DNA from: a virus | Strand: one strand, 5' to 3' | DNA: 64,000 bases | Virus record (IMG/VR): IMGVR_UViG_3300034691_000037 | Span: 1 to 64,000 of that record | In this document: positions 1-64,000 of the stretch, one piece after another | How the letters are laid out: every line of letters starts with the position of its first letter | How positions within the stretch are numbered: position 1 is the first letter of the stretch | Program-made: the position numbers and the translations under genes | The notes under the pieces: generated by a model | Told to the model about the DNA's origin: nothing | Seen by the model: only the letters and a program-made list of their open reading frames with translations | Databases searched by the model: none

Positions 1-80
1 GTTTTGGTAAAGTCATCCAGCAACATGTATAGTCGACGTGCAAGTTCCCGAGTGTCCAGATTGCTAAAGGTGTTTGACAT
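1..80 (-). CDS. Hypothetical protein, N-terminal part only
   Basis: The reading frame starts with ATG at position 80 (MSNTFSNLDTRELARRLYML...) and runs off the left edge, so only 26 residues are visible. A GAGAGAG ribosome site lies 5-6 nt upstream. The visible part is probably helical and has no recognisable motif. It is the first gene after the terminator hairpin at 139-160, so it probably begins a new transcription unit or depends on readthrough. Confidence 0.6.
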   Translation of the reverse strand, partial: MSNTFSNLDTRELARRLYMLLDDFTK

Positions 81-138
81 GGCATCTCTCTCATTAGGTG
101 GGTTTCATACCAATCTAACAAAAAAAAGAAATGACTAG

Positions 139-160
139 ACAGAGCCCCGAAGGGCTCTGT
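139..160 (-). terminator. Intrinsic terminator (UUCG hairpin)
   Basis: A 9-bp stem ACAGAGCCC/GGGCTCTGT closes a UUCG loop. On the minus strand it is followed, after about 12 nt, by a run of seven T. It lies just after the stop of the gene at 168-536. Confidence 0.8.
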
Positions 161-167
161 CGTTATG

Positions 168-536
168 TCACTCTGGATCGTGGCTGTTAAATACCACCTC
201 GTTCCATTTGAGTACTTTCACGATCTGACAGTTATCAATACGCAGATAGTACTCGACCCATTTACCATCGTGCCCATCGCCGTAGATCGTGAGCCAGTCT
301 TCATACGGATCATCCCCCGCCGTGCTGTACTTCCCATCCTTGATCTGCATGACCTCCTCATTACCGCGGTCGGACTCATAGCCGCGTTCGTTCATGCTAC
401 CTGGAGGGGTATAGGTAATGCGCCCATCCACGATTGTCATGTGGGCTAAAGTACACCCCAGACACTTGGTCTGATAGTTACCTGCATCGATACCAACTTT
501 GTTCGCCAAAACTTCCACGCTATCAAACATACCCAT
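168..536 (-). CDS. Phage hypothetical protein, GMFD...YQTK type
   Basis: This is a 122-residue protein starting MGMFDSVEV. The start at 536 is chosen because AAGGA sits 8 nt upstream; the ATG three codons earlier is too close to that site. The opening MGMFDSV, then YQTKCLGCTL, resembles widespread small phage proteins that begin GMFD and carry an F/YQTK motif followed by C-x-L. Their function is not known to me. The rest is polar with no membrane segment. It is the last gene of its unit, just before the terminator at 139-160. Confidence 0.75.
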   Translation of the reverse strand: MGMFDSVEVLANKVGIDAGNYQTKCLGCTLAHMTIVDGRITYTPPGSMNERGYESDRGNEEVMQIKDGKYSTAGDDPYEDWLTIYGDGHDGKWVEYYLRIDNCQIVKVLKWNEVVFNSHDPE

Positions 537-561
537 TTCACACATCCTTCAAACAGTAAGA

Positions 562-855
562 TTATTCCGGATCTTTAGCAGCCAAATACTTAGCGGCTTT
601 TGCAAGGTTCTTGCGAAGTTCACGAACCGTCTTCTTCTTGGTAAGGGACATGTTGTTAAACTCTCGGCGCAGTCTGACGCGCATAGTGCGGTTCTTCGGC
701 ACTTTCGCCGCTGGGGCGTAGTTTGGCGTATCTCCGTCGAAGTTAGCGCTGAATGAAACCAAGGGTTTATCGAAGATGCTAGATGCTACATCTCGTGCAC
801 GAATCTGCCTCCGGGTGATCATCATTGCGCCTTCTTGTAACTCGGTAGATGTCAT
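562..855 (-). CDS. Hypothetical basic protein
   Basis: This 97-residue protein is rich in Arg and Lys in its second half (RMRVRLRREF, LTKKKTVRELRKNLAKAAKY), which suggests nucleic-acid or acidic-partner binding; that is inference only. GGAGAAC precedes the ATG, and its start overlaps the stop of the upstream gene as ATGA, implying translational coupling. No family recognised. Confidence 0.75.
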   Translation of the reverse strand: MTSTELQEGAMMITRRQIRARDVASSIFDKPLVSFSANFDGDTPNYAPAAKVPKNRTMRVRLRREFNNMSLTKKKTVRELRKNLAKAAKYLAAKDPE

Positions 856-1349
856 GCTTGTTCTCCATCAGTCACGTCAGTGCGCAGCAGATGCGCTTGG
901 TATTCTTCTTCATCCTTGTCCAGCTTAGACTGGAACGCTTCCTCATCTTCAGGAGTCCATGGATCGTCATCTTGATCATCATCTTCACAATGATCATCTT
1001 GATCTTGACCACGCTCAGATTCACTGAGACCCTCCAGGTAGTACGCGTTAGAGATTTTCAAGCACGGCCCACAGAGGTAGTACAGAGGGCCGTTACTACC
1101 TTCATCCGGATCGCGGTGTGCGATCAATACTGCTTCAGCTTTACAGCGAGGGCAGGTTTCCAGATGAGGGTTTTCTTCAGCTTGTTTCTTCATGTCGTCA
1201 TAGCAAGCACGGCACATGAAGTGGAATTCTGAACCAAAGCTGTCGGTTTCCCCGACTACCTTCAGTTCGGAAGGCTTACCGCATTTGCACGCATTTTCTG
1301 ACAGTTCAGAAGTACAGGTACGTGCAAGTTGACCTGGTAGGTATGCCAT
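852..1349 (-). CDS. Zinc-ribbon-like protein with acidic tail
   Basis: The 165-residue protein has two likely metal sites formed by Cys pairs: CKCG near residue 22 with CRAC near 46, and CPRC near 66 with CGPC near 93. Residues about 112-140 are an extremely acidic linker (many D and E). The pattern suggests a small zinc-binding protein, perhaps a protein- or RNA-binding adaptor, but no named family is recognised. It overlaps the next gene by 4 nt. Confidence 0.75.
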   Translation of the reverse strand: MAYLPGQLARTCTSELSENACKCGKPSELKVVGETDSFGSEFHFMCRACYDDMKKQAEENPHLETCPRCKAEAVLIAHRDPDEGSNGPLYYLCGPCLKISNAYYLEGLSESERGQDQDDHCEDDDQDDDPWTPEDEEAFQSKLDKDEEEYQAHLLRTDVTDGEQA

Positions 1350-1351
1350 GA

Positions 1352-1624
1352 TTAAACCCTCGCCTTAGCTTTCAATGCGGCCATCAATTTTTTAAACGCT
1401 GGATGCCTGATAACGTCAGCGAGTTGACCAGCGGCGTACTTCATGATATCTTTCATCATCATGTTGCAACGCAGCACGTCGTCAACCATGAGCGCTTTGA
1501 TGTCATCGCTGTAAGTCTCAGCCTGTACGCTACCAAGCGTCTCCTCGATCGCTAGAAGGCGTTTGTTAAGGTCGCTGTAAAGCTCAGCCATCAGCTGGAG
1601 TTGCTCAGGAAAATCTTTGTTCAT
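1352..1624 (-). CDS. Hypothetical helical protein
   Basis: This 90-residue protein starts MNKDFPEQ. The ATG at 1624 has AAGGTG about 6 nt upstream and is preferred over an in-frame GTG nine bases further out. It is predicted by eye to be mostly helical, with a short coiled-coil-like section over residues 10-40. No family recognised. It sits 2 nt upstream of the zinc-ribbon gene. Confidence 0.7.
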   Translation of the reverse strand: MNKDFPEQLQLMAELYSDLNKRLLAIEETLGSVQAETYSDDIKALMVDDVLRCNMMMKDIMKYAAGQLADVIRHPAFKKLMAALKAKARV

Positions 1625-1657
1625 TTTGTTCACCTTTGAACAGGATGGGGAATTAAA

Positions 1658-2191
1658 TTAAGATCGTGCAGCCGCGCCCGGCAGTACCCGAGTCAGATCT
1701 TCCAGATACAGGATTTTGTGGGCATAGAAATCCAGCACCAATATCAGAGGTACGTGACGGACAGGATCATTACGGTCCATCACGATGCCGCTGTCAGTGC
1801 GGAAGAATGGAATGTTGTAGACAGTGTCAGTAGGTGTGTGGCGAACCTTTACAGCGCTGCCAGTGAGATGGCTGAACTGATTAATCCGAGACTGCACGTA
1901 GTCCTTAGGGTGTGTCGTGAGACGATCCTTGTGGCACTCCACCAGCTCTTTCAGTTCATCATTGGTCAGAGTGATTCGGTCCTTGCTGAACTGAGCCAAT
2001 ATGCCATTGACATCGATGAAGACCTTCTTGTCGTTGTAGCCAACGACACTACGTTTTGTTATGTTACCGTTATTATCGGTAAACGGGAGCCTGACATGGG
2101 TCTGACACGATGCAACGATGCTGATCAGCAAGGTATCAATATCGTCGTGTTGGAAATAGTACTTCACCTTACGCATCAAATTTTTAAACAT
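1658..2191 (-). CDS. Hypothetical protein
   Basis: The 177-residue protein starts MFKNLMRKVKYYF. The start is chosen for GGAG 7 nt upstream. No signal peptide or membrane segment is visible, and the composition is that of a soluble mixed alpha/beta protein. I do not recognise the family. It is preceded by the hairpin at 2215-2238, which separates it from the AAA+ ATPase gene upstream. Confidence 0.75.
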   Translation of the reverse strand: MFKNLMRKVKYYFQHDDIDTLLISIVASCQTHVRLPFTDNNGNITKRSVVGYNDKKVFIDVNGILAQFSKDRITLTNDELKELVECHKDRLTTHPKDYVQSRINQFSHLTGSAVKVRHTPTDTVYNIPFFRTDSGIVMDRNDPVRHVPLILVLDFYAHKILYLEDLTRVLPGAAARS

Positions 2192-2214
2192 GCCAATCTC
2201 CATGAATAGGTGTG

Positions 2215-2238
2215 CCAGCTAGGGTCATTCCTAGCTGG
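2215..2238 (-). terminator. Intergenic hairpin
   Basis: A 9-bp perfect stem CCAGCTAGG/CCTAGCTGG with a 6-nt loop lies between the AAA+ gene and the next leftward gene. There is no strong T run, so it may be a partial terminator or a processing site. Confidence 0.5.
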
Positions 2239-2248
2239 CTTATTAAGG

Positions 2249-3694
2249 TTAATAGACGTCGTCGCCTTTAGGACCTTTGTTTTTCGTGTGTTTTGACGAC
2301 AGGACTCGGCTGGAAGGGTCTGTAAAAGAGTCTTTAAGATGGACTCCCTTTAGTTCCAACATACGCGGCCGGTGCATTCGAGCCAGGATTTGCGTATCCA
2401 TGTGGGCCGGCAGGATATAAGGGAATACCATGCTTTTAGCGGCAGGATCTACTTTACCCAGGGATTCAAGCCTATCCGCAGCCGCCTCGGCTTCTTCCTT
2501 AGTCCCCAGAAGATCGTGATAGAAATTACCGACCTTCGGGCTCGGTAATACCGAATCCTGCACTTGCACCTGGCTGCCCCAATACAGCTTTCCCACAGGC
2601 TCCTGGGCAACCTCTTCTTCAACCGGTACCGGGCGTTTATCCGCACTGACTATGACACTATCTTTAGTAGCAGTGTAGGCACGCGCACCACGGTGTACGA
2701 CTACTTCAATGTTACCAGGCAGTTTATGATAAAGCTGGTATTTACCTTCTTCATCACAGCTGATATCGAACTCTTCGAACAGGTCAATGCCGTGTTCATC
2801 ATTCTTGATGTGCAGGGCAAATGAACGAAAGTCCGTCATGTCGAAGGTCAGGTCTTCCCTGTAGAACTGCTTACCAGCGACTTGGACACTGGCCAGGTTA
2901 TATTCGTAGTGGTACATGCCGGGTACGTTCAAGATACGTACGCGTTTTACCAACGATTTCCAGTCAGCGCACTTAGCCGCTTCTTTACACACGAACTTCA
3001 GAATATCGAAGCTCATGATAGAAGCGTCGCCCTGAGCCCATTCACGCAGTGACGGCCGAAGCTGATGAGGAACGTTGAAAGCTTCCATCATCTCAACCAC
3101 TACCTGGTCTTCAATACCGCGATACTGAATCCAGTACTTGATTCGACCAGGGCGGTTGATCAAGAAATTGTTAATGCCACTGGCCTCGTTGACGGTCATG
3201 ATAAACAGGATTTTCTTAAGATCGCTGTCACTGAACAGAGTCAGCAGCTTCTTCTGGTCGTCCTCGTCGTAGATCTTTTCGAATTCATCGAACATGACCA
3301 TAGCGCCACCAGGGCATGCCATCACGGCAGCCTTGATCATGCCAGGTGGAATACACGAATCAACCATGAACACCGGAATGTCGGCGATCAGTGATTTGTT
3401 TGCCAGCGCTTCGGCCAAGACCGTTTTACCGCAGCCTTTATTGCCGAACAGCATAGCGCCGGTGGCGCCTTCGGTAGAGCGCCAGTCATCGTACAGCAGT
3501 TCCAGGAATTCCTGGTTCGAACCGTACAGGCGTTCAGGAACGTTGAAGTTCTTACGGTCCTTGACAAGCACCAGGTTCATATTGCCGTCGATGTTCAGCT
3601 TGTAAACATACGGCGGGATATGGTCAATCAGGTTGCTGTTGTCAACCTGTTGGAAAACGATACCCCAATCACGAGAACTTAATACTGTTGGCAT
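2249..3694 (-). CDS. AAA+ family ATPase
   Basis: The 481-residue protein has a Walker A GNKGCGKT at about 84-91, a Walker B MVMFDEFEK near 132-139, a sensor-like TVN, and an NRPGR arginine-finger motif near 180. These mark an AAA+ ATPase of the proteasome/FtsH/Bcs1-like branch, which remodels or unfolds protein complexes using ATP. The C-terminal 230 residues are not recognisable and may hold the substrate-binding part. It is related to the 319-residue AAA+ protein at 39136-40095 (same DEF and NRPGR signatures). Substrate and function in the phage are unknown. Confidence 0.9.
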   Translation of the reverse strand: MPTVLSSRDWGIVFQQVDNSNLIDHIPPYVYKLNIDGNMNLVLVKDRKNFNVPERLYGSNQEFLELLYDDWRSTEGATGAMLFGNKGCGKTVLAEALANKSLIADIPVFMVDSCIPPGMIKAAVMACPGGAMVMFDEFEKIYDEDDQKKLLTLFSDSDLKKILFIMTVNEASGINNFLINRPGRIKYWIQYRGIEDQVVVEMMEAFNVPHQLRPSLREWAQGDASIMSFDILKFVCKEAAKCADWKSLVKRVRILNVPGMYHYEYNLASVQVAGKQFYREDLTFDMTDFRSFALHIKNDEHGIDLFEEFDISCDEEGKYQLYHKLPGNIEVVVHRGARAYTATKDSVIVSADKRPVPVEEEVAQEPVGKLYWGSQVQVQDSVLPSPKVGNFYHDLLGTKEEAEAAADRLESLGKVDPAAKSMVFPYILPAHMDTQILARMHRPRMLELKGVHLKDSFTDPSSRVLSSKHTKNKGPKGDDVY

Positions 3695-3720
3695 GTTTCT
3701 TCCTTAATTGCAAAAGAAGC

Positions 3721-3739
3721 GCCCGGCTAATAGCCGGGC
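3721..3739 (-). terminator. Terminator-like hairpin
   Basis: An 8-bp stem GCCCGGCT/AGCCGGGC with a 3-nt loop is followed on the minus strand by GCTTCTTTT. It lies between the small coiled-coil gene and the AAA+ gene. Confidence 0.6.
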
Positions 3740-3755
3740 GGTAGTCAGAGGAGGT

Positions 3756-4040
3756 TTACGATGCGTGCATGCAGCTACGCAGATACCTGGTTTGTACTGC
3801 CATCAATTCGTCGATCTGGTCAGTGATCATGCGCTTGGTGCGGGAGAGCTCATCCATCTGAACTTGCAGATGGGAAGTATCGACGTGAGCCATCATCATG
3901 CCGACTTTCTTCAGCGACAATGCCTGATACTGCTGAGTCAGGTCATCACGGTACTTACGAAGCAGTGCCATTTCGTTACCGAACTCAACGTTAGTCTGGA
4001 CAAACGTGTCATCGTACTGCAGGGTGTTAATGCCAGTCAT
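3756..4040 (-). CDS. Hypothetical coiled-coil protein
   Basis: The 94-residue protein is almost entirely helical, with heptad-like stretches over about residues 20-85. AAGGAGGG lies about 8 nt upstream of the ATG. It is the first gene downstream of the promoter motif at 4101-4115, so it probably heads an early transcription unit that may continue into the AAA+ gene. No family recognised. Confidence 0.75.
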   Translation of the reverse strand: MTGINTLQYDDTFVQTNVEFGNEMALLRKYRDDLTQQYQALSLKKVGMMMAHVDTSHLQVQMDELSRTKRMITDQIDELMAVQTRYLRSCMHAS

Positions 4041-4100
4041 GAAGCAGGCCCTCCTTAGGGCAGGTATAAATATTGCAATGAGTGGGGGTGTACGTCAAAG

Positions 4101-4115
4101 CAATGTATGACTGTA
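4101..4115 (-). promoter_or_regulatory. Predicted early promoter motif
   Basis: Read leftward, the site is TACAGTCATACATTG, one of about ten copies of the motif TACAGyAATACATTAC in this window. It lies about 60 bp upstream of the ATG at 4040. Similarity to the phiKZ early octamer TATATTAC is from memory. Confidence 0.55.
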
Positions 4116-4122
4116 ATTATTT

Positions 4123-4422
4123 TTAATCGGGTAGATCGAGGTCATTACCCTCATCCTCCAAAGGCGTGTATGTCATGACCCCGTGCATTTTGTTAACCTG
4201 TCCGACGGCCGCTTCGATAGTGGTCTTATCGAAATCAAACCTGGCGCTATGGATCTTGTTGATGGTGTCGATACGCCACAGCTCAGCCGCATCTGGATCA
4301 TGGTACATCTTACGCTCGACACCGAGTAGTTTAGTGCGCTGAGGACCATCCAGCTGAGTAGCGGCAAAGATAAGCTTTGCTTCAGCCGAGGTAAAGAATT
4401 TGTTTTCAGGCTGGTTTGACAT
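4123..4422 (-). CDS. Hypothetical protein
   Basis: The 99-residue protein starts MSNQPENKFFTSAEAK. AAAGGAG lies 6 nt upstream of the ATG at 4422, which excludes the longer frame. It has an acidic C-terminus (EDEGNDLDLPD). The start overlaps the end of the upstream gene by 17 nt. No recognised domain. Confidence 0.75.
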   Translation of the reverse strand: MSNQPENKFFTSAEAKLIFAATQLDGPQRTKLLGVERKMYHDPDAAELWRIDTINKIHSARFDFDKTTIEAAVGQVNKMHGVMTYTPLEDEGNDLDLPD

Positions 4423-4957
4423 TATCGACTCCTTTAAGTGGGAACTCTTTGTGCAGGCGCTCAACGATGTCTTTCTTTGAGAACCAGTTCAGTTTACGGC
4501 CGTATGCGAGTTTGTTCTCTTGTACGAAATTCGTGACGGCTTCCTTATCCGGCTTAGCTATCAAGAAACCCATGAGCAAATCCCGGTCACTGTCGTTTAC
4601 TGTCATGGCGATTGATTTTGCTTTGCCAACTGGCATTGCCCAGCTGCTCATTCCCATGAGGTTCTTGCCTTTCTCGGTATCCGCAAAGGCATCTACCTGC
4701 CAGACTTCGCCGTAATGGTCAATCAACATCCAACTGAGACCACTGGTCGCATCGCGCACATGACCCGGCATTGGCGGTCTGCGGTTTTCAATGATTGCAC
4801 TGTAGTTGAGGTCAAAATCATTCAACGGCGCAACAAAGCCGTACTTGGTATAAAAGTGATCGAACGTCAGGCCATGCGCCGTCCAATGAAGACCTTCCAT
4901 AGAGACAGGAGTTGTCTGTAACCCCACCTCTTCGCCAATCCAAACGATCAGGCTCAT
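4406..4957 (-). CDS. Hypothetical protein
   Basis: This is a soluble protein of 183 residues with GGAG upstream of its ATG and a 4-nt overlap with the preceding Ntn-hydrolase-like gene, so the two are probably translated together. A Trp-rich central part (SGLSWMLIDHYGEVWQVD) is followed by a basic helical C-terminal third. Family not recognised. Confidence 0.75.
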   Translation of the reverse strand: MSLIVWIGEEVGLQTTPVSMEGLHWTAHGLTFDHFYTKYGFVAPLNDFDLNYSAIIENRRPPMPGHVRDATSGLSWMLIDHYGEVWQVDAFADTEKGKNLMGMSSWAMPVGKAKSIAMTVNDSDRDLLMGFLIAKPDKEAVTNFVQENKLAYGRKLNWFSKKDIVERLHKEFPLKGVDNVKPA

Positions 4958-5484
4958 TTGGAGTCTCCTTTAATGACGAACGGTTTGAGGGACTTCATGG
5001 AAACGCTGTCGACATGACCTGTGGTGTACGTATCGATGTCACCGAGGTTAGCGAAGGCTTCTCTAGGTGTCATGCCGCCACTGATCATCCCGACCACAAG
5101 AAAGCCTCCAGTGCCAACTCCGGTAGTCAAATTGGTCCCATCGGCAAACCCACTAGGTGTTACTGAAAAGACCCGCTGTTTGGTAATGATCATGGCGTGA
5201 CCATCGAGTAGTGCTTTGGTTAAGGCAGTGCCATCAGTGAATTCACTCAGCTTGGCAATATCACCTAACTTAGCGACCAGTACGTCTTCGATGAATTTAC
5301 GAAGAACGGCTTCGGTCGCAGGGCGGTCATCCGGACGAATCACGGCACCGCTAACCCCGTAAGCAAACTGCTTGTCTTCAGACACAAACAACTTAGTGGC
5401 TTGGTAGGTGGTAATCGGCCGGCCTGCGCGTATGTGGCACTGGTCAGCGTAGAGTACGCCATCATGGTGAACGATGGTAGTCAT
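4954..5484 (-). CDS. Proteasome/HslV-like Ntn-hydrolase
   Basis: The 176-residue protein begins M-TTIVHHDGVLYADQ. HslV and proteasome beta subunits begin similarly after Met removal (TTI/TTT, a strand, then a conserved Asp in an A-D turn), with Thr2 as nucleophile. The ATG at 5484 is chosen because AGGA lies 7 nt upstream and because it exposes Thr as residue 2. A Gly-rich segment TTGVGTGGFLVVGMISGG resembles the family's later core strands. The family role is threonine-type peptidase activity; whether this one assembles or is active cannot be seen. No HslU-type ATPase is adjacent. Confidence 0.65.
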   Translation of the reverse strand: MTTIVHHDGVLYADQCHIRAGRPITTYQATKLFVSEDKQFAYGVSGAVIRPDDRPATEAVLRKFIEDVLVAKLGDIAKLSEFTDGTALTKALLDGHAMIITKQRVFSVTPSGFADGTNLTTGVGTGGFLVVGMISGGMTPREAFANLGDIDTYTTGHVDSVSMKSLKPFVIKGDSK

Positions 5485-5511
5485 GGTGTGTCCTAATTGA
5501 ATAGAGAGCAG

Positions 5512-5543
5512 CATAGAGAGCAGGCGCGTGCCTGCTCTCTATG
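5512..5543 (-). terminator. Long CATA/TATG hairpin
   Basis: A 14-bp perfect stem catagagagcaggc/gcctgctctctatg closes a 4-nt loop in the gap between two genes. It is one of seven hairpins in the window with the same CATA...TATG ends. It probably terminates or processes the upstream transcript. Confidence 0.65.
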
Positions 5544-5548
5544 TCATT

Positions 5549-5875
5549 TTACATCTGGTCGTTGCTGATCCGGGCCAACGCGCCACGGCCTGGTGCCGAT
5601 GCAGGCTTCGCTTTTTGAGCTTTTGGGGTAGTCGTGCCAGGGATCAGTTCCACATCGCCGGTTTCCAGGTTGATCTTGAAATGCTGACCCAGCAAAGTGC
5701 TAGGCTTTTCACCTTCGGGCATGGTATCCAGCTTCACCTGGACAAACATGTCACCTTGGCCGGCGACTGCCGTCAGAGTACCTTTGGTGAACGATGAGAT
5801 CTCGACGGTAGCGAAACCGTCTACGGCGATAGTTGCCAGAGCAGGGGTGATGCCAGTGAGGTTAGTTACTTTCAT
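5549..5875 (-). CDS. Hypothetical protein
   Basis: The 108-residue protein has a beta-rich first 80 residues (repeating V-T-hydrophobic strands) and a low-complexity Pro/Ala/Lys tail (TTTPKAQKAKPASAPGRGA). GGAG precedes the ATG at good spacing. It could be a small structural or capsid-associated protein, but nothing identifies it. Confidence 0.75.
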   Translation of the reverse strand: MKVTNLTGITPALATIAVDGFATVEISSFTKGTLTAVAGQGDMFVQVKLDTMPEGEKPSTLLGQHFKINLETGDVELIPGTTTPKAQKAKPASAPGRGALARISNDQM

Positions 5876-5928
5876 GAACGTATCTCCAGAGTAGCATGAT
5901 GGGCTATAAAGAAAGGGTAATTCGGTAG

Positions 5929-6249
5929 TTACTTACAGACACCGTTGGTGCAGGTAATTGTAGTGGTTTCCAGTTTCTTCTTGTCATTGTAGGAACGTGC
6001 CCCTACAAGACGAACATTACAGTTCACAACCGACTGTACAAGATTCGCGTAAGCCACCGACCACATGTCCAACCGATGCTGAAGATTGGCAGTGTTGTAA
6101 ACGATGGGGTCAGGTGGTGAGGTAATAGGGCAGTCGGCAATCCAACGCTCATCCAGTACCGCATATTGCGTTGTAGTTTTGGTAACCACGCTAGGCTCAG
6201 TGGCGCAACCTACCAATAAGGCAAACATGCACAACAGAACGTATTTCAT
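5929..6249 (-). CDS. Outer-membrane spanin lipoprotein (Rz1-like)
   Basis: The 106-residue protein opens with a lipoprotein signal MKYVLLCMFALLVGC ending in a lipobox LVGC at residues 12-15; the Cys would be lipidated after cleavage. It overlaps the end of the upstream single-TM coiled-coil protein by 4 nt. That arrangement matches Rz/Rz1 spanin pairs, which fuse inner and outer membranes in the last step of lysis of Gram-negative hosts. The mature part is longer than lambda Rz1 and carries several Cys. Assignment rests on architecture and gene order rather than sequence similarity. Confidence 0.75.
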   Translation of the reverse strand: MKYVLLCMFALLVGCATEPSVVTKTTTQYAVLDERWIADCPITSPPDPIVYNTANLQHRLDMWSVAYANLVQSVVNCNVRLVGARSYNDKKKLETTTITCTNGVCK

Positions 6250-6722
6250 TTCACCCCCTTACACGCAGTAGCGGTTGGATTGGTTTTGCAATACACCTTC
6301 CATGCGTAGTCAAGGCCAATGTCACGCTCTGTAGGGACCACAGAGAACGCATCATCTGCCTTACACATATTGACACCACCTTTGTCTAACAACAGCTTAC
6401 GCCGCGCCTCATCGCGTTCAGCGACTGCAGTCTCAAGATCACTCGAAAGCCCGTCCATGAGCGCAGCGATTTGTTTCTGCCCCACATCGATATCTTTGTT
6501 AACCTGATTCTTGTCGAGGACATCTTGTTTCAGACGGGCAACTTCAGCATCAAGCGTTTTGTTTGCCTCAAGAGCTTTGTTTTTCTCGGACGTTTCGTTG
6601 GCCAAGTTAATGGTCATTTGGTTGTAGCTGTGTACGGCGTAAATACCAGAACCTACCACACCCCCAAGTACAGCAAGGGCAATCAGTAACCACACCCACT
6701 TAGGGATGATCGAGATATCCAT
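6246..6722 (-). CDS. Inner-membrane spanin (Rz-like)
   Basis: The 158-residue protein has one N-terminal membrane segment (about residues 9-29, WVWLLIALAVLGGVVGSGIY) and a long periplasmic coiled coil (about 35-110, ending in AERDEARRKLLL). This is the usual layout of an i-spanin, with the lipoprotein partner encoded directly downstream. GGAG lies upstream of the ATG. Together the two would span the periplasm and disrupt the outer membrane at lysis. No holin or endolysin is recognisable nearby. Confidence 0.75.
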   Translation of the reverse strand: MDISIIPKWVWLLIALAVLGGVVGSGIYAVHSYNQMTINLANETSEKNKALEANKTLDAEVARLKQDVLDKNQVNKDIDVGQKQIAALMDGLSSDLETAVAERDEARRKLLLDKGGVNMCKADDAFSVVPTERDIGLDYAWKVYCKTNPTATACKGVK

Positions 6723-6723
6723 G

Positions 6724-7401
6724 TTACTTTACTCCGGCGTCAGCGATCATACCGAAAAGAGAGACGTGGATATTAACACCGCGCCAAGGACCAGGGTGTG
6801 AGAAAAACCGACCCTGTTGCGTATACCCAACCGCCGTCAGTTCATCAATCAAACCTTGCGGTACGATTGGAGACTTCAGCATGATGTCAGAAGTCAGCTT
6901 GTCACTGATGTCCAAGTTAACGTGAATCTTGTAAAAACGATCCATGCGTGAAGGGCTTTGCAGTTGGAAGAGAGCCGGACCACGGGATTCTGGAATACTG
7001 CCAGTGTCAGCAGACAGTCTGTAAATGTAACCATCGAACTCACGCAGCACTTCTACTGCCACAGCCAGCACATGCTTAGACTTGAACTGACGACTTGCTG
7101 TGTTGTGAGTCACATGACCCATCCATGGCAAGTTGGTATCCAACACCTCAGCCAAGTCAGGCAGGTCATTGACATCAACCCCTTTCTCAGTGAGTTCATC
7201 TTTGGCCACCTTAGCGATAGTGATCAGGTGACGCATCACATCACCGCTGGTCGACGGCATGCTGTATTTGATGACATCGGTGGTCGAGTGCTTCTTCAGC
7301 TCTTTGATGATCTCGCTGAATCCGGCCACGATGGGACTGGCCTTCATATCGATCGAGCTGATGGGTAACTTGACCAAATACTTTCGAACGGGCGTGCTCA
7401 T
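6724..7401 (-). CDS. Hypothetical protein
   Basis: The 225-residue soluble protein shows no signal peptide, membrane segment or known motif. It overlaps the upstream gene by 4 nt and is followed by the spanin pair after 1 nt, so it belongs to the same transcript. Family not recognised. Confidence 0.75.
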   Translation of the reverse strand: MSTPVRKYLVKLPISSIDMKASPIVAGFSEIIKELKKHSTTDVIKYSMPSTSGDVMRHLITIAKVAKDELTEKGVDVNDLPDLAEVLDTNLPWMGHVTHNTASRQFKSKHVLAVAVEVLREFDGYIYRLSADTGSIPESRGPALFQLQSPSRMDRFYKIHVNLDISDKLTSDIMLKSPIVPQGLIDELTAVGYTQQGRFFSHPGPWRGVNIHVSLFGMIADAGVK

Positions 7402-7802
7402 GACGGAGTCCCTGCTTGAGTAACGGCTTCACAAACCATGATCACGAGATCCTTACGGCAGGCATACAGCGTGCTGGCGCTGTACAGATAACGCGGCTCT
7501 GTATCCTTGGCGTTGGAGACAGCGCTCAGTATATCGGCCATCCCTTGATCCCCCAACATCTCCCGCAGGAAGTGAGGGATGCGACTGCCGAATGATTCCA
7601 GTGTGGTTTCAGTCAACCCCATTGGTACCGACACGTCTTTATCGTAAAAGTGCGAAGGCAAAGTCGCCGGAATAGCCGCTACGAAGTCGATTGACTTTTC
7701 ACGACTGGTCGCTTCAGGATTGAAACGGATCTGCCGCGCGGTACCACTGACCGCATCAGCGATGATTTCCAAAATGGTTTCTACAGCTACGTTACTGGTC
7801 AT
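7398..7802 (-). CDS. Hypothetical protein
   Basis: This protein of 134 residues is of mixed composition. Its ATG overlaps the preceding stop (4 nt) and has AAAGGA rather far upstream. No recognised domain. It is the middle member of a run of three coupled hypothetical genes ahead of the spanins. Confidence 0.7.
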   Translation of the reverse strand: MTSNVAVETILEIIADAVSGTARQIRFNPEATSREKSIDFVAAIPATLPSHFYDKDVSVPMGLTETTLESFGSRIPHFLREMLGDQGMADILSAVSNAKDTEPRYLYSASTLYACRKDLVIMVCEAVTQAGTPS

Positions 7803-8410
7803 GGTTTATCTGATTCCTTTTTAACGGTCGTTTGTTCAACAGAGAGATCGAGACCACCCTGCCAACGTTCTTTATTATTGAGGAGTGTGAAATTAAGCGC
7901 TCTCGACTTAAAGACAACGACTACCTTTCCGTGATCACAGTCGGTCATGACTGCCTCGATCTTGGATTCCATCCTTAAAGCAATGTATCGCAGCGTCTCA
8001 CTAAGTTCACGGGTTGGTCCGCCCGAAAGAAGATCAATGAGGGGCATATTCTCAAAAGATGATTCATTTGAGAGGTAAAGTATTTGCACCGTCGGTAAGC
8101 CCATCTCAGTAATTTGAGGTGACAGTATTTCGGATGCTTTCAACCCAAGACCATTGGGGAGTAACACAGATAGGCTTCGAACTGTACAGCCAGTCAATCG
8201 CGTAGTCGCATTAACTATTTGCCGATCCCAGGGTATTGTAAATTCGTTTACCTCACCTCGACGCCAACCGTATTGAAGGAACTGGTTAGCCGTTTCCTGA
8301 TAAATAGAATCCCACTCAACGATCGACATTACAATTGGTGGCTTTACTAACTTGGGCGTTTCAGGAGACTTAGGGGTATTTCTTGAAGACCACCATTTGA
8401 ACACGCTCAT
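7799..8410 (-). CDS. Hypothetical protein
   Basis: The 203-residue protein starts MSVFKWWSSRNTPKSPETP. The ATG at 8410 is preferred for AAAGGA upstream. Its N-terminal 25 residues are basic and Pro-rich, followed by a soluble domain. A segment VQILYLSNE resembles IVYLSN and VIYLAN segments in the proteins at 45377 and 56514, which may mean a distant shared fold; this is weak. No known family. Confidence 0.7.
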   Translation of the reverse strand: MSVFKWWSSRNTPKSPETPKLVKPPIVMSIVEWDSIYQETANQFLQYGWRRGEVNEFTIPWDRQIVNATTRLTGCTVRSLSVLLPNGLGLKASEILSPQITEMGLPTVQILYLSNESSFENMPLIDLLSGGPTRELSETLRYIALRMESKIEAVMTDCDHGKVVVVFKSRALNFTLLNNKERWQGGLDLSVEQTTVKKESDKP

Positions 8411-8446
8411 GACGGCATTCCTTTCAGTGTATTTCATATAACGGTG

Positions 8447-8899
8447 TTACCGAGCCCACCATGTATCGCGATTCTTTTGCTGAGCTTCCCTCAGGGCTTC
8501 ACGCTTCTGTTCGTACATCGCTTGCGGACCCATGTAGTCATACGTGACGATGTGATTGAGACCACCACGGATAAGGAAGACCAGTTCTTTGACGTCCTTA
8601 ATATTAGCGATGTGCGCTTCCAGCACTGGCTTCAATGGACCATACGGTTCGATGATCGCCGAAGCGGTACCTTTGATCTCGTTCAACTCGATACTAAGAA
8701 ACCTGCCGCAGACACGATTCTCATCGATGTACGCAATACGCGAGTTGGACCACATGCCGTTAGACAGCTCCTCGATATATTCGATACCGATAGGATCTCG
8801 CCGACAGCGTTTTTCAAAAGAACGCCAGTTTTCGATATTCCCATCGCGGACGAGGGCCAGGCTAGAACCAACCGGCGGTTTAAATTCGATTGTGATCAT
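8447..8899 (-). CDS. Hypothetical protein
   Basis: The 150-residue soluble protein has AAGGAAG upstream of its ATG. Its C-terminal 30 residues are a charged helix (YEQKREALREAQQKNRDTW). No recognised domain. It is separated from the next gene by about 36 nt. Confidence 0.75.
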   Translation of the reverse strand: MITIEFKPPVGSSLALVRDGNIENWRSFEKRCRRDPIGIEYIEELSNGMWSNSRIAYIDENRVCGRFLSIELNEIKGTASAIIEPYGPLKPVLEAHIANIKDVKELVFLIRGGLNHIVTYDYMGPQAMYEQKREALREAQQKNRDTWWAR

Positions 8900-8921
8900 A
8901 GTGAACTTCCTTCGCTAATCT

Positions 8922-9083
8922 TTAGAATTTAATAATCAGGGTAAAGAAAACCGCAAGTTCGAGAACTACCCAAACCGCCCTACCCAGTATAGGCCACTTC
9001 CGCATATCGCTTTCCATCAGGATAAACGCAATGGCGCAATACAGAAAACTCCCAATAAGCACACTACCTATAGCTACGTTCAT
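8922..9083 (-). CDS. Small membrane protein
   Basis: Only 53 residues, starting MNVAIGSVLIGSFLYCAIAF, with two hydrophobic helices (about 4-21 and 32-51) joined by a short charged loop. The ATG at 9083 has AAGGAC upstream and overlaps the stop of the next small membrane gene by 4 nt. It is probably an inner-membrane protein of unknown role. Confidence 0.7.
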   Translation of the reverse strand: MNVAIGSVLIGSFLYCAIAFILMESDMRKWPILGRAVWVVLELAVFFTLIIKF

Positions 9084-9241
9084 GGAGCAGTCCTTACGTA
9101 GATTAAACCGCCAGCCACGGCGATAATTACAAGGACCAGTTTCCAAAAGGAATCCCAGTGCTCAGGGTTGAAACCACCTGAGACAAACGCCCCACAGAAA
9201 TAAATTGCACAAATGAAAAGTGCGAATTTAAAGTATCGCAT
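9080..9241 (-). CDS. Small membrane protein
   Basis: The 53-residue protein MRYFKFALFICAIYF... has two predicted membrane segments (4-20 and about 32-48). Its ATG lies inside the last codons of the dCTP deaminase gene (14-nt overlap), with GGGGA upstream. It pairs with the following 53-residue membrane gene. Confidence 0.7.
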   Translation of the reverse strand: MRYFKFALFICAIYFCGAFVSGGFNPEHWDSFWKLVLVIIAVAGGLIYVRTAP

Positions 9242-9971
9242 CTTGAGTCCCCGTTTGACCCATGTACTTGCCACCGCGGTCTTTATAGCTGACTTCGCAA
9301 GGCTCGTTACCTTGGAGGAACAACAGCTGGGCAATGCCGGTTTCCAGGTAGATGCGCATAGGCAACTCTACCAGGTTAGCGATCTCCAGCACCAGCTCGC
9401 CTTCCCACTCAGGTTCCAGCGGGGTAACAATCGGCATCATCGCTACACGGGCGTACGTGCTCTTACCCAGACACATGACAAGGATGTCACGAGGGATGGC
9501 AAACGATTCCACGGTGTGGCCCAGCGCTACAGACTTTGGCGGCAGGACAAAGTAGTGCAGCTTGAACTCTTCATCGTACTGAACGATTGGTTCTTTGTAC
9601 GCCTCAGGGGACATACGCATCGGATCGATGATGGCCGAGTTGATGTTGGTAAAGATCTTCAGACCTTCTTTCTTCATCCGGATGTCGTAGCCAAACGAAC
9701 TTGTTCCGTAGCTTATTACTTTAACGTCACCAATAAATCGAACTGCTTGCGGCTCGAACGGCGTAATCATTGGTTTCCAATTTACACGTTTAAGCGCTTC
9801 AGGGGTAGCGTCAATCAGCCGTGCGTAGGAACGCGCTACCCATTGCTCAACACATTCAGCTGTGTGCGTAACACCGGAGATTACAGGACTGTGTTTACCA
9901 TCATTCTCCAACAGCAAATGACTTGGTTTCATGCAGCGTTCTTTGATTTGCCGATCTGATAAAAGTGCCAT
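9228..9971 (-). CDS. dcd: dCTP deaminase
   Basis: The 247-residue protein converts dCTP to dUTP (or dUMP in the bifunctional branch), feeding dTMP synthesis. Family hallmarks are visible: MALLSDRQI at the start, SYGTSSFGYDIR, LPPKSVALGHTVE, LVMCLGKSTYARV and TPLEPEWEGELVLEIAN, the last holding the catalytic Glu. Compared with bacterial enzymes of about 190 residues it has an extra 50-55 residues after SDRQI (about 11-66). The ATG at 9971 has AAAGGA upstream. It fits with the thymidylate synthase and dTMP kinase genes at 48.7-52.6 kb. Confidence 0.92.
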   Translation of the reverse strand: MALLSDRQIKERCMKPSHLLLENDGKHSPVISGVTHTAECVEQWVARSYARLIDATPEALKRVNWKPMITPFEPQAVRFIGDVKVISYGTSSFGYDIRMKKEGLKIFTNINSAIIDPMRMSPEAYKEPIVQYDEEFKLHYFVLPPKSVALGHTVESFAIPRDILVMCLGKSTYARVAMMPIVTPLEPEWEGELVLEIANLVELPMRIYLETGIAQLLFLQGNEPCEVSYKDRGGKYMGQTGTQDAIL

Positions 9972-10001
9972 GTACAGAATCCTTTTAAATAACATAGAAG
10001 A

Positions 10002-10024
10002 CGGAGGGCTCATACAGCCCCCCG
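10002..10024 (-). terminator. Hairpin terminator candidate
   Basis: On the minus strand GGGGGGCT pairs with AGCCCTCC (including G-U pairs) around a 5-nt loop, between the small membrane gene at 10041 and the deaminase gene. The T content downstream is modest. Confidence 0.45.
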
Positions 10025-10040
10025 TTGCGTCATTAAATAC

Positions 10041-10358
10041 TCAGTAGATATCGAAACTCCACGTCTTGCCTTTACCCTTACTGACGTAGAGCGTTTCCTT
10101 GTCGTAATGGACGTCGACATCAATACCGAATTTCTCCAACATCTTGAGTCGGCGATAAATGCCTTTCAGATGTATGCCTTTTGGAATACAGCTGAAGTCG
10201 TTCTTTGCAAAGCATGTCGAAACAGCCGTGCACCAATCAAGCATTTCTTTACGTTCGTCATAGCGCACTGAGCTAAGCTTTAGCCAGATAAGTACGATGA
10301 CTAGGAAGCTAAGCGCCACAAGAACTCCGTGCGCCTCAACCCCGAAAAACTCGTTCAT
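10041..10358 (-). CDS. Single-TM hypothetical protein
   Basis: The 105-residue protein has one membrane helix (about 11-27, GVLVALSFLVIVLIWL) and a soluble, basic C-terminal domain of about 75 residues. AAGG lies upstream of the ATG, and its start overlaps the end of the ATP-grasp gene by 4 nt. No family recognised. Confidence 0.75.
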   Translation of the reverse strand: MNEFFGVEAHGVLVALSFLVIVLIWLKLSSVRYDERKEMLDWCTAVSTCFAKNDFSCIPKGIHLKGIYRRLKMLEKFGIDVDVHYDKETLYVSKGKGKTWSFDIY

Positions 10359-11383
10359 TGATAGACCTTCAATACGGTGGAGGCTTCGGCGTCGAGATAA
10401 CGGTCAACGACCATTTCCATGAATTGAACATGCATGGAGTGGATGATCGTTTGCGGAATACCCGAGATCCCGAATTGGTTACAGAACTCGAAAATACCCC
10501 AGTGTCCGTCGTTTGTAACGAACAGGTCAATCGAACTCATTGGTCCAACCGCATGGCGGCACAGATAGTTGAGCATGTCACGTTCGACACACCCAGGCAT
10601 TTCATCAATGTCTACAATGGAGTCCTTGTCGATCAAAGCACCACCACCAGTAGCCTGAGGGAACACTGATTCTGGATCACGAATCCGACGCTTCTGAATA
10701 TAGGTGGGTTCGCAATCCTTGTTGGTGATGATGCGGTATTCGGTACCAATGTTTTCGACCACGGTCTGGACAATGACACCTTGCTCTTTGAGCGTGGTCA
10801 AACCTTCAAGCGGTTTGTTTTCACTACCGGTATGGTAAGTAACCGCGTCTTCATATTTGGCAAGGAACTCGGCCAACGATTCAGCGGTATATTCGCTAGC
10901 CAAAAGAGTGTTAAGGCTTTTGAGGAAAGCGTCGATGTTAACAAGATGTGTGTTAACAACAAACTGTCCGATGCCGCGAGCGCCGTCGTTTGGCTTAACA
11001 ACCATACGACCCGGCTGGATTGGGTAATTGCGACCACCCCAGCCTTGTTTCCAGGTGGGGACGTTAATGAAGAAGTTGCGTCGGGTTTGACCTGCAGAGT
11101 AAGCGGCGGCGGTTTGCTGCAAGAGGCAGTGCTGAACAATCTTACCATAGCGAGGGATTTCAACCAGGCGCCAGCTAGGGACAATACTGCCAAGCAGTTC
11201 TTGCTTGTACTTACCCGACACAAAGATATCGAAGTTGAAAACGGTCTTATCGCCGACCATGTTGAAATCAGGTGTGTTGTGGATTACAACCTCATCACCA
11301 TTCGCCAACGTGTGGCGCAAACCCAATACGCTGAAGTTATCCATGAATGGATCTACGGCAACAACGATAGTACGCTTAGCCAT
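10355..11383 (-). CDS. ATP-grasp-like ligase
   Basis: The 342-residue protein shows ATP-grasp features: a Lys/Gly-rich nucleotide loop VVKPNDGARGIG near residue 130, a strand with YRIITN then YIQKRRI, and a metal-binding end SIDLFVTNDGHWGIFEFCNQ that resembles the D...FE.N motif of RimK and glutathione synthetase relatives. Such enzymes join a carboxylate to an amine through an acyl phosphate. The substrate is not evident. AAGGG precedes the ATG; the nearby TTG codon two positions earlier is rejected. It is in one run with an HD hydrolase and a QueC-like protein. Confidence 0.65.
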   Translation of the reverse strand: MAKRTIVVAVDPFMDNFSVLGLRHTLANGDEVVIHNTPDFNMVGDKTVFNFDIFVSGKYKQELLGSIVPSWRLVEIPRYGKIVQHCLLQQTAAAYSAGQTRRNFFINVPTWKQGWGGRNYPIQPGRMVVKPNDGARGIGQFVVNTHLVNIDAFLKSLNTLLASEYTAESLAEFLAKYEDAVTYHTGSENKPLEGLTTLKEQGVIVQTVVENIGTEYRIITNKDCEPTYIQKRRIRDPESVFPQATGGGALIDKDSIVDIDEMPGCVERDMLNYLCRHAVGPMSSIDLFVTNDGHWGIFEFCNQFGISGIPQTIIHSMHVQFMEMVVDRYLDAEASTVLKVYQ

Positions 11384-11394
11384 TTTCAAAACCC

Positions 11395-11838
11395 TTAATA
11401 ATGATTGCGTTTATTACGGTAGCCTTTGAACAGACCACCGCGTTCAAGATGAGGTACTTTCCCACAGCCGACACTCATACCACCACCCATACGGCTGTGG
11501 AACTGGCTACGAGTGCATTCACGCAGCGTTACGCGGTATTGGTCATTACGACCCACCGACTCTTCTGACACGACCTCAAAGCCATATGGAGAGACCAGGA
11601 TAGCTTTACCGCCATTGAACGGCTGGATGCAGGTGGTGTCGGTATCAGCGCGGTCTTGGAGTTCTTTCATCTCGTCAGTGAGATAGACGCCATAGGCGCC
11701 CATGAAGATCTCTTCTGCGATTTCGATCAGCAGGCGCCGGGCCATGTGCGGGTCAAGACCTTCTGCTAACGCTGAGATGCGATCAGTGAGGATCTGTTGG
11801 GCTTCTTCTTGAGTTGGGTACTTCTGTTCGTCAGTCAT
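11395..11838 (-). CDS. Hypothetical protein
   Basis: This gene encodes 147 residues, with an N-terminal helical half and a Gly/Arg-rich C-terminus (SRMGGGMSVGCGKVP, then GLFKGYRNKRNHY). GGAT is the weak ribosome site. It lies between the HD hydrolase and ATP-grasp genes. Not recognised. Confidence 0.75.
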   Translation of the reverse strand: MTDEQKYPTQEEAQQILTDRISALAEGLDPHMARRLLIEIAEEIFMGAYGVYLTDEMKELQDRADTDTTCIQPFNGGKAILVSPYGFEVVSEESVGRNDQYRVTLRECTRSQFHSRMGGGMSVGCGKVPHLERGGLFKGYRNKRNHY

Positions 11839-11841
11839 GCT

Positions 11842-12561
11842 TTATCCGTTTTGTAGCGCCAGCAGCTGCTGACCATATTTGATTTGTTCTTTGATGACCG
11901 TCTGTTTCAACTCGCGATGGATTGCGAGACCCGTGTGGGTGAACAGCTGCACTTCATCGTGGAATTTGGTTTGTCCTTCAATCATTCGATCAAAGGTTAC
12001 TTCGGCCGGGAATTTACCCGCATTAGCAAGTTCGGTATAAAGTCCGTGAAGGATGGGACCTGTTGCATCAGAGAAGCTGTACAGAAGATCGGCATCCCGA
12101 ATGATCTTCTCGGCCATGTAACGAGGCTCCTGGACGAATGGAAACTCGGTGACACGCACCAGTTCGCCAACGCGCCAAGGCTGAAGGTCTTTGAAGATCT
12201 CTTCAGCGACCTCTATGTATTCTGGAAGCGCCCGCCAGTGATCGAGTGATACCAGCGCCACTTTGATGTTTTCAACATCAGGGAGATACCCTGCACTATG
12301 ATCATAATCGTGCCACAGACATGCAATCATCAACGCCTTCAGCGTGAAGTCATGATGATCATCAGCTCGGTTTTCCTCACCCACCTCGACAGACCAGATC
12401 TTCCAGGCGAGTTGAGCGACACTAAACATGTGCTCGGTATTGTGGTAGGCGTTGATCTTTGCCGGGTTGGTTCGGCAGATATATTCCCACATTGGTGTCA
12501 GGCCCATCTGGTCCAACTTACGTAGGAACAGGATTTCTTCTATGCGTTTCGAAATGGACAT
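11842..12561 (-). CDS. HD-domain phosphohydrolase
   Basis: The 239-residue protein carries the HD metal pattern: His40 in YHNTEHM, His84-Asp85 in LWHDYDHSAG and Asp156 in IIRDADLL. HD proteins hydrolyse phosphate esters, such as cyclic nucleotides, dNTPs or nucleotide monophosphates; the substrate here is not predictable. YHNxxH followed by HDxxH is seen in predicted metal-dependent HD phosphohydrolases. GAGG precedes the ATG at 12561. Its neighbours suggest nucleotide metabolism or signalling. Confidence 0.8.
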   Translation of the reverse strand: MSISKRIEEILFLRKLDQMGLTPMWEYICRTNPAKINAYHNTEHMFSVAQLAWKIWSVEVGEENRADDHHDFTLKALMIACLWHDYDHSAGYLPDVENIKVALVSLDHWRALPEYIEVAEEIFKDLQPWRVGELVRVTEFPFVQEPRYMAEKIIRDADLLYSFSDATGPILHGLYTELANAGKFPAEVTFDRMIEGQTKFHDEVQLFTHTGLAIHRELKQTVIKEQIKYGQQLLALQNG

Positions 12562-12568
12562 AAACACC

Positions 12569-13297
12569 TCAGTTTTCGTCTTTGATGAGTTGCATGAATT
12601 CTTCGCTTAACGGCTTATCTTCAATAAGTTTAGCGCTAGGCGTGTGAAATGTCTCCAACGACATACCTTGCTTCAATAAGAAACGATGTTCTTCAACAGC
12701 GCGGGTGATACATGCGTGACAATGCTCGCAGGCACGCAACGCACCGCCCTCTTCCATAACTGGAAGTTCACACACCCACGTTAACTTGTAAAGCTCCCCC
12801 GGTAATTGCTTGAGGATATCGTACTTGCTGGTGATGCGCAGCGGGAATTCAAGTGGGATCGGATCGCCCATCTTACTGAACTTCCACAAAGACTTCCAGG
12901 CGTCTTGAATATCGTGTAAATGCTGACTGATCTCATCCCCCATTACGTACCCAATTTCAACACAACCGTGTTTTGTATAGTCAACTACCGCCAACGCTGA
13001 TACAAGCCAACCAATGGCCTGTCTCCACGATGCATGCTTAGCGGCCCCAAACTGTACCTCAACCTGATTATCCCGAACTTCAGTGATATCAGCAGGGTTT
13101 TCTTCAGTCGCGTGTTCTTCAATCCAAGCTTTAATCAGCTCACGCCGTTGCTTTTCACATTCTTGCTTGAATTGGGACTGACCACCCTTGGCGTAAAACA
13201 CATCGACAGCGCAACCCTCCTTCACCCGATTGTACAACAACCAGGTAGAGTCCAGACCACCAGAGAACAACATAAGAATTCGTTTGTCATCGCTCAT
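12569..13297 (-). CDS. queC: QueC-like 7-cyano-7-deazaguanine synthase
   Basis: The 242-residue protein has the PP-loop motif FSGGLDSTWLLY (residues about 11-22), which binds ATP, and near residues 175-196 a zinc-type cluster C-x(14)-C-x2-C-x2-C followed by ITR, as in QueC. QueC turns 7-carboxy-7-deazaguanine into preQ0, used for tRNA queuosine or, in some phages, to make 7-deazaguanine DNA bases that resist restriction. No FolE, QueD, QueE, transglycosylase or DpdA gene is visible here. AAGGAC precedes the ATG at 13297. It could also be another PP-loop ATPase. Confidence 0.75.
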   Translation of the reverse strand: MSDDKRILMLFSGGLDSTWLLYNRVKEGCAVDVFYAKGGQSQFKQECEKQRRELIKAWIEEHATEENPADITEVRDNQVEVQFGAAKHASWRQAIGWLVSALAVVDYTKHGCVEIGYVMGDEISQHLHDIQDAWKSLWKFSKMGDPIPLEFPLRITSKYDILKQLPGELYKLTWVCELPVMEEGGALRACEHCHACITRAVEEHRFLLKQGMSLETFHTPSAKLIEDKPLSEEFMQLIKDEN

Positions 13298-13313
13298 GAA
13301 GCTTAAGTCCTTA

Positions 13314-13670
13314 TCAAGAGAGGATGATGTTGCCAATATTTTTGATATCGCCAGAAGGGTCACGGTGCAATGTCAGCAACCACTCCGACATGGTTTTGAT
13401 TGAATTGTAAGCCGTACTGCGCTGAAGAGAACGGAACTGCCCATCTGTCGTTTTCTTCAACCAGCAGATTTTTACCTTCTCTACCGAAATACCGGCTACT
13501 TCTGGGATCTGTTCATTGCGCCCACCGGGTGCCCAGCATTGAAAATGAACAGCCTGTAAATGAGACACCATCTTACCAGCTCGATCAACTGGGATAAACA
13601 GTTGCACATCTGGATTCTTGAAAGCATCGATGTAGTGCTCACGAGAAAGTAGTTCGATATTAATTGTCAC
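13314..13670 (-). CDS. Hypothetical protein (GTG start)
   Basis: The 118-residue protein starts with GTG at 13670, VTINIELLSREHYIDAF, chosen because GGAG lies 8 nt upstream and because the promoter motif at 13718-13732 lies just before it; the longer frame would start inside that promoter. It is the first gene of the unit that includes the QueC-like gene. No recognised domain. Confidence 0.7.
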   Translation of the reverse strand: MTINIELLSREHYIDAFKNPDVQLFIPVDRAGKMVSHLQAVHFQCWAPGGRNEQIPEVAGISVEKVKICWLKKTTDGQFRSLQRSTAYNSIKTMSEWLLTLHRDPSGDIKNIGNIILS

Positions 13671-13717
13671 GATGTAACTCCTTGTTTTACGAATAATAAA
13701 TGGATATCTACCTACGT

Positions 13718-13732
13718 AATGTATTGCTGTAG
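13718..13732 (-). promoter_or_regulatory. Predicted early promoter motif
   Basis: Read leftward it is TACAGCAATACATTA, continuing CGTAGG. It lies about 48 bp upstream of the GTG start at 13670 and directly after the terminator at 13760-13780. Confidence 0.65.
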
Positions 13733-13759
13733 ACACCTTCACTAGAAACAAAAAAAAGA

Positions 13760-13780
13760 CCTGCAGCGACTAACTGCAGG
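13760..13780 (-). terminator. Intrinsic terminator
   Basis: A 7-bp stem CCTGCAG/CTGCAGG with a 7-nt loop is followed on the minus strand by a run of eight T. It follows the stop of the DHH phosphoesterase gene and precedes a promoter motif. Confidence 0.8.
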
Positions 13781-13787
13781 CTGTGCA

Positions 13788-14729
13788 TCATTTTAATGAT
13801 GCGAGTTTGTGTGAATGCGGTACTTTAAACCCGGCGGATGTAACATGTCCACCACCACCATAATGCTCCGCTACCAGACTGACATCGATCTTATCCACTT
13901 CCCCACGTAGACTAAACTCACGATATTCTCGTGAGTCGAAGTAAGTTACGCCAAAATCGTTAGTCTTGGCTAGGATGTTGCCGATCTCGGATGCGTACAT
14001 TTTTGGGGCATTGACGGCTTCAACGACATATCCGCCAATCGTCATCTTAACGAGATTGTTATCGATCATCACCTTAATATTCTGCGCTTGCCCACGTAGC
14101 AATGCAGCACCCTCCACCCTGAGGTGGAATTTGGTCAGAGGATTTGCGACCCAATAGTCCCACAGCTCAAAACTACTAGGGTAGCTATAGACGGCAGTCG
14201 TTATTTCGCGAGTACCTTCCAACTTAAACTGCCACAGATCACGATCCTGAACATGGCGAATAATGTCCGGTGGTTGCTGACCTGGAAAGAAATGGTTCCA
14301 CGCTAGCATCGCACCACTGCGCGTCATATCGAAGCAACATGCGATGGCGGACTCACCTCTGGCGCGCTGTTTAGCAAATGCTGTTTCGCACCCAAAGAAG
14401 TGATCGGAACCATGTTGCATGTCGTTAACGCACCCAGCCGTAAACTTCGGAAAGGATGCGAGCGCCAAAGCTGCCGATTTGTGATGGTCGAGCACAAGGA
14501 CACTTTCAGCCTTATGACTCATTTCCACCAACTGGTCCGCACTATAGCTGAAGTCGACAATGATGACATGTTTGCCGGTGACGCCAGGTGCTTCACAACC
14601 GTAGTCAGCGCTGAAGAACTCAACGTCCTCACCCACCAGTCCTTTGCGCACCACCCACGCCGCGCCAAAACCGTCGATGCACTTATCGTGGTAGATACAG
14701 AGATATTTTTTCTTCTGTTGTTCTTGCAT
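13788..14729 (-). CDS. DHH-family phosphoesterase
   Basis: The 313-residue protein has the DHH family pattern: CIYHDKCIDGFGAAW near the N-terminus, VDFSYS near residue 58, the VLDHHKSA signature near 80, and a C-terminal DHHA1-type GGGGHVTSAGF. The family includes nanoRNases, cyclic-di-AMP phosphodiesterases and RecJ exonucleases; the short single-domain form fits an oligonucleotide or small-phosphoester hydrolase, which is inference. AAAGG lies upstream of the ATG. A terminator follows its stop. Confidence 0.88.
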   Translation of the reverse strand: MQEQQKKKYLCIYHDKCIDGFGAAWVVRKGLVGEDVEFFSADYGCEAPGVTGKHVIIVDFSYSADQLVEMSHKAESVLVLDHHKSAALALASFPKFTAGCVNDMQHGSDHFFGCETAFAKQRARGESAIACCFDMTRSGAMLAWNHFFPGQQPPDIIRHVQDRDLWQFKLEGTREITTAVYSYPSSFELWDYWVANPLTKFHLRVEGAALLRGQAQNIKVMIDNNLVKMTIGGYVVEAVNAPKMYASEIGNILAKTNDFGVTYFDSREYREFSLRGEVDKIDVSLVAEHYGGGGHVTSAGFKVPHSHKLASLK

Positions 14730-14735
14730 TGCTCA

Positions 14736-14990
14736 CTACCTTTGTTTAAACAAATGACGATAGTTGGTTGAGACGTAAACGCCCATGGCGTAGAGGCATG
14801 CAAGAATCAATACCGCTGGCCAGCACACCATCACCAACCATACTTGCCAGTCGGGGATGTAAGTGATGCCTTGATCACGTTTATCCCAATCTTCAGGATA
14901 CTTGTAATAGATCCAGATTTCATGGGCAAACAAACCAATGACGCCAATGACCCATACAGCGATGAGTAAGTAACCGATATAGTCAAGCAT
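14736..14990 (-). CDS. Small two-TM membrane protein
   Basis: The 84-residue protein MLDYIGYLLIAVWVIGVIG... has two hydrophobic helices (about 4-24 and 52-72) around a charged loop. It is a clear paralog of the protein at 24926-25192: both have a first helix with IVW/AVW, a loop with a Trp-rich W-x-P/E-x-W region, and a second helix starting LVMxxWP. AAGG precedes the ATG, which overlaps the upstream gene by 8 nt. Function unknown. Confidence 0.75.
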   Translation of the reverse strand: MLDYIGYLLIAVWVIGVIGLFAHEIWIYYKYPEDWDKRDQGITYIPDWQVWLVMVCWPAVLILACLYAMGVYVSTNYRHLFKQR

Positions 14991-15681
14991 GTTTTGCGAC
15001 CTTATCCCATCCGGGATGTTTCCACTGTGCCCGATCAACCACATTGGCTGTCAGCAAATATTGAGTACCAAGCTGTATCGCCAAATCTCGTGCTGCTCGC
15101 TTTGCTTCGTTAAGAGTCGGGATGCCTTCCTTGTGGAGTTCGTGGATGAAAGAGTTGGTCTCATTGAAGGGACCACGCTTTCGCGAGAAGTTCATTACGA
15201 TGGGATTGCCCGTTACGTGGGTCTGTTTGATCTTTCCATTGAGCATCCTGTACAGACGCATCAATGGATCTTCCCTGGACGCCATGGTTTGGATCGAGAT
15301 GAAATACTCACTCGTTTCAGGGTAAGTAAACAAGTTGATCTTGTAGCCGAGGCCGTCAGTACCACGAGTGTTCTGAACGACAAGCTTGCCTTTAAGGAGC
15401 ATGCGCAGTCGGTACTTGTGGACAGTCAAGCTAGCGACGTACCCAAGCGAACAGTAGAAGAACTCAACGCGATCTTCAGGAGAGATGGGATAACGTGCTT
15501 TAATAAGCGAACCAACTTCTCCATTAACTGCCTGATGCAGACGGCGCCGTAAGCTGTTGGCGCAGAGTACGTCAAAGTGATGATCGGACCTATCGCGGAT
15601 AAGTACCAGCCCACTACTTTCCGGCAGTGACTCTACTTCATTGCGACAGACTTGTTTAAAGTCATAAGAGCCAAATTTCAT
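14983..15681 (-). CDS. Hypothetical protein
   Basis: The 232-residue soluble protein begins MKFGSYDFKQVCRNEV. The ATG at 15681 has AAGGGA upstream; the longer frame would run back into the non-coding RNA region. Basic residues are common in the middle and C-terminal parts. No recognised domain. It lies directly downstream of the structured RNA and its terminator. Confidence 0.75.
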   Translation of the reverse strand: MKFGSYDFKQVCRNEVESLPESSGLVLIRDRSDHHFDVLCANSLRRRLHQAVNGEVGSLIKARYPISPEDRVEFFYCSLGYVASLTVHKYRLRMLLKGKLVVQNTRGTDGLGYKINLFTYPETSEYFISIQTMASREDPLMRLYRMLNGKIKQTHVTGNPIVMNFSRKRGPFNETNSFIHELHKEGIPTLNEAKRAARDLAIQLGTQYLLTANVVDRAQWKHPGWDKVAKHA

Positions 15682-15736
15682 GATAAGATCCCTTGGTGGA
15701 TATATAAGCAGATGTCTTAGTTGATACTTACAGCAT

Positions 15737-15757
15737 AAAGACCTGCCGAAGCAGGCC
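15737..15757 (-). terminator. UUCG terminator ending the structured RNA
   Basis: On the minus strand GGCCTGC-UUCG-GCAGGTC is followed by TTTA. It marks the likely 3' end of the non-coding transcript. The segment aaagacct at 15737-15744 can also pair with aggtcttt at 15800-15807, so an alternative fold exists. Confidence 0.65.
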
Positions 15758-15994
15758 AGTATGGGAGGTACTACTGCACTGATGCTCCATCCGGCTGCGA
15801 GGTCTTTTCCATCATCCTGATGTCCATATGTTCTATTCGCCCTTACGAGGGGTTGTAACAATCGCAATACGGTACCAGTACAGTATCTGCTGCAGCAGAT
15901 TAGGCGCCCGCGGCACGCACCTATTCGCTCCTGCCCGAGGCTTCGGCACGGCAGGAATTACTTAGTGGACCGCAGGCATAACACTTGAAACAGG

Positions 15995-16079
15995 CCCGAG
16001 AGGCGGGACTTGAACCCACGACCTTTACCCTGAGGAGCGACCTTAAGGTAACGTTCTAACCAACTGAAACTACTCTCGG
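15995..16079 (-). tRNA. tRNA-like element with abnormal anticodon arm
   Basis: On the minus strand there is a 7-bp acceptor stem CCGAGAG/CTCTCGG, TA at positions 8-9, a D arm GTTT-CAGTTGGTTA-GAAC, an anticodon stem TTACC/GGTAA, the classical variable loop AGGTC, and a T arm GTGGG-TTCAAGT-CCCGC. The loop closed by TTACC/GGTAA is 17 nt instead of 7, so no anticodon can be read. No CCA is encoded after the discriminator G. A class II (long variable arm) fold does not fit. It is either a degenerate tRNA or a tRNA-like domain of the surrounding RNA. Confidence 0.65.
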
Positions 16080-16366
16080 ATATAGCTACCCTCGTCCCGA
16101 AGGACCTGCCTACACTAGCAGCAACTAACCTTTAGGGTCAACGCTACAAATTGGGGTCCGGACCAAGACACTCCATTCCTACGACAGTTTAGAAGGTACA
16201 ACAAGGCCGGCTGACCCGTTTATACTCGGATAAGGTTTCCCAGCATCTATAAAGACGCAGCCGATAAATAGGCGCTCGCGCACCGGCGGTAGCGGCAACA
16301 AAATGGCCAGCTGCCTTAAGCCGCCACGTTACCCCCAGGCGCGAGCATTGCGGTTTCTCTACATAC

Positions 16367-16942
16367 CTATACGGGCTTTAGTAAATAGTTACTGGCATAC
16401 ATCTGTAACATAGACGTAGGAACGCCTAGCTTGTCGAGATCCGAAATGGTCGCTGTAACGTCATTCAGCACAAGCGTACCATTAGGGCGGTAAAGAATAC
16501 GTACGCTTTGAATGCAATCTGGCATATTTTCACTAAGCCACTTCATTCGAAACAGCGTGAGTTGCGCAACCTCTTCACTGACCGTGTTTTCAACCCAAGT
16601 GGAACTATTGCGGTGGATGGCCGAGTATGAATACTCATTACGTTCATCAACGACTTCCACTTGCCAGCGGCCAGCGGCTGTGTACAGGGAGACCTGATCG
16701 ACAATACCGCCAAGTTTTTTAGCCACCATCTTCAATAGGTCTGGGTGGTAGTTGTGGTCACCCATCAAAGACTTATTGCCACACAGTTCATCTAACAGGT
16801 CTGGATCGACATCTTCTACAGTGCCATTGGGGTGGATGACCTCAAGTCCGTACCACTTTGGATAGTTCTCCATTGTGATAACCGGTAACGTACCAACGGT
16901 TTGGCAGATCAGTGGAATCTTTCGCGATGATACAAACGTCAT
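16367..16942 (-). CDS. Hypothetical protein
   Basis: The 191-residue protein starts MTFVSSRKIPLI; GAGGG lies about 7 nt upstream of the ATG at 16942. No membrane segment or known motif. It is the last gene before the structured RNA, so the RNA may be co-transcribed or processed from this transcript. Confidence 0.72.
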   Translation of the reverse strand: MTFVSSRKIPLICQTVGTLPVITMENYPKWYGLEVIHPNGTVEDVDPDLLDELCGNKSLMGDHNYHPDLLKMVAKKLGGIVDQVSLYTAAGRWQVEVVDERNEYSYSAIHRNSSTWVENTVSEEVAQLTLFRMKWLSENMPDCIQSVRILYRPNGTLVLNDVTATISDLDKLGVPTSMLQMYASNYLLKPV

Positions 16943-16958
16943 TTTGAAACCCTCGTTA

Positions 16959-17477
16959 TTACCAGCCAAGCCAAGAAAGTTGTTTTGTCTCTGGATAATA
17001 CCTGCCGGAATCACTGCGTTCAATAACCGCCATATGTCCAAAGAGGGCAGGGATGGGTGATGGGTCACCTAATTCAATAGACCGCTCGGTGCGAAGATGT
17101 GCATCACCGACAACAACGCACACAGTGCCCTTCAGACGATAACGTTCTATCATCTTCACCATGTGTCGCTCACGGCGTTTAAACTGCTCAGCGAGCGGTA
17201 GGTGCGTCAGCCCGTCTACATCCAGATCAATGCCCACTAACTTAATGTCGTGCGCAAGGCCTAATTCGTAAATGTCTTTGTTTAGCCGTGGGTCGCAGAT
17301 ACCTCCATCTTTACAATGATGGAGTCTTTGTTCAATGACTTCTTTGGTCAGAGCCAAATCGGCGTACAGCAATTCGTGCAAAAGGTAATCTGGTTTGATA
17401 TTGGCGATCTTTGCATCGATCTTTGCAATCTCCTTAAGTTTAGAATGATCCTCACCGAAGAAGTATAATTTTGACAT
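16959..17477 (-). CDS. TraB/ChaN/EreA-fold-like protein
   Basis: The 172-residue protein begins MSKLYFFGEDHSKLKE, has a charged HELLYAD strand near 42, an Arg-rich helix (ERHMVKMIERY) and then VCVVVGDAHLRTE. The order (GE.H at the N-terminus, R..x.M..I helix, VVVG.xH later) is typical of the TraB/PrgY, ChaN and erythromycin-esterase-like fold, which binds metals or haem, or hydrolyses peptides or esters. The ATG at 17477 has GAGG upstream. Function here unknown. Confidence 0.55.
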   Translation of the reverse strand: MSKLYFFGEDHSKLKEIAKIDAKIANIKPDYLLHELLYADLALTKEVIEQRLHHCKDGGICDPRLNKDIYELGLAHDIKLVGIDLDVDGLTHLPLAEQFKRRERHMVKMIERYRLKGTVCVVVGDAHLRTERSIELGDPSPIPALFGHMAVIERSDSGRYYPETKQLSWLGW

Positions 17478-17493
17478 AGCGGTTACCTCAAAG

Positions 17494-17519
17494 ACACCAC
17501 GGTCTTTTGACCGTGGTGT
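17494..17519 (-). terminator. Terminator-like hairpin
   Basis: An 11-bp perfect stem acaccacggtc/gaccgtggtgt closes a TTTT loop between two genes. No long T run follows on the minus strand. Confidence 0.6.
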
Positions 17520-17529
17520 GTATGTCAAC

Positions 17530-18183
17530 TTACTGCGCGTTGAAGAAGGCACTAGCGTTGACAAGGATCTGGTCCTTGCGAACTATCGTATCGTACAGAT
17601 ACAGAGCACCTTCTTCGTTTTCCGATAATGGTTCTGGGATGTCGCCATGCCACAGCGCTTCCAGCGCAGTCCTGTTGTGGTTTGTTAGGAGATAACATTT
17701 GTGACTGAGCTTATCGTGCAATACAACGCCTTCGGCCCCACGCAACTGACCCAACGCTTTGTTCGTTTTGAAGAACTCACGGAAGATAGCAAGTTGCCGG
17801 TAAGTTAACCGAACTTCGCTAAGGATTTCAGCGGTGTTGGTAAACGAAGCCGGCAGTTTGAAGGACAGCGTGTCTTCAAGTTCACGACCAGGGTTGAAGA
17901 ACTCGTCGCTAACCTTAAAATTACGCACAGGCATAGCGAACTTTGAGTTTTCTATGCAGACGATGCTAGCCAGCCGCGATGGATCGTGAGTGCCATTCAC
18001 GACCAGACTTAACTTCAGATCCCCTGTGATCGGTTCGCCACTGATCAAGTCCATCACGTCGGTGCTGATTGCGACACCATCGCCGACCCAATCGTCTTTT
18101 GGAATTACGGGATATTCGTTACTGTCCCCAGGGATCGTGAGACACCAACCATCACGCTCAAAATATTTGAATTCCAACTCCAC
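17530..18183 (-). CDS. Hypothetical protein (GTG start)
   Basis: The 217-residue protein begins VELEFKYFERDGW with GTG at 18183, preceded by AAGGGGA; a longer frame would overlap the upstream gene by 54 nt. A beta-rich N-terminal part is followed by a helical C-terminal part with YLYDTIVRKDQILVNA. No recognised domain. Confidence 0.7.
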   Translation of the reverse strand: MELEFKYFERDGWCLTIPGDSNEYPVIPKDDWVGDGVAISTDVMDLISGEPITGDLKLSLVVNGTHDPSRLASIVCIENSKFAMPVRNFKVSDEFFNPGRELEDTLSFKLPASFTNTAEILSEVRLTYRQLAIFREFFKTNKALGQLRGAEGVVLHDKLSHKCYLLTNHNRTALEALWHGDIPEPLSENEEGALYLYDTIVRKDQILVNASAFFNAQ

Positions 18184-18184
18184 G

Positions 18185-18817
18185 TCATTCCCCTTGCTTA
18201 TTTTGGATAGCGGCGGCCAGAACGATACCTCGGACATATTCCGTCAGGCGCAGTTCCATCATTTTCTCAACAGCGTACACGCTGCCGAAGACAACGCGCC
18301 CCTGGTCATCGAGCACAGCGCCGAGGTGTTCGTACCACTTACCTGGTCCCCACTTCGACCGATCTTCCATTGCTTCGTAGTGCTCAATGGTTTTCTCGGA
18401 GAAGTCGCCCATGTTGGCAATAGCCACCACACCTATTTCGCGGTAGTACTGGTCCATCCTGTCCATCAGGGCTTCACCGGCCTTGAAGACATATTCCTTG
18501 AGGTCGGTCTCGCCTTCCTTAACCGTGAACCCGTACACCTTGAACAAACGGCGGATAAGGTTACGTCGAGCCACTGTGAAGGCCTCTGCGGCACGTTCCC
18601 CTGCCACTGCCACCTTTCCCCAGATGCTAAGTATGTCCGCGACGGGTGGTACTACAGGCGCTGTGATGCTGTATTTCTGATGATGTTTAGCCAACACTTC
18701 CAAGGCAATCATCTTAGCGGACATGGGGAGTTCGCTAAGGAGTTCGTTGATCACCTTATCGTGCATTTCGATAGCGGTTTTATCAACGGGGTTAGTTGGA
18801 ACTTCCGGAGTATCCAT
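18185..18817 (-). CDS. Hypothetical protein
   Basis: The 210-residue protein starts MDTPEVPTNPVDK, with GGGGAG just upstream. It is largely helical and soluble, without recognised motifs. It lies 1 nt from the following gene and 1 nt from the upstream membrane-protein gene, so all three are probably coupled. Confidence 0.75.
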   Translation of the reverse strand: MDTPEVPTNPVDKTAIEMHDKVINELLSELPMSAKMIALEVLAKHHQKYSITAPVVPPVADILSIWGKVAVAGERAAEAFTVARRNLIRRLFKVYGFTVKEGETDLKEYVFKAGEALMDRMDQYYREIGVVAIANMGDFSEKTIEHYEAMEDRSKWGPGKWYEHLGAVLDDQGRVVFGSVYAVEKMMELRLTEYVRGIVLAAAIQNKQGE

Positions 18818-18818
18818 T

Positions 18819-19283
18819 TCACTCCCCTTCTTTGTGAGCGTCTTTATCCAAGACATGCTTGTCGAAGGCTTTCTTCATCCGGCGGATATACCGCGTCAGA
18901 TGAGCCAGAGCAAACGCTACGACTACAGTTAGCGTAAGGCTGTAGAACGTCAGAAGCGTTATAAGGACCGCAGGTCCTGCAAACACGGTAAGCATGGGGA
19001 GTAGATGAATGTAGTCAGTACTCCCCATCCTTTCAGACCGCCAGGTATATAGACCTCCGATGCATTCATACCCGGTAAGCTTGGCAACGAACATACTGAG
19101 GCAGTTATGCCGCTGACATGGTTGCTCATCAATCCACGACCAGGTATAGTTCCAGAGCACGGCGCCCAGCCATACGAAGATATAGGTCATGAACAACAAA
19201 AAGCCAATAAACAACCCTCGGCCAAGGTTGTCCAAATACGACCCACTGAAATCCGTGGCGTGTGCAAATATCGTTGCGAACAT
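18819..19283 (-). CDS. Hypothetical membrane protein
   Basis: The 154-residue protein has hydrophobic helices at about 21-45 and 95-130 (possibly two in the second region) and a Cys-containing loop between them (PCQRHNC, GYECIGG), which may lie in the periplasm with disulfides. The C-terminus is basic then acidic and cytoplasmic-looking. Its ribosome site is weak. Role unknown. Confidence 0.7.
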   Translation of the reverse strand: MFATIFAHATDFSGSYLDNLGRGLFIGFLLFMTYIFVWLGAVLWNYTWSWIDEQPCQRHNCLSMFVAKLTGYECIGGLYTWRSERMGSTDYIHLLPMLTVFAGPAVLITLLTFYSLTLTVVVAFALAHLTRYIRRMKKAFDKHVLDKDAHKEGE

Positions 19284-19285
19284 GA

Positions 19286-19525
19286 TTACAATGCCTGTTT
19301 GGAACGCTCGAAGATAGCTTCGGCGTCATTCTTGATGGAACGCACTGCGCGTACGCCGCCCTTGACTTCAGTCCAGTCCTGATCTGGACCAACGCTGGCC
19401 ATTGGCTGGCCGTACAGCGTAGCGCCATCGTACATGTACCAGGCGGCACTGAACCCATCGTCATCCAACACGAAATGGGTGGCACCTTTAGGCGGGGTGT
19501 GTTTCAGCATATCTGCAACGTTCAT
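19286..19525 (-). CDS. Hypothetical protein
   Basis: The 79-residue soluble protein MNVADMLKHTPPKGATHF... has a typical beta-alpha look and no known motif. AGGAGAG precedes the ATG, which overlaps the upstream stop as ATGA. Confidence 0.75.
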   Translation of the reverse strand: MNVADMLKHTPPKGATHFVLDDDGFSAAWYMYDGATLYGQPMASVGPDQDWTEVKGGVRAVRSIKNDAEAIFERSKQAL

Positions 19526-19779
19526 GGTTCTCTCCTGGCTTCTATTTGTAACGACTGAATAAGCGTTACAGTTTTAATTTCAGTAAGTACCGCCCAGTTC
19601 TTAGCAACCAGCCACTGAGCAATGTTGTACGCGCTTTCACAGGTTTTTTGGTGCCTGTCCACGATGCGTTGAATCACATCGTCTGGAGCAAGTACTGTCA
19701 GCGTTACGGTTTCTTCAGTGCGGCCGGTTGTGAGCAATAAAGTTTCACCGTAACGCGCCGTAACCTTGACACTGGGCAT
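19522..19779 (-). CDS. Hypothetical protein
   Basis: This small soluble protein has 85 residues. Its start overlaps the preceding stop as TAATG, so translation is probably coupled; its own ribosome site is weak. Not recognised. Confidence 0.7.
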   Translation of the reverse strand: MPSVKVTARYGETLLLTTGRTEETVTLTVLAPDDVIQRIVDRHQKTCESAYNIAQWLVAKNWAVLTEIKTVTLIQSLQIEARREP

Positions 19780-20048
19780 TAGTCGGCCACTTCAATAACG
19801 ATATCGATAGTCCCGCTACCTACCTCGCCTGCCGGCCAGTGATTGATGATCCCGTTTTCTTCGGTGAAATCAAACGTGTTGTTGTCCTCGTACAGTCGCT
19901 TACGATTGACGGCAAAGCCTGGATCGGTTTCGGAAACGGGCGTTACAGCAATGCCCATAGAAGCCAAACATTCTTTGACATCAATGACACCCTCGGCGTA
20001 GACTTCAACGCGGATGGTGAGGTCCACCAATTTCATTTTGTTTGACAT
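19779..20048 (-). CDS. Hypothetical acidic protein
   Basis: The 89-residue acidic protein is likely beta-rich (LVDLTIRVEVYAEGV...GTIDIVIEVAD). AGGAGG precedes the ATG. No family recognised. Confidence 0.75.
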   Translation of the reverse strand: MSNKMKLVDLTIRVEVYAEGVIDVKECLASMGIAVTPVSETDPGFAVNRKRLYEDNNTFDFTEENGIINHWPAGEVGSGTIDIVIEVAD

Positions 20049-20549
20049 TTAAACCTCCTGGGTTTCTTTAGGTTGGTCAGAGCCTTTGATGGCTTCCAGT
20101 TCGCCACTGAGGCGGATCACTTGACGTGACAGCCAGCGAATGCGTTCTTTACCGCCGGTCATGTAGACGATGGGCATTTTACCTGCACCGGAAAGCAGAT
20201 CCTGAATCGGTGGGAACACGTCGTAGTTCATGAAGATGGCATTGGCGAGGGCATCGTCAGTCATCTCACCCAGCGCCAAATCGGCACGCTCTTTATCGAG
20301 GTAGTTGGCGAATGGATCTTTTTCACCCATCAGCCCATGCCGGGAAGCTGGCGTGCCTTCCCATTTCATCAAGCGGCCTTCAAGCGTAGCGCTGTAGGTA
20401 CTCGATTTATTCAACTCATTACGCAGATAAGTATTTTGTTGCTCAAGATCCGTGATCTTTTTATCGAACAGTTCTTGTTGAGTGTACTTGCCGTCAAGTT
20501 CAGCTTCGAGTGCTTTAACGCGAGCATGCAGGTTGGAAAGTTTAGACAT
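20049..20549 (-). CDS. Coiled-coil hypothetical protein
   Basis: The 166-residue protein has an N-terminal coiled coil over about residues 5-60 (LHARVKALEAELDGKY, then LEQQNTYLRNELNK) and a soluble C-terminal part ending in another charged helix. AAGGA precedes the ATG. Its start overlaps the end of the short upstream gene by 8 nt. Confidence 0.75.
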   Translation of the reverse strand: MSKLSNLHARVKALEAELDGKYTQQELFDKKITDLEQQNTYLRNELNKSSTYSATLEGRLMKWEGTPASRHGLMGEKDPFANYLDKERADLALGEMTDDALANAIFMNYDVFPPIQDLLSGAGKMPIVYMTGGKERIRWLSRQVIRLSGELEAIKGSDQPKETQEV

Positions 20550-20718
20550 CTTCTTGTTCCTTCTTTAATTTCAGGGCGGCTTGTTCGGCGATATGTTTCT
20601 TCATACGGCGCCAAGTTGTCGTACGACGATCAGGATTAGAGGTGACGTAAACCGTCCTTTCTTTACCTTCCTTATCGGTGTAGGTGAATGCACCGCGTGG
20701 CAATGGCAGCTTGGTCAT
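20542..20718 (-). CDS. Small basic hypothetical protein
   Basis: A 58-residue frame starting MTKLPLPRGAFTYTDKEG and ending in a Lys-rich helix (LKLKKEQEDV). AGGTGA lies about 7 nt upstream of the ATG at 20718. It fills an otherwise empty gap and overlaps the next gene by 8 nt, as its neighbours do. The middle is strongly basic (NPDRRTTTWRRMKKH), consistent with nucleic-acid binding, which is inference. Confidence 0.7.
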   Translation of the reverse strand: MTKLPLPRGAFTYTDKEGKERTVYVTSNPDRRTTTWRRMKKHIAEQAALKLKKEQEDV

Positions 20719-20728
20719 CGTTAGTCAC

Positions 20729-20974
20729 CTAGAGTCTTCGAGGCAGGTTGTAACGCTGAGACTTGCTGAGAGTAAGGAGAACCTTGGCCAGGTATTCGCC
20801 TTCCGCATCACCGGTCTCATGAGCGTGGTTGATACACCACTGTACGTCACTGTCCCTGATGTTGTTATCGGCAAGGACAATGTGCAAAGAACCCCACGCT
20901 GGGTGCTTGCTTAGATAGGTCGCAAATCGAGCCAGATCATCACCAGAGACAGGTTTGTTATTTGGAGCGGTCAT
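20729..20974 (-). CDS. Hypothetical protein
   Basis: The 81-residue soluble protein starts MTAPNNKPVSGDDLARF; GAGAGG precedes the ATG. It is mostly helical and has no recognised motif. Confidence 0.75.
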   Translation of the reverse strand: MTAPNNKPVSGDDLARFATYLSKHPAWGSLHIVLADNNIRDSDVQWCINHAHETGDAEGEYLAKVLLTLSKSQRYNLPRRL

Positions 20975-20983
20975 TGAAACCTC

Positions 20984-21220
20984 TCAATTTAAAGAATTGG
21001 GTTTGATGTAACCTTCGGCAACAAGATGTCCTGCAAGTTCATGCGAGCTGACTTCACGCGCCAGTTTAGTTTTGAGCTGACTATGAACAGACTGGGGGAA
21101 GTAAGGCTTGATTACCTCGTACGTTACCTTACCTGTCGCATCACCTATAGTGACAGTATCGCCAACACTACAACCATCAAGCTTATCTGGTTCGTAATTA
21201 GGACCTTCGGTAAACTGCAT
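20984..21220 (-). CDS. Hypothetical protein
   Basis: The 78-residue protein has a small beta-rich N-terminal part (GDTVTIGDATGKVTYEV) and a helical C-terminal part. AAAGGGTGG lies upstream of the ATG. Not recognised. Confidence 0.75.
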   Translation of the reverse strand: MQFTEGPNYEPDKLDGCSVGDTVTIGDATGKVTYEVIKPYFPQSVHSQLKTKLAREVSSHELAGHLVAEGYIKPNSLN

Positions 21221-21231
21221 AAACCCACCCT

Positions 21232-21561
21232 TTATTCTGCAATGAACACCAATGTTATCGATCCACAGAATCCAGACCCTGGGATAGCGTCCATGAAGAC
21301 GTGACCGACATTACCCACGTAGTCGATCGGGTGGTTGTGTACGACTTTCAAGTACCCTGAGAAATGTGGATGGTTCTCTAGAAACTCATGGACGGTTGCA
21401 ACGCGCCGATAACGGGGGAGGTCGTCATTGGTTCGATACATCCCAGACTGATAACTTTCTAACATTGCCAGGGCGTTAGTGAGGGCGTGACGCAGCTTAT
21501 ATTCCATGGAACTTGCCGCCAACTTAAAATCAGTAGCGGCTACAGCGAACACATTCGTCAT
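21232..21561 (-). CDS. Hypothetical protein
   Basis: This gene gives a 109-residue product whose ATG overlaps the stop of the upstream gene as AATGA, with GAGGA further up. The C-terminal third is rich in small residues (GHVFMDAIPGSGFCGSITLVF). No known family. Confidence 0.72.
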   Translation of the reverse strand: MTNVFAVAATDFKLAASSMEYKLRHALTNALAMLESYQSGMYRTNDDLPRYRRVATVHEFLENHPHFSGYLKVVHNHPIDYVGNVGHVFMDAIPGSGFCGSITLVFIAE

Positions 21562-22634
21562 TTAAAGGAATCCTCGTTGATCCGATAGGTTTTCTCAATC
21601 TTACCCTTCGTACCTTTATTAACAGTCAGGGCTTTGATGCGAATCCGTTTACCGCTTTGTAGCGTACGCCAATGACCAGCACGTTCGTGTTCACGCGGTG
21701 AGGCGTGAGTACCACCCAAGTGCTCAGTTGGGCGTTTGATGACACCGGACATCCAAACAACACTGACGCCGTCCTCGGTCTTCATTTCACCCGCTGTGTG
21801 CAAGTTACCGGAAGGGCGGACGATGACGATCTTCTTGTTCTCAAGCCCGTGTAGCAATGCAAGGATTGCACTGAGGTATTTCTTGAACTGGGCTTTTACT
21901 TCTTTGTACTCATCCTTACCCAATGCGTCCAAGACACCTTTAGGATCTACGTACATTACTTGTAGCTTCCCAGTAGAATCATGCTGGACGCGCTGAATGA
22001 TGTTACGGTAGACCCACTGGCTTTCTTCATTCACCTTGTAGAACATGGTGACCAGAAGCACTGGTTTACCGTTGTTATGCATCTTGTTCTGCACGCGGTG
22101 CTGTTTAACACGAACCAGAGCCTTAGCGCCCTTATTGTCAAACTCGAACACGCAGTTCGGGAATGGCATTTCAAGCGGGGTGGTCATTGCGTTTTGATCA
22201 AACTTGTAGTTAGCATTATCGCCAAACACAAATCGACTAGCCTCGGCAGACGCGACGTACTCCTCCAGCATTTCAGATGAAGCATTAAGCTCCAATGCGT
22301 TAAGATGCTCCATCAGTCCCTGCATGATAGCCGATTGCTGAACCTCTGGCTTCATTAACACTTCCATGGTGTTATCCATGTTGCCACGACCGAGCATCAT
22401 TTGATCCAGCTGATTGTCTTTTATCAGCATCCGGTCACGAAGGTTCTTCAGTTCGTTACGGTTGTATGCCTGTCGGCGAAGACGATCTACTTCTTCAGGG
22501 TTGTCATGCGCCATAGCCAGAGCCATCTTACGACCCATGTATTCGACGGTCTCTAAGGCAGTGTCGCCTACGAGTGAGTACTTAGCGCTAGACAGAAGAG
22601 GGGCGTACTTTGGAACAGGTGTGCGATTGTCCAC
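21558..22634 (-). CDS. Phage protein sharing a C-terminal basic domain
   Basis: The 358-residue protein starts with GTG at 22634, with AAGGAG about 8 nt upstream. The N-terminal half is helical. The last about 45 residues (REHERAGHWRTLQSG...IKALTVNKGTKGKIEKTYRI) match the end of the next upstream protein (22751-23617), with the pattern R-H-x-R-x-G-H-x-R-x-x-x-S-G-x-x(2)-V-N-x-G-x-x-G-K. I have seen this ending in many phage proteins of unknown function. A promoter motif lies at 22667-22680. Confidence 0.75.
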   Translation of the reverse strand: MDNRTPVPKYAPLLSSAKYSLVGDTALETVEYMGRKMALAMAHDNPEEVDRLRRQAYNRNELKNLRDRMLIKDNQLDQMMLGRGNMDNTMEVLMKPEVQQSAIMQGLMEHLNALELNASSEMLEEYVASAEASRFVFGDNANYKFDQNAMTTPLEMPFPNCVFEFDNKGAKALVRVKQHRVQNKMHNNGKPVLLVTMFYKVNEESQWVYRNIIQRVQHDSTGKLQVMYVDPKGVLDALGKDEYKEVKAQFKKYLSAILALLHGLENKKIVIVRPSGNLHTAGEMKTEDGVSVVWMSGVIKRPTEHLGGTHASPREHERAGHWRTLQSGKRIRIKALTVNKGTKGKIEKTYRINEDSFK

Positions 22635-22666
22635 AGTAGGACTCCTTAAGTAAGTTGTTCGAGTCT

Positions 22667-22680
22667 GTAATGTACGACTA
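22667..22680 (-). promoter_or_regulatory. Predicted early promoter motif
   Basis: Read leftward it is ATAGTCGTACATTAC, about 33 bp before the GTG start at 22634 and just after a terminator. Confidence 0.6.
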
Positions 22681-22718
22681 TGGAACTGTTACCTAAACAA
22701 AAAAAGAACATAAGAAAC

Positions 22719-22742
22719 CAGCCAGGGAATTACCCCTGGCTG
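22719..22742 (-). terminator. Intrinsic terminator
   Basis: A 9-bp stem CAGCCAGGG/CCCTGGCTG with a 6-nt loop; the minus strand continues GTTTCTTATGTTCTTTTTTTG. Confidence 0.75.
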
Positions 22743-22750
22743 TATGCCAT

Positions 22751-23617
22751 TTACTTGATTTTATAATGTTTGTTGAGCTTACCGGTAGACCCGGCATTAA
22801 CGACATGCGCCTGAACCCAAACTTTCAGACCTGACTGATAACGACGAATATGTCCACGCCGTAGGTGCTCACGTCGTTTACTAATGCCTTCGTCACTCGG
22901 GTCGTTTAGGTTAACGGATTTAGCCCCGCTTACATGCACCACTAACTCATGATAATCATCGTAAGGTAACTCCCCAGGTCTGCGGCCTTTTAGTCGTTTC
23001 GGGTTAGGTTTAAGTTCAGCGACCACGTTAGAGCAGGCTAGGGCTTCAAGGAGTTCCGCAACCGCTTTAAAAGCCGGCTTTAAGAACAGACCACCAATGG
23101 CCATAGTCGCACCTTCAGAACCGCCTATCACCTTACCCCACTCTAAGGCGGCTTTGTGCGTTGGTGTGATCTTGGCATCCACACCTTTATTAATCAAGGT
23201 CCAGGGGAAGGTCATCTTAAATGGCGCTGTGTTCCATTGACCATGCATGTCTTCGTAATGAGTGAACTTTGAAGCCAGTTGAATTTCAAGTTCGCCAGCG
23301 TCGGTTTCTCTAGCAAACACAATGTGTCTATCGTACACGTTGCTGATAAACGACATGTTCTCTAACTGGTCGGTGATGTTGATATCCTTATCCGGACTGA
23401 TGTCGGATTCGAATTCCAATACGATCATCGGAAAAGGTAAGCGCAGATCAGCTTCTAGTGCATCGCCACCATTATCAAGAATGATAGCATTTTTCGGCAG
23501 GATAAACCGTTGAGCATCTTTATAGGTATCGGTTACGGTTTTAGCAGTTTGTCCTAACTTAGTCTTATCCTTCAAACTAAACTTTACCAAATCGCGGAAC
23601 AGATTGAACTCAGCCAT
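22751..23617 (-). CDS. Paralog with the same C-terminal basic domain
   Basis: The 288-residue protein has a C-terminal 45 residues (KRREHLRRGHIRRYQSGLKV...VVNAGSTGKLNKHYKI) aligning with the protein encoded just downstream, and a similar N-terminal domain with PFPMIVLEFE against PFPNCVFEFD. The two therefore look like diverged tandem copies. AAGGA precedes the ATG at 23617. Its 5' leader carries the structured element at 23670-23762. Function unknown. Confidence 0.75.
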   Translation of the reverse strand: MAEFNLFRDLVKFSLKDKTKLGQTAKTVTDTYKDAQRFILPKNAIILDNGGDALEADLRLPFPMIVLEFESDISPDKDINITDQLENMSFISNVYDRHIVFARETDAGELEIQLASKFTHYEDMHGQWNTAPFKMTFPWTLINKGVDAKITPTHKAALEWGKVIGGSEGATMAIGGLFLKPAFKAVAELLEALACSNVVAELKPNPKRLKGRRPGELPYDDYHELVVHVSGAKSVNLNDPSDEGISKRREHLRRGHIRRYQSGLKVWVQAHVVNAGSTGKLNKHYKIK

Positions 23618-23669
23618 GACACATTCCTTAATATCAAATAAAAAGATACAGCATAAATAAGAAGAAATA

Positions 23670-23762
23670 CCCTTCCCTGTCCACCGCCCCAGTACGGAAC
23701 TCAGCTAACCCGTCAAGGCCGCTGGAACTCACCTGGTCAATGGAATTTACGTCGGGAAGGGG
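23670..23762 (-). ncRNA. Structured 5' leader element
   Basis: On the minus strand an 8-bp stem CCCTTCCC/GGGAAGGG (23670-23677 with 23754-23761) encloses nested CCAG/CTGG and CAGC/GCTG pairings and two copies of GAGTTCC. It ends about 50 nt before the ATG at 23617. It could be a leader RNA, a protein-binding element or a small RNA; the AT-rich tail may allow termination. Confidence 0.5.
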
Positions 23763-23768
23763 TAGAGC

Positions 23769-23794
23769 CTGCAACGTGTATGCGCACGTTGCAG
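23769..23794 (-). terminator. 10-bp perfect hairpin
   Basis: ctgcaacgtg/cacgttgcag around a 6-nt loop, 38 nt past the stop of the membrane gene at 23833. There is no T run; with the adjacent element it makes a 125-nt structured gap. Confidence 0.5.
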
Positions 23795-23832
23795 TATGCA
23801 CCGATATTGATCAGTGCCTTTCTGGTGAGCGG

Positions 23833-24132
23833 TTATCCCGACTCAGGCATTGCAATATGTTTTAGCGGCCGTGATGGATACACTGCCCAATGCAGTGCCC
23901 GTACGGTAGCTTTACCGAGCTTGATTTCCGAAGGTCTATTCCAGGTGTTCAGTAAAATGGAAATCATCCCGTGCAGGCCCCAGAAGCCTACCGTGGAGAT
24001 AACCACTGGTTTCATGCGGAAGTGAATGGCGGGCTGTACAAAGACGCCCGGCAAACTACCCCGAATGATCCATGACCACAGGGTTAATGAACAGACCAAC
24101 AGAGGGATAATCCACCAGAGAAGAATCTCCAT
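23833..24132 (-). CDS. Small membrane protein
   Basis: The 99-residue protein MEILLWWIIPLLVCSLTLW... has a strong first membrane helix (2-23) and a second, weaker one (about 43-63), with a polar C-terminal 35 residues. AAGGAA lies upstream of the ATG. It is followed by the structured gap at 23670-23794. Not recognised. Confidence 0.65.
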   Translation of the reverse strand: MEILLWWIIPLLVCSLTLWSWIIRGSLPGVFVQPAIHFRMKPVVISTVGFWGLHGMISILLNTWNRPSEIKLGKATVRALHWAVYPSRPLKHIAMPESG

Positions 24133-24198
24133 GCAGTTTCCTTACTGTAGGCCAAGTGTGGGTTTTGCATATTAGGGATCTTGCGGGTATATTGTTAC

Positions 24199-24618
24199 TT
24201 ACGTTTCAGGGTTGTAGAGGCGAAGTGTTGCGCAGCCTTTGTAGACTTGCGAACCCACCTTGCTCAGGATGTGTGCGTCATGGCTGTGACCGGGTTCGAT
24301 ACGCCGCCCTTCGATGAATTGAATGGTTACGTCGTTTGTGGTGAACTTCACGCCGTACGCACGCTCCAACTCCACTAGCGCTGCCTTTGTGTCGAACTGA
24401 CCCTTGACTTCAACGATGGGTGAGATGTTCCGAAACAAGGCCGGTAGGCTAACCATCCGGTAAGGTTTGCAAATACTACCATCTTCGGTCTGAAAAATAG
24501 CATCGTAACCTTGTAACCATTCTTCATGATTGGTGACAGGGGTAACACTAGTCTTACTCAGGTCGACGCCGCACAGATCGGCGAGCACTTGGAGCTGTTC
24601 ATCTTTACTGACTAGCAT
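24199..24618 (-). CDS. Hypothetical protein
   Basis: This is a soluble product of 139 residues. GGAGACG lies upstream of the ATG. Mixed alpha/beta with no recognised motif. It ends about 65 nt before the membrane-protein gene. Confidence 0.75.
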   Translation of the reverse strand: MLVSKDEQLQVLADLCGVDLSKTSVTPVTNHEEWLQGYDAIFQTEDGSICKPYRMVSLPALFRNISPIVEVKGQFDTKAALVELERAYGVKFTTNDVTIQFIEGRRIEPGHSHDAHILSKVGSQVYKGCATLRLYNPET

Positions 24619-24620
24619 GT

Positions 24621-24893
24621 TTATCGTCTCCAGACGTATACGTAATGATCGGGGTCGTTATGGACGAAGTGTTTCATGTAGCTGATTTCGTGAGGGAGTA
24701 CTGCAAACGTCTTGCCATCAGTACGACCTTCATGACTTACCGAATAGGCAAACTTTCCATCAAGGCTCGACTCCTTGCGGACAATCAACTTATCCGCAAA
24801 GTTACAAAGTCTTCCGCCCGGACTATCCCCACTTGCAGGCTCGTCAATCTTCCGGACGGCGTACACGACATCATCAGGTTGATATTTTGGCAT
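24621..24893 (-). CDS. Hypothetical protein
   Basis: The 90-residue protein MPKYQPDDVVYAVRKI... is predicted to be a small beta-barrel-like soluble protein, with many V-Y and V-R strands. AAGGAC precedes the ATG. Not recognised. Confidence 0.75.
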   Translation of the reverse strand: MPKYQPDDVVYAVRKIDEPASGDSPGGRLCNFADKLIVRKESSLDGKFAYSVSHEGRTDGKTFAVLPHEISYMKHFVHNDPDHYVYVWRR

Positions 24894-24925
24894 GTGCCGT
24901 CCTTAAGATTTTAATCGCATCGGCT

Positions 24926-25192
24926 TTAGGATCTCCACTTGGCCACAAGTTCGTCCATCAGCATGCAGAATGCCATGCAAATAACCGAACCTACAAAGTA
25001 AATGATCAAACCAACAATAGCAAAAGGCCAAAAGCCCATGACTAGATATTGCTGTGTTTTAGACAGGCTGATCATCCCCTCAGTACGGCGATGCTCTAGC
25101 CATGGTTCTTTCCAGTGCCTGTATATGTCACTTATCAACAAAGCTGCTGAAGAGGGTATCCAAACAATCAGAAACAGATAGAGCCAAAACAT
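24926..25192 (-). CDS. Small two-TM membrane protein, paralog of 14736-14990
   Basis: The 88-residue protein MFWLYLFLIVWIPSSAALL... has two membrane helices (2-22 and about 52-76), a loop HWKEPWLEHRR and YLVMGFWP at the start of helix two. It shares these features with the product of 14736-14990 (WLVMVCWP), so the pair are duplicated genes set 10 kb apart. GGAG precedes the ATG at 25192. Role unknown. Confidence 0.75.
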   Translation of the reverse strand: MFWLYLFLIVWIPSSAALLISDIYRHWKEPWLEHRRTEGMISLSKTQQYLVMGFWPFAIVGLIIYFVGSVICMAFCMLMDELVAKWRS

Positions 25193-25194
25193 AC

Positions 25195-25359
25195 CTACCG
25201 CTCCCATGGTTTCAGACGCCTGCCTGAACGATTGGTTGTGGGCCGTGCATTGATTTTGGCTACGGTTGAATCCCGCTTAGCCTGAATACGCACCAACCAC
25301 GCCTTTATATCGGCAATAAAACGCCGGAAATAAAAACCAACATCTTCTTTAGGTTTCAT
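25195..25359 (-). CDS. Small basic hypothetical protein
   Basis: The 54-residue protein is highly basic, starting MKPKEDVGFYFRRF and ending TNRSGRRLKPWER. CAAGGGGA lies 4 nt upstream of the ATG at 25359. It overlaps the upstream stop by 4 nt. It is probably nucleic-acid or membrane associated, but that is a guess from charge. Confidence 0.68.
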   Translation of the reverse strand: MKPKEDVGFYFRRFIADIKAWLVRIQAKRDSTVAKINARPTTNRSGRRLKPWER

Positions 25360-25931
25360 GCATTCCCCTTGTCTTGGTATGTCAAGGAGAAGCCGAGACG
25401 TACGAGCTGCGCCGACAAATGATCGATGAGGACATCTGGTTCCGTACCCCTCGCCGTAGATAGCGTATAGCACACGGATTCTTTTCGGGACGGATGCTTC
25501 AGGTTCATGATCACACCAATCGACTCGGCACCGATGACGTCATGGAGCTCGCCTGCGATCTCTACAGACCCGAGTGTGTGGATCTTTATACTTGGATCAG
25601 GCTTAACGACAGGGAGGCTCAGATCAAACATGAAACCATCAGGTTTTATAACACTTTCATCAGGATGTCTGACATGCGCCGGATACACCAGCTTGTAGAA
25701 CGGCGTTGGCGTGTTGAGCTGGAACAGGAAGTTATCCACCAAATAATCGGCATACGCAACGTTAGGTGGGATGGTGTGAGCAATCCTGGTATTGCGGTCA
25801 ACCAGCGCATAGTCGAGCTTATCACGCTTCTTTGGTACGTGGATGATCACCCGCATGTGATCAGTCATCCCACGATGATTAACGAAATTGGCCAGGTGGA
25901 CGAGGATAGTCGGGTTAGTGCTGGAAAGCAT
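25356..25931 (-). CDS. Hypothetical protein
   Basis: The 191-residue soluble protein MLSSTNPTILVHLANF... has GAGGAA upstream of its ATG and is rich in beta strands. No known motif. Confidence 0.75.
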   Translation of the reverse strand: MLSSTNPTILVHLANFVNHRGMTDHMRVIIHVPKKRDKLDYALVDRNTRIAHTIPPNVAYADYLVDNFLFQLNTPTPFYKLVYPAHVRHPDESVIKPDGFMFDLSLPVVKPDPSIKIHTLGSVEIAGELHDVIGAESIGVIMNLKHPSRKESVCYTLSTARGTEPDVLIDHLSAQLVRLGFSLTYQDKGNA

Positions 25932-25942
25932 GTTTAGGTTCC

Positions 25943-26503
25943 TCAGTGGGTAAGTGCGGAGAGGAAATTCGAACTCGATTTCCAGCGCAGGTAAGTGACC
26001 TCACGTTCACGAGCACGTTCTTTAACGCGGCTCTTCGTTTTGCGCTCTGCCTTGCCGTCATCGTAATACGCCCACTCTTCAGACTCAGGAGTGGTATAAC
26101 GATAGTCCATTAACTTCGGCAAACCGTTGTCTGCGGTAATCGACAAAGTTCGACTACCGGTGAAGGTGGACGTCGAACTTGGCTTGAAGAGAAGGTAGCC
26201 AGATCCGTTAATCGTAGCTGATGAAATATCCACTTCGGACAAAGGGATGTTCGCCATGGCCGTTTGGTTAACCAGATCGAGTAACCGCTTTGGTTCAATT
26301 TCGTTAAAGCCAAGCGCTGGTTGTCGAGGGATGGAATAATTCGACAATACCTCGAACAGATGTCCAATCAGTGAAAGGTTCCCACGTCCCAACTTCTTGA
26401 TCAGCAGAGGTTCGATGGATCGCAAGTTGCCATCAAGGAGCCCCTTGACCAGATAACCGGTATGGATGCCGACTTGGCTAAGGTAGATCTTTTTCTTACG
26501 CAT
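25943..26503 (-). CDS. Hypothetical protein
   Basis: The 186-residue protein starts MRKKKIYLSQVGIHTG and has a basic helix near its C-terminus (KAERKTKSRVKERAREREVTY). GAAGGA precedes the ATG. No recognised domain. Confidence 0.75.
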   Translation of the reverse strand: MRKKKIYLSQVGIHTGYLVKGLLDGNLRSIEPLLIKKLGRGNLSLIGHLFEVLSNYSIPRQPALGFNEIEPKRLLDLVNQTAMANIPLSEVDISSATINGSGYLLFKPSSTSTFTGSRTLSITADNGLPKLMDYRYTTPESEEWAYYDDGKAERKTKSRVKERAREREVTYLRWKSSSNFLSALTH

Positions 26504-26505
26504 GA

Positions 26506-27228
26506 TTAGATTCCTTCGATACCAAAGACTTTGGCGATGTTGAGATAGGGAAGCGATGGGCCATTTTCCATAGCCGGGTATCGTTCAAGAATACGCCAGC
26601 CTTGCTCCGCCGTGATTCTCTGAGCATGTCGCCAACCTCGCGTCCCATAATCGCCGATTATGAGATACCCTGCTTTAGCGTATACATCTGTAACGTATCC
26701 AACACACCAAGGATCGCCAGGGTTAGCATCGCTATGACGACTAGCGAATACGTATTCGCCCGGCTTTATATCGTCAGTAACTGCCGGAATTGCGATAAGT
26801 TGGTGAGCGTAATCTTCACCCGCCATGATTTGTTTCAACAGGAGTGTAAACGGTCTGAAGTGAGGTGTTGGAACTTGGAACAATCGTCTCCAATCCCACA
26901 CACTGCATTTGTCAGGCTCCATTAGTTTGGGTACTGCATCATCGGCAACAGTAGCCTTGACCCATAGCGTGATCCACTGAGTACCGTCAACAATGTCATC
27001 GGTACATGCGAATGGATGGGACACCGACAATAGCTCAAGGCCGGTCTCTTCGAGTACTTCTCGCCGAGCACAGGCTTCTACGCTCTCACCATATTCCAAC
27101 CCACCGCCTGGCGGGCACCATGTATTTGCACCATGACTGCCTTGCCGGATACCTGCTAAGATAGTGTCGTCATCGCACGATTCACGACGGATGAGAATAG
27201 CGACACCTACTTTAATCTGCCCTGTCAT
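26506..27228 (-). CDS. Nudix hydrolase with C-terminal extension
   Basis: The 240-residue protein carries a full Nudix box at residues 42-64 (GGLEYGESVEACARREVLEETG). The surrounding residues (VGVAILIRRE, GIRQGSHGANTWCPPGG, EPDKCSVWDW) resemble the NUDT15/MTH2 and CTP-pyrophosphohydrolase group, which cleave nucleoside triphosphates to monophosphates. Residues about 135-240 form an extra domain with FASRHSD and GYLIIGDYGTRGW, not recognised. AGAGG precedes the ATG. It may cleanse or shift nucleotide pools. Confidence 0.85.
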   Translation of the reverse strand: MTGQIKVGVAILIRRESCDDDTILAGIRQGSHGANTWCPPGGGLEYGESVEACARREVLEETGLELLSVSHPFACTDDIVDGTQWITLWVKATVADDAVPKLMEPDKCSVWDWRRLFQVPTPHFRPFTLLLKQIMAGEDYAHQLIAIPAVTDDIKPGEYVFASRHSDANPGDPWCVGYVTDVYAKAGYLIIGDYGTRGWRHAQRITAEQGWRILERYPAMENGPSLPYLNIAKVFGIEGI

Positions 27229-27534
27229 CTAAACCTCTTCTTTACCAATCGGTGGTTTCCAGCCGCACTGGGCCTGGACTAATTCCCATACGCCAGAACC
27301 CTGGTTATACTTAACGCGTGGTTTTGTAGCTTTTAGCTCTTCATTCAAACGCGCGATCTCGAAGTTGAGATGGTCGATCTCTTGTTCAAGGTTATGGATA
27401 GCCAGATCCACGATTGGTTTTACCCGACTGTAATACTGGTTTCCCGTTAAGTCTTCATGGGAGGGACCACCGCAAAAGCGATCCATGGCGGACAACTCGT
27501 AAAGGGTTGATGGCCAGTTGATTTTAGTTCTCAT
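27229..27534 (-). CDS. Hypothetical coiled-coil protein
   Basis: The 101-residue protein has a coiled coil over about residues 45-70 (IHNLEQEIDHLNFEIARLNEELK) and a C-terminal Trp-containing tail. Its start overlaps the upstream stop as ATGA. Not recognised. Confidence 0.72.
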   Translation of the reverse strand: MRTKINWPSTLYELSAMDRFCGGPSHEDLTGNQYYSRVKPIVDLAIHNLEQEIDHLNFEIARLNEELKATKPRVKYNQGSGVWELVQAQCGWKPPIGKEEV

Positions 27535-27932
27535 TCGAGTACCATTAATAGAAGAACTTGGGGTGTAGAGATAAACAGAGATGTGGGCGACGAGGATGGT
27601 CTGATAAACAGTGGCTTTACTCCAGCCACATCTTCAACCATCTTCATCAGTTCCGAAAGCGCTCTCAGCGAATAACCGGCCGGTAACATTTCGGACATTT
27701 CATGAATGGCCTCATCGTAAGACAAGTAAGTGTCAGGGAACGCGGATGCTGCGTCTTCCTTAAGGAAATGATCCGGTACTTGTACAGGGACCATAAGGTT
27801 GATGGAAGTACCCGCATCCTCTTTCTTTTCTTTAATAAGGACATGTTGAGCTTCGCTGGTAGTGTTAAGGTCGTCCAGCTGTTTGCGAAAGCGCTCAATC
27901 AGGGCAATCTCGTTAGCATTGAAGTTGTTCAT
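27531..27932 (-). CDS. Hypothetical protein
   Basis: The 133-residue protein starts MNNFNANEIALIERF; AGG lies upstream of the ATG at 27932. It follows the terminator at 27963-27993. No recognised domain. Confidence 0.72.
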   Translation of the reverse strand: MNNFNANEIALIERFRKQLDDLNTTSEAQHVLIKEKKEDAGTSINLMVPVQVPDHFLKEDAASAFPDTYLSYDEAIHEMSEMLPAGYSLRALSELMKMVEDVAGVKPLFIRPSSSPTSLFISTPQVLLLMVLE

Positions 27933-27962
27933 AAATAAACCTAGTTGTGTAAAAAAAGAAAG

Positions 27963-27993
27963 CATATAGCCGGGGCACTGCCCCGGCTATATG
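27963..27993 (-). terminator. Intrinsic terminator with CATA/TATG ends
   Basis: A 13-bp perfect stem catatagccgggg/ccccggctatatg; the minus strand then reads CTTTCTTTTTTTA. It follows the binding-protein gene. Confidence 0.8.
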
Positions 27994-28001
27994 TCGCACA
28001 G

Positions 28002-28898
28002 TTACTTCACCGCTGCTGCTTGACGCACGTTACGCACGATGGCCTTGTCGACGACGGTCTGAAGAAGCTCAGCGTCGTTTTCGTCCATGCCTTCGAAGAA
28101 CGCATTGTTGTACACGAACTGAGCACGCAGGCAATAGGTGTCCGGCCTCAGTGTGGTGGAGGTTTCGATACCGTTGGTCGAAAGAACTTCACAGGTCACG
28201 TACAGCGGATTGGAATTCGAGTCCTTGACTTTCTTGAAAGCACTGACATCGATCTCGCCGATGCGCAGGTCTTCTTTGAACTCACCGGTAATTTCACCAG
28301 AGATCTTGCCTTGACGGCCGACGTAGATCAAACCAGCGATAGGGATGTCAATACCGCCTTTACGGATCTTGCCTTCAGCAGCAGCCTTGGCGGCCCAGCG
28401 CCAGTTCTTGAACCCGACGATGTTCAGATCTTTGTAGTCTTTGTCGATATTGCCGAAGTTACGCAGGGTGACTTCAGCGCCGGAGCCGTCAACAATGGCA
28501 ACGCCCATGTTCTTGTAGTCGCTATCAGACAGGTCGGCAAAGTCTTTGACCTTGCTATTCTTGCCATGAATCCAGTAGATCGCTTCCTGGTGGGCATCGG
28601 TAGTGGAGATGTCGGTCGGCATCGGACGCGAGGTTACCGCATCGTTTTGCAGGATCGCGATATCACATTCGCCGGACTTCAGGCGGGTAGCGGAATCGAC
28701 GGAACCTTTGGTGTTGACGAACTTGACAACTACCAGACTTTTGGAGTTGGACTGGATCTCGGTACCAACAACCTGGCCGATCTGGCTGTAATAGCCTTCA
28801 GCAGCGCCGGTGCAGAACTTCAGCTCTTTGGGTTCAGAGGCAAGTGCCCCGAACGAGATGGCCATCAAGGCCAGGACAGCGTAGAACATTTTCTTCAT
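28002..28898 (-). CDS. TAXI-family periplasmic solute-binding protein
   Basis: The 298-residue protein has a clear signal peptide (residues 1-20, cleavage after FGALA). The mature part begins KELKFCTGAAEGYYSQIG and continues with VNTKGSVDSATRLKSGECDIAILQND. That pattern of glycine-rich start, variable strand, then ...G..D.A..Q.D matches TAXI/NMT1-type TRAP substrate receptors, whose ligands include carboxylates and amino acids. TRAP membrane subunits are not encoded beside it. AGGA precedes the ATG and a strong terminator follows. In a phage this is unusual; it may act on host uptake, sequester a signal, or be a virion or envelope protein. Confidence 0.8.
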   Translation of the reverse strand: MKKMFYAVLALMAISFGALASEPKELKFCTGAAEGYYSQIGQVVGTEIQSNSKSLVVVKFVNTKGSVDSATRLKSGECDIAILQNDAVTSRPMPTDISTTDAHQEAIYWIHGKNSKVKDFADLSDSDYKNMGVAIVDGSGAEVTLRNFGNIDKDYKDLNIVGFKNWRWAAKAAAEGKIRKGGIDIPIAGLIYVGRQGKISGEITGEFKEDLRIGEIDVSAFKKVKDSNSNPLYVTCEVLSTNGIETSTTLRPDTYCLRAQFVYNNAFFEGMDENDAELLQTVVDKAIVRNVRQAAAVK

Positions 28899-28926
28899 CG
28901 TCTTACTTCCTAGTGGGTATTGCGGG

Positions 28927-29163
28927 TTATTGTTTAATGGTTACAGGTACGCCAAGCATTACAAGACCTTCCAGCAATGACTGCGGTTGTTGGTCTTTTG
29001 GCAATGCCCGCACTTCGGCAATACGATTTTCCAACTCAACTGCTGCGACGTTGTAGGCAGAGTAGTTGGGAACCGGTTCAGGTTTAAGCCAAGCAACGCC
29101 GGCCGCTTGAGCCCGCATTCGTTTATAGAGCGCCATTGCGTCAAGCTGAAAACTACTGGACAT
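28927..29163 (-). CDS. Hypothetical protein
   Basis: This gene encodes a 78-residue helical protein with GGGGGTT upstream of the ATG. No known motif. It is the first gene upstream of the solute-binding protein and probably shares its transcript. Confidence 0.72.
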   Translation of the reverse strand: MSSSFQLDAMALYKRMRAQAAGVAWLKPEPVPNYSAYNVAAVELENRIAEVRALPKDQQPQSLLEGLVMLGVPVTIKQ

Positions 29164-29171
29164 CTAACCCC

Positions 29172-29498
29172 CTATTGGGCACCAGGGGTTTTACACATGG
29201 TGATGATAAGCTGTTCGATCAACTCATCCGCCTTATGTAAATCCTCTGTAAATATTGTTTCAACAAAGCCATCGCTATCAAGGGTACCGGCAACCGCCTT
29301 CGCGCCAATCAGTGCAGCGTACAGACTAAACTCCCAAGAGGAATTGCCGAATGGTCGCTTGCTGTCAAAGTTTGACTTAGCTTGCCACAGAGTAAACAAC
29401 AAGCTTTGAAGGTAATTGCGGATAGACGATTTAGGACCACCCTTTTCAAACTGCCATTCGAGATCAAGCAGTTCATCATGAGTTATCTCGGTTGCCAT
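29172..29498 (-). CDS. Small phage protein, FDSKxPxGNSxW family (copy 1)
   Basis: The 108-residue protein shares with the upstream gene product the segments DLEWQF, IRNYLQSLLFTLW, FDSKRPFGNSSWEF and YAALIGAKAVAG. Proteins with an FD(S/G)KRPFGNSGW motif occur widely in phages; their function is not known to me. The 15-nt overlap with the upstream copy supports tandem duplication. Confidence 0.78.
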   Translation of the reverse strand: MATEITHDELLDLEWQFEKGGPKSSIRNYLQSLLFTLWQAKSNFDSKRPFGNSSWEFSLYAALIGAKAVAGTLDSDGFVETIFTEDLHKADELIEQLIITMCKTPGAQ

Positions 29499-29875
29499 GA
29501 TTCCGCCAAGGTTTTAGCACAGTCGGGAGTCGAGCACATGGCTGTGATCAGACCCATTGTGATATCGGAAGCCTTCTTGACATTACCGTCACCACGTTCC
29601 CAGCCGAACATGGTTTCGTCAATATCACCTTCAATGGCTTTAGCGGCTACGAGAGCTTCGTAGAAGTCAAGCTGCCAACCACTATTACCCCACGGCCATT
29701 TAGAATCAAAACTCTCACCCCTTTCCCAAAGGGTCAGCAACAGATGCTTAAGGAAGTCACGGATACGGACTTTACCTACATCACGGAAATCCCACTCGAA
29801 ATCGAGCAACTCCGGATTCTCGCAAACAAGCGGTGCTGGTACGAACCGCACGCCATTGATCAGAACTTCAGTCAT
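29483..29875 (-). CDS. Small phage protein, FDSKxPxGNSxW family (copy 2)
   Basis: This 130-residue relative of the next gene product carries DFEWDF, IRDFLKHLLLTLW, FDSKWPWGNSGWQ and YEALVAAKAIEG. It has an N-terminal extension of about 22 residues not present in the other copy. It overlaps the upstream gene by 8 nt. Confidence 0.78.
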   Translation of the reverse strand: MTEVLINGVRFVPAPLVCENPELLDFEWDFRDVGKVRIRDFLKHLLLTLWERGESFDSKWPWGNSGWQLDFYEALVAAKAIEGDIDETMFGWERGDGNVKKASDITMGLITAMCSTPDCAKTLAESWQPR

Positions 29876-30452
29876 TGTCTTTCACCCGTGACTGGTGAAC
29901 GATGTCGTCCTGGATAACATCGTAGTAAATCTGTATATCCAGGAGGTACTTACGATCCTGAGTATAAGCCTGGACCGCGTAGTGGTTCTGTTCAGGCTCA
30001 CCGTCGAGACAGGTCACGAGATGATAAGCCTTGAATGCGTTTACTGCACCACGCACCAGAGCCGCAGCTGCACCAGTATCGTTCTGGTTGATGTCCTCAA
30101 TCATGAAGAGGAACTCATCCATCGTACCAGCATCTACAAATTCCTGATGGAGCTGAGGAACGTCACGACGGGTAGCCTGGACTGAAAGGAACGGTTCAGG
30201 TTCTCCACGGACCTGACTGTTCCAGAGCACCGCGACGGAGTCATCCGTCTTGACGCAAGTGGCGACATAGTCAGGATGCTGCAGTCGGTAGTCTGCTTTT
30301 GCAAACTCTTCTTGAAGCGATATCACCAGCGACCAAATGGGAAACTCGGCATGCATGCCGGCCAGGTCGTTGAGTACGTGCATCTGGCTGAGTTGGAACT
30401 TAGTAGCCAAGTCCAGCAGTCGTTTTTCTTCAAACTTATTAACGGTGCTCAT
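29868..30452 (-). CDS. Hypothetical protein
   Basis: The 194-residue soluble protein starts with an overlap TAATG with the upstream stop and GGCGGA before it. The C-terminal half is rich in Tyr and Asp (KYLLDIQIYYDVIQDD). Not recognised. Confidence 0.74.
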   Translation of the reverse strand: MSTVNKFEEKRLLDLATKFQLSQMHVLNDLAGMHAEFPIWSLVISLQEEFAKADYRLQHPDYVATCVKTDDSVAVLWNSQVRGEPEPFLSVQATRRDVPQLHQEFVDAGTMDEFLFMIEDINQNDTGAAAALVRGAVNAFKAYHLVTCLDGEPEQNHYAVQAYTQDRKYLLDIQIYYDVIQDDIVHQSRVKDND

Positions 30453-31204
30453 TAATCGTCCGCCACTTTAGGACCCTGAGTAACGCTGACAACGCCACTG
30501 GCGATCAGCGCGCTCAAAGGCACAGGTTGCTTGTAGTTCATGGTTTCGTTCTGACGGGCTTCTGCTTCACGGTACTTAGGTACCCAATGCGGGAAGTCCA
30601 GACCGGTCAGCATTTCAAGGTCAGCGTGGATATAGCCCACTACAAACCACTCGTAGCCTTCATCGAGCTCAGCTACCAGGGTAATGTATGGTTTACCTGT
30701 CTTCGGATCGGTCTCAAACCCGCTGGCCGCAAACTGGTGAAACCCAGGACGGTCGGAGAAACGGTGAACAAAGCTGAAATCAAGCAAATCGTCTTTCGAC
30801 GTAGCGATGACGTTTTGGCAATCAGCATCAACGTAAGCCGGAAGGTGCTGAACCAGACGGAACGTCTTACCTTCTTGCCGGGCCTTTTCTTCGGCCATTT
30901 GTTCAGGGTTGGCAATGACCAGGACTTTACCTTGCTCCGGCAATGAAATAGTCGTACCGTCGAGAAGCATACGTGCATGCATCAGCTTGGTCACTATTTT
31001 GACCATGCTTTCCATGACCGCAGTGTGGACATCATTATGTTGAATATGAGCGGTGTGCCATTGATGCACAGCGCCGATGGAGATGGTGGTCGCTAAGATT
31101 GCGACCGTATGCCGCTCATTATCCCGGCCGTTGAACTTGTGTTCGACCGAGGTGATCCAAGCCAGCAGATCTTCCCACTTATAAATGCAGATTTTTTCGA
31201 GCAT
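30452..31204 (-). CDS. Hypothetical protein
   Basis: The 250-residue protein begins MLEKICIYKWEDLLAW; AAGGGG precedes the ATG. No signal peptide and no known motif. It contains several His residues near the N-terminal third (HQWHTAHIQHNDVH), which could bind metal. Confidence 0.75.
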   Translation of the reverse strand: MLEKICIYKWEDLLAWITSVEHKFNGRDNERHTVAILATTISIGAVHQWHTAHIQHNDVHTAVMESMVKIVTKLMHARMLLDGTTISLPEQGKVLVIANPEQMAEEKARQEGKTFRLVQHLPAYVDADCQNVIATSKDDLLDFSFVHRFSDRPGFHQFAASGFETDPKTGKPYITLVAELDEGYEWFVVGYIHADLEMLTGLDFPHWVPKYREAEARQNETMNYKQPVPLSALIASGVVSVTQGPKVADD

Positions 31205-31215
31205 GGTTAAACCCC

Positions 31216-31722
31216 TTACGATGTCAGGATGTATTTCATATTGTCTTCTGTGAGCATCTTTTGGATCTCAAGAAGTTTTGTCGGGACTGAAAACTTATCG
31301 CCTAGTTGATCGCGGATTACTGTCAGGGCAATGGCATCTTCAATCCGAATAGCCTTAACCTCTGTAGCCGCACAGGTCTTTGCAACAACATGAGTGTCTC
31401 GCTGCGTCAGAAGGGTTACGTGCTCTGCCAGATAAGGGCCAAGCTGAGCCCAGTTCCGCGTAGGTTCCCAGCGACCGTTGATCCTTGAGTCAGGACCCTC
31501 ATGCCATAGCTTCCATTCAAGATCTACGATCACGGCCGGTTTCTCCATGCAGTGGAGCAACTTAGCATTGTTACCAGGATAAGTGCCATCGTGCATGTTG
31601 AAGATAGGCGTGTCCTTAGTGGCAGCAGCAAGCGCCCAATCGAGTACCACGCCGGTCAGTAGCGGATCGTTGTAACGAAGAACCGTCAGATCAAGATCTG
31701 GATCATCTTCAGAGTACTTCAT
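31216..31722 (-). CDS. DUF2591-like phage protein
   Basis: The 168-residue protein starts MKYSEDDPDLDL; AAGGGG lies upstream of the ATG at 31722. Segments LTGVVLDWALA near residue 21, PTRNWAQLGPYLAEH near 90, and a C-terminal AIALTVIRDQLGDKFSVP match the outline of small phage proteins annotated DUF2591 (L.G..LDWAVA, WAQGGP, then a helix ending in LGD.V.VP). Function unknown. Confidence 0.68.
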   Translation of the reverse strand: MKYSEDDPDLDLTVLRYNDPLLTGVVLDWALAAATKDTPIFNMHDGTYPGNNAKLLHCMEKPAVIVDLEWKLWHEGPDSRINGRWEPTRNWAQLGPYLAEHVTLLTQRDTHVVAKTCAATEVKAIRIEDAIALTVIRDQLGDKFSVPTKLLEIQKMLTEDNMKYILTS

Positions 31723-31735
31723 GCATTGCCCCTTA

Positions 31736-32404
31736 TCAGTAAAGGTATTTGCCGTGCGTGGTGTAGATGCTGAAAACATCCAGATATTCCTTGATCTCAG
31801 CAGCTCGCTGTTTCGACCAGGCCCACGCAGGTAAGGTACTGTGACAAGTAACTACCGTATTTTCATGCATGTCCAACTCGACATTAAGAGCCTGTGCGGA
31901 TTTACCATGACATACATGTTGGCACATTGCGTCAAATTGTGCCTTTGTCAGAGGCTTGCTGCCGTATTCCTGATCGATCGGAACACTAGCAGTAATCGCT
32001 TTACCGTAAGGACTTGGCTGATCATCCTGCATCCTCATCTTGGCCATGAGGTTCAGTTCCCACGCGGCCGGCTTTACAGTGTGAGCAGTCAGCAACTTAC
32101 CAGCGCCCATAGCGTGCGCTGTAGTGATCGCAATTGCTTTGGCCACCTCATGCGTCACGTCATGACACAGAAAGCGCTGATCAAAATCACCGGCGCTTAC
32201 AGGCGCATAGGCGTTGAGGAACTCGCGCAGAGCATAGTTGTTGATACGGTGAGTGCGCTTGGCGAAGTCGTTCATATACGCAATCATGGACGACACGTCA
32301 TACGCGGACGGGGTCAGTGTGGTGAGTACCAGATGAAACAGACCCGTAGCGCGATGAGTTAGCACTACCACGCAATAAGGTTTATCTTTGTGGATGATAC
32401 TCAT
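31736..32404 (-). CDS. Hypothetical protein
   Basis: The 222-residue soluble protein has GAGGG upstream of its ATG. It contains many His and Cys residues (MCQHVCHGKSAQ, TCHSTLPAW). No recognised family. The 4-nt overlap with the upstream gene indicates coupled translation. Confidence 0.74.
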   Translation of the reverse strand: MSIIHKDKPYCVVVLTHRATGLFHLVLTTLTPSAYDVSSMIAYMNDFAKRTHRINNYALREFLNAYAPVSAGDFDQRFLCHDVTHEVAKAIAITTAHAMGAGKLLTAHTVKPAAWELNLMAKMRMQDDQPSPYGKAITASVPIDQEYGSKPLTKAQFDAMCQHVCHGKSAQALNVELDMHENTVVTCHSTLPAWAWSKQRAAEIKEYLDVFSIYTTHGKYLY

Positions 32405-32811
32405 TTCTTACCCTCAAAGAACGCTTTGAAGACATCGCTGACTGGCTCCTTACTGCCCGGCGCAAGGTCGTGGAAATGCACTTCATTGATGACAGTGATG
32501 TGTGGTTTTCGGTCTGTCAAAGAACCCCGCTCGGCGCGACTGATGGTTTGAAACTTAGGTAAGTCGATCACCTGAGCTACGCCGTAAGTCGCACGACGGT
32601 TGTAGAGATCGATGTACTCTTCCAGCTTCGGAAGATTACGTTCTGCACGTAGACGCGCAGGATCATCAGGAGGGGAGTGTTTGATCAAGTCGCGCATCTC
32701 TTCCAGTTCTTCTTTGGCTTCGATACCGCTAGTGCCAGCGTAGACATGGCTGATCAGTTTCATTTCTTGTTCCAGCGTTAAAGCCAGTGATTCTTCAGCG
32801 TCGTTGCTCAT
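32401..32811 (-). CDS. Hypothetical protein
   Basis: The 136-residue protein starts MSNDAEESLALTLEQE; AAGGGGA precedes the ATG at 32811. An acidic helical N-terminal half is followed by a basic C-terminal half (TISRAERGSLTDRKPH). Not recognised. Confidence 0.74.
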   Translation of the reverse strand: MSNDAEESLALTLEQEMKLISHVYAGTSGIEAKEELEEMRDLIKHSPPDDPARLRAERNLPKLEEYIDLYNRRATYGVAQVIDLPKFQTISRAERGSLTDRKPHITVINEVHFHDLAPGSKEPVSDVFKAFFEGKK

Positions 32812-33389
32812 ACACGATCCCCTTGAATGTAGCATGATTGTCCAGGTTTGTGAATAGCATCGCCTTTAACGCGCTGCACACCCAGATCGGCAATAGTGCC
32901 AGAGAAGCCTTTGTTTTCAAACAGCTGTACTTTGAAGTACAGCAGATCGAGGCCGAGCACGTTCATTACCGAATGACCTGCCGATCGCTGCAATTCGTAT
33001 TCGCTATTTAGCGCCCAGAATCGGTCCTGTTTGATTTCTTCACCAGCCTTCTCAGCGGTGAGGCCTTCGTACATCAGCATCCGCTGCTTTGAGTTCATCA
33101 GCGTGATCTGCACGGGATAAGCTTCATCACCCACTACGACCATAGCGGGATGACCATCTTCGGCAAACTTCTCACCCAGGACTTTAAACTGAGCGTAGAG
33201 GGATTCGAGGTATTCGAAGTGCTCGTTGTAGTCTTCGGCATCCAGGATGGGTTTGATGATATCATCACGGACTTGGTTACAGCAGAACTTACGGAACCGT
33301 GTGATGACCTTCTTGAGTTCTTTACGGTCAGTGTGGAATGCAAAAATTAACGCGAGGCGTTCCATTGCGGAAGTGGCATTATACATCAT
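32808..33389 (-). CDS. Hypothetical protein
   Basis: The 193-residue protein MMYNATSAMERLALIF... has a helical N-terminal part and a soluble C-terminal part. It is the first gene after the hairpin at 33418-33440. The ribosome site is weak (GAG). No known motif. Confidence 0.72.
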   Translation of the reverse strand: MMYNATSAMERLALIFAFHTDRKELKKVITRFRKFCCNQVRDDIIKPILDAEDYNEHFEYLESLYAQFKVLGEKFAEDGHPAMVVVGDEAYPVQITLMNSKQRMLMYEGLTAEKAGEEIKQDRFWALNSEYELQRSAGHSVMNVLGLDLLYFKVQLFENKGFSGTIADLGVQRVKGDAIHKPGQSCYIQGDRV

Positions 33390-33417
33390 GACTTACTCAA
33401 AAATACAAAAGGTAAAA

Positions 33418-33440
33418 CGCTCACGGCTTGTCCGTGAGCG
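33418..33440 (-). terminator. Intrinsic terminator
   Basis: A 9-bp stem cgctcacgg/ccgtgagcg with a 5-nt loop; the minus strand continues TTTTACCTTTTG. Confidence 0.72.
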
Positions 33441-33448
33441 CTATGTTG

Positions 33449-33736
33449 TTACTTCTCGAATGGTGCGTAGATACCGAGGTTAGCACCACCTTCGATATCA
33501 ATCAGTACTGCCATTCGGCGCTCACCACTGACGTAGGTTTCCTTTACAAGCGACACCTCGCAGTTCTTCAGCGTCTCGCCGCTCTGGTCGGCGATCAACA
33601 TCATCTCAAGACCATCTGCCAGATACTCGTAAGCAGGGCAAGGGTTTTCTAGCAGATAGAGATTTAGTTGATGACAGCCAAGCTCACCCACTACTGTCGT
33701 GAACGTTTCACGATCAAACGAAACTTTAACTGACAT
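33449..33736 (-). CDS. Hypothetical protein
   Basis: The 95-residue soluble protein MSVKVSFDRETFTTVV... has GAGG upstream of its ATG. It is the last gene of its unit, ending 9 nt before the terminator. Not recognised. Confidence 0.74.
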   Translation of the reverse strand: MSVKVSFDRETFTTVVGELGCHQLNLYLLENPCPAYEYLADGLEMMLIADQSGETLKNCEVSLVKETYVSGERRMAVLIDIEGGANLGIYAPFEK

Positions 33737-33747
33737 GGGAGTAGCCT

Positions 33748-34035
33748 CTATTTACTGCGGATTGATTTGATGGTGATAGTTTCATCAGAATCTGGGAAGT
33801 TGATGTCTAATACATACCGCCAAAGGCCGTCTGGGGATGTTGACTTCATCAACAGGTAAGTCACATCCCGAGGATTTTCCTCATCAGGGCCGAAGGTGTG
33901 GACGATCGAGAACCAGCGAGCAACCGAGGCGCTTTGTTCGGTTCCTTCGTTAGTCAAATCTTCAAGTAACCCATGAAGAAATGTTAAACCTCTACCGGAA
34001 CGAACCGTTTCAGCCCCTGGCGTAACTTCCATCAT
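33748..34035 (-). CDS. Hypothetical protein
   Basis: A 95-residue protein with GAGGTG upstream of the first of two ATG codons. A beta-rich C-terminal half (VTYLLMKSTSPDGLWRYVLDI). Not recognised. Confidence 0.72.
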   Translation of the reverse strand: MMEVTPGAETVRSGRGLTFLHGLLEDLTNEGTEQSASVARWFSIVHTFGPDEENPRDVTYLLMKSTSPDGLWRYVLDINFPDSDETITIKSIRSK

Positions 34036-34331
34036 TTAAGCACCTCCTCATCAGGCAGGGCAATGGTGTCATCCACATCGCTGGCCGCACTGGCCATGTG
34101 CTGAGCGATAAACTGCGCTGGCGCAAACTCAGCCTTGCTGGAGGCGAAGCTGTAGAGCGCCAGCGTTACCATCCAGTCAGGTTCATTGCCGACGTTCATC
34201 AGCAAGTCGGCAATGCGGTTAAGCAAAGCCTCTTCACCGATTTCGAAGACGTTGACCTTTTGAGCTTTCAAGGCGTTGTGCTTGGCCAGCATTGCTTTGT
34301 TGAAGATTTTGAGCTGTTTGCTGAGAGACAT
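34032..34331 (-). CDS. Hypothetical protein
   Basis: The 99-residue protein is largely helical (MSLSKQLKIFNKAMLAKHNAL). It overlaps the next gene by 4 nt and the previous by 1 nt. Not recognised. Confidence 0.72.
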   Translation of the reverse strand: MSLSKQLKIFNKAMLAKHNALKAQKVNVFEIGEEALLNRIADLLMNVGNEPDWMVTLALYSFASSKAEFAPAQFIAQHMASAASDVDDTIALPDEEVLK

Positions 34332-34666
34332 TACTTACCATCCTTAAATTTGCGGTCCCAGTTGATCTCTTTAGACCATTCTGGCTTATTGGTTACAGGG
34401 CGTTCTTGCTTGCGGTAGTAGTCGCCGATAGGGACCCTGTGCAAGACCACACCTTCATTCATGAGGATCACCTCATCACGAAACAGATCACCTGGATGCT
34501 GCACGGTGCCGTGATGGAGTTGGATCACATCGCTTTTGTTCTCGCCCATCTTTTCGATGAACTCTGCCACATGGGCACGCGTCAGGTAGTCGTTCTGGCG
34601 GAAGTTTTCTAAAGCCTTTCTTACCAACTCTTCGCCATTGGCGACGGTAACAGAAAGAGTAGCCAT
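34331..34666 (-). CDS. Hypothetical protein
   Basis: The 111-residue soluble protein MATLSVTVANGEELVR... has GAGG before the ATG and a basic C-terminus. Not recognised. Confidence 0.74.
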   Translation of the reverse strand: MATLSVTVANGEELVRKALENFRQNDYLTRAHVAEFIEKMGENKSDVIQLHHGTVQHPGDLFRDEVILMNEGVVLHRVPIGDYYRKQERPVTNKPEWSKEINWDRKFKDGK

Positions 34667-34673
34667 GATAACC

Positions 34674-35222
34674 TCACTTACATAAAGCCGCGTGAGAAAT
34701 AGCCGCAGCCTTCTTGTTGATGATGAAGGTGTACGAATCAGCAGGCTTCAGCGCCGCAGTCCCTCGTTCACCTTCCGAAACAATGGTGACAACGGGTTGC
34801 TCGCTACCCTTACTGCTGACGATAACCATGCCGGTACCCCTCACGTCGATCAGGGTCTTTTCAGAAATACTGGACTTGTCGATACTGCGCCACCCCAGCA
34901 CATCCATGAACGGATAGCTGTAGGTACGAGTACCTGTGATGCTGTATCCGCCGACATCCATCTCACAGGTACGGAAGTCGTTCAGATAGCCTTTCGTGGA
35001 GGTGCTGTAAGCGTAGTAGCCTCCAGCACCGATTACGACGATTGCGAGAACCAGCGCTACAGCAATCGTTCGATAAAGAATACGTTTTGCCGCCTTAGCA
35101 CCAGCGCGGACAGTCATTAAACTACGGGCACGCAAACCAGCATCCAATTTTTCAGGATGGGCTTCTGCCGCTTGTTCAAGAGTCAAAGAATTGCTATTAC
35201 CAGTTTCAACGAGGGTTGTCAT
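34674..35222 (-). CDS. Single-TM protein with external domain
   Basis: The 182-residue protein starts MTTLVETGNSNSL (GGAG upstream of the ATG at 35222). A basic cytoplasmic N-terminal 50 residues precede one membrane helix (about 54-75, IAVALVLAIVVIGAGGYYAY) and a likely periplasmic domain with two Cys (DFRTCEMD and the C-terminal LCK). Topology suggests N-in. Role unknown. Confidence 0.75.
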   Translation of the reverse strand: MTTLVETGNSNSLTLEQAAEAHPEKLDAGLRARSLMTVRAGAKAAKRILYRTIAVALVLAIVVIGAGGYYAYSTSTKGYLNDFRTCEMDVGGYSITGTRTYSYPFMDVLGWRSIDKSSISEKTLIDVRGTGMVIVSSKGSEQPVVTIVSEGERGTAALKPADSYTFIINKKAAAISHAALCK

Positions 35223-35261
35223 TGCGACTAACTCCAAAAGTTTAAAAGTGTGCTGCTCGGT

Positions 35262-35588
35262 TTAACGACTAGGGGTTAAGCTGGTTACCAACTTCTCAAG
35301 AAGAGTTTTCTTGACAGTGATTGGTTTGTTCTCATCCAAGATGCGGATGACGGTATTGCGGCAACGCTGGTCACGTAAATCAATACGTGATAGTCGGCGC
35401 CGCGCATGTGCGATATCGCCATCGGCAGAAATGACAGTAATGTCTTTAAAGCCCGCGTGCTCCAGAGTTTCTTGAATCAGCGCGGCGATCACCGTTTTAC
35501 CTGCACGATTAGTACCACGCAGTTCGATCTCGATCTCAAGTCCATCTACTGGTTCATTCTTAACGACCGTAACTTTGCGAATGGTCAT
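35262..35588 (-). CDS. Small P-loop protein
   Basis: The 108-residue protein has a Walker A motif GTNRAGKT at residues 25-32 after a strand DGLEIEIELR, followed by a helix and the strand DITVISADGD. This resembles small phage P-loop proteins shaped like the first half of a nucleotide kinase. No Walker B or lid is visible, so enzymatic activity is uncertain. AAGGA precedes the ATG. Confidence 0.7.
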   Translation of the reverse strand: MTIRKVTVVKNEPVDGLEIEIELRGTNRAGKTVIAALIQETLEHAGFKDITVISADGDIAHARRRLSRIDLRDQRCRNTVIRILDENKPITVKKTLLEKLVTSLTPSR

Positions 35589-35599
35589 CTGTGATTCCT

Positions 35600-36127
35600 T
35601 TAAGCAGCTAGCTCGATTAAGTCCTTACAGGACACGCCGTTCTCGACATGCAGTTCCAACAGGGTCAGCAACATGTCTTTACTGAAAGCACTGAGCTGCG
35701 GCAGTACAGACTCATCGTCACCCGCGAGTAACGCGATGATAGTACCTTTAACAATACCGGCGCCAATGAACATACCGGCCGCCATTGCAATGACAGCAGG
35801 ACTACCTTCAGAGAAGTCCAGAAGGTTTTTCGAAATGTGATTAATGTTATCAGTCGACATGGAAAGATGACGGACGTGGTTAGCGATATGCGCGGTCTTA
35901 ACGAGCATGACCATTGCCTCTTCGGTACCTTCGAAGATCGTGATGTCAATACAGCCCATGACCTCAGTCTGTACAACAACGCGCGTTGGCGTGACTTCCA
36001 TCAACTGTCCGCCGAAGCCCAGCTCGCAGCTAATGAGTACGTTAAGCGACTTACTTAACGTCCAGTCATGAATGCTGTTGTAAACGTCACCACCACCTTT
36101 GTTGCGGTTTTGAGTTACTGTGATCAT
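35600..36127 (-). CDS. Hypothetical protein
   Basis: The 175-residue protein has a hydrophobic stretch at about 110-133 (AVIAMAAGMFIGAGIVKGTIIALL) that could be a membrane segment or a buried helix pair. AAGGA precedes the ATG and it overlaps the upstream gene by 4 nt. Not recognised. Confidence 0.72.
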   Translation of the reverse strand: MITVTQNRNKGGGDVYNSIHDWTLSKSLNVLISCELGFGGQLMEVTPTRVVVQTEVMGCIDITIFEGTEEAMVMLVKTAHIANHVRHLSMSTDNINHISKNLLDFSEGSPAVIAMAAGMFIGAGIVKGTIIALLAGDDESVLPQLSAFSKDMLLTLLELHVENGVSCKDLIELAA

Positions 36128-36714
36128 TCTTTAGCATCCTTTTTCGTTACTGTTTCGTGAAGCCACTCACTTTCTTCAGCGATTACCGCGTAATCGAGGA
36201 CAACTGTAACAAGCTTCAACTTGCAGGGACTCAAGAGCTGAGTGACCAGCTTGCGACTTTCTGGGTCGAAATTATAAACGGGGGCGACCCAGCCCTTTCC
36301 CAACAACCACTTGACGCCCGTCCACCAGATCCGCGCCATTGGCTGCCTGTTAATAAAAGGCTGTGCGGCGACTTCTTCATCAACCTTTCTGATGGCGGCT
36401 TCCGTAAACGGTTGTATAAGGTGAGGTACCGCCAGACTGGAATACCGATACTCTACTACTTTCTTCGGGTCATCGCAGGTAACAAGGATGCTGTAGATCG
36501 AACAACAAACTTCAGTTGTACCATCCCCGATTTCAAGAACCGTATTGGTCAGCCATGCGCCATGGACGTGGTTACGATAATCTTCCAGGGCGTAAGCAAC
36601 AGCCTCCCAAAACTCTGACGGCTTTTCTACCAACTGTTGTTTAATCACATTGACGATAACATCAAAGCGCGCGGATGCCTCTTTAATGTAACGCCGTGAC
36701 TCAAGACTTAACAT
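36124..36714 (-). CDS. Hypothetical protein
   Basis: The 196-residue soluble protein starts MLSLESRRYIKEASARF; AGGGAGG precedes the ATG. It is first after the promoter motif at 36750-36763. No known domain. Confidence 0.75.
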   Translation of the reverse strand: MLSLESRRYIKEASARFDVIVNVIKQQLVEKPSEFWEAVAYALEDYRNHVHGAWLTNTVLEIGDGTTEVCCSIYSILVTCDDPKKVVEYRYSSLAVPHLIQPFTEAAIRKVDEEVAAQPFINRQPMARIWWTGVKWLLGKGWVAPVYNFDPESRKLVTQLLSPCKLKLVTVVLDYAVIAEESEWLHETVTKKDAKE

Positions 36715-36749
36715 TTTCTACCTCCCTTAATGAGCATGTGTCAAGTTAG

Positions 36750-36763
36750 TAATGTAGGACTAG
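36750..36763 (-). promoter_or_regulatory. Predicted early promoter motif
   Basis: Read leftward CTAGTCCTACATTACTAAC, about 36 bp before the ATG at 36714. Confidence 0.58.
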
Positions 36764-36785
36764 CCGCTGTTTACTTCTGCCAACC

Positions 36786-37250
36786 TTAACGTTGCCAGTG
36801 TTTAGCAGGCTTACCTTGGCGGTTGACACCCGTTGGACTTACCGGCGGTGGGCGGCGCGGTTCGAGGGGGCGTACTTTCCGAACATTTCGGAACTGAGTA
36901 GGTTCACCACCTGTAAGGAAATGGTTAGCGTAAAGGTTATAGTTAGCACCACCCACTAGGATGATTTCTTTCTGCCGAACCTTTTCCTCGTGCAGAATCA
37001 CGCCAAAGCCCATCTTCTTCAGAACCGCATGATACTTATCGATATCTTTAGAGAAAATGACCGGCGTGTCCTTATAGAGGTCCTGCATTTCTTTCAGGAT
37101 CTGCTCCTTTGGAACGCTATCAGGATCTGAATAAAACATGATCACTACTTCCGCACCGCCGGTGGCCGTAGCCACAGTCAGTACATCACGCTCATTATCC
37201 ACCCAATAGTCAATGAGTGGATCAAACCCATGGTGCTTAACAAATCCCAT
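36786..37250 (-). CDS. Hypothetical protein
   Basis: The 154-residue protein MGFVKHHGFDPLIDYW... is a mixed alpha/beta domain followed by a basic, Pro-rich tail of about 35 residues (RKVRPLEPRRPPPVSPTG). AAGGAGAG precedes the ATG. Not recognised. Confidence 0.75.
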   Translation of the reverse strand: MGFVKHHGFDPLIDYWVDNERDVLTVATATGGAEVVIMFYSDPDSVPKEQILKEMQDLYKDTPVIFSKDIDKYHAVLKKMGFGVILHEEKVRQKEIILVGGANYNLYANHFLTGGEPTQFRNVRKVRPLEPRRPPPVSPTGVNRQGKPAKHWQR

Positions 37251-37260
37251 GTTGCTCTCC

Positions 37261-37764
37261 TTAAAGCAATTCAGCGTCAGCCAAGACGCCTATGATCTCA
37301 CCGAAGCCCGGCATTGCCATCAGGCTACGCGTAGGGTTGATGGATACGTCACACGCCTGAGCAAGGTTGATAGGCAGCTGTGTGAGACCACCGTACAGGT
37401 TCTTGTAGACCAACTTCATGTTACTGCAGAACACTACGAAGTGGTCATCACCCAATGCAGGAACCGGTAATACGATCATCTCACAGATCTGTTCTTGGGT
37501 TAGTTTAAACCCCAGGAGGTTAGGGCGATCAAACGGATTGATGCTCATGATACTACTTGTTTTCTCACTGACGCTTCCAGGCCGTAGGTCCAGTTCGAGC
37601 GGTGGGTAGAACGGACGGAACTCAAGATCGCGGTTCAAGGCATCTGTGAGTGTGTCGCCTTCGACCAAACAAAACAGATCGGTGGATGAATCAAACTTGA
37701 TGCAGGTGTACAGATAAGGCACGCCCAAAGACTGTTCAACAAGCGCTACTTTAAACTGTTGCAT
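37261..37764 (-). CDS. Hypothetical protein
   Basis: The 167-residue protein starts MQQFKVALVEQSLG; TTAGGAG precedes the ATG at 37764. The longer frame would extend through the terminator at 37795-37828, so it is rejected. Soluble; not recognised. Confidence 0.75.
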   Translation of the reverse strand: MQQFKVALVEQSLGVPYLYTCIKFDSSTDLFCLVEGDTLTDALNRDLEFRPFYPPLELDLRPGSVSEKTSSIMSINPFDRPNLLGFKLTQEQICEMIVLPVPALGDDHFVVFCSNMKLVYKNLYGGLTQLPINLAQACDVSINPTRSLMAMPGFGEIIGVLADAELL

Positions 37765-37794
37765 TTCAATACTCCTAAAAAAAGAATTAGAAAA

Positions 37795-37828
37795 GACCCG
37801 CAGAGGCCGAAGCCCCCGCGGATGGGTC
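37795..37828 (-). terminator. Intrinsic terminator (UUCG)
   Basis: An outer stem GACCC/GGGTC and an inner GGGGGC-UUCG-GCCTCT (with G-U pairs) on the minus strand, followed by TTTTCTAATTCTTTTTTT. It overlaps the stop codon of the secreted-protein gene. Confidence 0.75.
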
Positions 37829-38159
37829 AAAGCTGGCGAGGTATTTGAGTACCCACTTTCTGCATGCAGCTGCGCCAGAACTCGTCCGTATTAGACATGT
37901 TCTCAAAGAATACCTTTTTCAGATAGTCCTTAGTCATGGGGAGCATGTCGGTAAGGCCATCCATCTTTTTGTATTCAGGTCTGCCTAACACTGCGATTAC
38001 AGTTTCGTAATCAATCTCGCCACGGGCATCGATAGCCCCTTGGATAACCTCTTCACTTTTCACACAATCGTCTTCAGTGACAGTGTGCATGTTAGAAGGC
38101 AACGATGCATGCGACATAACTGACACAAGCATCATTAAAATAAACAGCACTGGTTTCAT
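37827..38159 (-). CDS. Secreted hypothetical protein
   Basis: The 110-residue protein has a signal peptide MKPVLFILMMLVSVMSHA with likely cleavage after SHA (residue 18). The mature part is about 92 residues with two Cys that could form a disulfide. It overlaps the upstream gene by 4 nt. A periplasmic phage protein of unknown role. Confidence 0.75.
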   Translation of the reverse strand: MKPVLFILMMLVSVMSHASLPSNMHTVTEDDCVKSEEVIQGAIDARGEIDYETVIAVLGRPEYKKMDGLTDMLPMTKDYLKKVFFENMSNTDEFWRSCMQKVGTQIPRQL

Positions 38160-38518
38160 TTTCCGGCAGCCTTCTTCAGCTTATTAACCTGGGCGGTGAA
38201 CTTCTTGAGTTCTTTAACGACGGCTTCGCGCTGCTCACGCGAACCGGCAACTGGATCGATACCGTCCAAATACGCTTTGAACAGTTCTTTCATTTTGCCG
38301 ATTTCTTCCTGGACGGATTCCAAGATAGTCGGCGACTCCTGCAGCAGCTCTTCGAACTGATCGTGCAACTCACGATAGCTTTCAGTCTGCAGATGATGGA
38401 ATGCCACCGCCGAAGCGATAGGTTCTTCCGACTTGGCAACAGCCTTGCCCATGTAGTAACCGACCGCATAGATAGCGGTAGCAGCACCTACATTAGCGAC
38501 GAAGCGATAAAAGGACAT
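38156..38518 (-). CDS. TM-anchored coiled-coil protein
   Basis: The 120-residue protein has a short N-terminal membrane helix (about 5-24, RFVANVGAATAIYAVGYYMG) and then a long helical, coiled-coil-like region to residue 118. TTGGGAG precedes the ATG. It is followed by a secreted protein gene with a 4-nt overlap, so the pair may act together in the envelope. Confidence 0.75.
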   Translation of the reverse strand: MSFYRFVANVGAATAIYAVGYYMGKAVAKSEEPIASAVAFHHLQTESYRELHDQFEELLQESPTILESVQEEIGKMKELFKAYLDGIDPVAGSREQREAVVKELKKFTAQVNKLKKAAGK

Positions 38519-38556
38519 GGGGTGGTTCTCCCAATGGGTGAGTGAAACGGCATACA

Positions 38557-38579
38557 GCCAGCGAGTAAAACCCGCTGGC
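38557..38579 (-). terminator. Terminator-like hairpin
   Basis: A 7-bp stem gccagcg/cgctggc with a 9-nt loop sits between two genes; the minus strand continues TGTATGCCGTTTC. Confidence 0.5.
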
Positions 38580-38589
38580 CGCGCTGCAG

Positions 38590-38898
38590 TTAGTCGTCTT
38601 GAGCTTGCAGCTCTTCGGACAGGACGATGACGGTGTCTTCGAACTGCATGCCGTCTTGTTCACGGATGCGTACGATGGCTTCGTCAAGCGCCATGACAAC
38701 GTTGGCGTTCATGTGGTGAACGTGGTCGGTGACCGGCTTGTTGAGCATGGTGGTGATCACGGACTCCGGACCTTCCTCAACGAAGAAGGTTACGCGGGTT
38801 TTCAGGCCGGTTTGCAGGCCTTCGTTGAAGAAGTCATGCTTGATGCTGTCGACGAATTGCAGGAGATCGGTAGGTTTCTGGATGGTAACAGTCGTCAT
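38590..38898 (-). CDS. Hypothetical protein
   Basis: The 102-residue acidic soluble protein starts MTTVTIQKPTDLLQF; TTGGAG precedes the ATG. It is first after the promoter motif at 38934-38950. GC-rich codons here differ slightly from its neighbours. Not recognised. Confidence 0.75.
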   Translation of the reverse strand: MTTVTIQKPTDLLQFVDSIKHDFFNEGLQTGLKTRVTFFVEEGPESVITTMLNKPVTDHVHHMNANVVMALDEAIVRIREQDGMQFEDTVIVLSEELQAQDD

Positions 38899-38933
38899 GG
38901 TAACTCCAAAGTAGGACGGGGTGGTTATCGAAG

Positions 38934-38950
38934 CAATGATGTATTACTGC
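38934..38950 (-). promoter_or_regulatory. Predicted early promoter motif
   Basis: Read leftward GCAGTAATACATCATTG, about 36 bp before the ATG at 38898. It begins 12 nt after the TAA at 38962 that closes the readthrough frame. Confidence 0.6.
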
Positions 38951-38961
38951 TTCTTTTTTGA

Positions 38962-39138
38962 TTAGAATTGCTTGACCGACTGCTGATAAGGTTGATTCTT
39001 ATATTCGACATCATCCTCCATGTGGCCGAATTGATGTTTGTTCACACCTGTGACGTCACGCGAACGTACTTTAAATACGTGCTCGGTAACATCGCGTTCG
39101 ACGCCGATCTTCAGACCTTCGTCAATTTTCAGTTGTCA
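38962..39138 (-). other. In-frame extension after UGA of the AAA+ gene
   Basis: The TGA that ends the AAA+ gene (39136-39138) is followed in the same frame by 57 sense codons and a TAA at 38962-38964. The extension reads QLKIDEGLKIGVERDV..., then KVRSRDVTGVNKHQFG and ends QQSVKQF; it looks like protein, not random sequence. There is no ATG near its beginning and no ribosome site. Either UGA (context UGA-C) is read through at some rate, or the tail was cut off by a nonsense change, or the base is a sequencing error. Confidence 0.6.
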
Positions 39139-40095
39139 GATAGCGCCACGTCTAACTTTGCTGACGGTGGCCCACACCAGCGGTTGGCTGTAGACCACAG
39201 CGCCTGTTTTGTTTTCGGTAAGCTCCAAGGTCAGCAGGCCTTCTTCGCTCTGATCTAACCAGCCTCGGTAATCAGTGGTACTGTTGTTGTACGTCACGTC
39301 CTTAACGGTGTAACGAATGTTGACCTTGGCGGGCAGGTTGTAGAATTCGATTTTGTTGATGAAGTCCACAGGTGTCACGCACTTGGACAGCAGCTTCTTC
39401 ATCAGAAGCAGCATATCGAAACTGATAGCGTGGTACTGCGAATACATACGCAGGTACTCAACCAGCTCAGGGCTGTGCTTAGGGTTGGCTAGCGCGGCAA
39501 TGATGGTGGCTTCTTTGATACCGTCGTAGTTGATACGGTATTTGAAACGACCGGGGCGGTTCAGCATGGCGTCAACGAATTCGCGTTCGCTGTTGGCCGT
39601 GACGATGAAGAGGATGTTGCGCTTTTCGCTATCGCTGAACAGAGTCAGGACAGAGTTACGTTCTTCGCTCTTGTCGTACACCTTGCCAAACTCATCGAAC
39701 AACACGGCACAAGGGCCGAGCAGGTTGATGATGGTAGAGATGAGACTACCCGGCAATGGCGTAGTGATGTTCAGCACAGGCCGGCCTGAGTCAAGGACCA
39801 TATTGCAAAGGTCTTCGGAAAGCATGGTTTTACCCGAGCCCTTCAGACCAACCAGGATCACGCCGACTGGCGAAGTGGTGCTGTTGTAATCGCTGATGAT
39901 CAGATCACGGATAGTGTTGTGGTCACCGAGGGGGTCTTTCGGGATTTCGAACTGGGTACGGCCTTTGTACAGGCGAGGGCCTTCTTCCGACATCATCAGG
40001 TTGTAAACTGCGGCTGGCAGCTTATCGACCTTACGGGCCAGGTTAATATCCTGGACCAAATAGTTACTGTCTTGATCGGTAGTAATCAGGGGCAT
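39136..40095 (-). CDS. AAA+ family ATPase
   Basis: The 319-residue protein has a Walker A GLKGSGKT at 83-90, Walker B AVLFDEFGK near 132-140, sensor TAN and an NRPGR motif. It is a close relative in outline of the 481-residue AAA+ protein at 2249-3694: both start near an MP.. segment, share YGS/YKG then a DEF Walker B and similar spacing. It ends at UGA, but the frame continues for another 57 codons (separate entry). CGGAG precedes the ATG. Probable protein-remodelling ATPase. Confidence 0.9.
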   Translation of the reverse strand: MPLITTDQDSNYLVQDINLARKVDKLPAAVYNLMMSEEGPRLYKGRTQFEIPKDPLGDHNTIRDLIISDYNSTTSPVGVILVGLKGSGKTMLSEDLCNMVLDSGRPVLNITTPLPGSLISTIINLLGPCAVLFDEFGKVYDKSEERNSVLTLFSDSEKRNILFIVTANSEREFVDAMLNRPGRFKYRINYDGIKEATIIAALANPKHSPELVEYLRMYSQYHAISFDMLLLMKKLLSKCVTPVDFINKIEFYNLPAKVNIRYTVKDVTYNNSTTDYRGWLDQSEEGLLTLELTENKTGAVVYSQPLVWATVSKVRRGAI

Positions 40096-40108
40096 TGCAA
40101 TACTCCGG

Positions 40109-40753
40109 TTAGTTGACTTCCAATGTGATCATTATGCAGCGCTTCTCGCTATACGGGAGCGCGGCAACGTAATAGCCATTAGCCATTTTAGCAAAGCCAT
40201 CATTTTCACTGGCTAGCTGATTGATGTTGTTGATAAGGGTCTCTATCTTTGGGTAAGGTAGTTTCTTAGATTTGAAAAACTCAGCGGGTAGATCTTCAAC
40301 AGCGGTTATCTCTGACCTTAAGGTCGTGTTTTTAGATTCTTCGACCAGGTTGAAATAGTAAACGGTAATCTTACACGCCTTAACGTTTGAACTGTCACCT
40401 GATTTAGCGGCAGCCTGCATGTCTTTTAACAACATGATTGTAGCGCTAATCAGATAGCAGTCTTTATCGACCTCGTTAGTCTCCACCCTAACGCCGATAG
40501 TTTCATCGAGCCTTAGAACCACGCCCATCAGTACACGTTCAAGGACGCTGACCAGACGGTAAACTAGAATGCCTGACACGTCCTGCTTGCCACGTTGATG
40601 CCAGCACTTTGTTTTTAGCCGGTCAAGTTGCATCCCGTGATCCATCAAAAGAAAATCTTCGCCTACGACTTCGTAACCATCGACTGCGATGTATTTATCT
40701 GCATCCGGCTCAGAGCTTAATGGTTTACGGAATTCAAATACGTTATTCATCAT
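40109..40753 (-). CDS. Hypothetical protein
   Basis: The 214-residue protein starts MMNNVFEFRKPLSSEP; the first of two adjacent ATGs is given, but the second (40750) has better spacing from GGGGG. Soluble, mixed alpha/beta. It lies 13 nt upstream of the AAA+ gene, so the two may be functionally linked. Not recognised. Confidence 0.72.
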   Translation of the reverse strand: MMNNVFEFRKPLSSEPDADKYIAVDGYEVVGEDFLLMDHGMQLDRLKTKCWHQRGKQDVSGILVYRLVSVLERVLMGVVLRLDETIGVRVETNEVDKDCYLISATIMLLKDMQAAAKSGDSSNVKACKITVYYFNLVEESKNTTLRSEITAVEDLPAEFFKSKKLPYPKIETLINNINQLASENDGFAKMANGYYVAALPYSEKRCIMITLEVN

Positions 40754-40810
40754 AGCCCCCAAGGCGGTAAACATACTTGATAGGGTTTTGGTATCAAGTC
40801 ACTATTGCGA

Positions 40811-40844
40811 CATACAGGCAGGGCTTAACTGCCCTGCCTGTATG
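40811..40844 (-). terminator. Long CATA/TATG hairpin
   Basis: A 14-bp perfect stem catacaggcagggc/gccctgcctgtatg with a 6-nt loop between two genes; no long T run follows. Confidence 0.65.
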
Positions 40845-40853
40845 CTAGAAGTG

Positions 40854-41324
40854 TTACTTACGGGCAATCAAATCGAAGGTGTACAGATGCTTAACCGACA
40901 AGACGTCAGTGATCTCCGGATCGGGTAATTGACATGCAGCACGAATGCTGAAATGGTTGTGCGCTTGGTCAGCGCCTGTAATGGTATCGCGCATCACTAC
41001 GCCGAATGGGCCGTGGGGTCTGATGTCACCGATGATTACCGCCAACCCTGGTGATTGACGGCTTTCGATCAGGCGAATGTTACTGGCTTCGCCACAGACA
41101 CGTTCATTGTTTACAGTGCTGGCCCAGTCAGGGCGTGACAGACCACCGTTCTTTGGAACGCCCATCTCCATGTACATCTTCTTACCCTGGAGCGCTCTGA
41201 CAGCCTTACGCAAGCTGTCGTTGAGTAAGTATGTCCGTCCAGTAATGCCGGTAGGTACGCCGACCTCCAGCAAGATTGATGTCTCTTGGATGGGAGCACC
41301 TGTTTGGTTATTGATAAATGACAT
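40854..41324 (-). CDS. Hypothetical protein, weakly prohead-protease-like
   Basis: The 156-residue protein has strands and motifs (MYMEMGVPKNGG, ASNIRLIESR, LAVIIGDIRPHGPFG, then HFSIRAACQ) whose order faintly recalls T4 gp21-type prohead proteases (GxxxHP..., G.I..T..G, .S.RA.G). The likeness is not enough to assign an enzyme. GGGC precedes the ATG. It ends just before a long hairpin. Confidence 0.65.
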   Translation of the reverse strand: MSFINNQTGAPIQETSILLEVGVPTGITGRTYLLNDSLRKAVRALQGKKMYMEMGVPKNGGLSRPDWASTVNNERVCGEASNIRLIESRQSPGLAVIIGDIRPHGPFGVVMRDTITGADQAHNHFSIRAACQLPDPEITDVLSVKHLYTFDLIARK

Positions 41325-41584
41325 TAGTTCTGCCCTTGTGGTTCCGCTTCGGCGATAACCGAATAACGCAACCGCGTGTTTGTAAAACGACCGATCTCGA
41401 CGATGGTTGACATAGACAGCTTATTCATGTCACCCAAGTAGAGGATTGAGATTTGAGTAAGTGCAATACCGCTCAGTTTAGACACCTGACCAAGCGTGTC
41501 GCCTGTAGCCCCAAGCTGTACACACTTGGCTTCAAGCAGACCAGTCAGTAATTTACGAAGCATTTCCAGTTCTGGAGTTGTCAT
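41324..41584 (-). CDS. HTH-type DNA-binding candidate
   Basis: The 86-residue protein starts MTTPELEMLRKLL, with GAGG before the ATG at 41584. Residues about 29-62 (DTLGQVSKLSGIALTQISILY then MNKLSMSTIVEIG) fit a helix-turn-helix of the XRE type: helix, SGI turn, recognition helix with T-x-I-S, then a third helix. It may be a small regulator. It is coupled to the next gene by a 1-nt overlap. Confidence 0.6.
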   Translation of the reverse strand: MTTPELEMLRKLLTGLLEAKCVQLGATGDTLGQVSKLSGIALTQISILYLGDMNKLSMSTIVEIGRFTNTRLRYSVIAEAEPQGQN

Positions 41585-41600
41585 AAACACCTCAAATAAT

Positions 41601-41621
41601 AGGGCGGGACTACCCCGCCCT
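41601..41621 (-). terminator. Terminator-like hairpin
   Basis: An 8-bp stem agggcggg/cccgccct with a 5-nt loop lies between the AAA+ gene at 41632 and the HTH gene; an A/T-rich tract follows on the minus strand. Confidence 0.6.
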
Positions 41622-41631
41622 GTATGTATCG

Positions 41632-42738
41632 TTACTGAGAAAAGCCAACGCCGGTACGTTTGACGATACGGTCTTGGTGCATTTCGTGATAGTTCAAAGC
41701 TTTCGCCAGGGTCATGGTTTTGTCATCCATATCCACCGATTCCAGTTCCATCATGTCACGCACAGCGTAGGCCTGTTCCTTCGACAGAAGTTCGAAACGA
41801 AGCACGTCGAAGCAACGACCTGGGCGTGTCAGTGCGTCGTCGGTGCCAGAGAGCGACTCCAGGTTGGTGGAGAAGATAATCTTCACATCACGACTTACAA
41901 TGCCTTCAGCGGCGTTCAGGACAGCCGACATGTTGTCGTTACCCAGATCGCGAGACATCAGCAGACGGTCAGCGTCCTCACAGATTACAACAGACCCTGC
42001 TGGACAGCCACGGATGTAGTCGGACAACCCTGGGTTCAGCAGAACATCCTGACGGTCGATCATGCTGATCTTGTCATCCCAGCCGCGTGCGTCCATCATC
42101 TGCAAGATGAAGTTAGACTTACCGGTACCCGGAGGACCAATCAGAACGAGGACGTTAGCCCTGGACTTCGCGAAAGCTGCCCAGACCTCAGCAGGCGTAC
42201 GGCCAAAGTACGGGTAGAACAGAGTTTGGTTTTTGATCACGCCGATGGGTGGGATCGTTTCGATCGTCGTCGCAATCGCTTTGTCGTTCAGTGTCAGACG
42301 GCGCAGATGCGGTGTAACGCCTGTATCGATCAGCTCTTTGAATGTATCGCGGAAGTAGTTGACGAATGCATCGGTGCCGATGACATCGTACTTGGCCTGA
42401 GTGGCGCTGGTGCTTGGATTGACGAAGGCACCGATGATTTCATCCTCGTTGATGATGAGCCGACCCATCAGGGTGCGCATGAAGCGCAGACCTTGAGGTT
42501 TGAGGATACCGTCCAGAACGACCTTGTGAATATGCCGGTCGTTCTCGCCGCCAGTTTTGCCATGGGCGATGTCGGCGGTGAGGTGCGCTTGCTGAGCATC
42601 CCAGCCTTTGCTGGAGAAGAACAGGCGGGAGATGTCGTAGATGTTATCGCCACGTAGCAATGGAAGCTGGTCGTTCCAATGCTTGATGTTATCGAGGAGG
42701 TTTTGACTTACAGGTTCTGGAATGAAATTGAGACGCAT
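41632..42738 (-). CDS. AAA+ family ATPase (third)
   Basis: The 368-residue protein has an N-terminal 190-residue domain not recognised, then Walker A GPPGTGKS at 201-208, Walker B SVVICEDADR, sensor FSTN and DALTRPGRCFD, the last typical of Bcs1-, FtsH- and Cdc48-like AAA proteins. Compared with the other two AAA+ genes it belongs to a different subgroup (EDADR in place of FDEF). GGAG precedes the ATG. It lies directly downstream of the RKK gene array. Likely a protein-remodelling ATPase. Confidence 0.9.
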   Translation of the reverse strand: MRLNFIPEPVSQNLLDNIKHWNDQLPLLRGDNIYDISRLFFSSKGWDAQQAHLTADIAHGKTGGENDRHIHKVVLDGILKPQGLRFMRTLMGRLIINEDEIIGAFVNPSTSATQAKYDVIGTDAFVNYFRDTFKELIDTGVTPHLRRLTLNDKAIATTIETIPPIGVIKNQTLFYPYFGRTPAEVWAAFAKSRANVLVLIGPPGTGKSNFILQMMDARGWDDKISMIDRQDVLLNPGLSDYIRGCPAGSVVICEDADRLLMSRDLGNDNMSAVLNAAEGIVSRDVKIIFSTNLESLSGTDDALTRPGRCFDVLRFELLSKEQAYAVRDMMELESVDMDDKTMTLAKALNYHEMHQDRIVKRTGVGFSQ

Positions 42739-42785
42739 GTTAACTCCAACAGGGTTTGTTTAAATTCGATAAATAAGGTTAGGTA

Positions 42786-42992
42786 TTACGACTTTGTAAA
42801 ATCTTTGCAACCACCTATGTGTACAGCAAGCATGACCTTATGAAACCTACATTGATCGCCATCAACGAAGTGACCTTCTGTCCGGAATGGCCGCGACGGA
42901 CACACGGCATTATCATTGTCGATTGCGCCACTGCCGCCGTCTGGCGATGAAACCCGCGGATCGGCAAATTTCTTACGGGTTATGTCCAACAT
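42786..42992 (-). CDS. RKK array gene 7 (last)
   Basis: The 68-residue protein MLDITRKKFADPRV... carries the array's RKK motif at residues 6-8 and DGGSG after it. The ATG at 42992 has CGGAG upstream. The C-terminal half (FHKVMLAVHIGGCKDF) differs from the other copies, so the gene may be degenerate or recombined at its end. Seven neighbouring genes at 42786-44405 share the N-terminal motif. Function unknown. Confidence 0.7.
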   Translation of the reverse strand: MLDITRKKFADPRVSSPDGGSGAIDNDNAVCPSRPFRTEGHFVDGDQCRFHKVMLAVHIGGCKDFTKS

Positions 42993-43003
42993 ATTCAACT
43001 CCG

Positions 43004-43252
43004 CTAAGGCCGGGTGTAATCACAAGAATCACCATGTCCTGAAGCTCTGTTAGCTTGGTCCTTCCTATCGATTTCGGCATCGAAGATCCAGCCGGCCTTA
43101 AATAAATCTGGGTCTGTTCTATCAGCCGGGTGACCTGGCGATAACCACCACGGATCGTTATACCCAATGCCGTCAGGTATTGTGCCATAACCGCCCTCAT
43201 CGCCAGGCTTTCGTCCCCGCATGGCTTTCTTACGATGCTGATCAATCGACAT
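43004..43252 (-). CDS. RKK array gene 6
   Basis: The 82-residue protein MSIDQHRKKAMRGRKPGDEGG... has RKK at 7-9, a DEGG motif, TDPDLFKAG in the middle and ends DYTRP, recalling the NYTRE end of genes 2 and 3. It starts at ATG 43252 inside the end of gene 5 (11-nt overlap). Highly polar and Trp/Gly/Asp-rich. Another frame of similar length across 42973-43245 is rejected because it lacks the motif and a ribosome site. Confidence 0.75.
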   Translation of the reverse strand: MSIDQHRKKAMRGRKPGDEGGYGTIPDGIGYNDPWWLSPGHPADRTDPDLFKAGWIFDAEIDRKDQANRASGHGDSCDYTRP

Positions 43253-43475
43253 GTTCTTTATCCACAGGTCTAAAATCACCACCGCGAAAGCGCCTAGTAT
43301 CTCTATCAATTGAATTGATGAGATTTTCGGGGTCTGTCGCGAAACAACCAAGGCGCCGATTACCGTCATCTGAGAAGTGGGTGGTTACTCTTTTATTCCT
43401 AACTCCGCCCTCATCTTTACTGATCATCAGATGATCGCGAGAGAGAACTTTTTTACGGTATACGTCAGCTGCCAT
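43242..43475 (-). CDS. RKK array gene 5
   Basis: The 77-residue protein MAADVYRKKVLSRDHLM... has RKK at 7-9, DEGGVRNKR, then SDDGNRR and ATDPENL. The spacing of these blocks matches gene 4 (NDGNRTEG, LDPDVL). AGAGGG precedes the ATG. Overlap of 11 nt with gene 4. Strongly charged; no membrane segment. Confidence 0.75.
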   Translation of the reverse strand: MAADVYRKKVLSRDHLMISKDEGGVRNKRVTTHFSDDGNRRLGCFATDPENLINSIDRDTRRFRGGDFRPVDKEHVD

Positions 43476-43692
43476 GATGAGCCCTCTTAAACGGCGCGAC
43501 GCCGCACACTCTGAACGGATCGAGCTCTCTGGCGGGGGTTAAGACATCCGGATCAAGTTGACCATTGCCTTCTGTGCGATTACCGTCGTTGTAGTAATAG
43601 TCCCTCATTGTGTCAAGGGGTCTCCCACCATCGGATGATCTGCAGACCCACTCACCCGGCATTGCTTTCTTTCTGTGGTTGTCGTGACGCAT
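43465..43692 (-). CDS. RKK array gene 4
   Basis: The 75-residue protein MRHDNHRKKAMPGEW... has RKK at 7-9, SDGGRPLDTMRDYYYNDGN and LDPDVLTPARELDPFR. Its ribosome site GGGAG is formed by the last codons (YTRE-stop) of gene 3, so the repeat unit carries the next gene's translation signal. Confidence 0.78.
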   Translation of the reverse strand: MRHDNHRKKAMPGEWVCRSSDGGRPLDTMRDYYYNDGNRTEGNGQLDPDVLTPARELDPFRVCGVAPFKRAHHGS

Positions 43693-43697
43693 GGGAG

Positions 43698-43952
43698 TTA
43701 CTCCCGAGTGTAATTGGACAAATCTATTTTTTCTCTAGCCGCTTCAGCATCTTCTAGGCGAATAATGTCAAGATCAGGTTCGGTGGTGTAGTTTCCTTCG
43801 ACAACGTGCCACTGCCTCATTACAAATTTCGCCTGATTAAAGTCACCGGAACGGTGAGTATCGTCAGTCATGGTTTCCCGACCCGTGGATTCAGAAAACC
43901 AATGACAACGAGGTATATGCATCCATTTCTTTCTATCGTTACCTATGTCCAT
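43698..43952 (-). CDS. RKK array gene 3
   Basis: The 84-residue protein MDIGNDRKKWMHIPR... carries RKK at 7-9, TGRETMTDD, EGNYTTEPDLDIIRLEDAE and ends DLSNYTRE. It is the closest relative of gene 2 (QETVDDH, DGVYTDKPDLDLFRKEDAE, LLNYTRE). The ATG at 43952 is preferred over a GTG two codons earlier because GGGAG spacing is better. Confidence 0.8.
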   Translation of the reverse strand: MDIGNDRKKWMHIPRCHWFSESTGRETMTDDTHRSGDFNQAKFVMRQWHVVEGNYTTEPDLDIIRLEDAEAAREKIDLSNYTRE

Positions 43953-43957
43953 CCACA

Positions 43958-44197
43958 CTACTCCCGAGTGTAGTTCAATAAAGTGTGACGCTGGTTTACA
44001 AACTCAGCGTCCTCCTTACGAAATAGATCAAGATCGGGCTTATCGGTATACACGCCGTCGATGATGTAACCCTCTTTCATGTCAGAATAACTATAGTCAC
44101 CCATGAAGTTACTGTGGTCATCAACCGTTTCCTGCCCTAACTCCATAACCAAATAAAAGCGGGATGCAGGCTCTTTCTTTCTGTCCATATCGTGCAT
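43958..44197 (-). CDS. RKK array gene 2
   Basis: The 79-residue protein MHDMDRKKEPASRF... has RKK at 6-8, LGQETVDDHSNFMGDY, then GVYTDKPDLDLFRKEDAE and the C-terminal NYTRE. With gene 3 it defines the family core. The ribosome site before the ATG is weak; a second ATG three codons in is possible. Confidence 0.78.
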   Translation of the reverse strand: MHDMDRKKEPASRFYLVMELGQETVDDHSNFMGDYSYSDMKEGYIIDGVYTDKPDLDLFRKEDAEFVNQRHTLLNYTRE

Positions 44198-44213
44198 AAT
44201 GAATTTTATCTCA

Positions 44214-44405
44214 TTAAGACTTCATGTCACAAAAACTACTGAACATGTATACGGGAGTGAACCCACTCAGGAAGCCACCGCCATCCCTATCCGTAGGAAC
44301 TCGCTGATAGGGCTGCTTGTAGTCCATTATTGTCGACCTTCCACCACCATCTTCATTAAGGCTTGGCATTTCTTCTTTCTTACGTTCTATATTTAACCTG
44401 TCCAT
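44214..44405 (-). CDS. RKK array gene 1 (promoter-proximal)
   Basis: The 63-residue protein MDRLNIERKKEEMPSL... has RKK at 8-10, then DGGGRSTIMDY and DRDGGGF. TGGAGG lies about 5 nt upstream of the ATG at 44405. It is the first gene after the promoter motif at 44437-44450. It lacks the PDLDL and NYTRE parts, so it is a short member. Confidence 0.75.
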   Translation of the reverse strand: MDRLNIERKKEEMPSLNEDGGGRSTIMDYKQPYQRVPTDRDGGGFLSGFTPVYMFSSFCDMKS

Positions 44406-44436
44406 AGACACCTCCAGGACGTTCTCTATTACCATG

Positions 44437-44450
44437 ATGTATTGCCGTAG
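44437..44450 (-). promoter_or_regulatory. Predicted early promoter of the RKK array
   Basis: Read leftward TACGGCAATACATCATGG, 32 bp before the first array gene and just after the hairpin at 44477-44510. The array therefore looks like one independently expressed early operon. Confidence 0.62.
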
Positions 44451-44476
44451 ACTTTTACAGCGATCTAACCCATACG

Positions 44477-44510
44477 GCATATAGGCAGGGCGTACGCCCT
44501 GCCTATATGC
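44477..44510 (-). terminator. Long CATA/TATG hairpin
   Basis: A 15-bp perfect stem gcatataggcagggc/gccctgcctatatgc with a 4-nt loop separates the upstream gene from the RKK array promoter. Confidence 0.68.
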
Positions 44511-44511
44511 T

Positions 44512-44772
44512 TTACGCAAGGTCCATTTCATTCATCAAGACCACTAAGGGTATTGTTGTAAGCTCCTTTAAGGGACTGTCCTTCTCGCTACCAATGACCA
44601 CTCCCGACTCCAGGTGCATGTAGCCGTACCAACCATGTTTAATACGCCTAATTAGCAGTCCAGAATCGGGATGGCTACCCTGCACCTCGTAGAGTAACCG
44701 ATCACTGTCGTTGGGTATGACGAACCTATCCCCAACTAATAGACGATGTCGATTGACCCGTATGGTTTCCAT
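44512..44772 (-). CDS. Hypothetical protein
   Basis: The 86-residue protein METIRVNRHRLLVGDRFVIP... is predicted beta-rich, like a small OB or SH3-type barrel, with a conserved-looking GWYGYMHL turn. AGAGG lies upstream of the ATG. Not recognised. It ends right before the long hairpin. Confidence 0.72.
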   Translation of the reverse strand: METIRVNRHRLLVGDRFVIPNDSDRLLYEVQGSHPDSGLLIRRIKHGWYGYMHLESGVVIGSEKDSPLKELTTIPLVVLMNEMDLA

Positions 44773-44820
44773 CCCGCAATACCTCTGGAAGGCTCATGTC
44801 ATTAACACAAAAATAAAAAT

Positions 44821-44857
44821 AAAGCATAAAGTCAGCCTTTCGGCCGACCTATGCTTT
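44821..44857 (-). terminator. Intrinsic terminator
   Basis: The minus strand reads AAAGCATAGGTCGGCC-GAAA-GGCTGACTTTATGCTTT, a long stem (with small mismatches) and GNRA loop, followed by ATTTTTATTTTTG. Confidence 0.75.
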
Positions 44858-44872
44858 ATTGATCACCTGCAG

Positions 44873-45361
44873 TTATTCAGGCTGTGTGGCCACAAATACT
44901 TCAGCCGGTACGGTGAGATCGACCGCGGTGAGTCCCCGACCGTGGACCGCACCATCCGCCAAGTCAGACCGGGCTTTCATGAAGCCGATGGTGTCGTGTT
45001 GGTGGTCGTGTAGTTCATGACCACCAACTGTCTTATCGGCAGGGGTGCGTGCCGATACAACGGCGAACTCGCCACGGCGCAACCCGCCATCATCAACTGG
45101 CACCAATCCCAGATCTTCAGCCGTCTGAACGTATTTGGTCCGACCGCGCTGTAAACCCAGGTCTTCGGCAGTCTGGGCGTCCAGCATGTCCGACACTGGC
45201 TCGGATGTACCCGGAGTGCGACCATACGTCACGTTATCAGGCAACAGCGATGGGAGCAGCATGCGGTTCTTGGCATTCAGCTCTTCCAGTTGCCGATGCA
45301 TTTCGTACTGTGCGTTGTGACGTTCAACTGCTTGTTGCTTGCGGACTTTATTACGACTCAT
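44873..45361 (-). CDS. Hypothetical protein with internal repeat
   Basis: The 162-residue protein has a basic helical start (MSRNKVRKQQAVERHNAQYE) and a direct repeat of the octapeptide QTAEDLGL about 18 residues apart, each followed by polar linkers. AAAGG precedes the ATG. It ends before a strong terminator. GC-rich codon use compared with neighbours. Not recognised. Confidence 0.75.
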   Translation of the reverse strand: MSRNKVRKQQAVERHNAQYEMHRQLEELNAKNRMLLPSLLPDNVTYGRTPGTSEPVSDMLDAQTAEDLGLQRGRTKYVQTAEDLGLVPVDDGGLRRGEFAVVSARTPADKTVGGHELHDHQHDTIGFMKARSDLADGAVHGRGLTAVDLTVPAEVFVATQPE

Positions 45362-45376
45362 GACAATATACCTTTA

Positions 45377-45688
45377 TTAACGTTCGAGATGAACCGTGTG
45401 GGGCAGGTAGCCGAAACACGTTCCGATAGAGTTCTTATCCAGCTTGATATATTCCTCCCAAGCCAGTTCGATGCGCGCATTACTCAGATACACTATCTGA
45501 ACGTGGTCAGGTGAGATATGGCTGATCCCATACACCACGTACCCATGCTGACAAATGAGTTTAGTAAATGAACCCGCTACAGCGTGCGCAGGGACCTGAA
45601 CAACACCATGCTCGTTCGTGACCGAGTGGTGGTCAACAATCACGGGTTCGTACGCGATTGGAAGATCCGACCGTCTGAAGTTGATCAT
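45377..45688 (-). CDS. Hypothetical protein
   Basis: The 103-residue soluble protein MINFRRSDLPIAYEP... has GGAAGGTGG upstream. Contains HVQIVYLSNARIE, reminiscent of CRVIYLANTDVLF in the protein at 56514; possible distant relatives. Not recognised. Confidence 0.74.
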   Translation of the reverse strand: MINFRRSDLPIAYEPVIVDHHSVTNEHGVVQVPAHAVAGSFTKLICQHGYVVYGISHISPDHVQIVYLSNARIELAWEEYIKLDKNSIGTCFGYLPHTVHLER

Positions 45689-46164
45689 TGCACCACCTTC
45701 CGTCGTTCGGCTTCTTCTTTCTCAAACTTCTTGCGGTTGTAATCGTTGAAGTCATCAATCGACATGAAGCAGCTTGGGATGGCGTGGACACACCGATGTC
45801 CCGCATCCTGAATTATCTGCGCACAGATCCCGCGTTTAACTTGCCGGGATGGGCCAACGACCAATACCACATAGGCCTTTGTGATTTCGTACAGGTTTCG
45901 GATAACGAAGACTACTCGTTTACCTTCCCACTCATCAAGAAATGCCCGGACGGCTCGCTTTTCTTCCTTGATATCCACGGCCTCAGACAGGAGTTCCTGC
46001 TCTCGCTGTATGCGACGCCAGTAGTTAAACTTACGGACGTGTCGGTCAATCTTTGCAACCTCCTTGGCTGGAAGTGCGTGCAGCTTACCGCGAGCAGCGT
46101 TGATCAACGATTCGTAATGCTCGGTCGACATTACAACCTGGTGGTGGTCTTTATTCTCTTTCAT
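45685..46164 (-). CDS. Hypothetical protein
   Basis: The 159-residue highly charged protein has a helical N-terminal half and a soluble middle part (RVVFVIRNLYEITKAYVVLVV), with a basic end (NRKKFEKEEAERRKVV). Overlaps both neighbours by 4 nt. Not recognised. Confidence 0.74.
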   Translation of the reverse strand: MKENKDHHQVVMSTEHYESLINAARGKLHALPAKEVAKIDRHVRKFNYWRRIQREQELLSEAVDIKEEKRAVRAFLDEWEGKRVVFVIRNLYEITKAYVVLVVGPSRQVKRGICAQIIQDAGHRCVHAIPSCFMSIDDFNDYNRKKFEKEEAERRKVVQ

Positions 46165-46535
46165 GCTGCGGCGTCCTCTTCATCATCCTCTTTAACCTCT
46201 GCGTCACGAATACCAACGCCGACGTCTTTGGTGAGGAAGCTCTGCAGATCCTGGGAGATACGAGATGCCAGGATTTCAGGTTCACGCTTATCCGCGAAAT
46301 AGATCATGAGATCAGTCTTCAGGTACTTGCGCTTCTTGTTGTAAACTGCAATCAGCTTAAGATCAATGCCGATGCGTTCAAGCATCGAGATCCTTTCAGC
46401 CATCGGCAGACGACCTGCAACCGTTTCTTTCTTGCTGAAGAACCAGGTGTACAGGGCGAGGATGGCCGCAGCGTAATCCTTGTTTACCAGTTCGGCTTGG
46501 GCTTTTTCAAACATAGCTGTGTCACTTTTGCGCAT
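46161..46535 (-). CDS. Hypothetical protein
   Basis: The 124-residue protein MRKSDTAMFEKAQAEL... is helical with an acidic tail (VKEDDEEDAAA). GGAG precedes the ATG. Not recognised. Confidence 0.74.
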   Translation of the reverse strand: MRKSDTAMFEKAQAELVNKDYAAAILALYTWFFSKKETVAGRLPMAERISMLERIGIDLKLIAVYNKKRKYLKTDLMIYFADKREPEILASRISQDLQSFLTKDVGVGIRDAEVKEDDEEDAAA

Positions 46536-46556
46536 GATAAATCTCCAGGGCGTGTG

Positions 46557-46781
46557 TTATTTAGAGGCGTCTGACTTAGCACGCATCCAGCAAAGTCGGT
46601 AGGTGGAATCGAGGTGGTCTTGACCATGACCTTTAGCGCGTTCGAACTCAACACACTTATCCATGCTGGCCACAACCGTATTGCCGACATCCCGCTGATG
46701 AATCCAGTGGGGCGTCACGATTGTTACGAATACAACAAAGAGGATGAGTAAGATAACTGATCCCCATGCACGAGCTGACAT
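46557..46781 (-). CDS. Small single-TM protein
   Basis: The 74-residue protein has one membrane helix (about 5-25, WGSVILLILFVVFVTIV) and a C-terminal external-looking domain with two Cys. GGAG lies upstream of the ATG. It starts 1 nt into the end of the phosphatase gene. Not recognised. Confidence 0.72.
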   Translation of the reverse strand: MSARAWGSVILLILFVVFVTIVTPHWIHQRDVGNTVVASMDKCVEFERAKGHGQDHLDSTYRLCWMRAKSDASK

Positions 46782-47215
46782 TACTTCTCCTTTACTTGAA
46801 CCAGTTTTGTCTTTACTCGGTCTAGCTGGGCGATGAGCAATTGACGGAAGACCAGCACGTTATAACCGACCATGTCAGTCCTTAGATCACCATGGGGTTT
46901 AAGCGTATACCCCAGATGCTCAACCATGAACTTTGCTACTGCTGCGGAACGGCTGATACCTGCTTCGCAGTGAATGACGATATCCTTATCACCTTGATCT
47001 TCGAGCCACACCAGCACCTTCAGCGCCTTCAGATAGTCGAACATGACGTAAGAGTTATCAATCAGCTCTTCGACATCATCAATCTCCAAGCGATGCCGAC
47101 CTGGGTGGCTTTTTGCAAACTCGTCTTCCTGATTGGGATCGCCAATGCTGAGCAGGGAATACTCACCAGTGAGCTGACCAACAAACACACGAGGGATATA
47201 CGTTACAGACGGCAT
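46781..47215 (-). CDS. Dual-specificity protein phosphatase
   Basis: The 144-residue protein carries the PTP/DSP loop HCEAGISRS, with Cys83 as nucleophile and Arg89 binding phosphate, followed by AAVAKFMVEHLG as in dual-specificity phosphatases; an upstream Asp (EIDDVEE) could be the general acid. These remove phosphate from Ser/Thr/Tyr of proteins, or from RNA or lipids. In a phage it might reset host signalling. The second ATG (47215) is chosen; AGGAGG is almost touching the first. Confidence 0.85.
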   Translation of the reverse strand: MPSVTYIPRVFVGQLTGEYSLLSIGDPNQEDEFAKSHPGRHRLEIDDVEELIDNSYVMFDYLKALKVLVWLEDQGDKDIVIHCEAGISRSAAVAKFMVEHLGYTLKPHGDLRTDMVGYNVLVFRQLLIAQLDRVKTKLVQVKEK

Positions 47216-47223
47216 CATGCCTC

Positions 47224-47475
47224 CTAGAAATTAGAAATCGCATCAACCTTAGCGGTCAGCTCTTTAATGTACTGTGCTAAAGTTATCCACGAGGATGAGG
47301 GTTCGTGGGTGGTTCCAACAGCGCCATAGAAAGTCACAATGGCTGGGTAGATGCGTTTAGCTTCACCATCAATACCCCGCCAGTCTTCCTCATCCAATCT
47401 ATTGATACAGCCGTTGTTCGTAAACGCCTGTTCTGCCGCGGCTTTAAAACTTGCTTCGTTTGCCACCAGATACAT
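47224..47475 (-). CDS. Hypothetical protein
   Basis: The 83-residue protein starts MYLVANEASFKAAAEQAF at ATG 47475, inside the 3' end of the next upstream gene (32-nt overlap); no good ribosome site is visible, so translation is probably coupled. The longer frame is rejected for overlap. Not recognised. Confidence 0.6.
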   Translation of the reverse strand: MYLVANEASFKAAAEQAFTNNGCINRLDEEDWRGIDGEAKRIYPAIVTFYGAVGTTHEPSSSWITLAQYIKELTAKVDAISNF

Positions 47476-47845
47476 GCGGCGTTCGAGGTGTCGAAACTTT
47501 ACTTCCAAGGTCAAGTCCCTTCTTACGGCGGTTGGTATTAGACATGCGTGCATGAGGCATGTAACCGGCTACTTGAAAATATTTGTTCTTCAAATAACCC
47601 AAGGGTTTTAGTCCCTCGCTGGCCATGATCAGAGTACCGGCTTTTGTATTAAGCGTGCCCATCAGAGTACCAGCCGCAAACTTGTTATCGACAGTAACGA
47701 GCAGAAGTTTCTCAGACCCTTCGCCAGTGGTCGTTGTTTTGATACCGCTGTTAATGATTCGAATACTGCGGGCGATCTTTTTACCGCCTTTCAGCTGCTT
47801 GTAGCGAACGAAGACAATTGATTCAATGGAAACTGCAGTATCCAT
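47444..47845 (-). CDS. Hypothetical protein
   Basis: The 133-residue basic protein MDTAVSIESIVFVRY... has a beta-rich core and a Lys/Arg/Ser-rich tail (NTNRRKKGLDLGSKVSTP). Its end is overlapped by the next gene. It may bind nucleic acid. Not recognised. Confidence 0.72.
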   Translation of the reverse strand: MDTAVSIESIVFVRYKQLKGGKKIARSIRIINSGIKTTTTGEGSEKLLLVTVDNKFAAGTLMGTLNTKAGTLIMASEGLKPLGYLKNKYFQVAGYMPHARMSNTNRRKKGLDLGSKVSTPRTPHVSGGKRSKF

Positions 47846-47847
47846 GA

Positions 47848-48270
47848 CTATTCCTCAATCATTTCAGGGTCTAGGCAATGCAGCGTACCGCGACCAATGT
47901 GGTCCAGGCAATGCGTCTCGATGGTTACGAAATAGCAGGACTCCTGTCCGATCTTGATCTTACCTGTGGCCTTGTTACGAGACATCTTGACGGCAGCATT
48001 AATGCTTGCTGTCATTGAACCTTCGAAGTGCTCGGGCTTTTCGCACTCTACATCGATGAAGATCTGCTTGACGCCCTCTTCCTGAACAATGCCATAGTTC
48101 AGGATCGTGCCGACACGTTTAGGATGGGTTTCCATCGAGTGTTCTTGTTCAGCAATGAACGCATAGATACCCACCCAGCCTGTAGCGCGAAGCTTTGACA
48201 CAATCTCTTCAACCGGACGGGCTGTGGGAACATCGCCTTTGATGTGAGGACTGAGTAGAAAACGCTTCAT
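47848..48270 (-). CDS. Hypothetical protein
   Basis: The 140-residue soluble protein MKRFLLSPHIKGDVPT... has GAGGAA upstream of its ATG and a beta-rich middle. Not recognised. Confidence 0.74.
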   Translation of the reverse strand: MKRFLLSPHIKGDVPTARPVEEIVSKLRATGWVGIYAFIAEQEHSMETHPKRVGTILNYGIVQEEGVKQIFIDVECEKPEHFEGSMTASINAAVKMSRNKATGKIKIGQESCYFVTIETHCLDHIGRGTLHCLDPEMIEE

Positions 48271-48281
48271 GAAGATTTCCT

Positions 48282-48653
48282 CTATCGTTTAAGAATAAGT
48301 TTCAGACCCAAGTCGGTAACAAACCCGATATTGTCATGAACGATAGGAAGATCCTTTTCGTAGAACAGAACCCCTCCGCAGTTGGCCTCAAGCAGACGGT
48401 GGAAATCGGTTGTCTTTTCCCACTTATCTTTAATCTGCTCATTGATATCGGTATCTACACCGTGACCCCAAACGGTTCCTTGAGCGTTCCGGCCATTTCG
48501 AGCCCTGAGGTTACTAAGGATATACTCTGGGATGGTATTCCCGCCTGGTACGCGAGAACACTGCATTGACCGACCGTTTATGTACTTCTCGACCGACTCC
48601 ATGTTGCTTTCGCAATCGCCCTGAGTGGTCCACCAGATATAAAGCTTGGGCAT
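48282..48653 (-). CDS. Hypothetical protein
   Basis: The 123-residue protein MPKLYIWWTTQGDCES... is soluble and contains a Gly/Asn-rich middle (RARNGRNAQGTVWGHG). AAGGA precedes the ATG. Not recognised. Confidence 0.74.
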   Translation of the reverse strand: MPKLYIWWTTQGDCESNMESVEKYINGRSMQCSRVPGGNTIPEYILSNLRARNGRNAQGTVWGHGVDTDINEQIKDKWEKTTDFHRLLEANCGGVLFYEKDLPIVHDNIGFVTDLGLKLILKR

Positions 48654-48673
48654 ACATCTTTCCTTAATAGGGG

Positions 48674-48689
48674 GCCTCGTCCTTGAGGC
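48674..48689 (-). terminator. Weak intergenic hairpin
   Basis: A 5-bp stem gcctc/gaggc with a 6-nt loop lies just after the thymidylate synthase stop; it may be a weak terminator. Confidence 0.35.
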
Positions 48690-48697
48690 ACTGATCG

Positions 48698-50920
48698 TTA
48701 ACGGGCGATTGGCATCACCTTTGTGTTCGGTACAGGATCATAACCCGTAATAGCAAAGTCATCGATCGTGAAGTCATCGATGCTGGACACTTTGCGGGTA
48801 ATGTGCAGTTGTGGATTATCATTTTGATAGTCGGTGTAGATAACCTCGTCGACCAGGGCGGTTTGTGAATTGTAGATGTGGGAGTCGACCCCCATGATGA
48901 ACATCTCACGGGCCTCCATACCGACCACTTCAGCCACCATGCGGGTCAGCACAGCGTACTGAGGCGTGTTGAAAACGCCGCCAGCTGGCACATCCCAGCT
49001 GCGTAGTACCACAGCAATGCTGAGCCAACGTGTAGGAACGCCTTTGATGACAGCAAACTCTTGAGCCCACTTCAGGTAAAGCGCATCATTAGAGTCTTCC
49101 TCGGACGTCGCTAAAGCGACGTCTTTGAAGTGCCCGATGTACTCGCCAGTCAGATCGAGCTTGGCAAAGTCTTCCTCAAAGTCGCGAAGGTCTTTCTCGT
49201 GGCTGATGAACTGGAAGTACAGGTGGCACGGCTCAAGTGCTGCTTGCCAGTTTGTGCCTGGGTTGCAGGAGGTCACGTAGATCCGCCGGCTATCAGGATC
49301 TTTCTTAAGCATGTCGATAGCGTTCTGCAGCTGATCGATTTCTCGATGTACTACAATGGAGCCACAGTGAGCATTCACCATGTACTCGTTGTCAGGACTA
49401 CCTGGAGATACATCAGTTACGTGAACGTAACCCTGCTTTTCAAACTGCGGCCATTCGTCCCGATGAATCAGTTGCGTATCTTGGTAACGTCGCCATTGCG
49501 GGCCGTAAGCACCCTTACCAATATCTGCGTCAATCAACTTGTACTGACTGATACCCAGCTCTGTCAGCGTGATACCCAGGCAGGCTGCTACGATGCTGCG
49601 GATATCGACCTTCTGGAACTTATCGTCTTTGAAGATCTCAATCTTGACAAGTTCCCCCGCTTCCAGGATAGACTTACCTGTAGCGTTCTCCGCAAGGTTT
49701 TCCCACGGTTCATCGATCACTGCGTTGATCTTGTCCCACTTTTCTTTGTCGTTCTTGGAGACACGGTTCAGACGAGTCTGGAGAGATACGGGCTTCACCG
49801 CAGGGTGTGTGATTTCAGAAGGAACGTTGTGCTTTGTCAGCCAGTCACTGATCTGGTCAACTTCGGATTGGAACAAGTCCCAAGGTCCGGTAATTGACGG
49901 ACAGAGTTCCACGTTCAACTCAGCATAAGTGTTACTGGCCGTATCGCGAACCAAACCTTCTTTAAAATCGCAGAACTCGTACAGCTTCCGTTCCAGACCT
50001 TGTGCATGGGCCTTTTTGATACGGTCAAGGAAGCCGATAATCGTTGGTTTCGGCACTTCAGTTGTAGGTATGCCGATAGTGGTTAGTACTTTACCGATAC
50101 CTACTTCTTTAGTACCAGAAATAGCTACGGTTTCAATCTGGCCGTTTTGAACAACTTTGATTAACGTAGGTTCATCACCTGTGTTAACTTTGTTGTACAA
50201 GACCGAAAACGCAATCCCGTTAACTAAACCCCAATGTTCAACATTGTCTTTAGGGATAAGGTCCAAACGTTCTTGTAAGGTGAGGGTTCTTCCGCCGGCC
50301 TTTTGGTTGATATAGCCACAGCCCAGATCTTTGATAATCCAGCAACCAAGCAGCAGTGCTTGGAAGCGAGTCATGGTGACCTTCAATGAGCCGTTCTTTA
50401 CATTGATGTTGACATCCTGAGGGTCAACCGGATAGTCTTTACCGGAGAACTCTAAATCAATGATCGGTTGCCATTCGCACTTTGGAATCCCCGAAAGGAT
50501 AAGGGCGCTTTGCAGCTCATCGAAAGAAGGCCTGGCCGGAATGGATTGAAACAGCGTTGTGAACGGCAAGACACCATGGGCATCGACGTACATGTCGGCC
50601 AGTTCATCGATGTTGTACGGTACAGGTTCTTCGTACTTGTCAGTGCCCGGAATGAACCAGCTGTCCCAGATGCCGACGTTGTTATCTTTCAGGTACTTGA
50701 TGCTGGAACTGCCCGACACGAACCAGAGCATCTCGTGGATGAACTTCTCTGGGCGGATAACGCGCAGCGATGTGATCGGCAGACGGTTATTGCGCAGGTC
50801 ATGACGCATCCAACCCGCCAGCGCTGAGAGGGTACCCACGCCGGTACGATCGCCTTTGTCCAGGCCGTGTTGGTTAATGAAGCGATAAATGTCTTTGTAC
50901 TGACTATCAATTGCTCGCAT
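48698..50920 (-). CDS. thyA: Thymidylate synthase with large insertion
   Basis: The 740-residue protein makes dTMP from dUMP and methylene-tetrahydrofolate. Residues 1-90 are the ThyA N-terminus (GDRTGVGTLSALAGWMRHDL, then HEMLWFVSGSSSIKYLKDNN). Residues about 464-740 are the rest: GAYGPQWRR, DPDSRRIYVTSCNPG, LEPCHLYFQF (catalytic Cys near 565), LRSWDVPAGGVFN and GVDSHIYNSQ. Between them lie about 370 extra residues absent from usual ThyA (260-320 residues). The insertion holds two related copies of a motif (TLQERL...K...EHW and SLQTRL...K..KEKW). No intein ends are visible. AAGGAA precedes the ATG. Confidence 0.9.
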   Translation of the reverse strand: MRAIDSQYKDIYRFINQHGLDKGDRTGVGTLSALAGWMRHDLRNNRLPITSLRVIRPEKFIHEMLWFVSGSSSIKYLKDNNVGIWDSWFIPGTDKYEEPVPYNIDELADMYVDAHGVLPFTTLFQSIPARPSFDELQSALILSGIPKCEWQPIIDLEFSGKDYPVDPQDVNINVKNGSLKVTMTRFQALLLGCWIIKDLGCGYINQKAGGRTLTLQERLDLIPKDNVEHWGLVNGIAFSVLYNKVNTGDEPTLIKVVQNGQIETVAISGTKEVGIGKVLTTIGIPTTEVPKPTIIGFLDRIKKAHAQGLERKLYEFCDFKEGLVRDTASNTYAELNVELCPSITGPWDLFQSEVDQISDWLTKHNVPSEITHPAVKPVSLQTRLNRVSKNDKEKWDKINAVIDEPWENLAENATGKSILEAGELVKIEIFKDDKFQKVDIRSIVAACLGITLTELGISQYKLIDADIGKGAYGPQWRRYQDTQLIHRDEWPQFEKQGYVHVTDVSPGSPDNEYMVNAHCGSIVVHREIDQLQNAIDMLKKDPDSRRIYVTSCNPGTNWQAALEPCHLYFQFISHEKDLRDFEEDFAKLDLTGEYIGHFKDVALATSEEDSNDALYLKWAQEFAVIKGVPTRWLSIAVVLRSWDVPAGGVFNTPQYAVLTRMVAEVVGMEAREMFIMGVDSHIYNSQTALVDEVIYTDYQNDNPQLHITRKVSSIDDFTIDDFAITGYDPVPNTKVMPIAR

Positions 50921-51152
50921 TTCTACGTTCCTTAAATTTGCGCCAAGGGGCTGCGTTGAAGAGTCGGCGTACGCCGTATGTCCGAACCATGCCAACGGCG
51001 GCAAAGATCACTACCATGGAAAGGTTATCGTGAAACTGGACGTTTATGCCGTACCAAGGAAATATCACGAGTTGTGTAAGGACGCCTACAGCAAGACCAA
51101 TCACGGTACCGGCTACCGTTTCTATTAATGACGCAACTTTAGTCTGTTGCAT
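50907..51152 (-). CDS. Small membrane protein, DUF7220-like
   Basis: The 81-residue protein MQQTKVASLIETVAGTVIG... has two membrane helices (about 7-30 and 44-62) and a basic end VRRLFNAAPWRKFKERR. The order (K..SL.E...T.IG, then R.YGVRRLF) fits a family of small phage and gene-transfer-agent membrane proteins annotated DUF7220. AGAGGA precedes the ATG. Role unknown. Confidence 0.7.
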   Translation of the reverse strand: MQQTKVASLIETVAGTVIGLAVGVLTQLVIFPWYGINVQFHDNLSMVVIFAAVGMVRTYGVRRLFNAAPWRKFKERRNASN

Positions 51153-51170
51153 ATCTATCCTCTAAAGGGC

Positions 51171-51195
51171 AAAAAGCACGAGCCGAAGCCCGTGC
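51171..51195 (-). terminator. Intrinsic terminator (UUCG)
   Basis: On the minus strand GCACGGGC-UUCG-GCTCGTGC (8 bp with one G-U pair) followed by TTTTT; one of the clearest in the window. Confidence 0.82.
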
Positions 51196-51202
51196 CTTAT
51201 TG

Positions 51203-51892
51203 TTAAACCTGGGCGGAGATAGCACCGCTACGAAGGTCAGCCGTTGTCAACCCGGCGAGGATGATAGCCGACCAGCTTTCGAAGTTATAACCGGTGTCGG
51301 AGATGGCATCGACATCAACCCAATGAGGATTGAGGATTTGATTTTCGTTCGATGTGGCTGTGCACTCGGCACTAACGAACAAGATGCCGAACAGGCCGAG
51401 ATGGTAACGACCTACATCGTTACTTGGATCATAAATCAACCCAAGGAAGCGAAGCTGTGAAGGGGTTTCAGAAAGAGTTACTTCTTCACTGTTCTCGCGT
51501 TTCGCGCCAGCAACGGCGGTCGCGTATAAGTTCAATGAGTCATTGCTGTTGTAAACCACATCAGCGCGATCTGGATGACCGCCGATGCCGATGGAATGGT
51601 TTTCGGACAGGCGGGACTCTCCATTACCCTTTTTAGGTCGCTGATAAACGAGGAACTCAAACCGCTTGGCTTCGCCGCCGATGTGCGTTACGCGAACAAC
51701 CGCGTTGTAGTTGATTGGATGCAACTTGGTACGGTCGTTTTCCAGCAACTCACGCTCCTGGACCGAACCGAACCGAGATACGTCTTTAAGAAACTGACGC
51801 ACATCCATTTCGATCAGACCTTCGGCGTTAGCAGGCAGTCGATAGAACACTTCGGCTTTGTCGATTGCGATTGTAACTTCAGGCTTTGCCAT
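51203..51892 (-). CDS. Predicted MutT/Nudix-like phosphoesterase
   Basis: The 229-residue protein contains FLVYQRPKKGNGESRLSE followed by NHSIGIGGHPDRAD, then a helix with E, and VGRYHLGLFGILFVS. This order resembles the predicted MutT-type phosphoesterases of COG4112 (VYxR..., ESRL, SIGIGGH). A full Nudix box is not visible, so activity is uncertain. GGAG precedes the ATG. It lies between thyA and dTMP kinase genes. Confidence 0.65.
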   Translation of the reverse strand: MAKPEVTIAIDKAEVFYRLPANAEGLIEMDVRQFLKDVSRFGSVQERELLENDRTKLHPINYNAVVRVTHIGGEAKRFEFLVYQRPKKGNGESRLSENHSIGIGGHPDRADVVYNSNDSLNLYATAVAGAKRENSEEVTLSETPSQLRFLGLIYDPSNDVGRYHLGLFGILFVSAECTATSNENQILNPHWVDVDAISDTGYNFESWSAIILAGLTTADLRSGAISAQV

Positions 51893-51926
51893 TAAAGGAC
51901 TCCGGGATGTTTATTAAGTAAGTTGA

Positions 51927-52595
51927 TTAATTGAGAACCAGTGGTTTGATCAAAGGCCCGTGTTTACGATCCCACGCTCTTGCCACTTCTTCACAGATCT
52001 TTTCATTGATGACGTCGATTGACTGATCGGCATCGATGATGACGTAAGTGGTCGGAGAGTTAGGTTGATGTGCCAGTTTCACGAAGTGTTGCTGAGCGGC
52101 AATGTAGTAATCACGCCCCTTTCCTTCCATCCGGCAGCTTTCACCACGTTCACCAGCCCGAGCAAACGCCTTATCGATGTCCATTACAAACACAAACGTC
52201 AAATCAGGTTCGGTATCACCAACCACGGTTTTACGAAGTGTTTGAAGAAACGCCTGATCCAATTTACCGCCGGCCATCTGGTAAGCTTCTGTGGAGTCAG
52301 CGAAACGGTCACAGAGAACAATCTTATTCTCAGCCAAATGGGGACGGATAACGTTTGTCAGATGAAGTTCACGGGCCGTGTAAAACAACATAGCTTCAGC
52401 CACCGTGGAGATGGTTTCATCTTTGTGGTACTTTATAATGTCACGCAACTGCATTGCCAGCTGAGTACCACCTGGTTCAAAGGTACGAGTAACTTCAAGA
52501 GTTCCCTTCTCGTAGCGATCGGCGGTCATCTCCCGCTGAGTAGTCTTGCCGGTGCCGTCAATACCCTCGAATGCTACAAACAGACCTTTATGCAT
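51927..52595 (-). CDS. tmk: dTMP kinase
   Basis: The 222-residue protein phosphorylates dTMP to dTDP. Seen are the P-loop FEGIDGTGKTTQ (9-20), FEPGGTQLA near 40, DRFADSTEAYQ near 96 (the DR(Y/F) motif contacting the phosphates) and an Arg-containing lid with GERGESCRMEGKGRDYY. All are standard for thymidylate kinases. GGGG precedes the ATG. It complements dcd and thyA, giving a complete dCTP-to-dTDP route. Confidence 0.92.
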   Translation of the reverse strand: MHKGLFVAFEGIDGTGKTTQREMTADRYEKGTLEVTRTFEPGGTQLAMQLRDIIKYHKDETISTVAEAMLFYTARELHLTNVIRPHLAENKIVLCDRFADSTEAYQMAGGKLDQAFLQTLRKTVVGDTEPDLTFVFVMDIDKAFARAGERGESCRMEGKGRDYYIAAQQHFVKLAHQPNSPTTYVIIDADQSIDVINEKICEEVARAWDRKHGPLIKPLVLN

Positions 52596-52656
52596 GCTAC
52601 GTACCCCTGCCGATAGATTTTGTTATACGATCGGCAGCGTTATTAACAAGTTACCA

Positions 52657-53064
52657 TTACGTGCAAACGAAAGGCTGGAGATGGCTAATTGGGGCGCTGG
52701 GTTTATTGCCATCGAGCAGATCCAAGTCTACCCAAATGGTACCATCATCAGCCTGATCGAAGTCAAGGATAACACCCACCTTCTTAATATCGAGACGGTA
52801 GCAGACCAGCATGCCAGTGCGTGGCGTCCAGGCGTCGACCACCGGCATTGACTGACCGGACTCTACGTCAATATTGATCGCTGGGTTGTTTTTCTTTTGA
52901 TCTTCCATGATGCTTGCTTCAAGCCGCGCAATCATTTCAGAGTTCATGCTACGGTGACTCCCGCGCGCGCATTCAGCAAGTACCTCACGCATACCGTCTG
53001 GCAGACGCAATACAAACTTATCAGCGGTGCGGGAAGAATAGATAACTTTATGATTCGGACGCAT
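52657..53064 (-). CDS. Arc-type ribbon-helix-helix regulator
   Basis: The 135-residue protein starts [29 protein letters not shown]; residues 14-52 fit an Arc/MetJ ribbon-helix-helix domain (strand DKFVLRLP, helix, [14 protein letters not shown]). It should bind DNA as a dimer. An extra C-terminal domain of about 75 residues ([21 protein letters not shown]) has a small beta-barrel look. The ATG at 53064 has AAGGAA. Its own promoter motif at 53102-53116 suggests a regulator, possibly of early transcription. Confidence 0.8.
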
Positions 53065-53101
53065 TGTAGAGTTCCTTGTGATGTGATATAAGTCAGTTGG
53101 A

Positions 53102-53116
53102 TAATGTATTACTGTA
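53102..53116 (-). promoter_or_regulatory. Predicted early promoter motif
   Basis: Read leftward TACAGTAATACATTATCC, the best match to the window's consensus, about 38 bp before the Arc-like gene and 14 bp after the long hairpin. Confidence 0.7.
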
Positions 53117-53129
53117 CAACACTTGACAG

Positions 53130-53164
53130 CATAGAGCCAGCTCCATTGCGGAGCTGGCTCTATG
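53130..53164 (-). terminator. Long CATA/TATG hairpin
   Basis: A 15-bp perfect stem catagagccagctcc/ggagctggctctatg with a 5-nt loop, immediately after the stop of the ParB-like gene and before the promoter motif. No T run. Confidence 0.68.
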
Positions 53165-53167
53165 TGT

Positions 53168-53443
53168 TTATTTGACTTCAGGCAGCTGCGAGACCATCGC
53201 TTTAGACACAACGACAGCAGGTATAGTTTTATCCCCAGCTTGAATTGCCTTCACAACTCTGTGAAACCCGTCCATTGTGACAAACTTACCCGGCTCGTAT
53301 TCTGTAACAACAACCGGGATAGATTTATCGGAGCGATCCACGCGCGCCTGGTCTATCTTTTCATCCTTTAACATCCACTTGAGTTTTGATAATTCAAATG
53401 GGTGCGATTTAGCTCTAGCTGTCATGTACAAAAGGTCGTCCAC
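53168..53443 (-). CDS. ParB/sulfiredoxin-like small protein
   Basis: The 91-residue protein has [14 protein letters not shown], then IPVVVTEY...[28 protein letters not shown]. The strand, DG(F/H)HR loop and following helix match the ParB/Srx N-terminal fold, where the loop binds nucleotide. Only the core is present. The start is GTG at 53443 with AAAGG upstream; an ATG six codons in is possible. It may be a nuclease- or CTPase-like regulator or nucleotide-binding protein. Confidence 0.68.
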
Positions 53444-53491
53444 TCTATAGACCTTTCCCTGATGCCTGAACGTACTATCACTTCCTTCTTT

Positions 53492-53527
53492 GTAGGGTCC
53501 TTTACTTTCCTTAGCGTAGGACCCTAC
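53492..53527 (-). terminator. Inverted repeat over the stop codon
   Basis: A 9-bp stem gtagggtcc/ggaccctac with an 18-nt loop; the stop codon of the 331-residue gene lies inside the stem. It may be a terminator or an RNA-stability element. Confidence 0.5.
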
Positions 53528-54519
53528 ATCTTTACCGATTTGTTAATCAGTTCTTCGCAACCATTACGGATCTTGGCTACGATGCCATTGAGCTCATCTT
53601 CGTATTCGTATTCGTAGAAGTCGCCGGCGCATGGGAAGAGGTTCAGCATATCTCCCCAGATGTGATCATCATCCGGGTACTTGTTCGACCACCATTTGGT
53701 TTCATCCGTGTCGTCTAACGTCCACAACAAATCGTTATCTTCATCATCTGTAAAAGTATCGCTATCCACGCGAAACAGATGAGGGAGTAATGAAAGGACT
53801 TTTTTAACTTGGCCTTTAGTAAGCGCATTCATGTAATGCGGGCTTTGACCTAAGCCATCGACTGCAAACTTATACCCATGTTCGAGTTTGGTCGTGCCGA
53901 TAGCCAAGATGAATTTAGGTGGTGAGATTGCATCCAGTTTACGCTTAGCCGTGGCTGTAGCTTTGACCGCATAGTCGAGCGCGGCCTTTGGCTCCAGTGT
54001 TTCGCATTTCTTGTAGATCGTGTGCATTTCACCCGCGTAACTCGCGCGTGCTTTAAAGAACTGTTGCGCGTAGTTGGTGATTTGTGAAACACCGTTTTCA
54101 AGATCGCTCAACCAAGTGCGTTCATTAAAATGACGCAGCAGCAAATGGTTGTTAATGTTCGGAGTATCGATCTTACCTTCCTTTAATACGATCTCATCCA
54201 GAAGGTGTGCATCCTTAAACAGCTTCTTGACGTAGTTGAGTTCGACTTGCTGTGGCGTGCCTTTGATTGACGCATCAGACCCAAAGAACTTACCGAAGAA
54301 AGAGCTCAGGCTTTCCATGGATTCAGTGTGTTCTTTCTTTTTCTTTTCAAATTTATCAGGCAGGTGGTAAAACCACTTCGGGTCTTCCTTCTTCTTTTTC
54401 TCGTCAGCTTCGTGCCATTCTTTAGCAACCTTCTGATCGATCCCCTTCTTCTTTGCAAAGTCCGCATTCATAGCGGCAAACATCATGAGCTTATATTGCT
54501 TAATGCTGGAACTGGGCAT
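53524..54519 (-). CDS. Putative virion protein with propeptide
   Basis: The 331-residue protein starts MPSSSIKQYKLMMFAAM; AAGGACAG precedes the ATG at 54519. The first about 65 residues are basic and helical (DFAKKKGIDQKVAKEWHEADEKKKK), ending at an S-M-E triplet at 67-69, the same S-x-E signature found in the inner-head proteins at 57-62 kb and the recognition site of phiKZ-type prohead protease. The rest is soluble. A virion protein cleaved after residue 69 is inferred. Confidence 0.6.
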   Translation of the reverse strand: MPSSSIKQYKLMMFAAMNADFAKKKGIDQKVAKEWHEADEKKKKEDPKWFYHLPDKFEKKKKEHTESMESLSSFFGKFFGSDASIKGTPQQVELNYVKKLFKDAHLLDEIVLKEGKIDTPNINNHLLLRHFNERTWLSDLENGVSQITNYAQQFFKARASYAGEMHTIYKKCETLEPKAALDYAVKATATAKRKLDAISPPKFILAIGTTKLEHGYKFAVDGLGQSPHYMNALTKGQVKKVLSLLPHLFRVDSDTFTDDEDNDLLWTLDDTDETKWWSNKYPDDDHIWGDMLNLFPCAGDFYEYEYEDELNGIVAKIRNGCEELINKSVKM

Positions 54520-54558
54520 ATCGCTGTCCTTAAACAAAAAAAAGAAGGGGAGATGTGT

Positions 54559-54576
54559 GGGGACCCGGAGGTCCCC
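54559..54576 (-). terminator. Intrinsic terminator
   Basis: A 7-bp stem ggggacc/ggtcccc with a 4-nt loop; on the minus strand a run of eight T follows about 15 nt later. Confidence 0.75.
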
Positions 54577-54586
54577 GTGCATCTTA

Positions 54587-54949
54587 TTACTTGGAAAAGT
54601 ATTGCATGGCTGTGAAGCCGAAGTATTTGTAGTTTTTGTACTCCGTACCGTTACCGAAATGCACAGCCAGTTGTACGACCCAGCTGATGACCCAGGTGAC
54701 GAAGAACAGAGCGGTGTAGCCAGGTACTGTGAAGATCCAGGCGAACAGGATCAGACTCAGAATGACGAACACATTCCAGAGCGCGGTTTCGCGGTTCAGG
54801 CCGCCGACAGTGAAAGTCAGGGAAGCGCAAACTTCCATGATGGCGTCGGTTGGCTTCATGCCTTTCTTAACGAAGTAGTACGCGCTGACGATGAACAGGG
54901 CGTACATGGCAAGGGACATTGCAACGAGGATGGTATCGAAAGTAGTCAT
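54587..54949 (-). CDS. Multi-TM membrane protein
   Basis: The 120-residue protein starts MTTFDTILVAMSLAMYAL; AGGAGG is upstream. About three to four membrane helices (5-25, 40-55, 57-76, 78-98). Codons are GC-rich. It ends just before a terminator. Function unknown; perhaps modifies the host inner membrane. Confidence 0.72.
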   Translation of the reverse strand: MTTFDTILVAMSLAMYALFIVSAYYFVKKGMKPTDAIMEVCASLTFTVGGLNRETALWNVFVILSLILFAWIFTVPGYTALFFVTWVISWVVQLAVHFGNGTEYKNYKYFGFTAMQYFSK

Positions 54950-55009
54950 TTGTGTGTCCTCCTGGGACATGTATACATTAGATCAAAAGGGTTGGGGTAT
55001 TGCGGGGTG

Positions 55010-55132
55010 TTACTTCGTCAGCTTCTCGATGCCTTTATTCACCAAGTCGCGTTCACGAACCTGATCGAGGATGATGAAGGTTACAACGAGCACGGTGACG
55101 GATACTGCGATACGGCCAATTACGTTCAACAT
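55010..55132 (-). CDS. Very small membrane protein
   Basis: A 40-residue frame MLNVIGRIAVSVTVLVVTFI... with one membrane helix (about 5-22) and a charged tail (DQVRERDLVNKGIEKLTK). TAGGAGC lies 6 nt upstream of the ATG. It is the first gene after the promoter motif at 55179-55193. Confidence 0.7.
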   Translation of the reverse strand: MLNVIGRIAVSVTVLVVTFIILDQVRERDLVNKGIEKLTK

Positions 55133-55178
55133 GGTAATGCTCCTAGGTAAACCAAAAGATGGATCACATCTACGTTCG

Positions 55179-55193
55179 TAATGTATCAGTGAA
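55179..55193 (-). promoter_or_regulatory. Predicted early promoter motif
   Basis: Read leftward TCACTGATACATTACGAACG, about 47 bp before the ATG at 55132. Confidence 0.62.
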
Positions 55194-55213
55194 ACTTATT
55201 TCAATCGTTTTTT

Positions 55214-55342
55214 TTACCGCTGAGCGAATGCTGCATGTGCAGCTTGTGCCTGACCTGCTTCGTCAAACACACCGCTGCCAATACCGACCGCGCCAACAAC
55301 GCCCATTACCAAACCGAATGCCAGCATTTTGAATTGTTTCAT
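55214..55342 (-). CDS. Very small secreted or membrane protein
   Basis: A 42-residue frame MKQFKMLAFGLVMGVVGAVG... with a signal-like hydrophobic stretch (5-22) and an Ala/Gln-rich tail (EAGQAQAAHAAFAQR). AAAGGAG precedes the ATG. The mature tail would be about 20 residues if cleaved. Confidence 0.7.
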   Translation of the reverse strand: MKQFKMLAFGLVMGVVGAVGIGSGVFDEAGQAQAAHAAFAQR

Positions 55343-55353
55343 GTGTATCTCCT

Positions 55354-55836
55354 TTATGCCATTTTACGGCTGTTAAGAAAACCCAGGCGCTCAAGCGACT
55401 TGGCTAATGCGTTGATGTTGCGTTCGGAGTTGTTGACGCCGTTGTCGACTTCACAACGGAGCGTGTAGGTGTAAACAAGTTCACCTTCTTCGTAGTGGTT
55501 ACGGAGTCGGCTTATTTCTAAGGTCGTGGTGTGATGGATATCTACCATGCCTTCGTTCGTGAGTACCTGTGAACCCAAGAACTTACACCACCACTCGTAG
55601 ATAGTGGCGATAGTGCGTTCAGCGGCTTCTGTGCTAGCATGCAAGGAGACGTACATCACGTCCCTTCCCGACTCAGTAGTATCGACATGCCCAGCGCAGC
55701 AGTTCGAAGTAGCCAGGTCCGGAACGGAGTTGATGGCCCTACACAGTTGCCACATGCCTTTATCAAAAAGCGCTGGGTCCAGCTTTGTAAACTCAGCCTT
55801 AAGCTTAGCAACGTACTTCGTACTTACTGTGAACAT
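55354..55836 (-). CDS. Hypothetical protein
   Basis: The 160-residue protein MFTVSTKYVAKLKAEF... has two Cys with His (SNCCAGHVDTT) that might bind metal, and is otherwise a soluble alpha/beta domain. GGGAG precedes the ATG. Not recognised. Confidence 0.75.
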   Translation of the reverse strand: MFTVSTKYVAKLKAEFTKLDPALFDKGMWQLCRAINSVPDLATSNCCAGHVDTTESGRDVMYVSLHASTEAAERTIATIYEWWCKFLGSQVLTNEGMVDIHHTTTLEISRLRNHYEEGELVYTYTLRCEVDNGVNNSERNINALAKSLERLGFLNSRKMA

Positions 55837-55857
55837 GACGATACTCCCTGTGGGTGT

Positions 55858-55875
55858 GAGGGGCTAATGCCCCTC
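55858..55875 (-). terminator. Terminator-like hairpin
   Basis: A 7-bp stem gaggggc/gcccctc with a 4-nt loop between two genes. No T run. Confidence 0.5.
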
Positions 55876-55886
55876 ATTGGTATTGA

Positions 55887-56009
55887 TTAAGAGGCCGGGG
55901 TCCTGGGTTCGAGCTTGGCAGTATGCAGAGCCAGGTTAGTCTCGTTCTTGAGGCGGGAGATATACATCCCGAGACAGAGGCCGAGGGCGAGGAACATTAA
56001 GTTTCTCAT
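55887..56009 (-). CDS. Very small membrane protein
   Basis: A 40-residue frame MRNLMFLALGLCLGMYISRL... with one short hydrophobic helix (4-18) and a polar tail ending KLEPRTPAS. GGAGG lies 6 nt upstream of the ATG. With 55010 and 55214 it makes a set of three tiny membrane-type genes. Confidence 0.68.
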   Translation of the reverse strand: MRNLMFLALGLCLGMYISRLKNETNLALHTAKLEPRTPAS

Positions 56010-56035
56010 GGGTTTATCCTCCTACGGATAGAGTG

Positions 56036-56416
56036 TTACAGGGCGAAGGTTTCGTGTTCCAGGATGTAGTCAGCAACCAGGATCGCAGGGAAGAGGATGT
56101 TGGAGCTGATCAGCCCGCGCTTATCTTCCATTTCACGCAGACCTTCTTCAAAGGCTTCTTGCGGAGCTGGCATCAGATGCCAGTCTTCGATCGTGGTGCC
56201 GTGAGCCAGGAACTCAGGCTTGAAGAACTGCAGGATGTCGTGCATGAGGGTCAGGTCAGCTTCGGTGAGATTGTTCTCATCGTAGCCAGACATTTCCATG
56301 AGCTTGTCACGCATGGCCTTGATTTGTTTCAAGGCATCAGTGTGAACGACGATGTCGTCCGCACCTTTGGTCAGGTTTTCAGCCAGCATGGTTTTCAGGT
56401 TAGTGATAGTGATCAT
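56036..56416 (-). CDS. Hypothetical protein
   Basis: The 126-residue acidic soluble protein starts MITITNLKTMLAENL; AAGGAGG precedes the ATG. First after the promoter motif at 56459-56474. GC-rich codons. Not recognised. Confidence 0.75.
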   Translation of the reverse strand: MITITNLKTMLAENLTKGADDIVVHTDALKQIKAMRDKLMEMSGYDENNLTEADLTLMHDILQFFKPEFLAHGTTIEDWHLMPAPQEAFEEGLREMEDKRGLISSNILFPAILVADYILEHETFAL

Positions 56417-56458
56417 GTTACAGTCCTCCTTAGGACATTAGTGGTGGTGTTCAAGTAC

Positions 56459-56474
56459 GCAATGTGTGACTGTA
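56459..56474 (-). promoter_or_regulatory. Predicted early promoter motif
   Basis: Read leftward TACAGTCACACATTGCG, about 43 bp before the ATG at 56416. Confidence 0.58.
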
Positions 56475-56504
56475 GATTTTTTAAATCGAATTTATACGGC
56501 ATAA

Positions 56505-56525
56505 CACCAGCCATTACGGCTGGTG
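56505..56525 (-). terminator. Terminator-like hairpin
   Basis: An 8-bp stem caccagcc/ggctggtg with a 5-nt loop overlapping the stop of the zinc-ribbon gene; TATGCCG then T-rich sequence follow on the minus strand. Confidence 0.55.
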
Positions 56526-56906
56526 GTATTGAGATATGCTACAAGGAACGCATTTGATCAGTAACTTGCGACTATGGTTAATGTCTAGAGGTGAATCGCA
56601 TTGTGGGCATCGGGTAGGAATGATCACAGGCGATGCAGTAGTGGGTCTGTAAATAAGGTTTAGGTTATCGTCAACAACATCGCCTAACAGTAGGTTCTTT
56701 TTAAACAGCACGTCTGTGTTTGCAAGATAAATGACGCGACATGGATCTGGATCATTCGTTTCATTATAAAGGATGCATAAGGGTTGAAGGTTTCCGTATT
56801 CAGTTACAGCAAAACCAATATCGTCTAGAATGTAACTATCTGAGACAAACGATAAATTGCTCAAAGGGATGTCGTACACCAAATTAGCGAGCGATGCATC
56901 TGACAT
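56514..56906 (-). CDS. Zinc-ribbon-containing hypothetical protein
   Basis: The 130-residue protein MSDASLANLVYDIPLSNL... ends with a zinc ribbon CPQC...CVPC (about residues 99-122). The middle has a strand CRVIYLANTD resembling others in the window. AAGGATA precedes the ATG. It is the outermost gene of the leftward block. The gap 56907-57027 between it and the rightward cluster should hold divergent promoters, but I recognise none with certainty. Function unknown. Confidence 0.75.
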   Translation of the reverse strand: MSDASLANLVYDIPLSNLSFVSDSYILDDIGFAVTEYGNLQPLCILYNETNDPDPCRVIYLANTDVLFKKNLLLGDVVDDNLNLIYRPTTASPVIIPTRCPQCDSPLDINHSRKLLIKCVPCSISQYHQP

Positions 56907-57027
56907 GGTGGCTGTATCCTTCGATCTTATGTGGTGGTCATACAGCTAGTTGTCTTGGTGATTAATGACTACGTACTATTAAACGAATAACGACCGAACA
57001 TATCTCAACCGCTCTAGGGGAACTTGC

Positions 57028-58323
57028 ATGACCACTCTTACCGCCCAACTTGGCCGTCGCTCGGCTAACCATAACAAGGCCGCAGTAGCAGCATCGGCTC
57101 TGAGCCTGGAAAGTGACATCGTCGATCTGGTTGATGAAAGCAACACCGCTATCGACGAAGTGTCCGACGTATCCACCCAGATCACCACAGCCTCCGATGA
57201 CATCGTCGCCAGCAGCACTGGCGTTGATAGCCTGTCGGATCTGGTCGATAACACCGTAGATATCTATGGCGAAACTGGCATTCCTGAGGATGCCGCTAAA
57301 CAACTGGAGGTATCGGTTGAAGCCATCCTGCGCGTGATGGGCCACCCTGGTGGTTTCTCCACCATCCTTCCATCGATGGAAGCCTGCGCCACTCCGGTCC
57401 AGTATTCGACGGAAGCCGAAGAGAAAAAGAACGGCGTGGTTGGTCGTATCTGGGAATGGATTCAAAAGATCTTCGGCCAGTTGGTTGATTTCGTTGGCGG
57501 TCTGGTCGATAAGATGCGCAACTCCACCGAATCGCTGTCCAAGCTTACCGGCAAGCTGAAAGAAAAAGTATCAGCTCTGGAAGGCGAAGAAGCCACGGGT
57601 GAAGTTTCCCTCGGCGGCTATGGTAAGTTCTGCAGCGCAACCTCGCCTGGCGCAACCCTCAGCAATACCGGCACTAGCTTCAAGGCATTCGTCAACAAAT
57701 GGGAAGGCTACTTCGGTGCCCTGTTTACCAATGAATTGTCTAAAAAATCACTGAAGGACCCTGAAACCGCTGGCGCTACTTTCGCCGCCATGATGGAAGC
57801 GGAAGCTAAAAAACTACCCGAATGGAAAAGCGTTAAAGTTACTTCTTTCCATTCTTTGGAAATCGCACCGGGTTCGAATGCCGAAAATCCACTGATCGGG
57901 GCTAAAGCTTCCGTCAAGATCGATGGTGAAAACAAGCAAAGCAAATGCCCCGCGCTGACCAAAGCAAACATGATGGAGGTGCTGAATGCCACCGCCGCAT
58001 TGCTGGAGGAAGTAGCCGCAACTGCGAAAGACTTCGACAAATACAAAACTAATCTGAGTCACCTTAAGAGCACCGGGCTCTTAACGCGTGTTAATAGCGC
58101 TGCCGTCGGGATCAATCCCAACAATGGCCCGCTGGTACGCCAGATGGCGAAAAAGATGGGTGTTACGGGTCAGGTCTTCCAAAGCCTCGCGCGCATCGGC
58201 ATCGACGGCCTGGGGCAGTCGGTCCCTGCCGTATTGGATATCGTCCGCGCCAACCTGACCTACGTCAACAAGTCAGCTGCTGCGCACGGTAAGGCCAAAC
58301 CTGCTGAAAAAGCAACCGCCTAA
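57028..58323 (+). CDS. Inner-head (inner body)-type virion protein 1
   Basis: The 431-residue protein is the first of four rightward paralogs. An N-terminal part with SLESDIVDLV is followed by a block shared with the second copy, DNTVDIYGETGIPEDA, and LEVSVEAILR near 93-102; then S-x-E sites at 116-118 (PSME) and 127-129 (YSTE). In phiKZ, inner-body and head proteins are made with N-terminal propeptides that a prohead protease removes at S/A/G-x-E. The mature C-terminal 300 residues would be packed in the capsid. AGGGGAA precedes the ATG. Confidence 0.75.
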   Translation: MTTLTAQLGRRSANHNKAAVAASALSLESDIVDLVDESNTAIDEVSDVSTQITTASDDIVASSTGVDSLSDLVDNTVDIYGETGIPEDAAKQLEVSVEAILRVMGHPGGFSTILPSMEACATPVQYSTEAEEKKNGVVGRIWEWIQKIFGQLVDFVGGLVDKMRNSTESLSKLTGKLKEKVSALEGEEATGEVSLGGYGKFCSATSPGATLSNTGTSFKAFVNKWEGYFGALFTNELSKKSLKDPETAGATFAAMMEAEAKKLPEWKSVKVTSFHSLEIAPGSNAENPLIGAKASVKIDGENKQSKCPALTKANMMEVLNATAALLEEVAATAKDFDKYKTNLSHLKSTGLLTRVNSAAVGINPNNGPLVRQMAKKMGVTGQVFQSLARIGIDGLGQSVPAVLDIVRANLTYVNKSAAAHGKAKPAEKATA

Positions 58324-58331
58324 TTACAGCC

Positions 58332-58355
58332 GCAGGGGGTCTTCGGACCTCCTGC
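58332..58355 (+). terminator. Hairpin between the first two virion genes
   Basis: A 10-bp stem gcagggggtc/gacctcctgc (one G-U) with a UUCG loop, followed by CTCTTT. It may act as a partial terminator setting relative expression. Confidence 0.6.
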
Positions 58356-58372
58356 CTCTTTGAGGTATTCAC

Positions 58373-59710
58373 ATGACTACTGTTTCTGCAATGCTGGGTC
58401 GTCGGACCATCGACAACTACGGCATCCAAATCCAACGCGCTGCTGCTCAGCGAGAAGCCAGTTTCGAAAGCGATATGGCGGAGCTGGGGAGCGACCTCGA
58501 CGCACAAATCGCCGAGCATGATGAAGCAGTTGGTAATGTTTCTGCCGCATCTGACGACATCGTTAAAAGTACCAATGGCGCTGAAGGGCTATCCGGTCTG
58601 ATCGACAATACTGTCGCTATCTACGGCGAGGCTGGTATTCCAGAAGACGCTGTCGGCGTGTTGGAGGTTTCGGTTGAGTGCGTATTGCGCTCGATGGGGA
58701 TGAAAATTCCTACTAGCACAGTGCTGCCTTCCATGGAAGGTAAATCCCGTTCCCAGTATTCGACGGAAGCCGAAGAAAAGAAAGAAGGCATTATAGCCCG
58801 CATCTGGGAAATGATCAAAAAAGCCTTTGCTGGTTTCGGTGAGTTCATCACCAGCATGCTGGCGAAGCTGCGTAACAACATCAATGCGGTCCAAGCATAC
58901 AGCAAACGTGTGCGTGAACGTGTTGACGCTACTCAAGGCGCCACTCCATCGGGTGACGTAAAACTGGGCGGTGACGGCAACCTGACTAAGTCGGGTGAAG
59001 CCTCGCAGATCGTGAACACCACCCACACGGACTATAAGAAGTTCGTACAGGATTGGGCAGCGCATTGGGACAGTCTGATCTCCCAGGCTAACGTTGACGC
59101 GCTGGCATCGGGTGGGTCCGAACGTCTGAAACCGATGATCACTGGCAACACGGCCAAGCTGCCGAGCTCGTTGAAGTGGCCAGTTACCCCATTCCACACC
59201 CTGGAAATCACGCCTGGTTCTGATGCTGAAAACGCATTGGCTGGCGCTAAGGCCAAAGTGGTGTCCAATGAAGCCACTGCAAAAGAAACCTCGTTCACAC
59301 ATCTCTCCATCGAACAGATGAAACAGACGCTGGATTCGGTTGATGCGGTTCTGCTCGACCTGACCACTGTGGAGAAAGATGTTGCCAAGTGGAACGATAC
59401 GCTGAGTAAAATGCGTAACGTCGGCCGTGTGGGTAACGTTGCTGGTGCCATCAGTGAGAAGTTGAAATCGCAAGGTGAGGGCGAAGCGGCAACTCTACGT
59501 AAAGCCAGCCAGGCCTTGTCCGGTGGTAGCCGTGTGGCATTGGACGGTTTCAGCAACACTTCCGGACCTGTCATGAAGGTGCTCCGCGCCAACCTGGTTT
59601 ATGTGGCGAAGTCTGCCAGCGGCTATGGTAAAACAGCAGCGGCCGAGAAGCCGGCTGAGAAACCTGAAGAAAAACCAGCTGAGAAGCCAGCTGATAAAAC
59701 CGGGGAATAA
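58373..59710 (+). CDS. Inner-head-type virion protein 2
   Basis: The 445-residue paralog shares with copy 1 MTTxxAxLGRR at the start, FESDMAELG, DNTVAIYGEAGIPEDAVG, LEVSVECVLRSMG, PSME (119-122) then QYSTEAEEKK, HTLEITPGSDAENALAGAK and a C-terminal VLRANLVYV. A low-complexity tail of about 30 residues repeats A-E-K-P (EKPAEKPEEKPAEKPADK). GAGG precedes the ATG. Probably the most similar pair in the cluster. Confidence 0.78.
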   Translation: MTTVSAMLGRRTIDNYGIQIQRAAAQREASFESDMAELGSDLDAQIAEHDEAVGNVSAASDDIVKSTNGAEGLSGLIDNTVAIYGEAGIPEDAVGVLEVSVECVLRSMGMKIPTSTVLPSMEGKSRSQYSTEAEEKKEGIIARIWEMIKKAFAGFGEFITSMLAKLRNNINAVQAYSKRVRERVDATQGATPSGDVKLGGDGNLTKSGEASQIVNTTHTDYKKFVQDWAAHWDSLISQANVDALASGGSERLKPMITGNTAKLPSSLKWPVTPFHTLEITPGSDAENALAGAKAKVVSNEATAKETSFTHLSIEQMKQTLDSVDAVLLDLTTVEKDVAKWNDTLSKMRNVGRVGNVAGAISEKLKSQGEGEAATLRKASQALSGGSRVALDGFSNTSGPVMKVLRANLVYVAKSASGYGKTAAAEKPAEKPEEKPAEKPADKTGE

Positions 59711-59712
59711 TC

Positions 59713-60894
59713 ATGGATAGCGTATTGCAAAGGTTAGCAATTCGCGGTGTCGTTCGTCGCAGTGAACAGAGCCTGGAAAGTGACATCGTTGATGCCGCTG
59801 ATTACTGTGATGCGCAGCTTACTTGTTTAAGCGAACTTTCGCTAAGTTCGTGTGTAGAAGCAGATGGGATTGTAGACGTTATCGAAGGCCAGGATGGTCT
59901 CGACAACATCATGCAGCAGTTTGCCGACAATCACGTCAACACGGACGTTACAGAGGCTTTTGCACAACAACTGGCTGTCTCAGTTGAGTCTTACCTCAGA
60001 GCCGCTGGTATCAATGTAGGTATCCGTAAATGGACGCCTTCATTTGAATCATCGACTCAATACAGCGCTGAACTAAAGGATACACGTAAAACCGCAGCAG
60101 CTGGAATTGGTAAGTGGTTAGCCGATGCGCTGCGTAAGGTCATGGACATGATCAAACGATGGTGGGGTCAGTTGACGGGCTCTGTTACGGCTGTGCGGAC
60201 GTATGTCGATAAAGTATCGGCTAAGGTCAAAACCCTAAAGGGTGAAGCGACCAATAACGACCCTGTTAAGTTGGGGGCTTCTGCCAACTACCTTACCGAC
60301 CGCCACGGTGCCATTGCAAAGCCCGATAAGCAGCTTGCAGAGTCCGATTCATTGTTCTCCGACTTCCTTCAGGAATGGTACGGTCTGTTTGATAAAGAGA
60401 CCCACATTCTTAAAAACCTTCCTCCTCTTAAATCAATCAAAATCGATTTCGCGGTAGGGCAGGCGCTGGAAGTGAAGCCAGGCAGTGGAGCGGGTAACCT
60501 CACAGGCGCTAAGGTCAATGTCGTCAAGACGCTGAAGGCCGCTAAGTCCGAAGGTCCTCTTCTTTCGCTGACTGACATGGAACACGGCATCAACGCGGCT
60601 AAAGATGCATTGGTCTCGTTCGCTAAACTGGATCAGGAAATTGATCGCCTTGACGCGCTGTCTAAAAGCTCCGCTAAGGAAGCTAGTGCTCAAGCCGACC
60701 ACTACACTGACAGTGAAGCCGGACGTGCCTTCAGCAAGCGCTCACGAGATCTGGTAAAGGCCTTTCAGCTCTGCAGTAACGGTCTGACGCATGTGAGTCC
60801 GTTTTACTTGAAAACCATTCGGGCGTGTGTTGAATATGTCGCCATCTGCACACGTCGCTACGCTACATCAGCACAGGATAAAACCCCATCATGA
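59713..60894 (+). CDS. Inner-head-type virion protein 3
   Basis: The 393-residue paralog has SLESDIVDAADY, LAVSVESYLRAAG, S-x-E sites at 110-112 (PSFE) and 118-120 (YSAE), LEVKPGSGAGNLTGAK and a C-terminal TIRACVEYVAICTRRY matching copies 1 and 2 in order. GGGG lies upstream of the ATG, 2 nt after the previous stop. Same inferred propeptide processing. Confidence 0.75.
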   Translation: MDSVLQRLAIRGVVRRSEQSLESDIVDAADYCDAQLTCLSELSLSSCVEADGIVDVIEGQDGLDNIMQQFADNHVNTDVTEAFAQQLAVSVESYLRAAGINVGIRKWTPSFESSTQYSAELKDTRKTAAAGIGKWLADALRKVMDMIKRWWGQLTGSVTAVRTYVDKVSAKVKTLKGEATNNDPVKLGASANYLTDRHGAIAKPDKQLAESDSLFSDFLQEWYGLFDKETHILKNLPPLKSIKIDFAVGQALEVKPGSGAGNLTGAKVNVVKTLKAAKSEGPLLSLTDMEHGINAAKDALVSFAKLDQEIDRLDALSKSSAKEASAQADHYTDSEAGRAFSKRSRDLVKAFQLCSNGLTHVSPFYLKTIRACVEYVAICTRRYATSAQDKTPS

Positions 60895-62132
60895 GCATCG
60901 TTCATCAAAACGCCCTGGAGATCGCGGCGGCGCAAGCGGTCTTGGAAGATAGTCCTACCGAAGTGGTGATGGACGATATTGTCGATTCCACTACCGCCAT
61001 TCAGCAAGCCGCTGACCAAGTTGGTGAGATCAGCCGTAACGTTGAGGAGATGAGTAACGTCGCCTCTTCGGTCGAGAACTACACCACCCGCTTTCTGGAA
61101 CAAGTCAGTGCTGAAAGCTGGACTCCTCGCCTGGCCCATCAGTACCAGGTTGGTATGGATGCCATCCTGCGTACCTGCGGTGTGTCTGTTCCGGCCGGTG
61201 TGTATGCTGCATCATTCGAAGCTGCAGGTGTCACGCAGACCAACGAAGAGAACCGTAAGGAAACCAAAGGTAAGTCTGAGGGCGTGATCAAGCGTCTGTG
61301 GACGTCCTTCCTTGAGATGATCACTCGTCTGTGGGATGGTATCCAGAACTTCATTGCCTTCTTGGGCGCGTCTACCGGTAAGCTTAACAAGCTGGCCGAT
61401 AACATCAAAGCGCGCGTTACCAAAGCCCGCGGTGAAAGACTGACAACGACATCGCACAGCATGCATCCTGGCCCGTGGTCCGTGTACCTGACCGAAGGTA
61501 TTGGTGGCCGCGGTGTAAAGATTTACAGCGACCCTGTCAAGGCTATTCATGCGATGACGGCCAAATCCATTGGGTTTACTGAGGAATGGTACAAGAACTA
61601 CCTCGACTCTGTGAAGGCGATGGCTGGTGCTAACTTTGCTTCATTAGCGGACATGGATGACTCCAGCTTTGACGATGAAGTGAAACGTCTGCTGAACCCT
61701 AAGTTGGCCAGCTTTAACGGTGATTGGCCGTGTGGCCACAGCGTATCCGTAGACCGCGACGGAAGCCATCCAGACAAGTTCATTCTGGAAGTGAAGTCGG
61801 GTAAACACGACCTGACCGAGGTTCCGTTGCTGACCTTTGATCAAATGGAGTCTGTGGCTCACGAAATCAAAGAGACCGCTAAGTACATCACTCATGAAGT
61901 TAGTCGATTCCAGAGCGGTAAGGCTGAGATCAACACCATGAAGAAGATGATGGAAAGCGCCATCAAAAATGGTGAGAAGCCCATCAACTCCAAAGTGGTA
62001 TCTCTGGCGGGTTCTTTGATGGACGGCATGATGGAAGGTCCTCGCAAGATCCTGCCGCTGCTTGGCACCTGCTGCGTGAATGCGGCTAAGCACGTTACCG
62101 AGTCGTTGACTATGTACTCTGCAGCGAAGTAA
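60891..62132 (+). CDS. Inner-head-type virion protein 4
   Basis: The 413-residue paralog is the most diverged. It keeps DDIVDSTTAI, a block QVGMDAILRTCG aligned with VSVEAILR, an S-F-E site at 108-110, TRLWDGIQNFIAFLG in the position of the amphipathic helix of the others, VDRDGSHPDKFILEVKSG and the C-terminal CCVNAAKHVTESLTMY. ATGA overlap with copy 3. A terminator follows. Confidence 0.72.
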   Translation: MSIVHQNALEIAAAQAVLEDSPTEVVMDDIVDSTTAIQQAADQVGEISRNVEEMSNVASSVENYTTRFLEQVSAESWTPRLAHQYQVGMDAILRTCGVSVPAGVYAASFEAAGVTQTNEENRKETKGKSEGVIKRLWTSFLEMITRLWDGIQNFIAFLGASTGKLNKLADNIKARVTKARGERLTTTSHSMHPGPWSVYLTEGIGGRGVKIYSDPVKAIHAMTAKSIGFTEEWYKNYLDSVKAMAGANFASLADMDDSSFDDEVKRLLNPKLASFNGDWPCGHSVSVDRDGSHPDKFILEVKSGKHDLTEVPLLTFDQMESVAHEIKETAKYITHEVSRFQSGKAEINTMKKMMESAIKNGEKPINSKVVSLAGSLMDGMMEGPRKILPLLGTCCVNAAKHVTESLTMYSAAK

Positions 62133-62147
62133 CAAAAAAAAGACAGC

Positions 62148-62180
62148 ATACACCTGCTCCCATCGGGAGCAGGTGTATGT
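62148..62180 (-). terminator. Convergent terminator with CATA/TATG ends
   Basis: A 15-bp perfect stem catacacctgctccc/gggagcaggtgtatg with a 3-nt loop between converging genes. On the minus strand CTGTCTTTTTTTTG follows, so it terminates the leftward unit; on the plus strand there is no T run. Confidence 0.8.
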
Positions 62181-62185
62181 CGCAA

Positions 62186-62638
62186 TTATGCCGCATGTTT
62201 AGATGCGTAGGACAGATTCGTTGATCTACCAAGGTCTGCGTAGTGGTACCTGAACGACCCATCGTTCGGATGCAGCACTCGCATTTTCACCTTACCTTCG
62301 TGGATTCCCCACCCAACGAAAGTTTCGGCTACGGTTGATACGACGTCACGTACATCGTAATCAGGCTTCTCATCGCAGCTACCAATGATCTCGTACTCGT
62401 ATTTGCCGCGCCAGACAAATCCAAGTCGAAACTCTGTTTGAGTAAATGCGTGTTCATTCAGCACGATATCAAGTGCTGACTCGGACTGCGCTAATGGTGC
62501 CAGTAGAGATTTCTGTACGGCCAAGCTACTGCTGTCCATAAGCGTCTCAGCGCATGCTTGCACAGAACGAGTGTCCTGCGTCAGTAATGCACAAATCGCT
62601 AGTGTGGTTGTTACATCGAGTCTTTCACGAGTTTGCAT
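62186..62638 (-). CDS. Hypothetical protein
   Basis: The 150-residue soluble protein MQTRERLDVTTTLAIC... has a helical N-terminal half and a beta-rich C-terminal half. GAGG lies upstream of the ATG. Not recognised. Confidence 0.74.
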   Translation of the reverse strand: MQTRERLDVTTTLAICALLTQDTRSVQACAETLMDSSSLAVQKSLLAPLAQSESALDIVLNEHAFTQTEFRLGFVWRGKYEYEIIGSCDEKPDYDVRDVVSTVAETFVGWGIHEGKVKMRVLHPNDGSFRYHYADLGRSTNLSYASKHAA

Positions 62639-62680
62639 GTTGCCGTGCCTCTTTTCGAGTAGTTTGAATCCCCAGTTGTG

Positions 62681-63337
62681 TTATTGGCGTATTAGCAATG
62701 CTTCTTTGGCACTGGCTAACTCTGACTTTCTTATTCTGACAGTTACGGTAACTTCCGCTTCAGGCCATTTAAGTACAAGATCTTGCATGACGGCTAGTTG
62801 AATTTCTTCAGCCAACGTATCTGGATAATCGGCATCAGGTGGTCCTGTAAGATCAAGCGTTGTGTAAGAGATTAGCTCATTTGGAAATTCGAGGATTATC
62901 TGCACATGTGCAAGTGTTTCGCCGGTTTCCAATTTCAGCAGTTGTAATTCGCCCTCCTCGGACATGAACGTGTAATAGCTTTTGTCGATCTGCTCGATCA
63001 TTGCAAGCAGTGTAGAGGAATCGGCATTCAGTGAATGCTTGTAATAACTCTGTAAGGCTGTAGAAGGACGCCCAAGATCCCCAAGGTCTAAGGTGTACGA
63101 ATCAACGGGTTTAACGATACCGCGGTTTAGAAGTATCTCAGAGAGCTTTATAAGCACCTCTTCGGACTTAACGATACCTTCGTTTCGAATGCTACCCAAG
63201 ATTTGTTGGTGGTCGAACTCCTTGAGTACTAAAAATTGCCTTCGGCGTAATCCTCCCTCAGCGCCATAGACAATCAAGTTGATCAACGCGCCGGGCTTAA
63301 CCGGACGGTTTGCTGGAGATAGTGCTTTGTTCATCAT
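62681..63337 (-). CDS. Hypothetical protein
   Basis: The 218-residue soluble protein MMNKALSPANRPVKPG... is mixed alpha/beta with an acidic middle. AAAGG precedes the ATG pair. First gene after the promoter motif at 63417-63431, though 80 nt away. Not recognised. Confidence 0.74.
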   Translation of the reverse strand: MMNKALSPANRPVKPGALINLIVYGAEGGLRRRQFLVLKEFDHQQILGSIRNEGIVKSEEVLIKLSEILLNRGIVKPVDSYTLDLGDLGRPSTALQSYYKHSLNADSSTLLAMIEQIDKSYYTFMSEEGELQLLKLETGETLAHVQIILEFPNELISYTTLDLTGPPDADYPDTLAEEIQLAVMQDLVLKWPEAEVTVTVRIRKSELASAKEALLIRQ

Positions 63338-63416
63338 AGTGTTGCCTTTTGCGGTGAAACATTATCATCGGCTGTTCCCTGATGGGCTGAACAGGTTATA
63401 GTGGTTTTACAGTATC

Positions 63417-63431
63417 GTAATGTGTTGCTAA
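63417..63431 (-). promoter_or_regulatory. Predicted early promoter motif
   Basis: Read leftward TTAGCAACACATTACGATAC, about 80 bp before the ATG at 63337 and after the hairpin at 63453-63482. Confidence 0.55.
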
Positions 63432-63452
63432 GAATAGTTTCGATAGCATAAT

Positions 63453-63482
63453 GGCATACCTGGCTAAAGAGCCAGGTATGCC
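63453..63482 (-). terminator. Hairpin with CATA/TATG ends
   Basis: A 13-bp perfect stem ggcatacctggct/agccaggtatgcc with a 4-nt loop just after the stop of the last leftward gene; TATCGAAAC follows. Confidence 0.68.
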
Positions 63483-63490
63483 ACCAGTGA

Positions 63491-64000
63491 TCAGATTGCG
63501 CCCATCTCTGGTGCCGGGGATAACGTACCCCCATTTTTCAAGTACATCAAATAAGCAGGGTCGAGGCGGTCAACTGCAAGCAGCAATGACGTCTTAGCAC
63601 GATGCCGTGAAGCAATCATGCCGCGCCCTTCCAACTCGTAGCTGTGATACGCTTCTAGCAACACCCCATTCATCGTTTGGACATCACCCGCGTATTCGAA
63701 GATGATCTCGGTAGGCATCCCTGGAACGATGAGATCCGGATTGCTCCTGATCCAAGGTACCAATACGTAGACCACGGATCTAGCTGCCAATTTACTGGCT
63801 TCCAGATAAACGTTAGTGGTTGGGTCCGACCCCCTAGCCGTGTTCTGACCATTACCTACAACTGTGGTAATGAACTCATTCACGTTCTGACTACGGGACA
63901 TGGTGAACTTGTTATCCTTTACAGTACCATTGTCGCCAATGATCTTACTAGCGTCCATAAACCGAACGCCGTTACCTTGGATATTCAGCTTACCTGCCGT
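63491..64000 (-). CDS. Hypothetical protein, 5' end outside window
   Basis: The reading frame is open to the right edge (169 residues visible, beginning TAGKLNIQGNGVRFMDASKI), so an internal ATG at 63958 is not the real start. The sequence is beta-rich at first and then has LAARSVVYVLVPWIRSN and PTEIIFEYAGDVQ. It could be a structural or virion-associated protein, but nothing identifies it. It ends 9 nt before a long hairpin. Confidence 0.7.
   Translation of the reverse strand, partial: TAGKLNIQGNGVRFMDASKIIGDNGTVKDNKFTMSRSQNVNEFITTVVGNGQNTARGSDPTTNVYLEASKLAARSVVYVLVPWIRSNPDLIVPGMPTEIIFEYAGDVQTMNGVLLEAYHSYELEGRGMIASRHRAKTSLLLAVDRLDPAYLMYLKNGGTLSPAPEMGAI

Follow-up and report, generated by a model that had tools for sequence, protein, structure and literature searches.

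The stretch of DNA analyzed here (henceforth, the window) represents bases 1-64000 of the 86,681-base IMG/VR contig IMGVR_UViG_3300034691_000037, and its minus strand harbors, from 44405 to 42786, a head-to-tail array of seven small reading frames of 63-84 aa, directly downstream of which lies a gene for a putative BCS1-like AAA ATPase (Table 1). All seven adjacent frames had been listed in a preliminary description of this DNA, and each was found on the minus strand where it had been placed, as was their tight packing, described there as overlapping or abutting, with gaps of 5-16 nt or overlaps of 11 nt between neighbors. The RKK triplet, expected at residues 6-10 of every frame, starts at residue 6-8 in all seven proteins, and small ORFs with RKK near their start are otherwise represented in the whole 86.7-kb contig by a single short ORF at 60433, which is antisense to a long ORF and was, hence, not counted as a credible gene. 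The codon score of the correct frame beats those of the other two sense frames in every array gene, and silent change exceeds replacement change between genes 2 and 3 (pS 0.72, pN 0.40), which, because the silent sites are near saturation, can be read as a sign of constraint but not as a measured ratio or as demonstrated positive selection, and which bears at most indirectly on the changing selection proposed earlier. Codon usage and the gene 2/3 substitution pattern indicate that the array frames are translated and selected at the protein level, and the possibility of chance ORFs was rejected on the RKK confinement, the codon scores and the silent versus replacement change.

Table 1. Features of the array locus in the window (L007 and L030 are the array-bearing relatives described in the text).
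Feature	Position	Strand	Remarks
Conserved 86-aa gene	44512..44772	-	83% identical in L007; marks edge of hypervariable block
Perfect 17-bp inverted repeat	44477..44510		directly after upstream gene's stop codon
Promoter-like motif GCAATACATCATGGTA	44430..44445	-	conserved ahead of L007 array; resembles TACATTAC
Array gene 1	44214..44405	-	63 aa, MDRLNIERKK...; most diverged copy; good Shine-Dalgarno
Array gene 2	43958..44197	-	79 aa, MHDMDRKK...LLNYTRE; close pair with gene 3
Array gene 3	43698..43952	-	84 aa, MDIGNDRKK...LSNYTRE; possible GTG start 43958
Array gene 4	43465..43692	-	75 aa, MRHDNHRKK...; weak pair with gene 5
Array gene 5	43242..43475	-	77 aa, MAADVYRKK...; weak pair with gene 4
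Array gene 6	43004..43252	-	82 aa, MSIDQHRKK...SCDYTRP
Array gene 7	42786..42992	-	68 aa from ATG 42992, MLDITRKK...CKDFTKS; possible TTG start 42998
Putative BCS1-like AAA ATPase	41632..42738	-	directly downstream of array; L007/L030 relatives carry array copy as N-terminal extension

Variable-copy arrays in other jumbo phages, the search for which had been proposed earlier as a check, do exist: two distant uncultivated jumbo-phage contigs hold the same family at the same, syntenic locus, the number of copies varying among the three phages (seven in the window, eight in each of the others). L007 (IMGVR_UViG_3300009011_000001, 248.6 kb), whose ATPase is 63% identical to that of the window, carries its copies at 8086-10000, their tags reading RKK, RKK, RKK, SKK, RKS, RKK, RKN and RKK, while L030 (= G002; IMGVR_UViG_3300042009_000063, 307 kb), with an ATPase 51% identical to that of the window, has eight RKK copies at 8298-10000. 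Profile matches are confined to this one locus (seven, eight and at least six copies in the three phages), as no further array copy was detected in any of the nine genomes/records searched, and none of the members was found in Phabio, phiKZ, PS119XW, G003 or G004. Comparisons of the array proteins with the phage collection, PHROGs, Pfam, PADLOC and PDB resulted in chance-level matches only, and single-protein searches of IMG/VR and the phage collection returned no relatives; the earlier impression that the family is an undescribed one is, therefore, upheld as far as Pfam, PHROGs, PADLOC, PDB and the annotated phage genomes are concerned, and open-access papers yielded no description of such arrays in jumbo phages.

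Upstream of the array, the conserved 86-aa gene is followed by the inverted repeat and then by the promoter-like motif. The preliminary description was right about a hairpin, which is also kept in L007 with changes paired on both arms, but it is a 17-bp repeat with neither a loop nor a T-run, not a 15-bp one. The motif, GCAATACATNANGGTA at 44445, is likewise kept in L007, so that the view of the array as one transcription unit behind one early-type motif stands, with the position of the motif amended to that of Table 1. While the array's own motif in the window is a variant, TACATCAT, the form TACATTAC is found 30-60 nt ahead of the start codons of four other window operons (13723, 22674, 36756 and 55185; minus strand), and it is close to both the phiKZ early motif, tabulated as TATATTAC, and the tabulated EL motif, which contains CTACATTAT (PMC7058600). 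Judging by this resemblance, TACATTAC is likely an early promoter of the source phage, which makes early transcription of the array likely as well, and it is from the motif that we infer its early expression. Scanning for sigma-70 promoters was not informative, as it recovered 4 where 6.0 were expected.

Two terminal tags characterize the proteins. The N-terminal one, when the 23 proteins of the three phages are considered, has the consensus M-x-x-D-[IV]-x-R-K-K, with D at position -3 in 12 of the 23 and I/V at position -2 in 11. The arginine of RKK is encoded by five different codons (CGT 8, AGA 7, CGC 3, CGG 1, CGA 1) in a constant reading frame, and the selected unit is, therefore, the peptide; the triplet being a DNA-level element (a ribosome or processing site) was rejected on the same grounds and because of its variable distance from the start. 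At the other end, 7 of the 23 proteins terminate exactly in [DN][YFW][TA][RVK][EPS] (also given as [DN][YFW]T[RV][EP]), where 0.001 would be expected in shuffles, albeit for a pattern chosen after the sequences had been seen; the Y-T-R-E/P ending previously ascribed to three copies is that of genes 2, 3 and 6, gene 7 ending in DFTKS. The secondary blocks noticed earlier turned out to be genuine yet unevenly distributed: most copies have a G-x-x-T-like block, commonly some 10-20 residues after RKK, whereas N/D-D-G-N is limited to genes 4 and 5 (D-D-G-N/N-D-G-N) and (D/P)PD to genes 2, 3, 4 and 6. About one third of the residues are charged, the net charge ranging from -11 to +3. AlphaFold2 run on gene 3 with ~20 relatives yielded one weak helix at a mean pLDDT of 56 and no fold, which suggests that the hypervariable bodies are largely disordered, although the shallow alignment may also explain the low pLDDT and makes it weak evidence.

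Are these genes, then, related beyond their tags? Genes 2 and 3 are alike over their whole length (z of about 20-28 without the tag), and, contrary to the claim that they are the only such pair, genes 4 and 5 form a second, weaker one (z of 7.9 with the tag, 3.4-4.3 without it); the remaining pairs show hardly any similarity once the tag is removed. Adding the two other phages decided the matter: in full-length leave-one-out profile searches, 18 of the 21 proteins tested came out on top of 349 ORFs (two further L030 copies, bringing the total to 23, were recognized later). When the residues up to the tag were excluded, the ranks dropped, and most members still stood well above chance: genes 2, 3 and 6 came 1st, gene 5 2nd, gene 4 3rd and gene 7 4th, with gene 1 being lost (rank 38 of 349). 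Cross-matching among the seven is thus weak outside the tag, yet extends beyond RKK for six of them, and 4.0% of the body pairs exceed a z of 3, compared to 0.4% in controls. Pair scores and profile ranks bear out the proposed repeated duplication with divergence and, as far as sequence comparison goes, the seven genes are one real protein family, grown by tandem copying from one ancestor. Its members diverge much faster than the conserved flanking genes: no clear orthologue pair could be assigned between the window and L007, though the ATPases are 63% and the 86-aa gene products 83% identical. Some other neighbors of the array also diverge quickly (25-48%), so the array is an extreme case inside a fast region.

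The window shares with the nearest annotated phage DNA, that of Pseudomonas phage Phabio, 117 bases at 72%, and no close DNA-level match was found among the annotated phages. Its ATPase shares 47% identity with Phabio gp308 at 98% coverage and about 38% with phiKZ PHIKZ208, on the basis of which the source is placed among jumbo phages near the phiKZ/Phabio kind; the jumbo-phage origin assumed previously fits with core genes related to those of phiKZ and Phabio. The nuclear shell protein chimallin is encoded in the array-bearing G002, as well as in Phabio, G003 and G004; neither the 86.7-kb contig of the window nor G001 yielded it, each being a fragment. A scan of bacterial and archaeal genome contigs for relatives of the array-side ATPase returned none, and the array has, therefore, not been seen in the assembly of any cultured host. 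Elsewhere in the window, there is a paralogous protein pair (2249-3694 and 39136-40095; 31% over 271 aa, E 5e-42), whose second member has a counterpart in L007 that resembles an AAA ATPase, a pair of neighboring duplicated small genes (29172-29498 and 29483-29875; 43% identical over 99 aa), and a tRNA-like gene at 15993-16079 on the minus strand (Rfam tRNA, 46 bits), the anticodon of which was not cleanly readable by ARAGORN.

In Phabio (gp302-306), L009, L031 and L032, four or five polar ORFs of 73-98 aa likewise immediately precede the same ATPase, an RNA ligase intervening in Phabio; they differ from the array in lacking both the RKK tag and a profile match, and may represent either a counterpart that has diverged far from it or an independent occupant of the locus. 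Between L009 and L031, these ORFs are 43-57% identical, the ATPase being 88% identical. Among the five adjacent small genes upstream of the Phabio RNA ligase/ATPase pair (L004:9025-10360), three encode proteins with a common EARVEN block at residues 18-26, and gp305 and gp306 are alike along their length, whereas three of the five neighboring small ORFs at L031:5466-6538 end in a W-x-x-D/E-x-K/Q-R-G-like sequence and are possibly another tag-sharing array. A generic scan for tag-sharing arrays recovered, besides the RKK arrays, a single other strong case, located in G002 10 kb from its RKK array (G002:40199-42860, L035:199-2860; minus strand): at least 10 ORFs of 48-103 aa, whose products begin with MKS[DN]xEI[GP] and end with NEI(G), and which have no equivalent in the six other records examined. 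There, stop and start codons overlap at a AATGAAATC junction, ATGAAAT being read in two frames, and since both tags partly reflect this one overlapping junction, the MKS array, unlike the RKK one, may have been shaped at the DNA level.

As for the downstream gene, a PDB profile search gave BCS1 as the best match of its product (E 1.6e-11), and fold comparison placed Bcs1 and Bacillus YjoB first, at low TM-scores of 0.27-0.39; it is on these matches that we call it a BCS1-like AAA ATPase. The array adjoins it in all three phages, and in both L007 and L030 the stop codon is missing from the final array copy, which reads on in frame into the ATPase (fused ORFs at 9755-11110, 451 aa, and 9782-11098, 438 aa, respectively), whereas gene 7 of the window stops before the ATPase and no fused copy exists there. 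In L007, the inner ATPase start retains a good Shine-Dalgarno sequence, and both fused and unfused ATPase could, therefore, be made. The fused extension is predicted to be disordered (residues 1-91 below pLDDT 50), and no contact of it was seen in the structure prediction. The in-frame fusions could be functionless read-through frames, and we treat them strictly as a lead towards the ATPase as a partner of the array.

The reading that we put first, if still tentatively, is that of an early array of diversified accessory, host-interaction proteins sharing a putative docking tag and possibly linked to the ATPase. Repeated tandem duplication would have given rise to a set of small accessory proteins maintained in one early-type operon, where the constant tag would dock every member onto one common partner, and the variable body would contact targets that differ or change, as one would expect of proteins that interact with the host. 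That common partner may be the neighboring BCS1-like ATPase, as it shares a reading frame with the final array copy in two of the three phages. Whether the task is host takeover or anti-defense, as was suggested at the outset, is a guess, and conserved tags on poorly predicted bodies suit several other tasks too.

One such alternative, unlikely but with a real chance of being correct, is that the array proteins are clients or adaptors of the ATPase or N-terminal pieces detachable from it, i.e., stand-alone versions of its N-terminal extension that are handled by, or regulate, a chaperone-like translocase. The invariable position of the array directly upstream of the ATPase, the in-frame fusion in two of the three phages where they meet and the BCS1 and YjoB matches would all fit; however, Phabio-type relatives retain the ATPase beside untagged small genes, the window ATPase does without a fused copy, and two in-frame coincidences are not very unlikely (by our estimate, the reading frame by itself gives a chance of about one in nine). 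Less probable still, we consider that the array encodes small nucleic-acid-binding proteins, in which RNA or DNA would be contacted by RKK, with specificity being tuned by the acidic, variable rest of the protein, for example, in neutralizing host RNases or toxins. Every copy has the basic triplet, and T4 TifA, an 85 aa anti-toxin that has clustered positive residues and undergoes tandem amplification under selection (PMC9391042), provides a precedent, yet three basic residues alone make a poor binding site, the net charge of the proteins speaks against such a role, and the searches turned up no known nucleic-acid binder of matching sequence.

It is very unlikely, in our opinion, that the array proteins are packaged and injected like the T4 internal proteins, with RKK within a capsid targeting tag and bodies serving anti-defense. 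The design is the same (a small size, a constant N-terminal tag and a hypervariable body), the T-even internal proteins being highly diverse with the targeting sequence as their sole conserved part (PMC3012670); nevertheless, no shared protease site follows the tag ([SAG]xE occurs within 25 residues in 10 of the 23 proteins versus 5.6 when shuffled, at no fixed position), the promoter motif looks early, the neighbors are not virion genes, and the consensus tag is unlike that of T4. A gene nursery, in which a start cassette (ribosome site, start codon and first codons) is duplicated ahead of near-neutral bodies, would account for the very poor conservation of the bodies between phages and for the different start tag of the second G002 array, but has a similarly slim chance given the excess of silent change between genes 2 and 3, the retention of the C-terminal tag and the above-control similarity of the bodies.

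A bolder reading, which we regard as rather improbable, is a modular address-tag system in some nucleus-forming jumbo phages, in which arrays of quickly diversifying small proteins would be directed by a shared terminal tag to one phage machine (here, a BCS1-like translocating ATPase that may itself bear the tag module), the tags varying by phage and even between two loci of one phage (RKK versus MKSDxEIG in G002). For most genes of nucleus-forming jumbo phages no function is known, and sorting the fast-evolving small early ones into groups is particularly difficult, as they have no sequence in common. At least some such genes are one family, recognizable solely by short terminal tags and their locus, and the array offers a handle on them: one tag, one candidate partner (the ATPase) and a copy-number-variable set that can be compared across phages. 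If the tag is an address, this would be a new way for a phage to deploy diversified small effectors.

Among the known systems, the SPO1 host-takeover module resembles the array in being a cluster of small early genes; it and other early clusters comprise many small early genes of unknown relatives, which, to our knowledge, are not paralogues sharing one terminal tag. The capsid-targeted and injected IPI-IPIII of T4/T-even phages are, like the array, a variable set of small proteins with a short constant N-terminal tag and diverse bodies, but they bear no detectable sequence relation to it and differ in their tag and likely timing; we do not class the two together because a shared cleavage site is missing and packaging of the array proteins into virions would be conjecture. 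T4 TifA, in the dmd-tifA segmental amplification, is a small early counter-defense gene product of about 85 aa whose gene can be tandemly amplified by recombination (PMC9391042), which is reminiscent of the array, yet no sequence relation was found and its positive cluster is central, whereas that of the array is the N-terminal tag. Set beside these systems, we regard the array as a new, real family in a known kind of organization, that of the small-protein sets which some phages turn against their hosts; its likeliest role is host interaction, and the ATPase is the first candidate partner.
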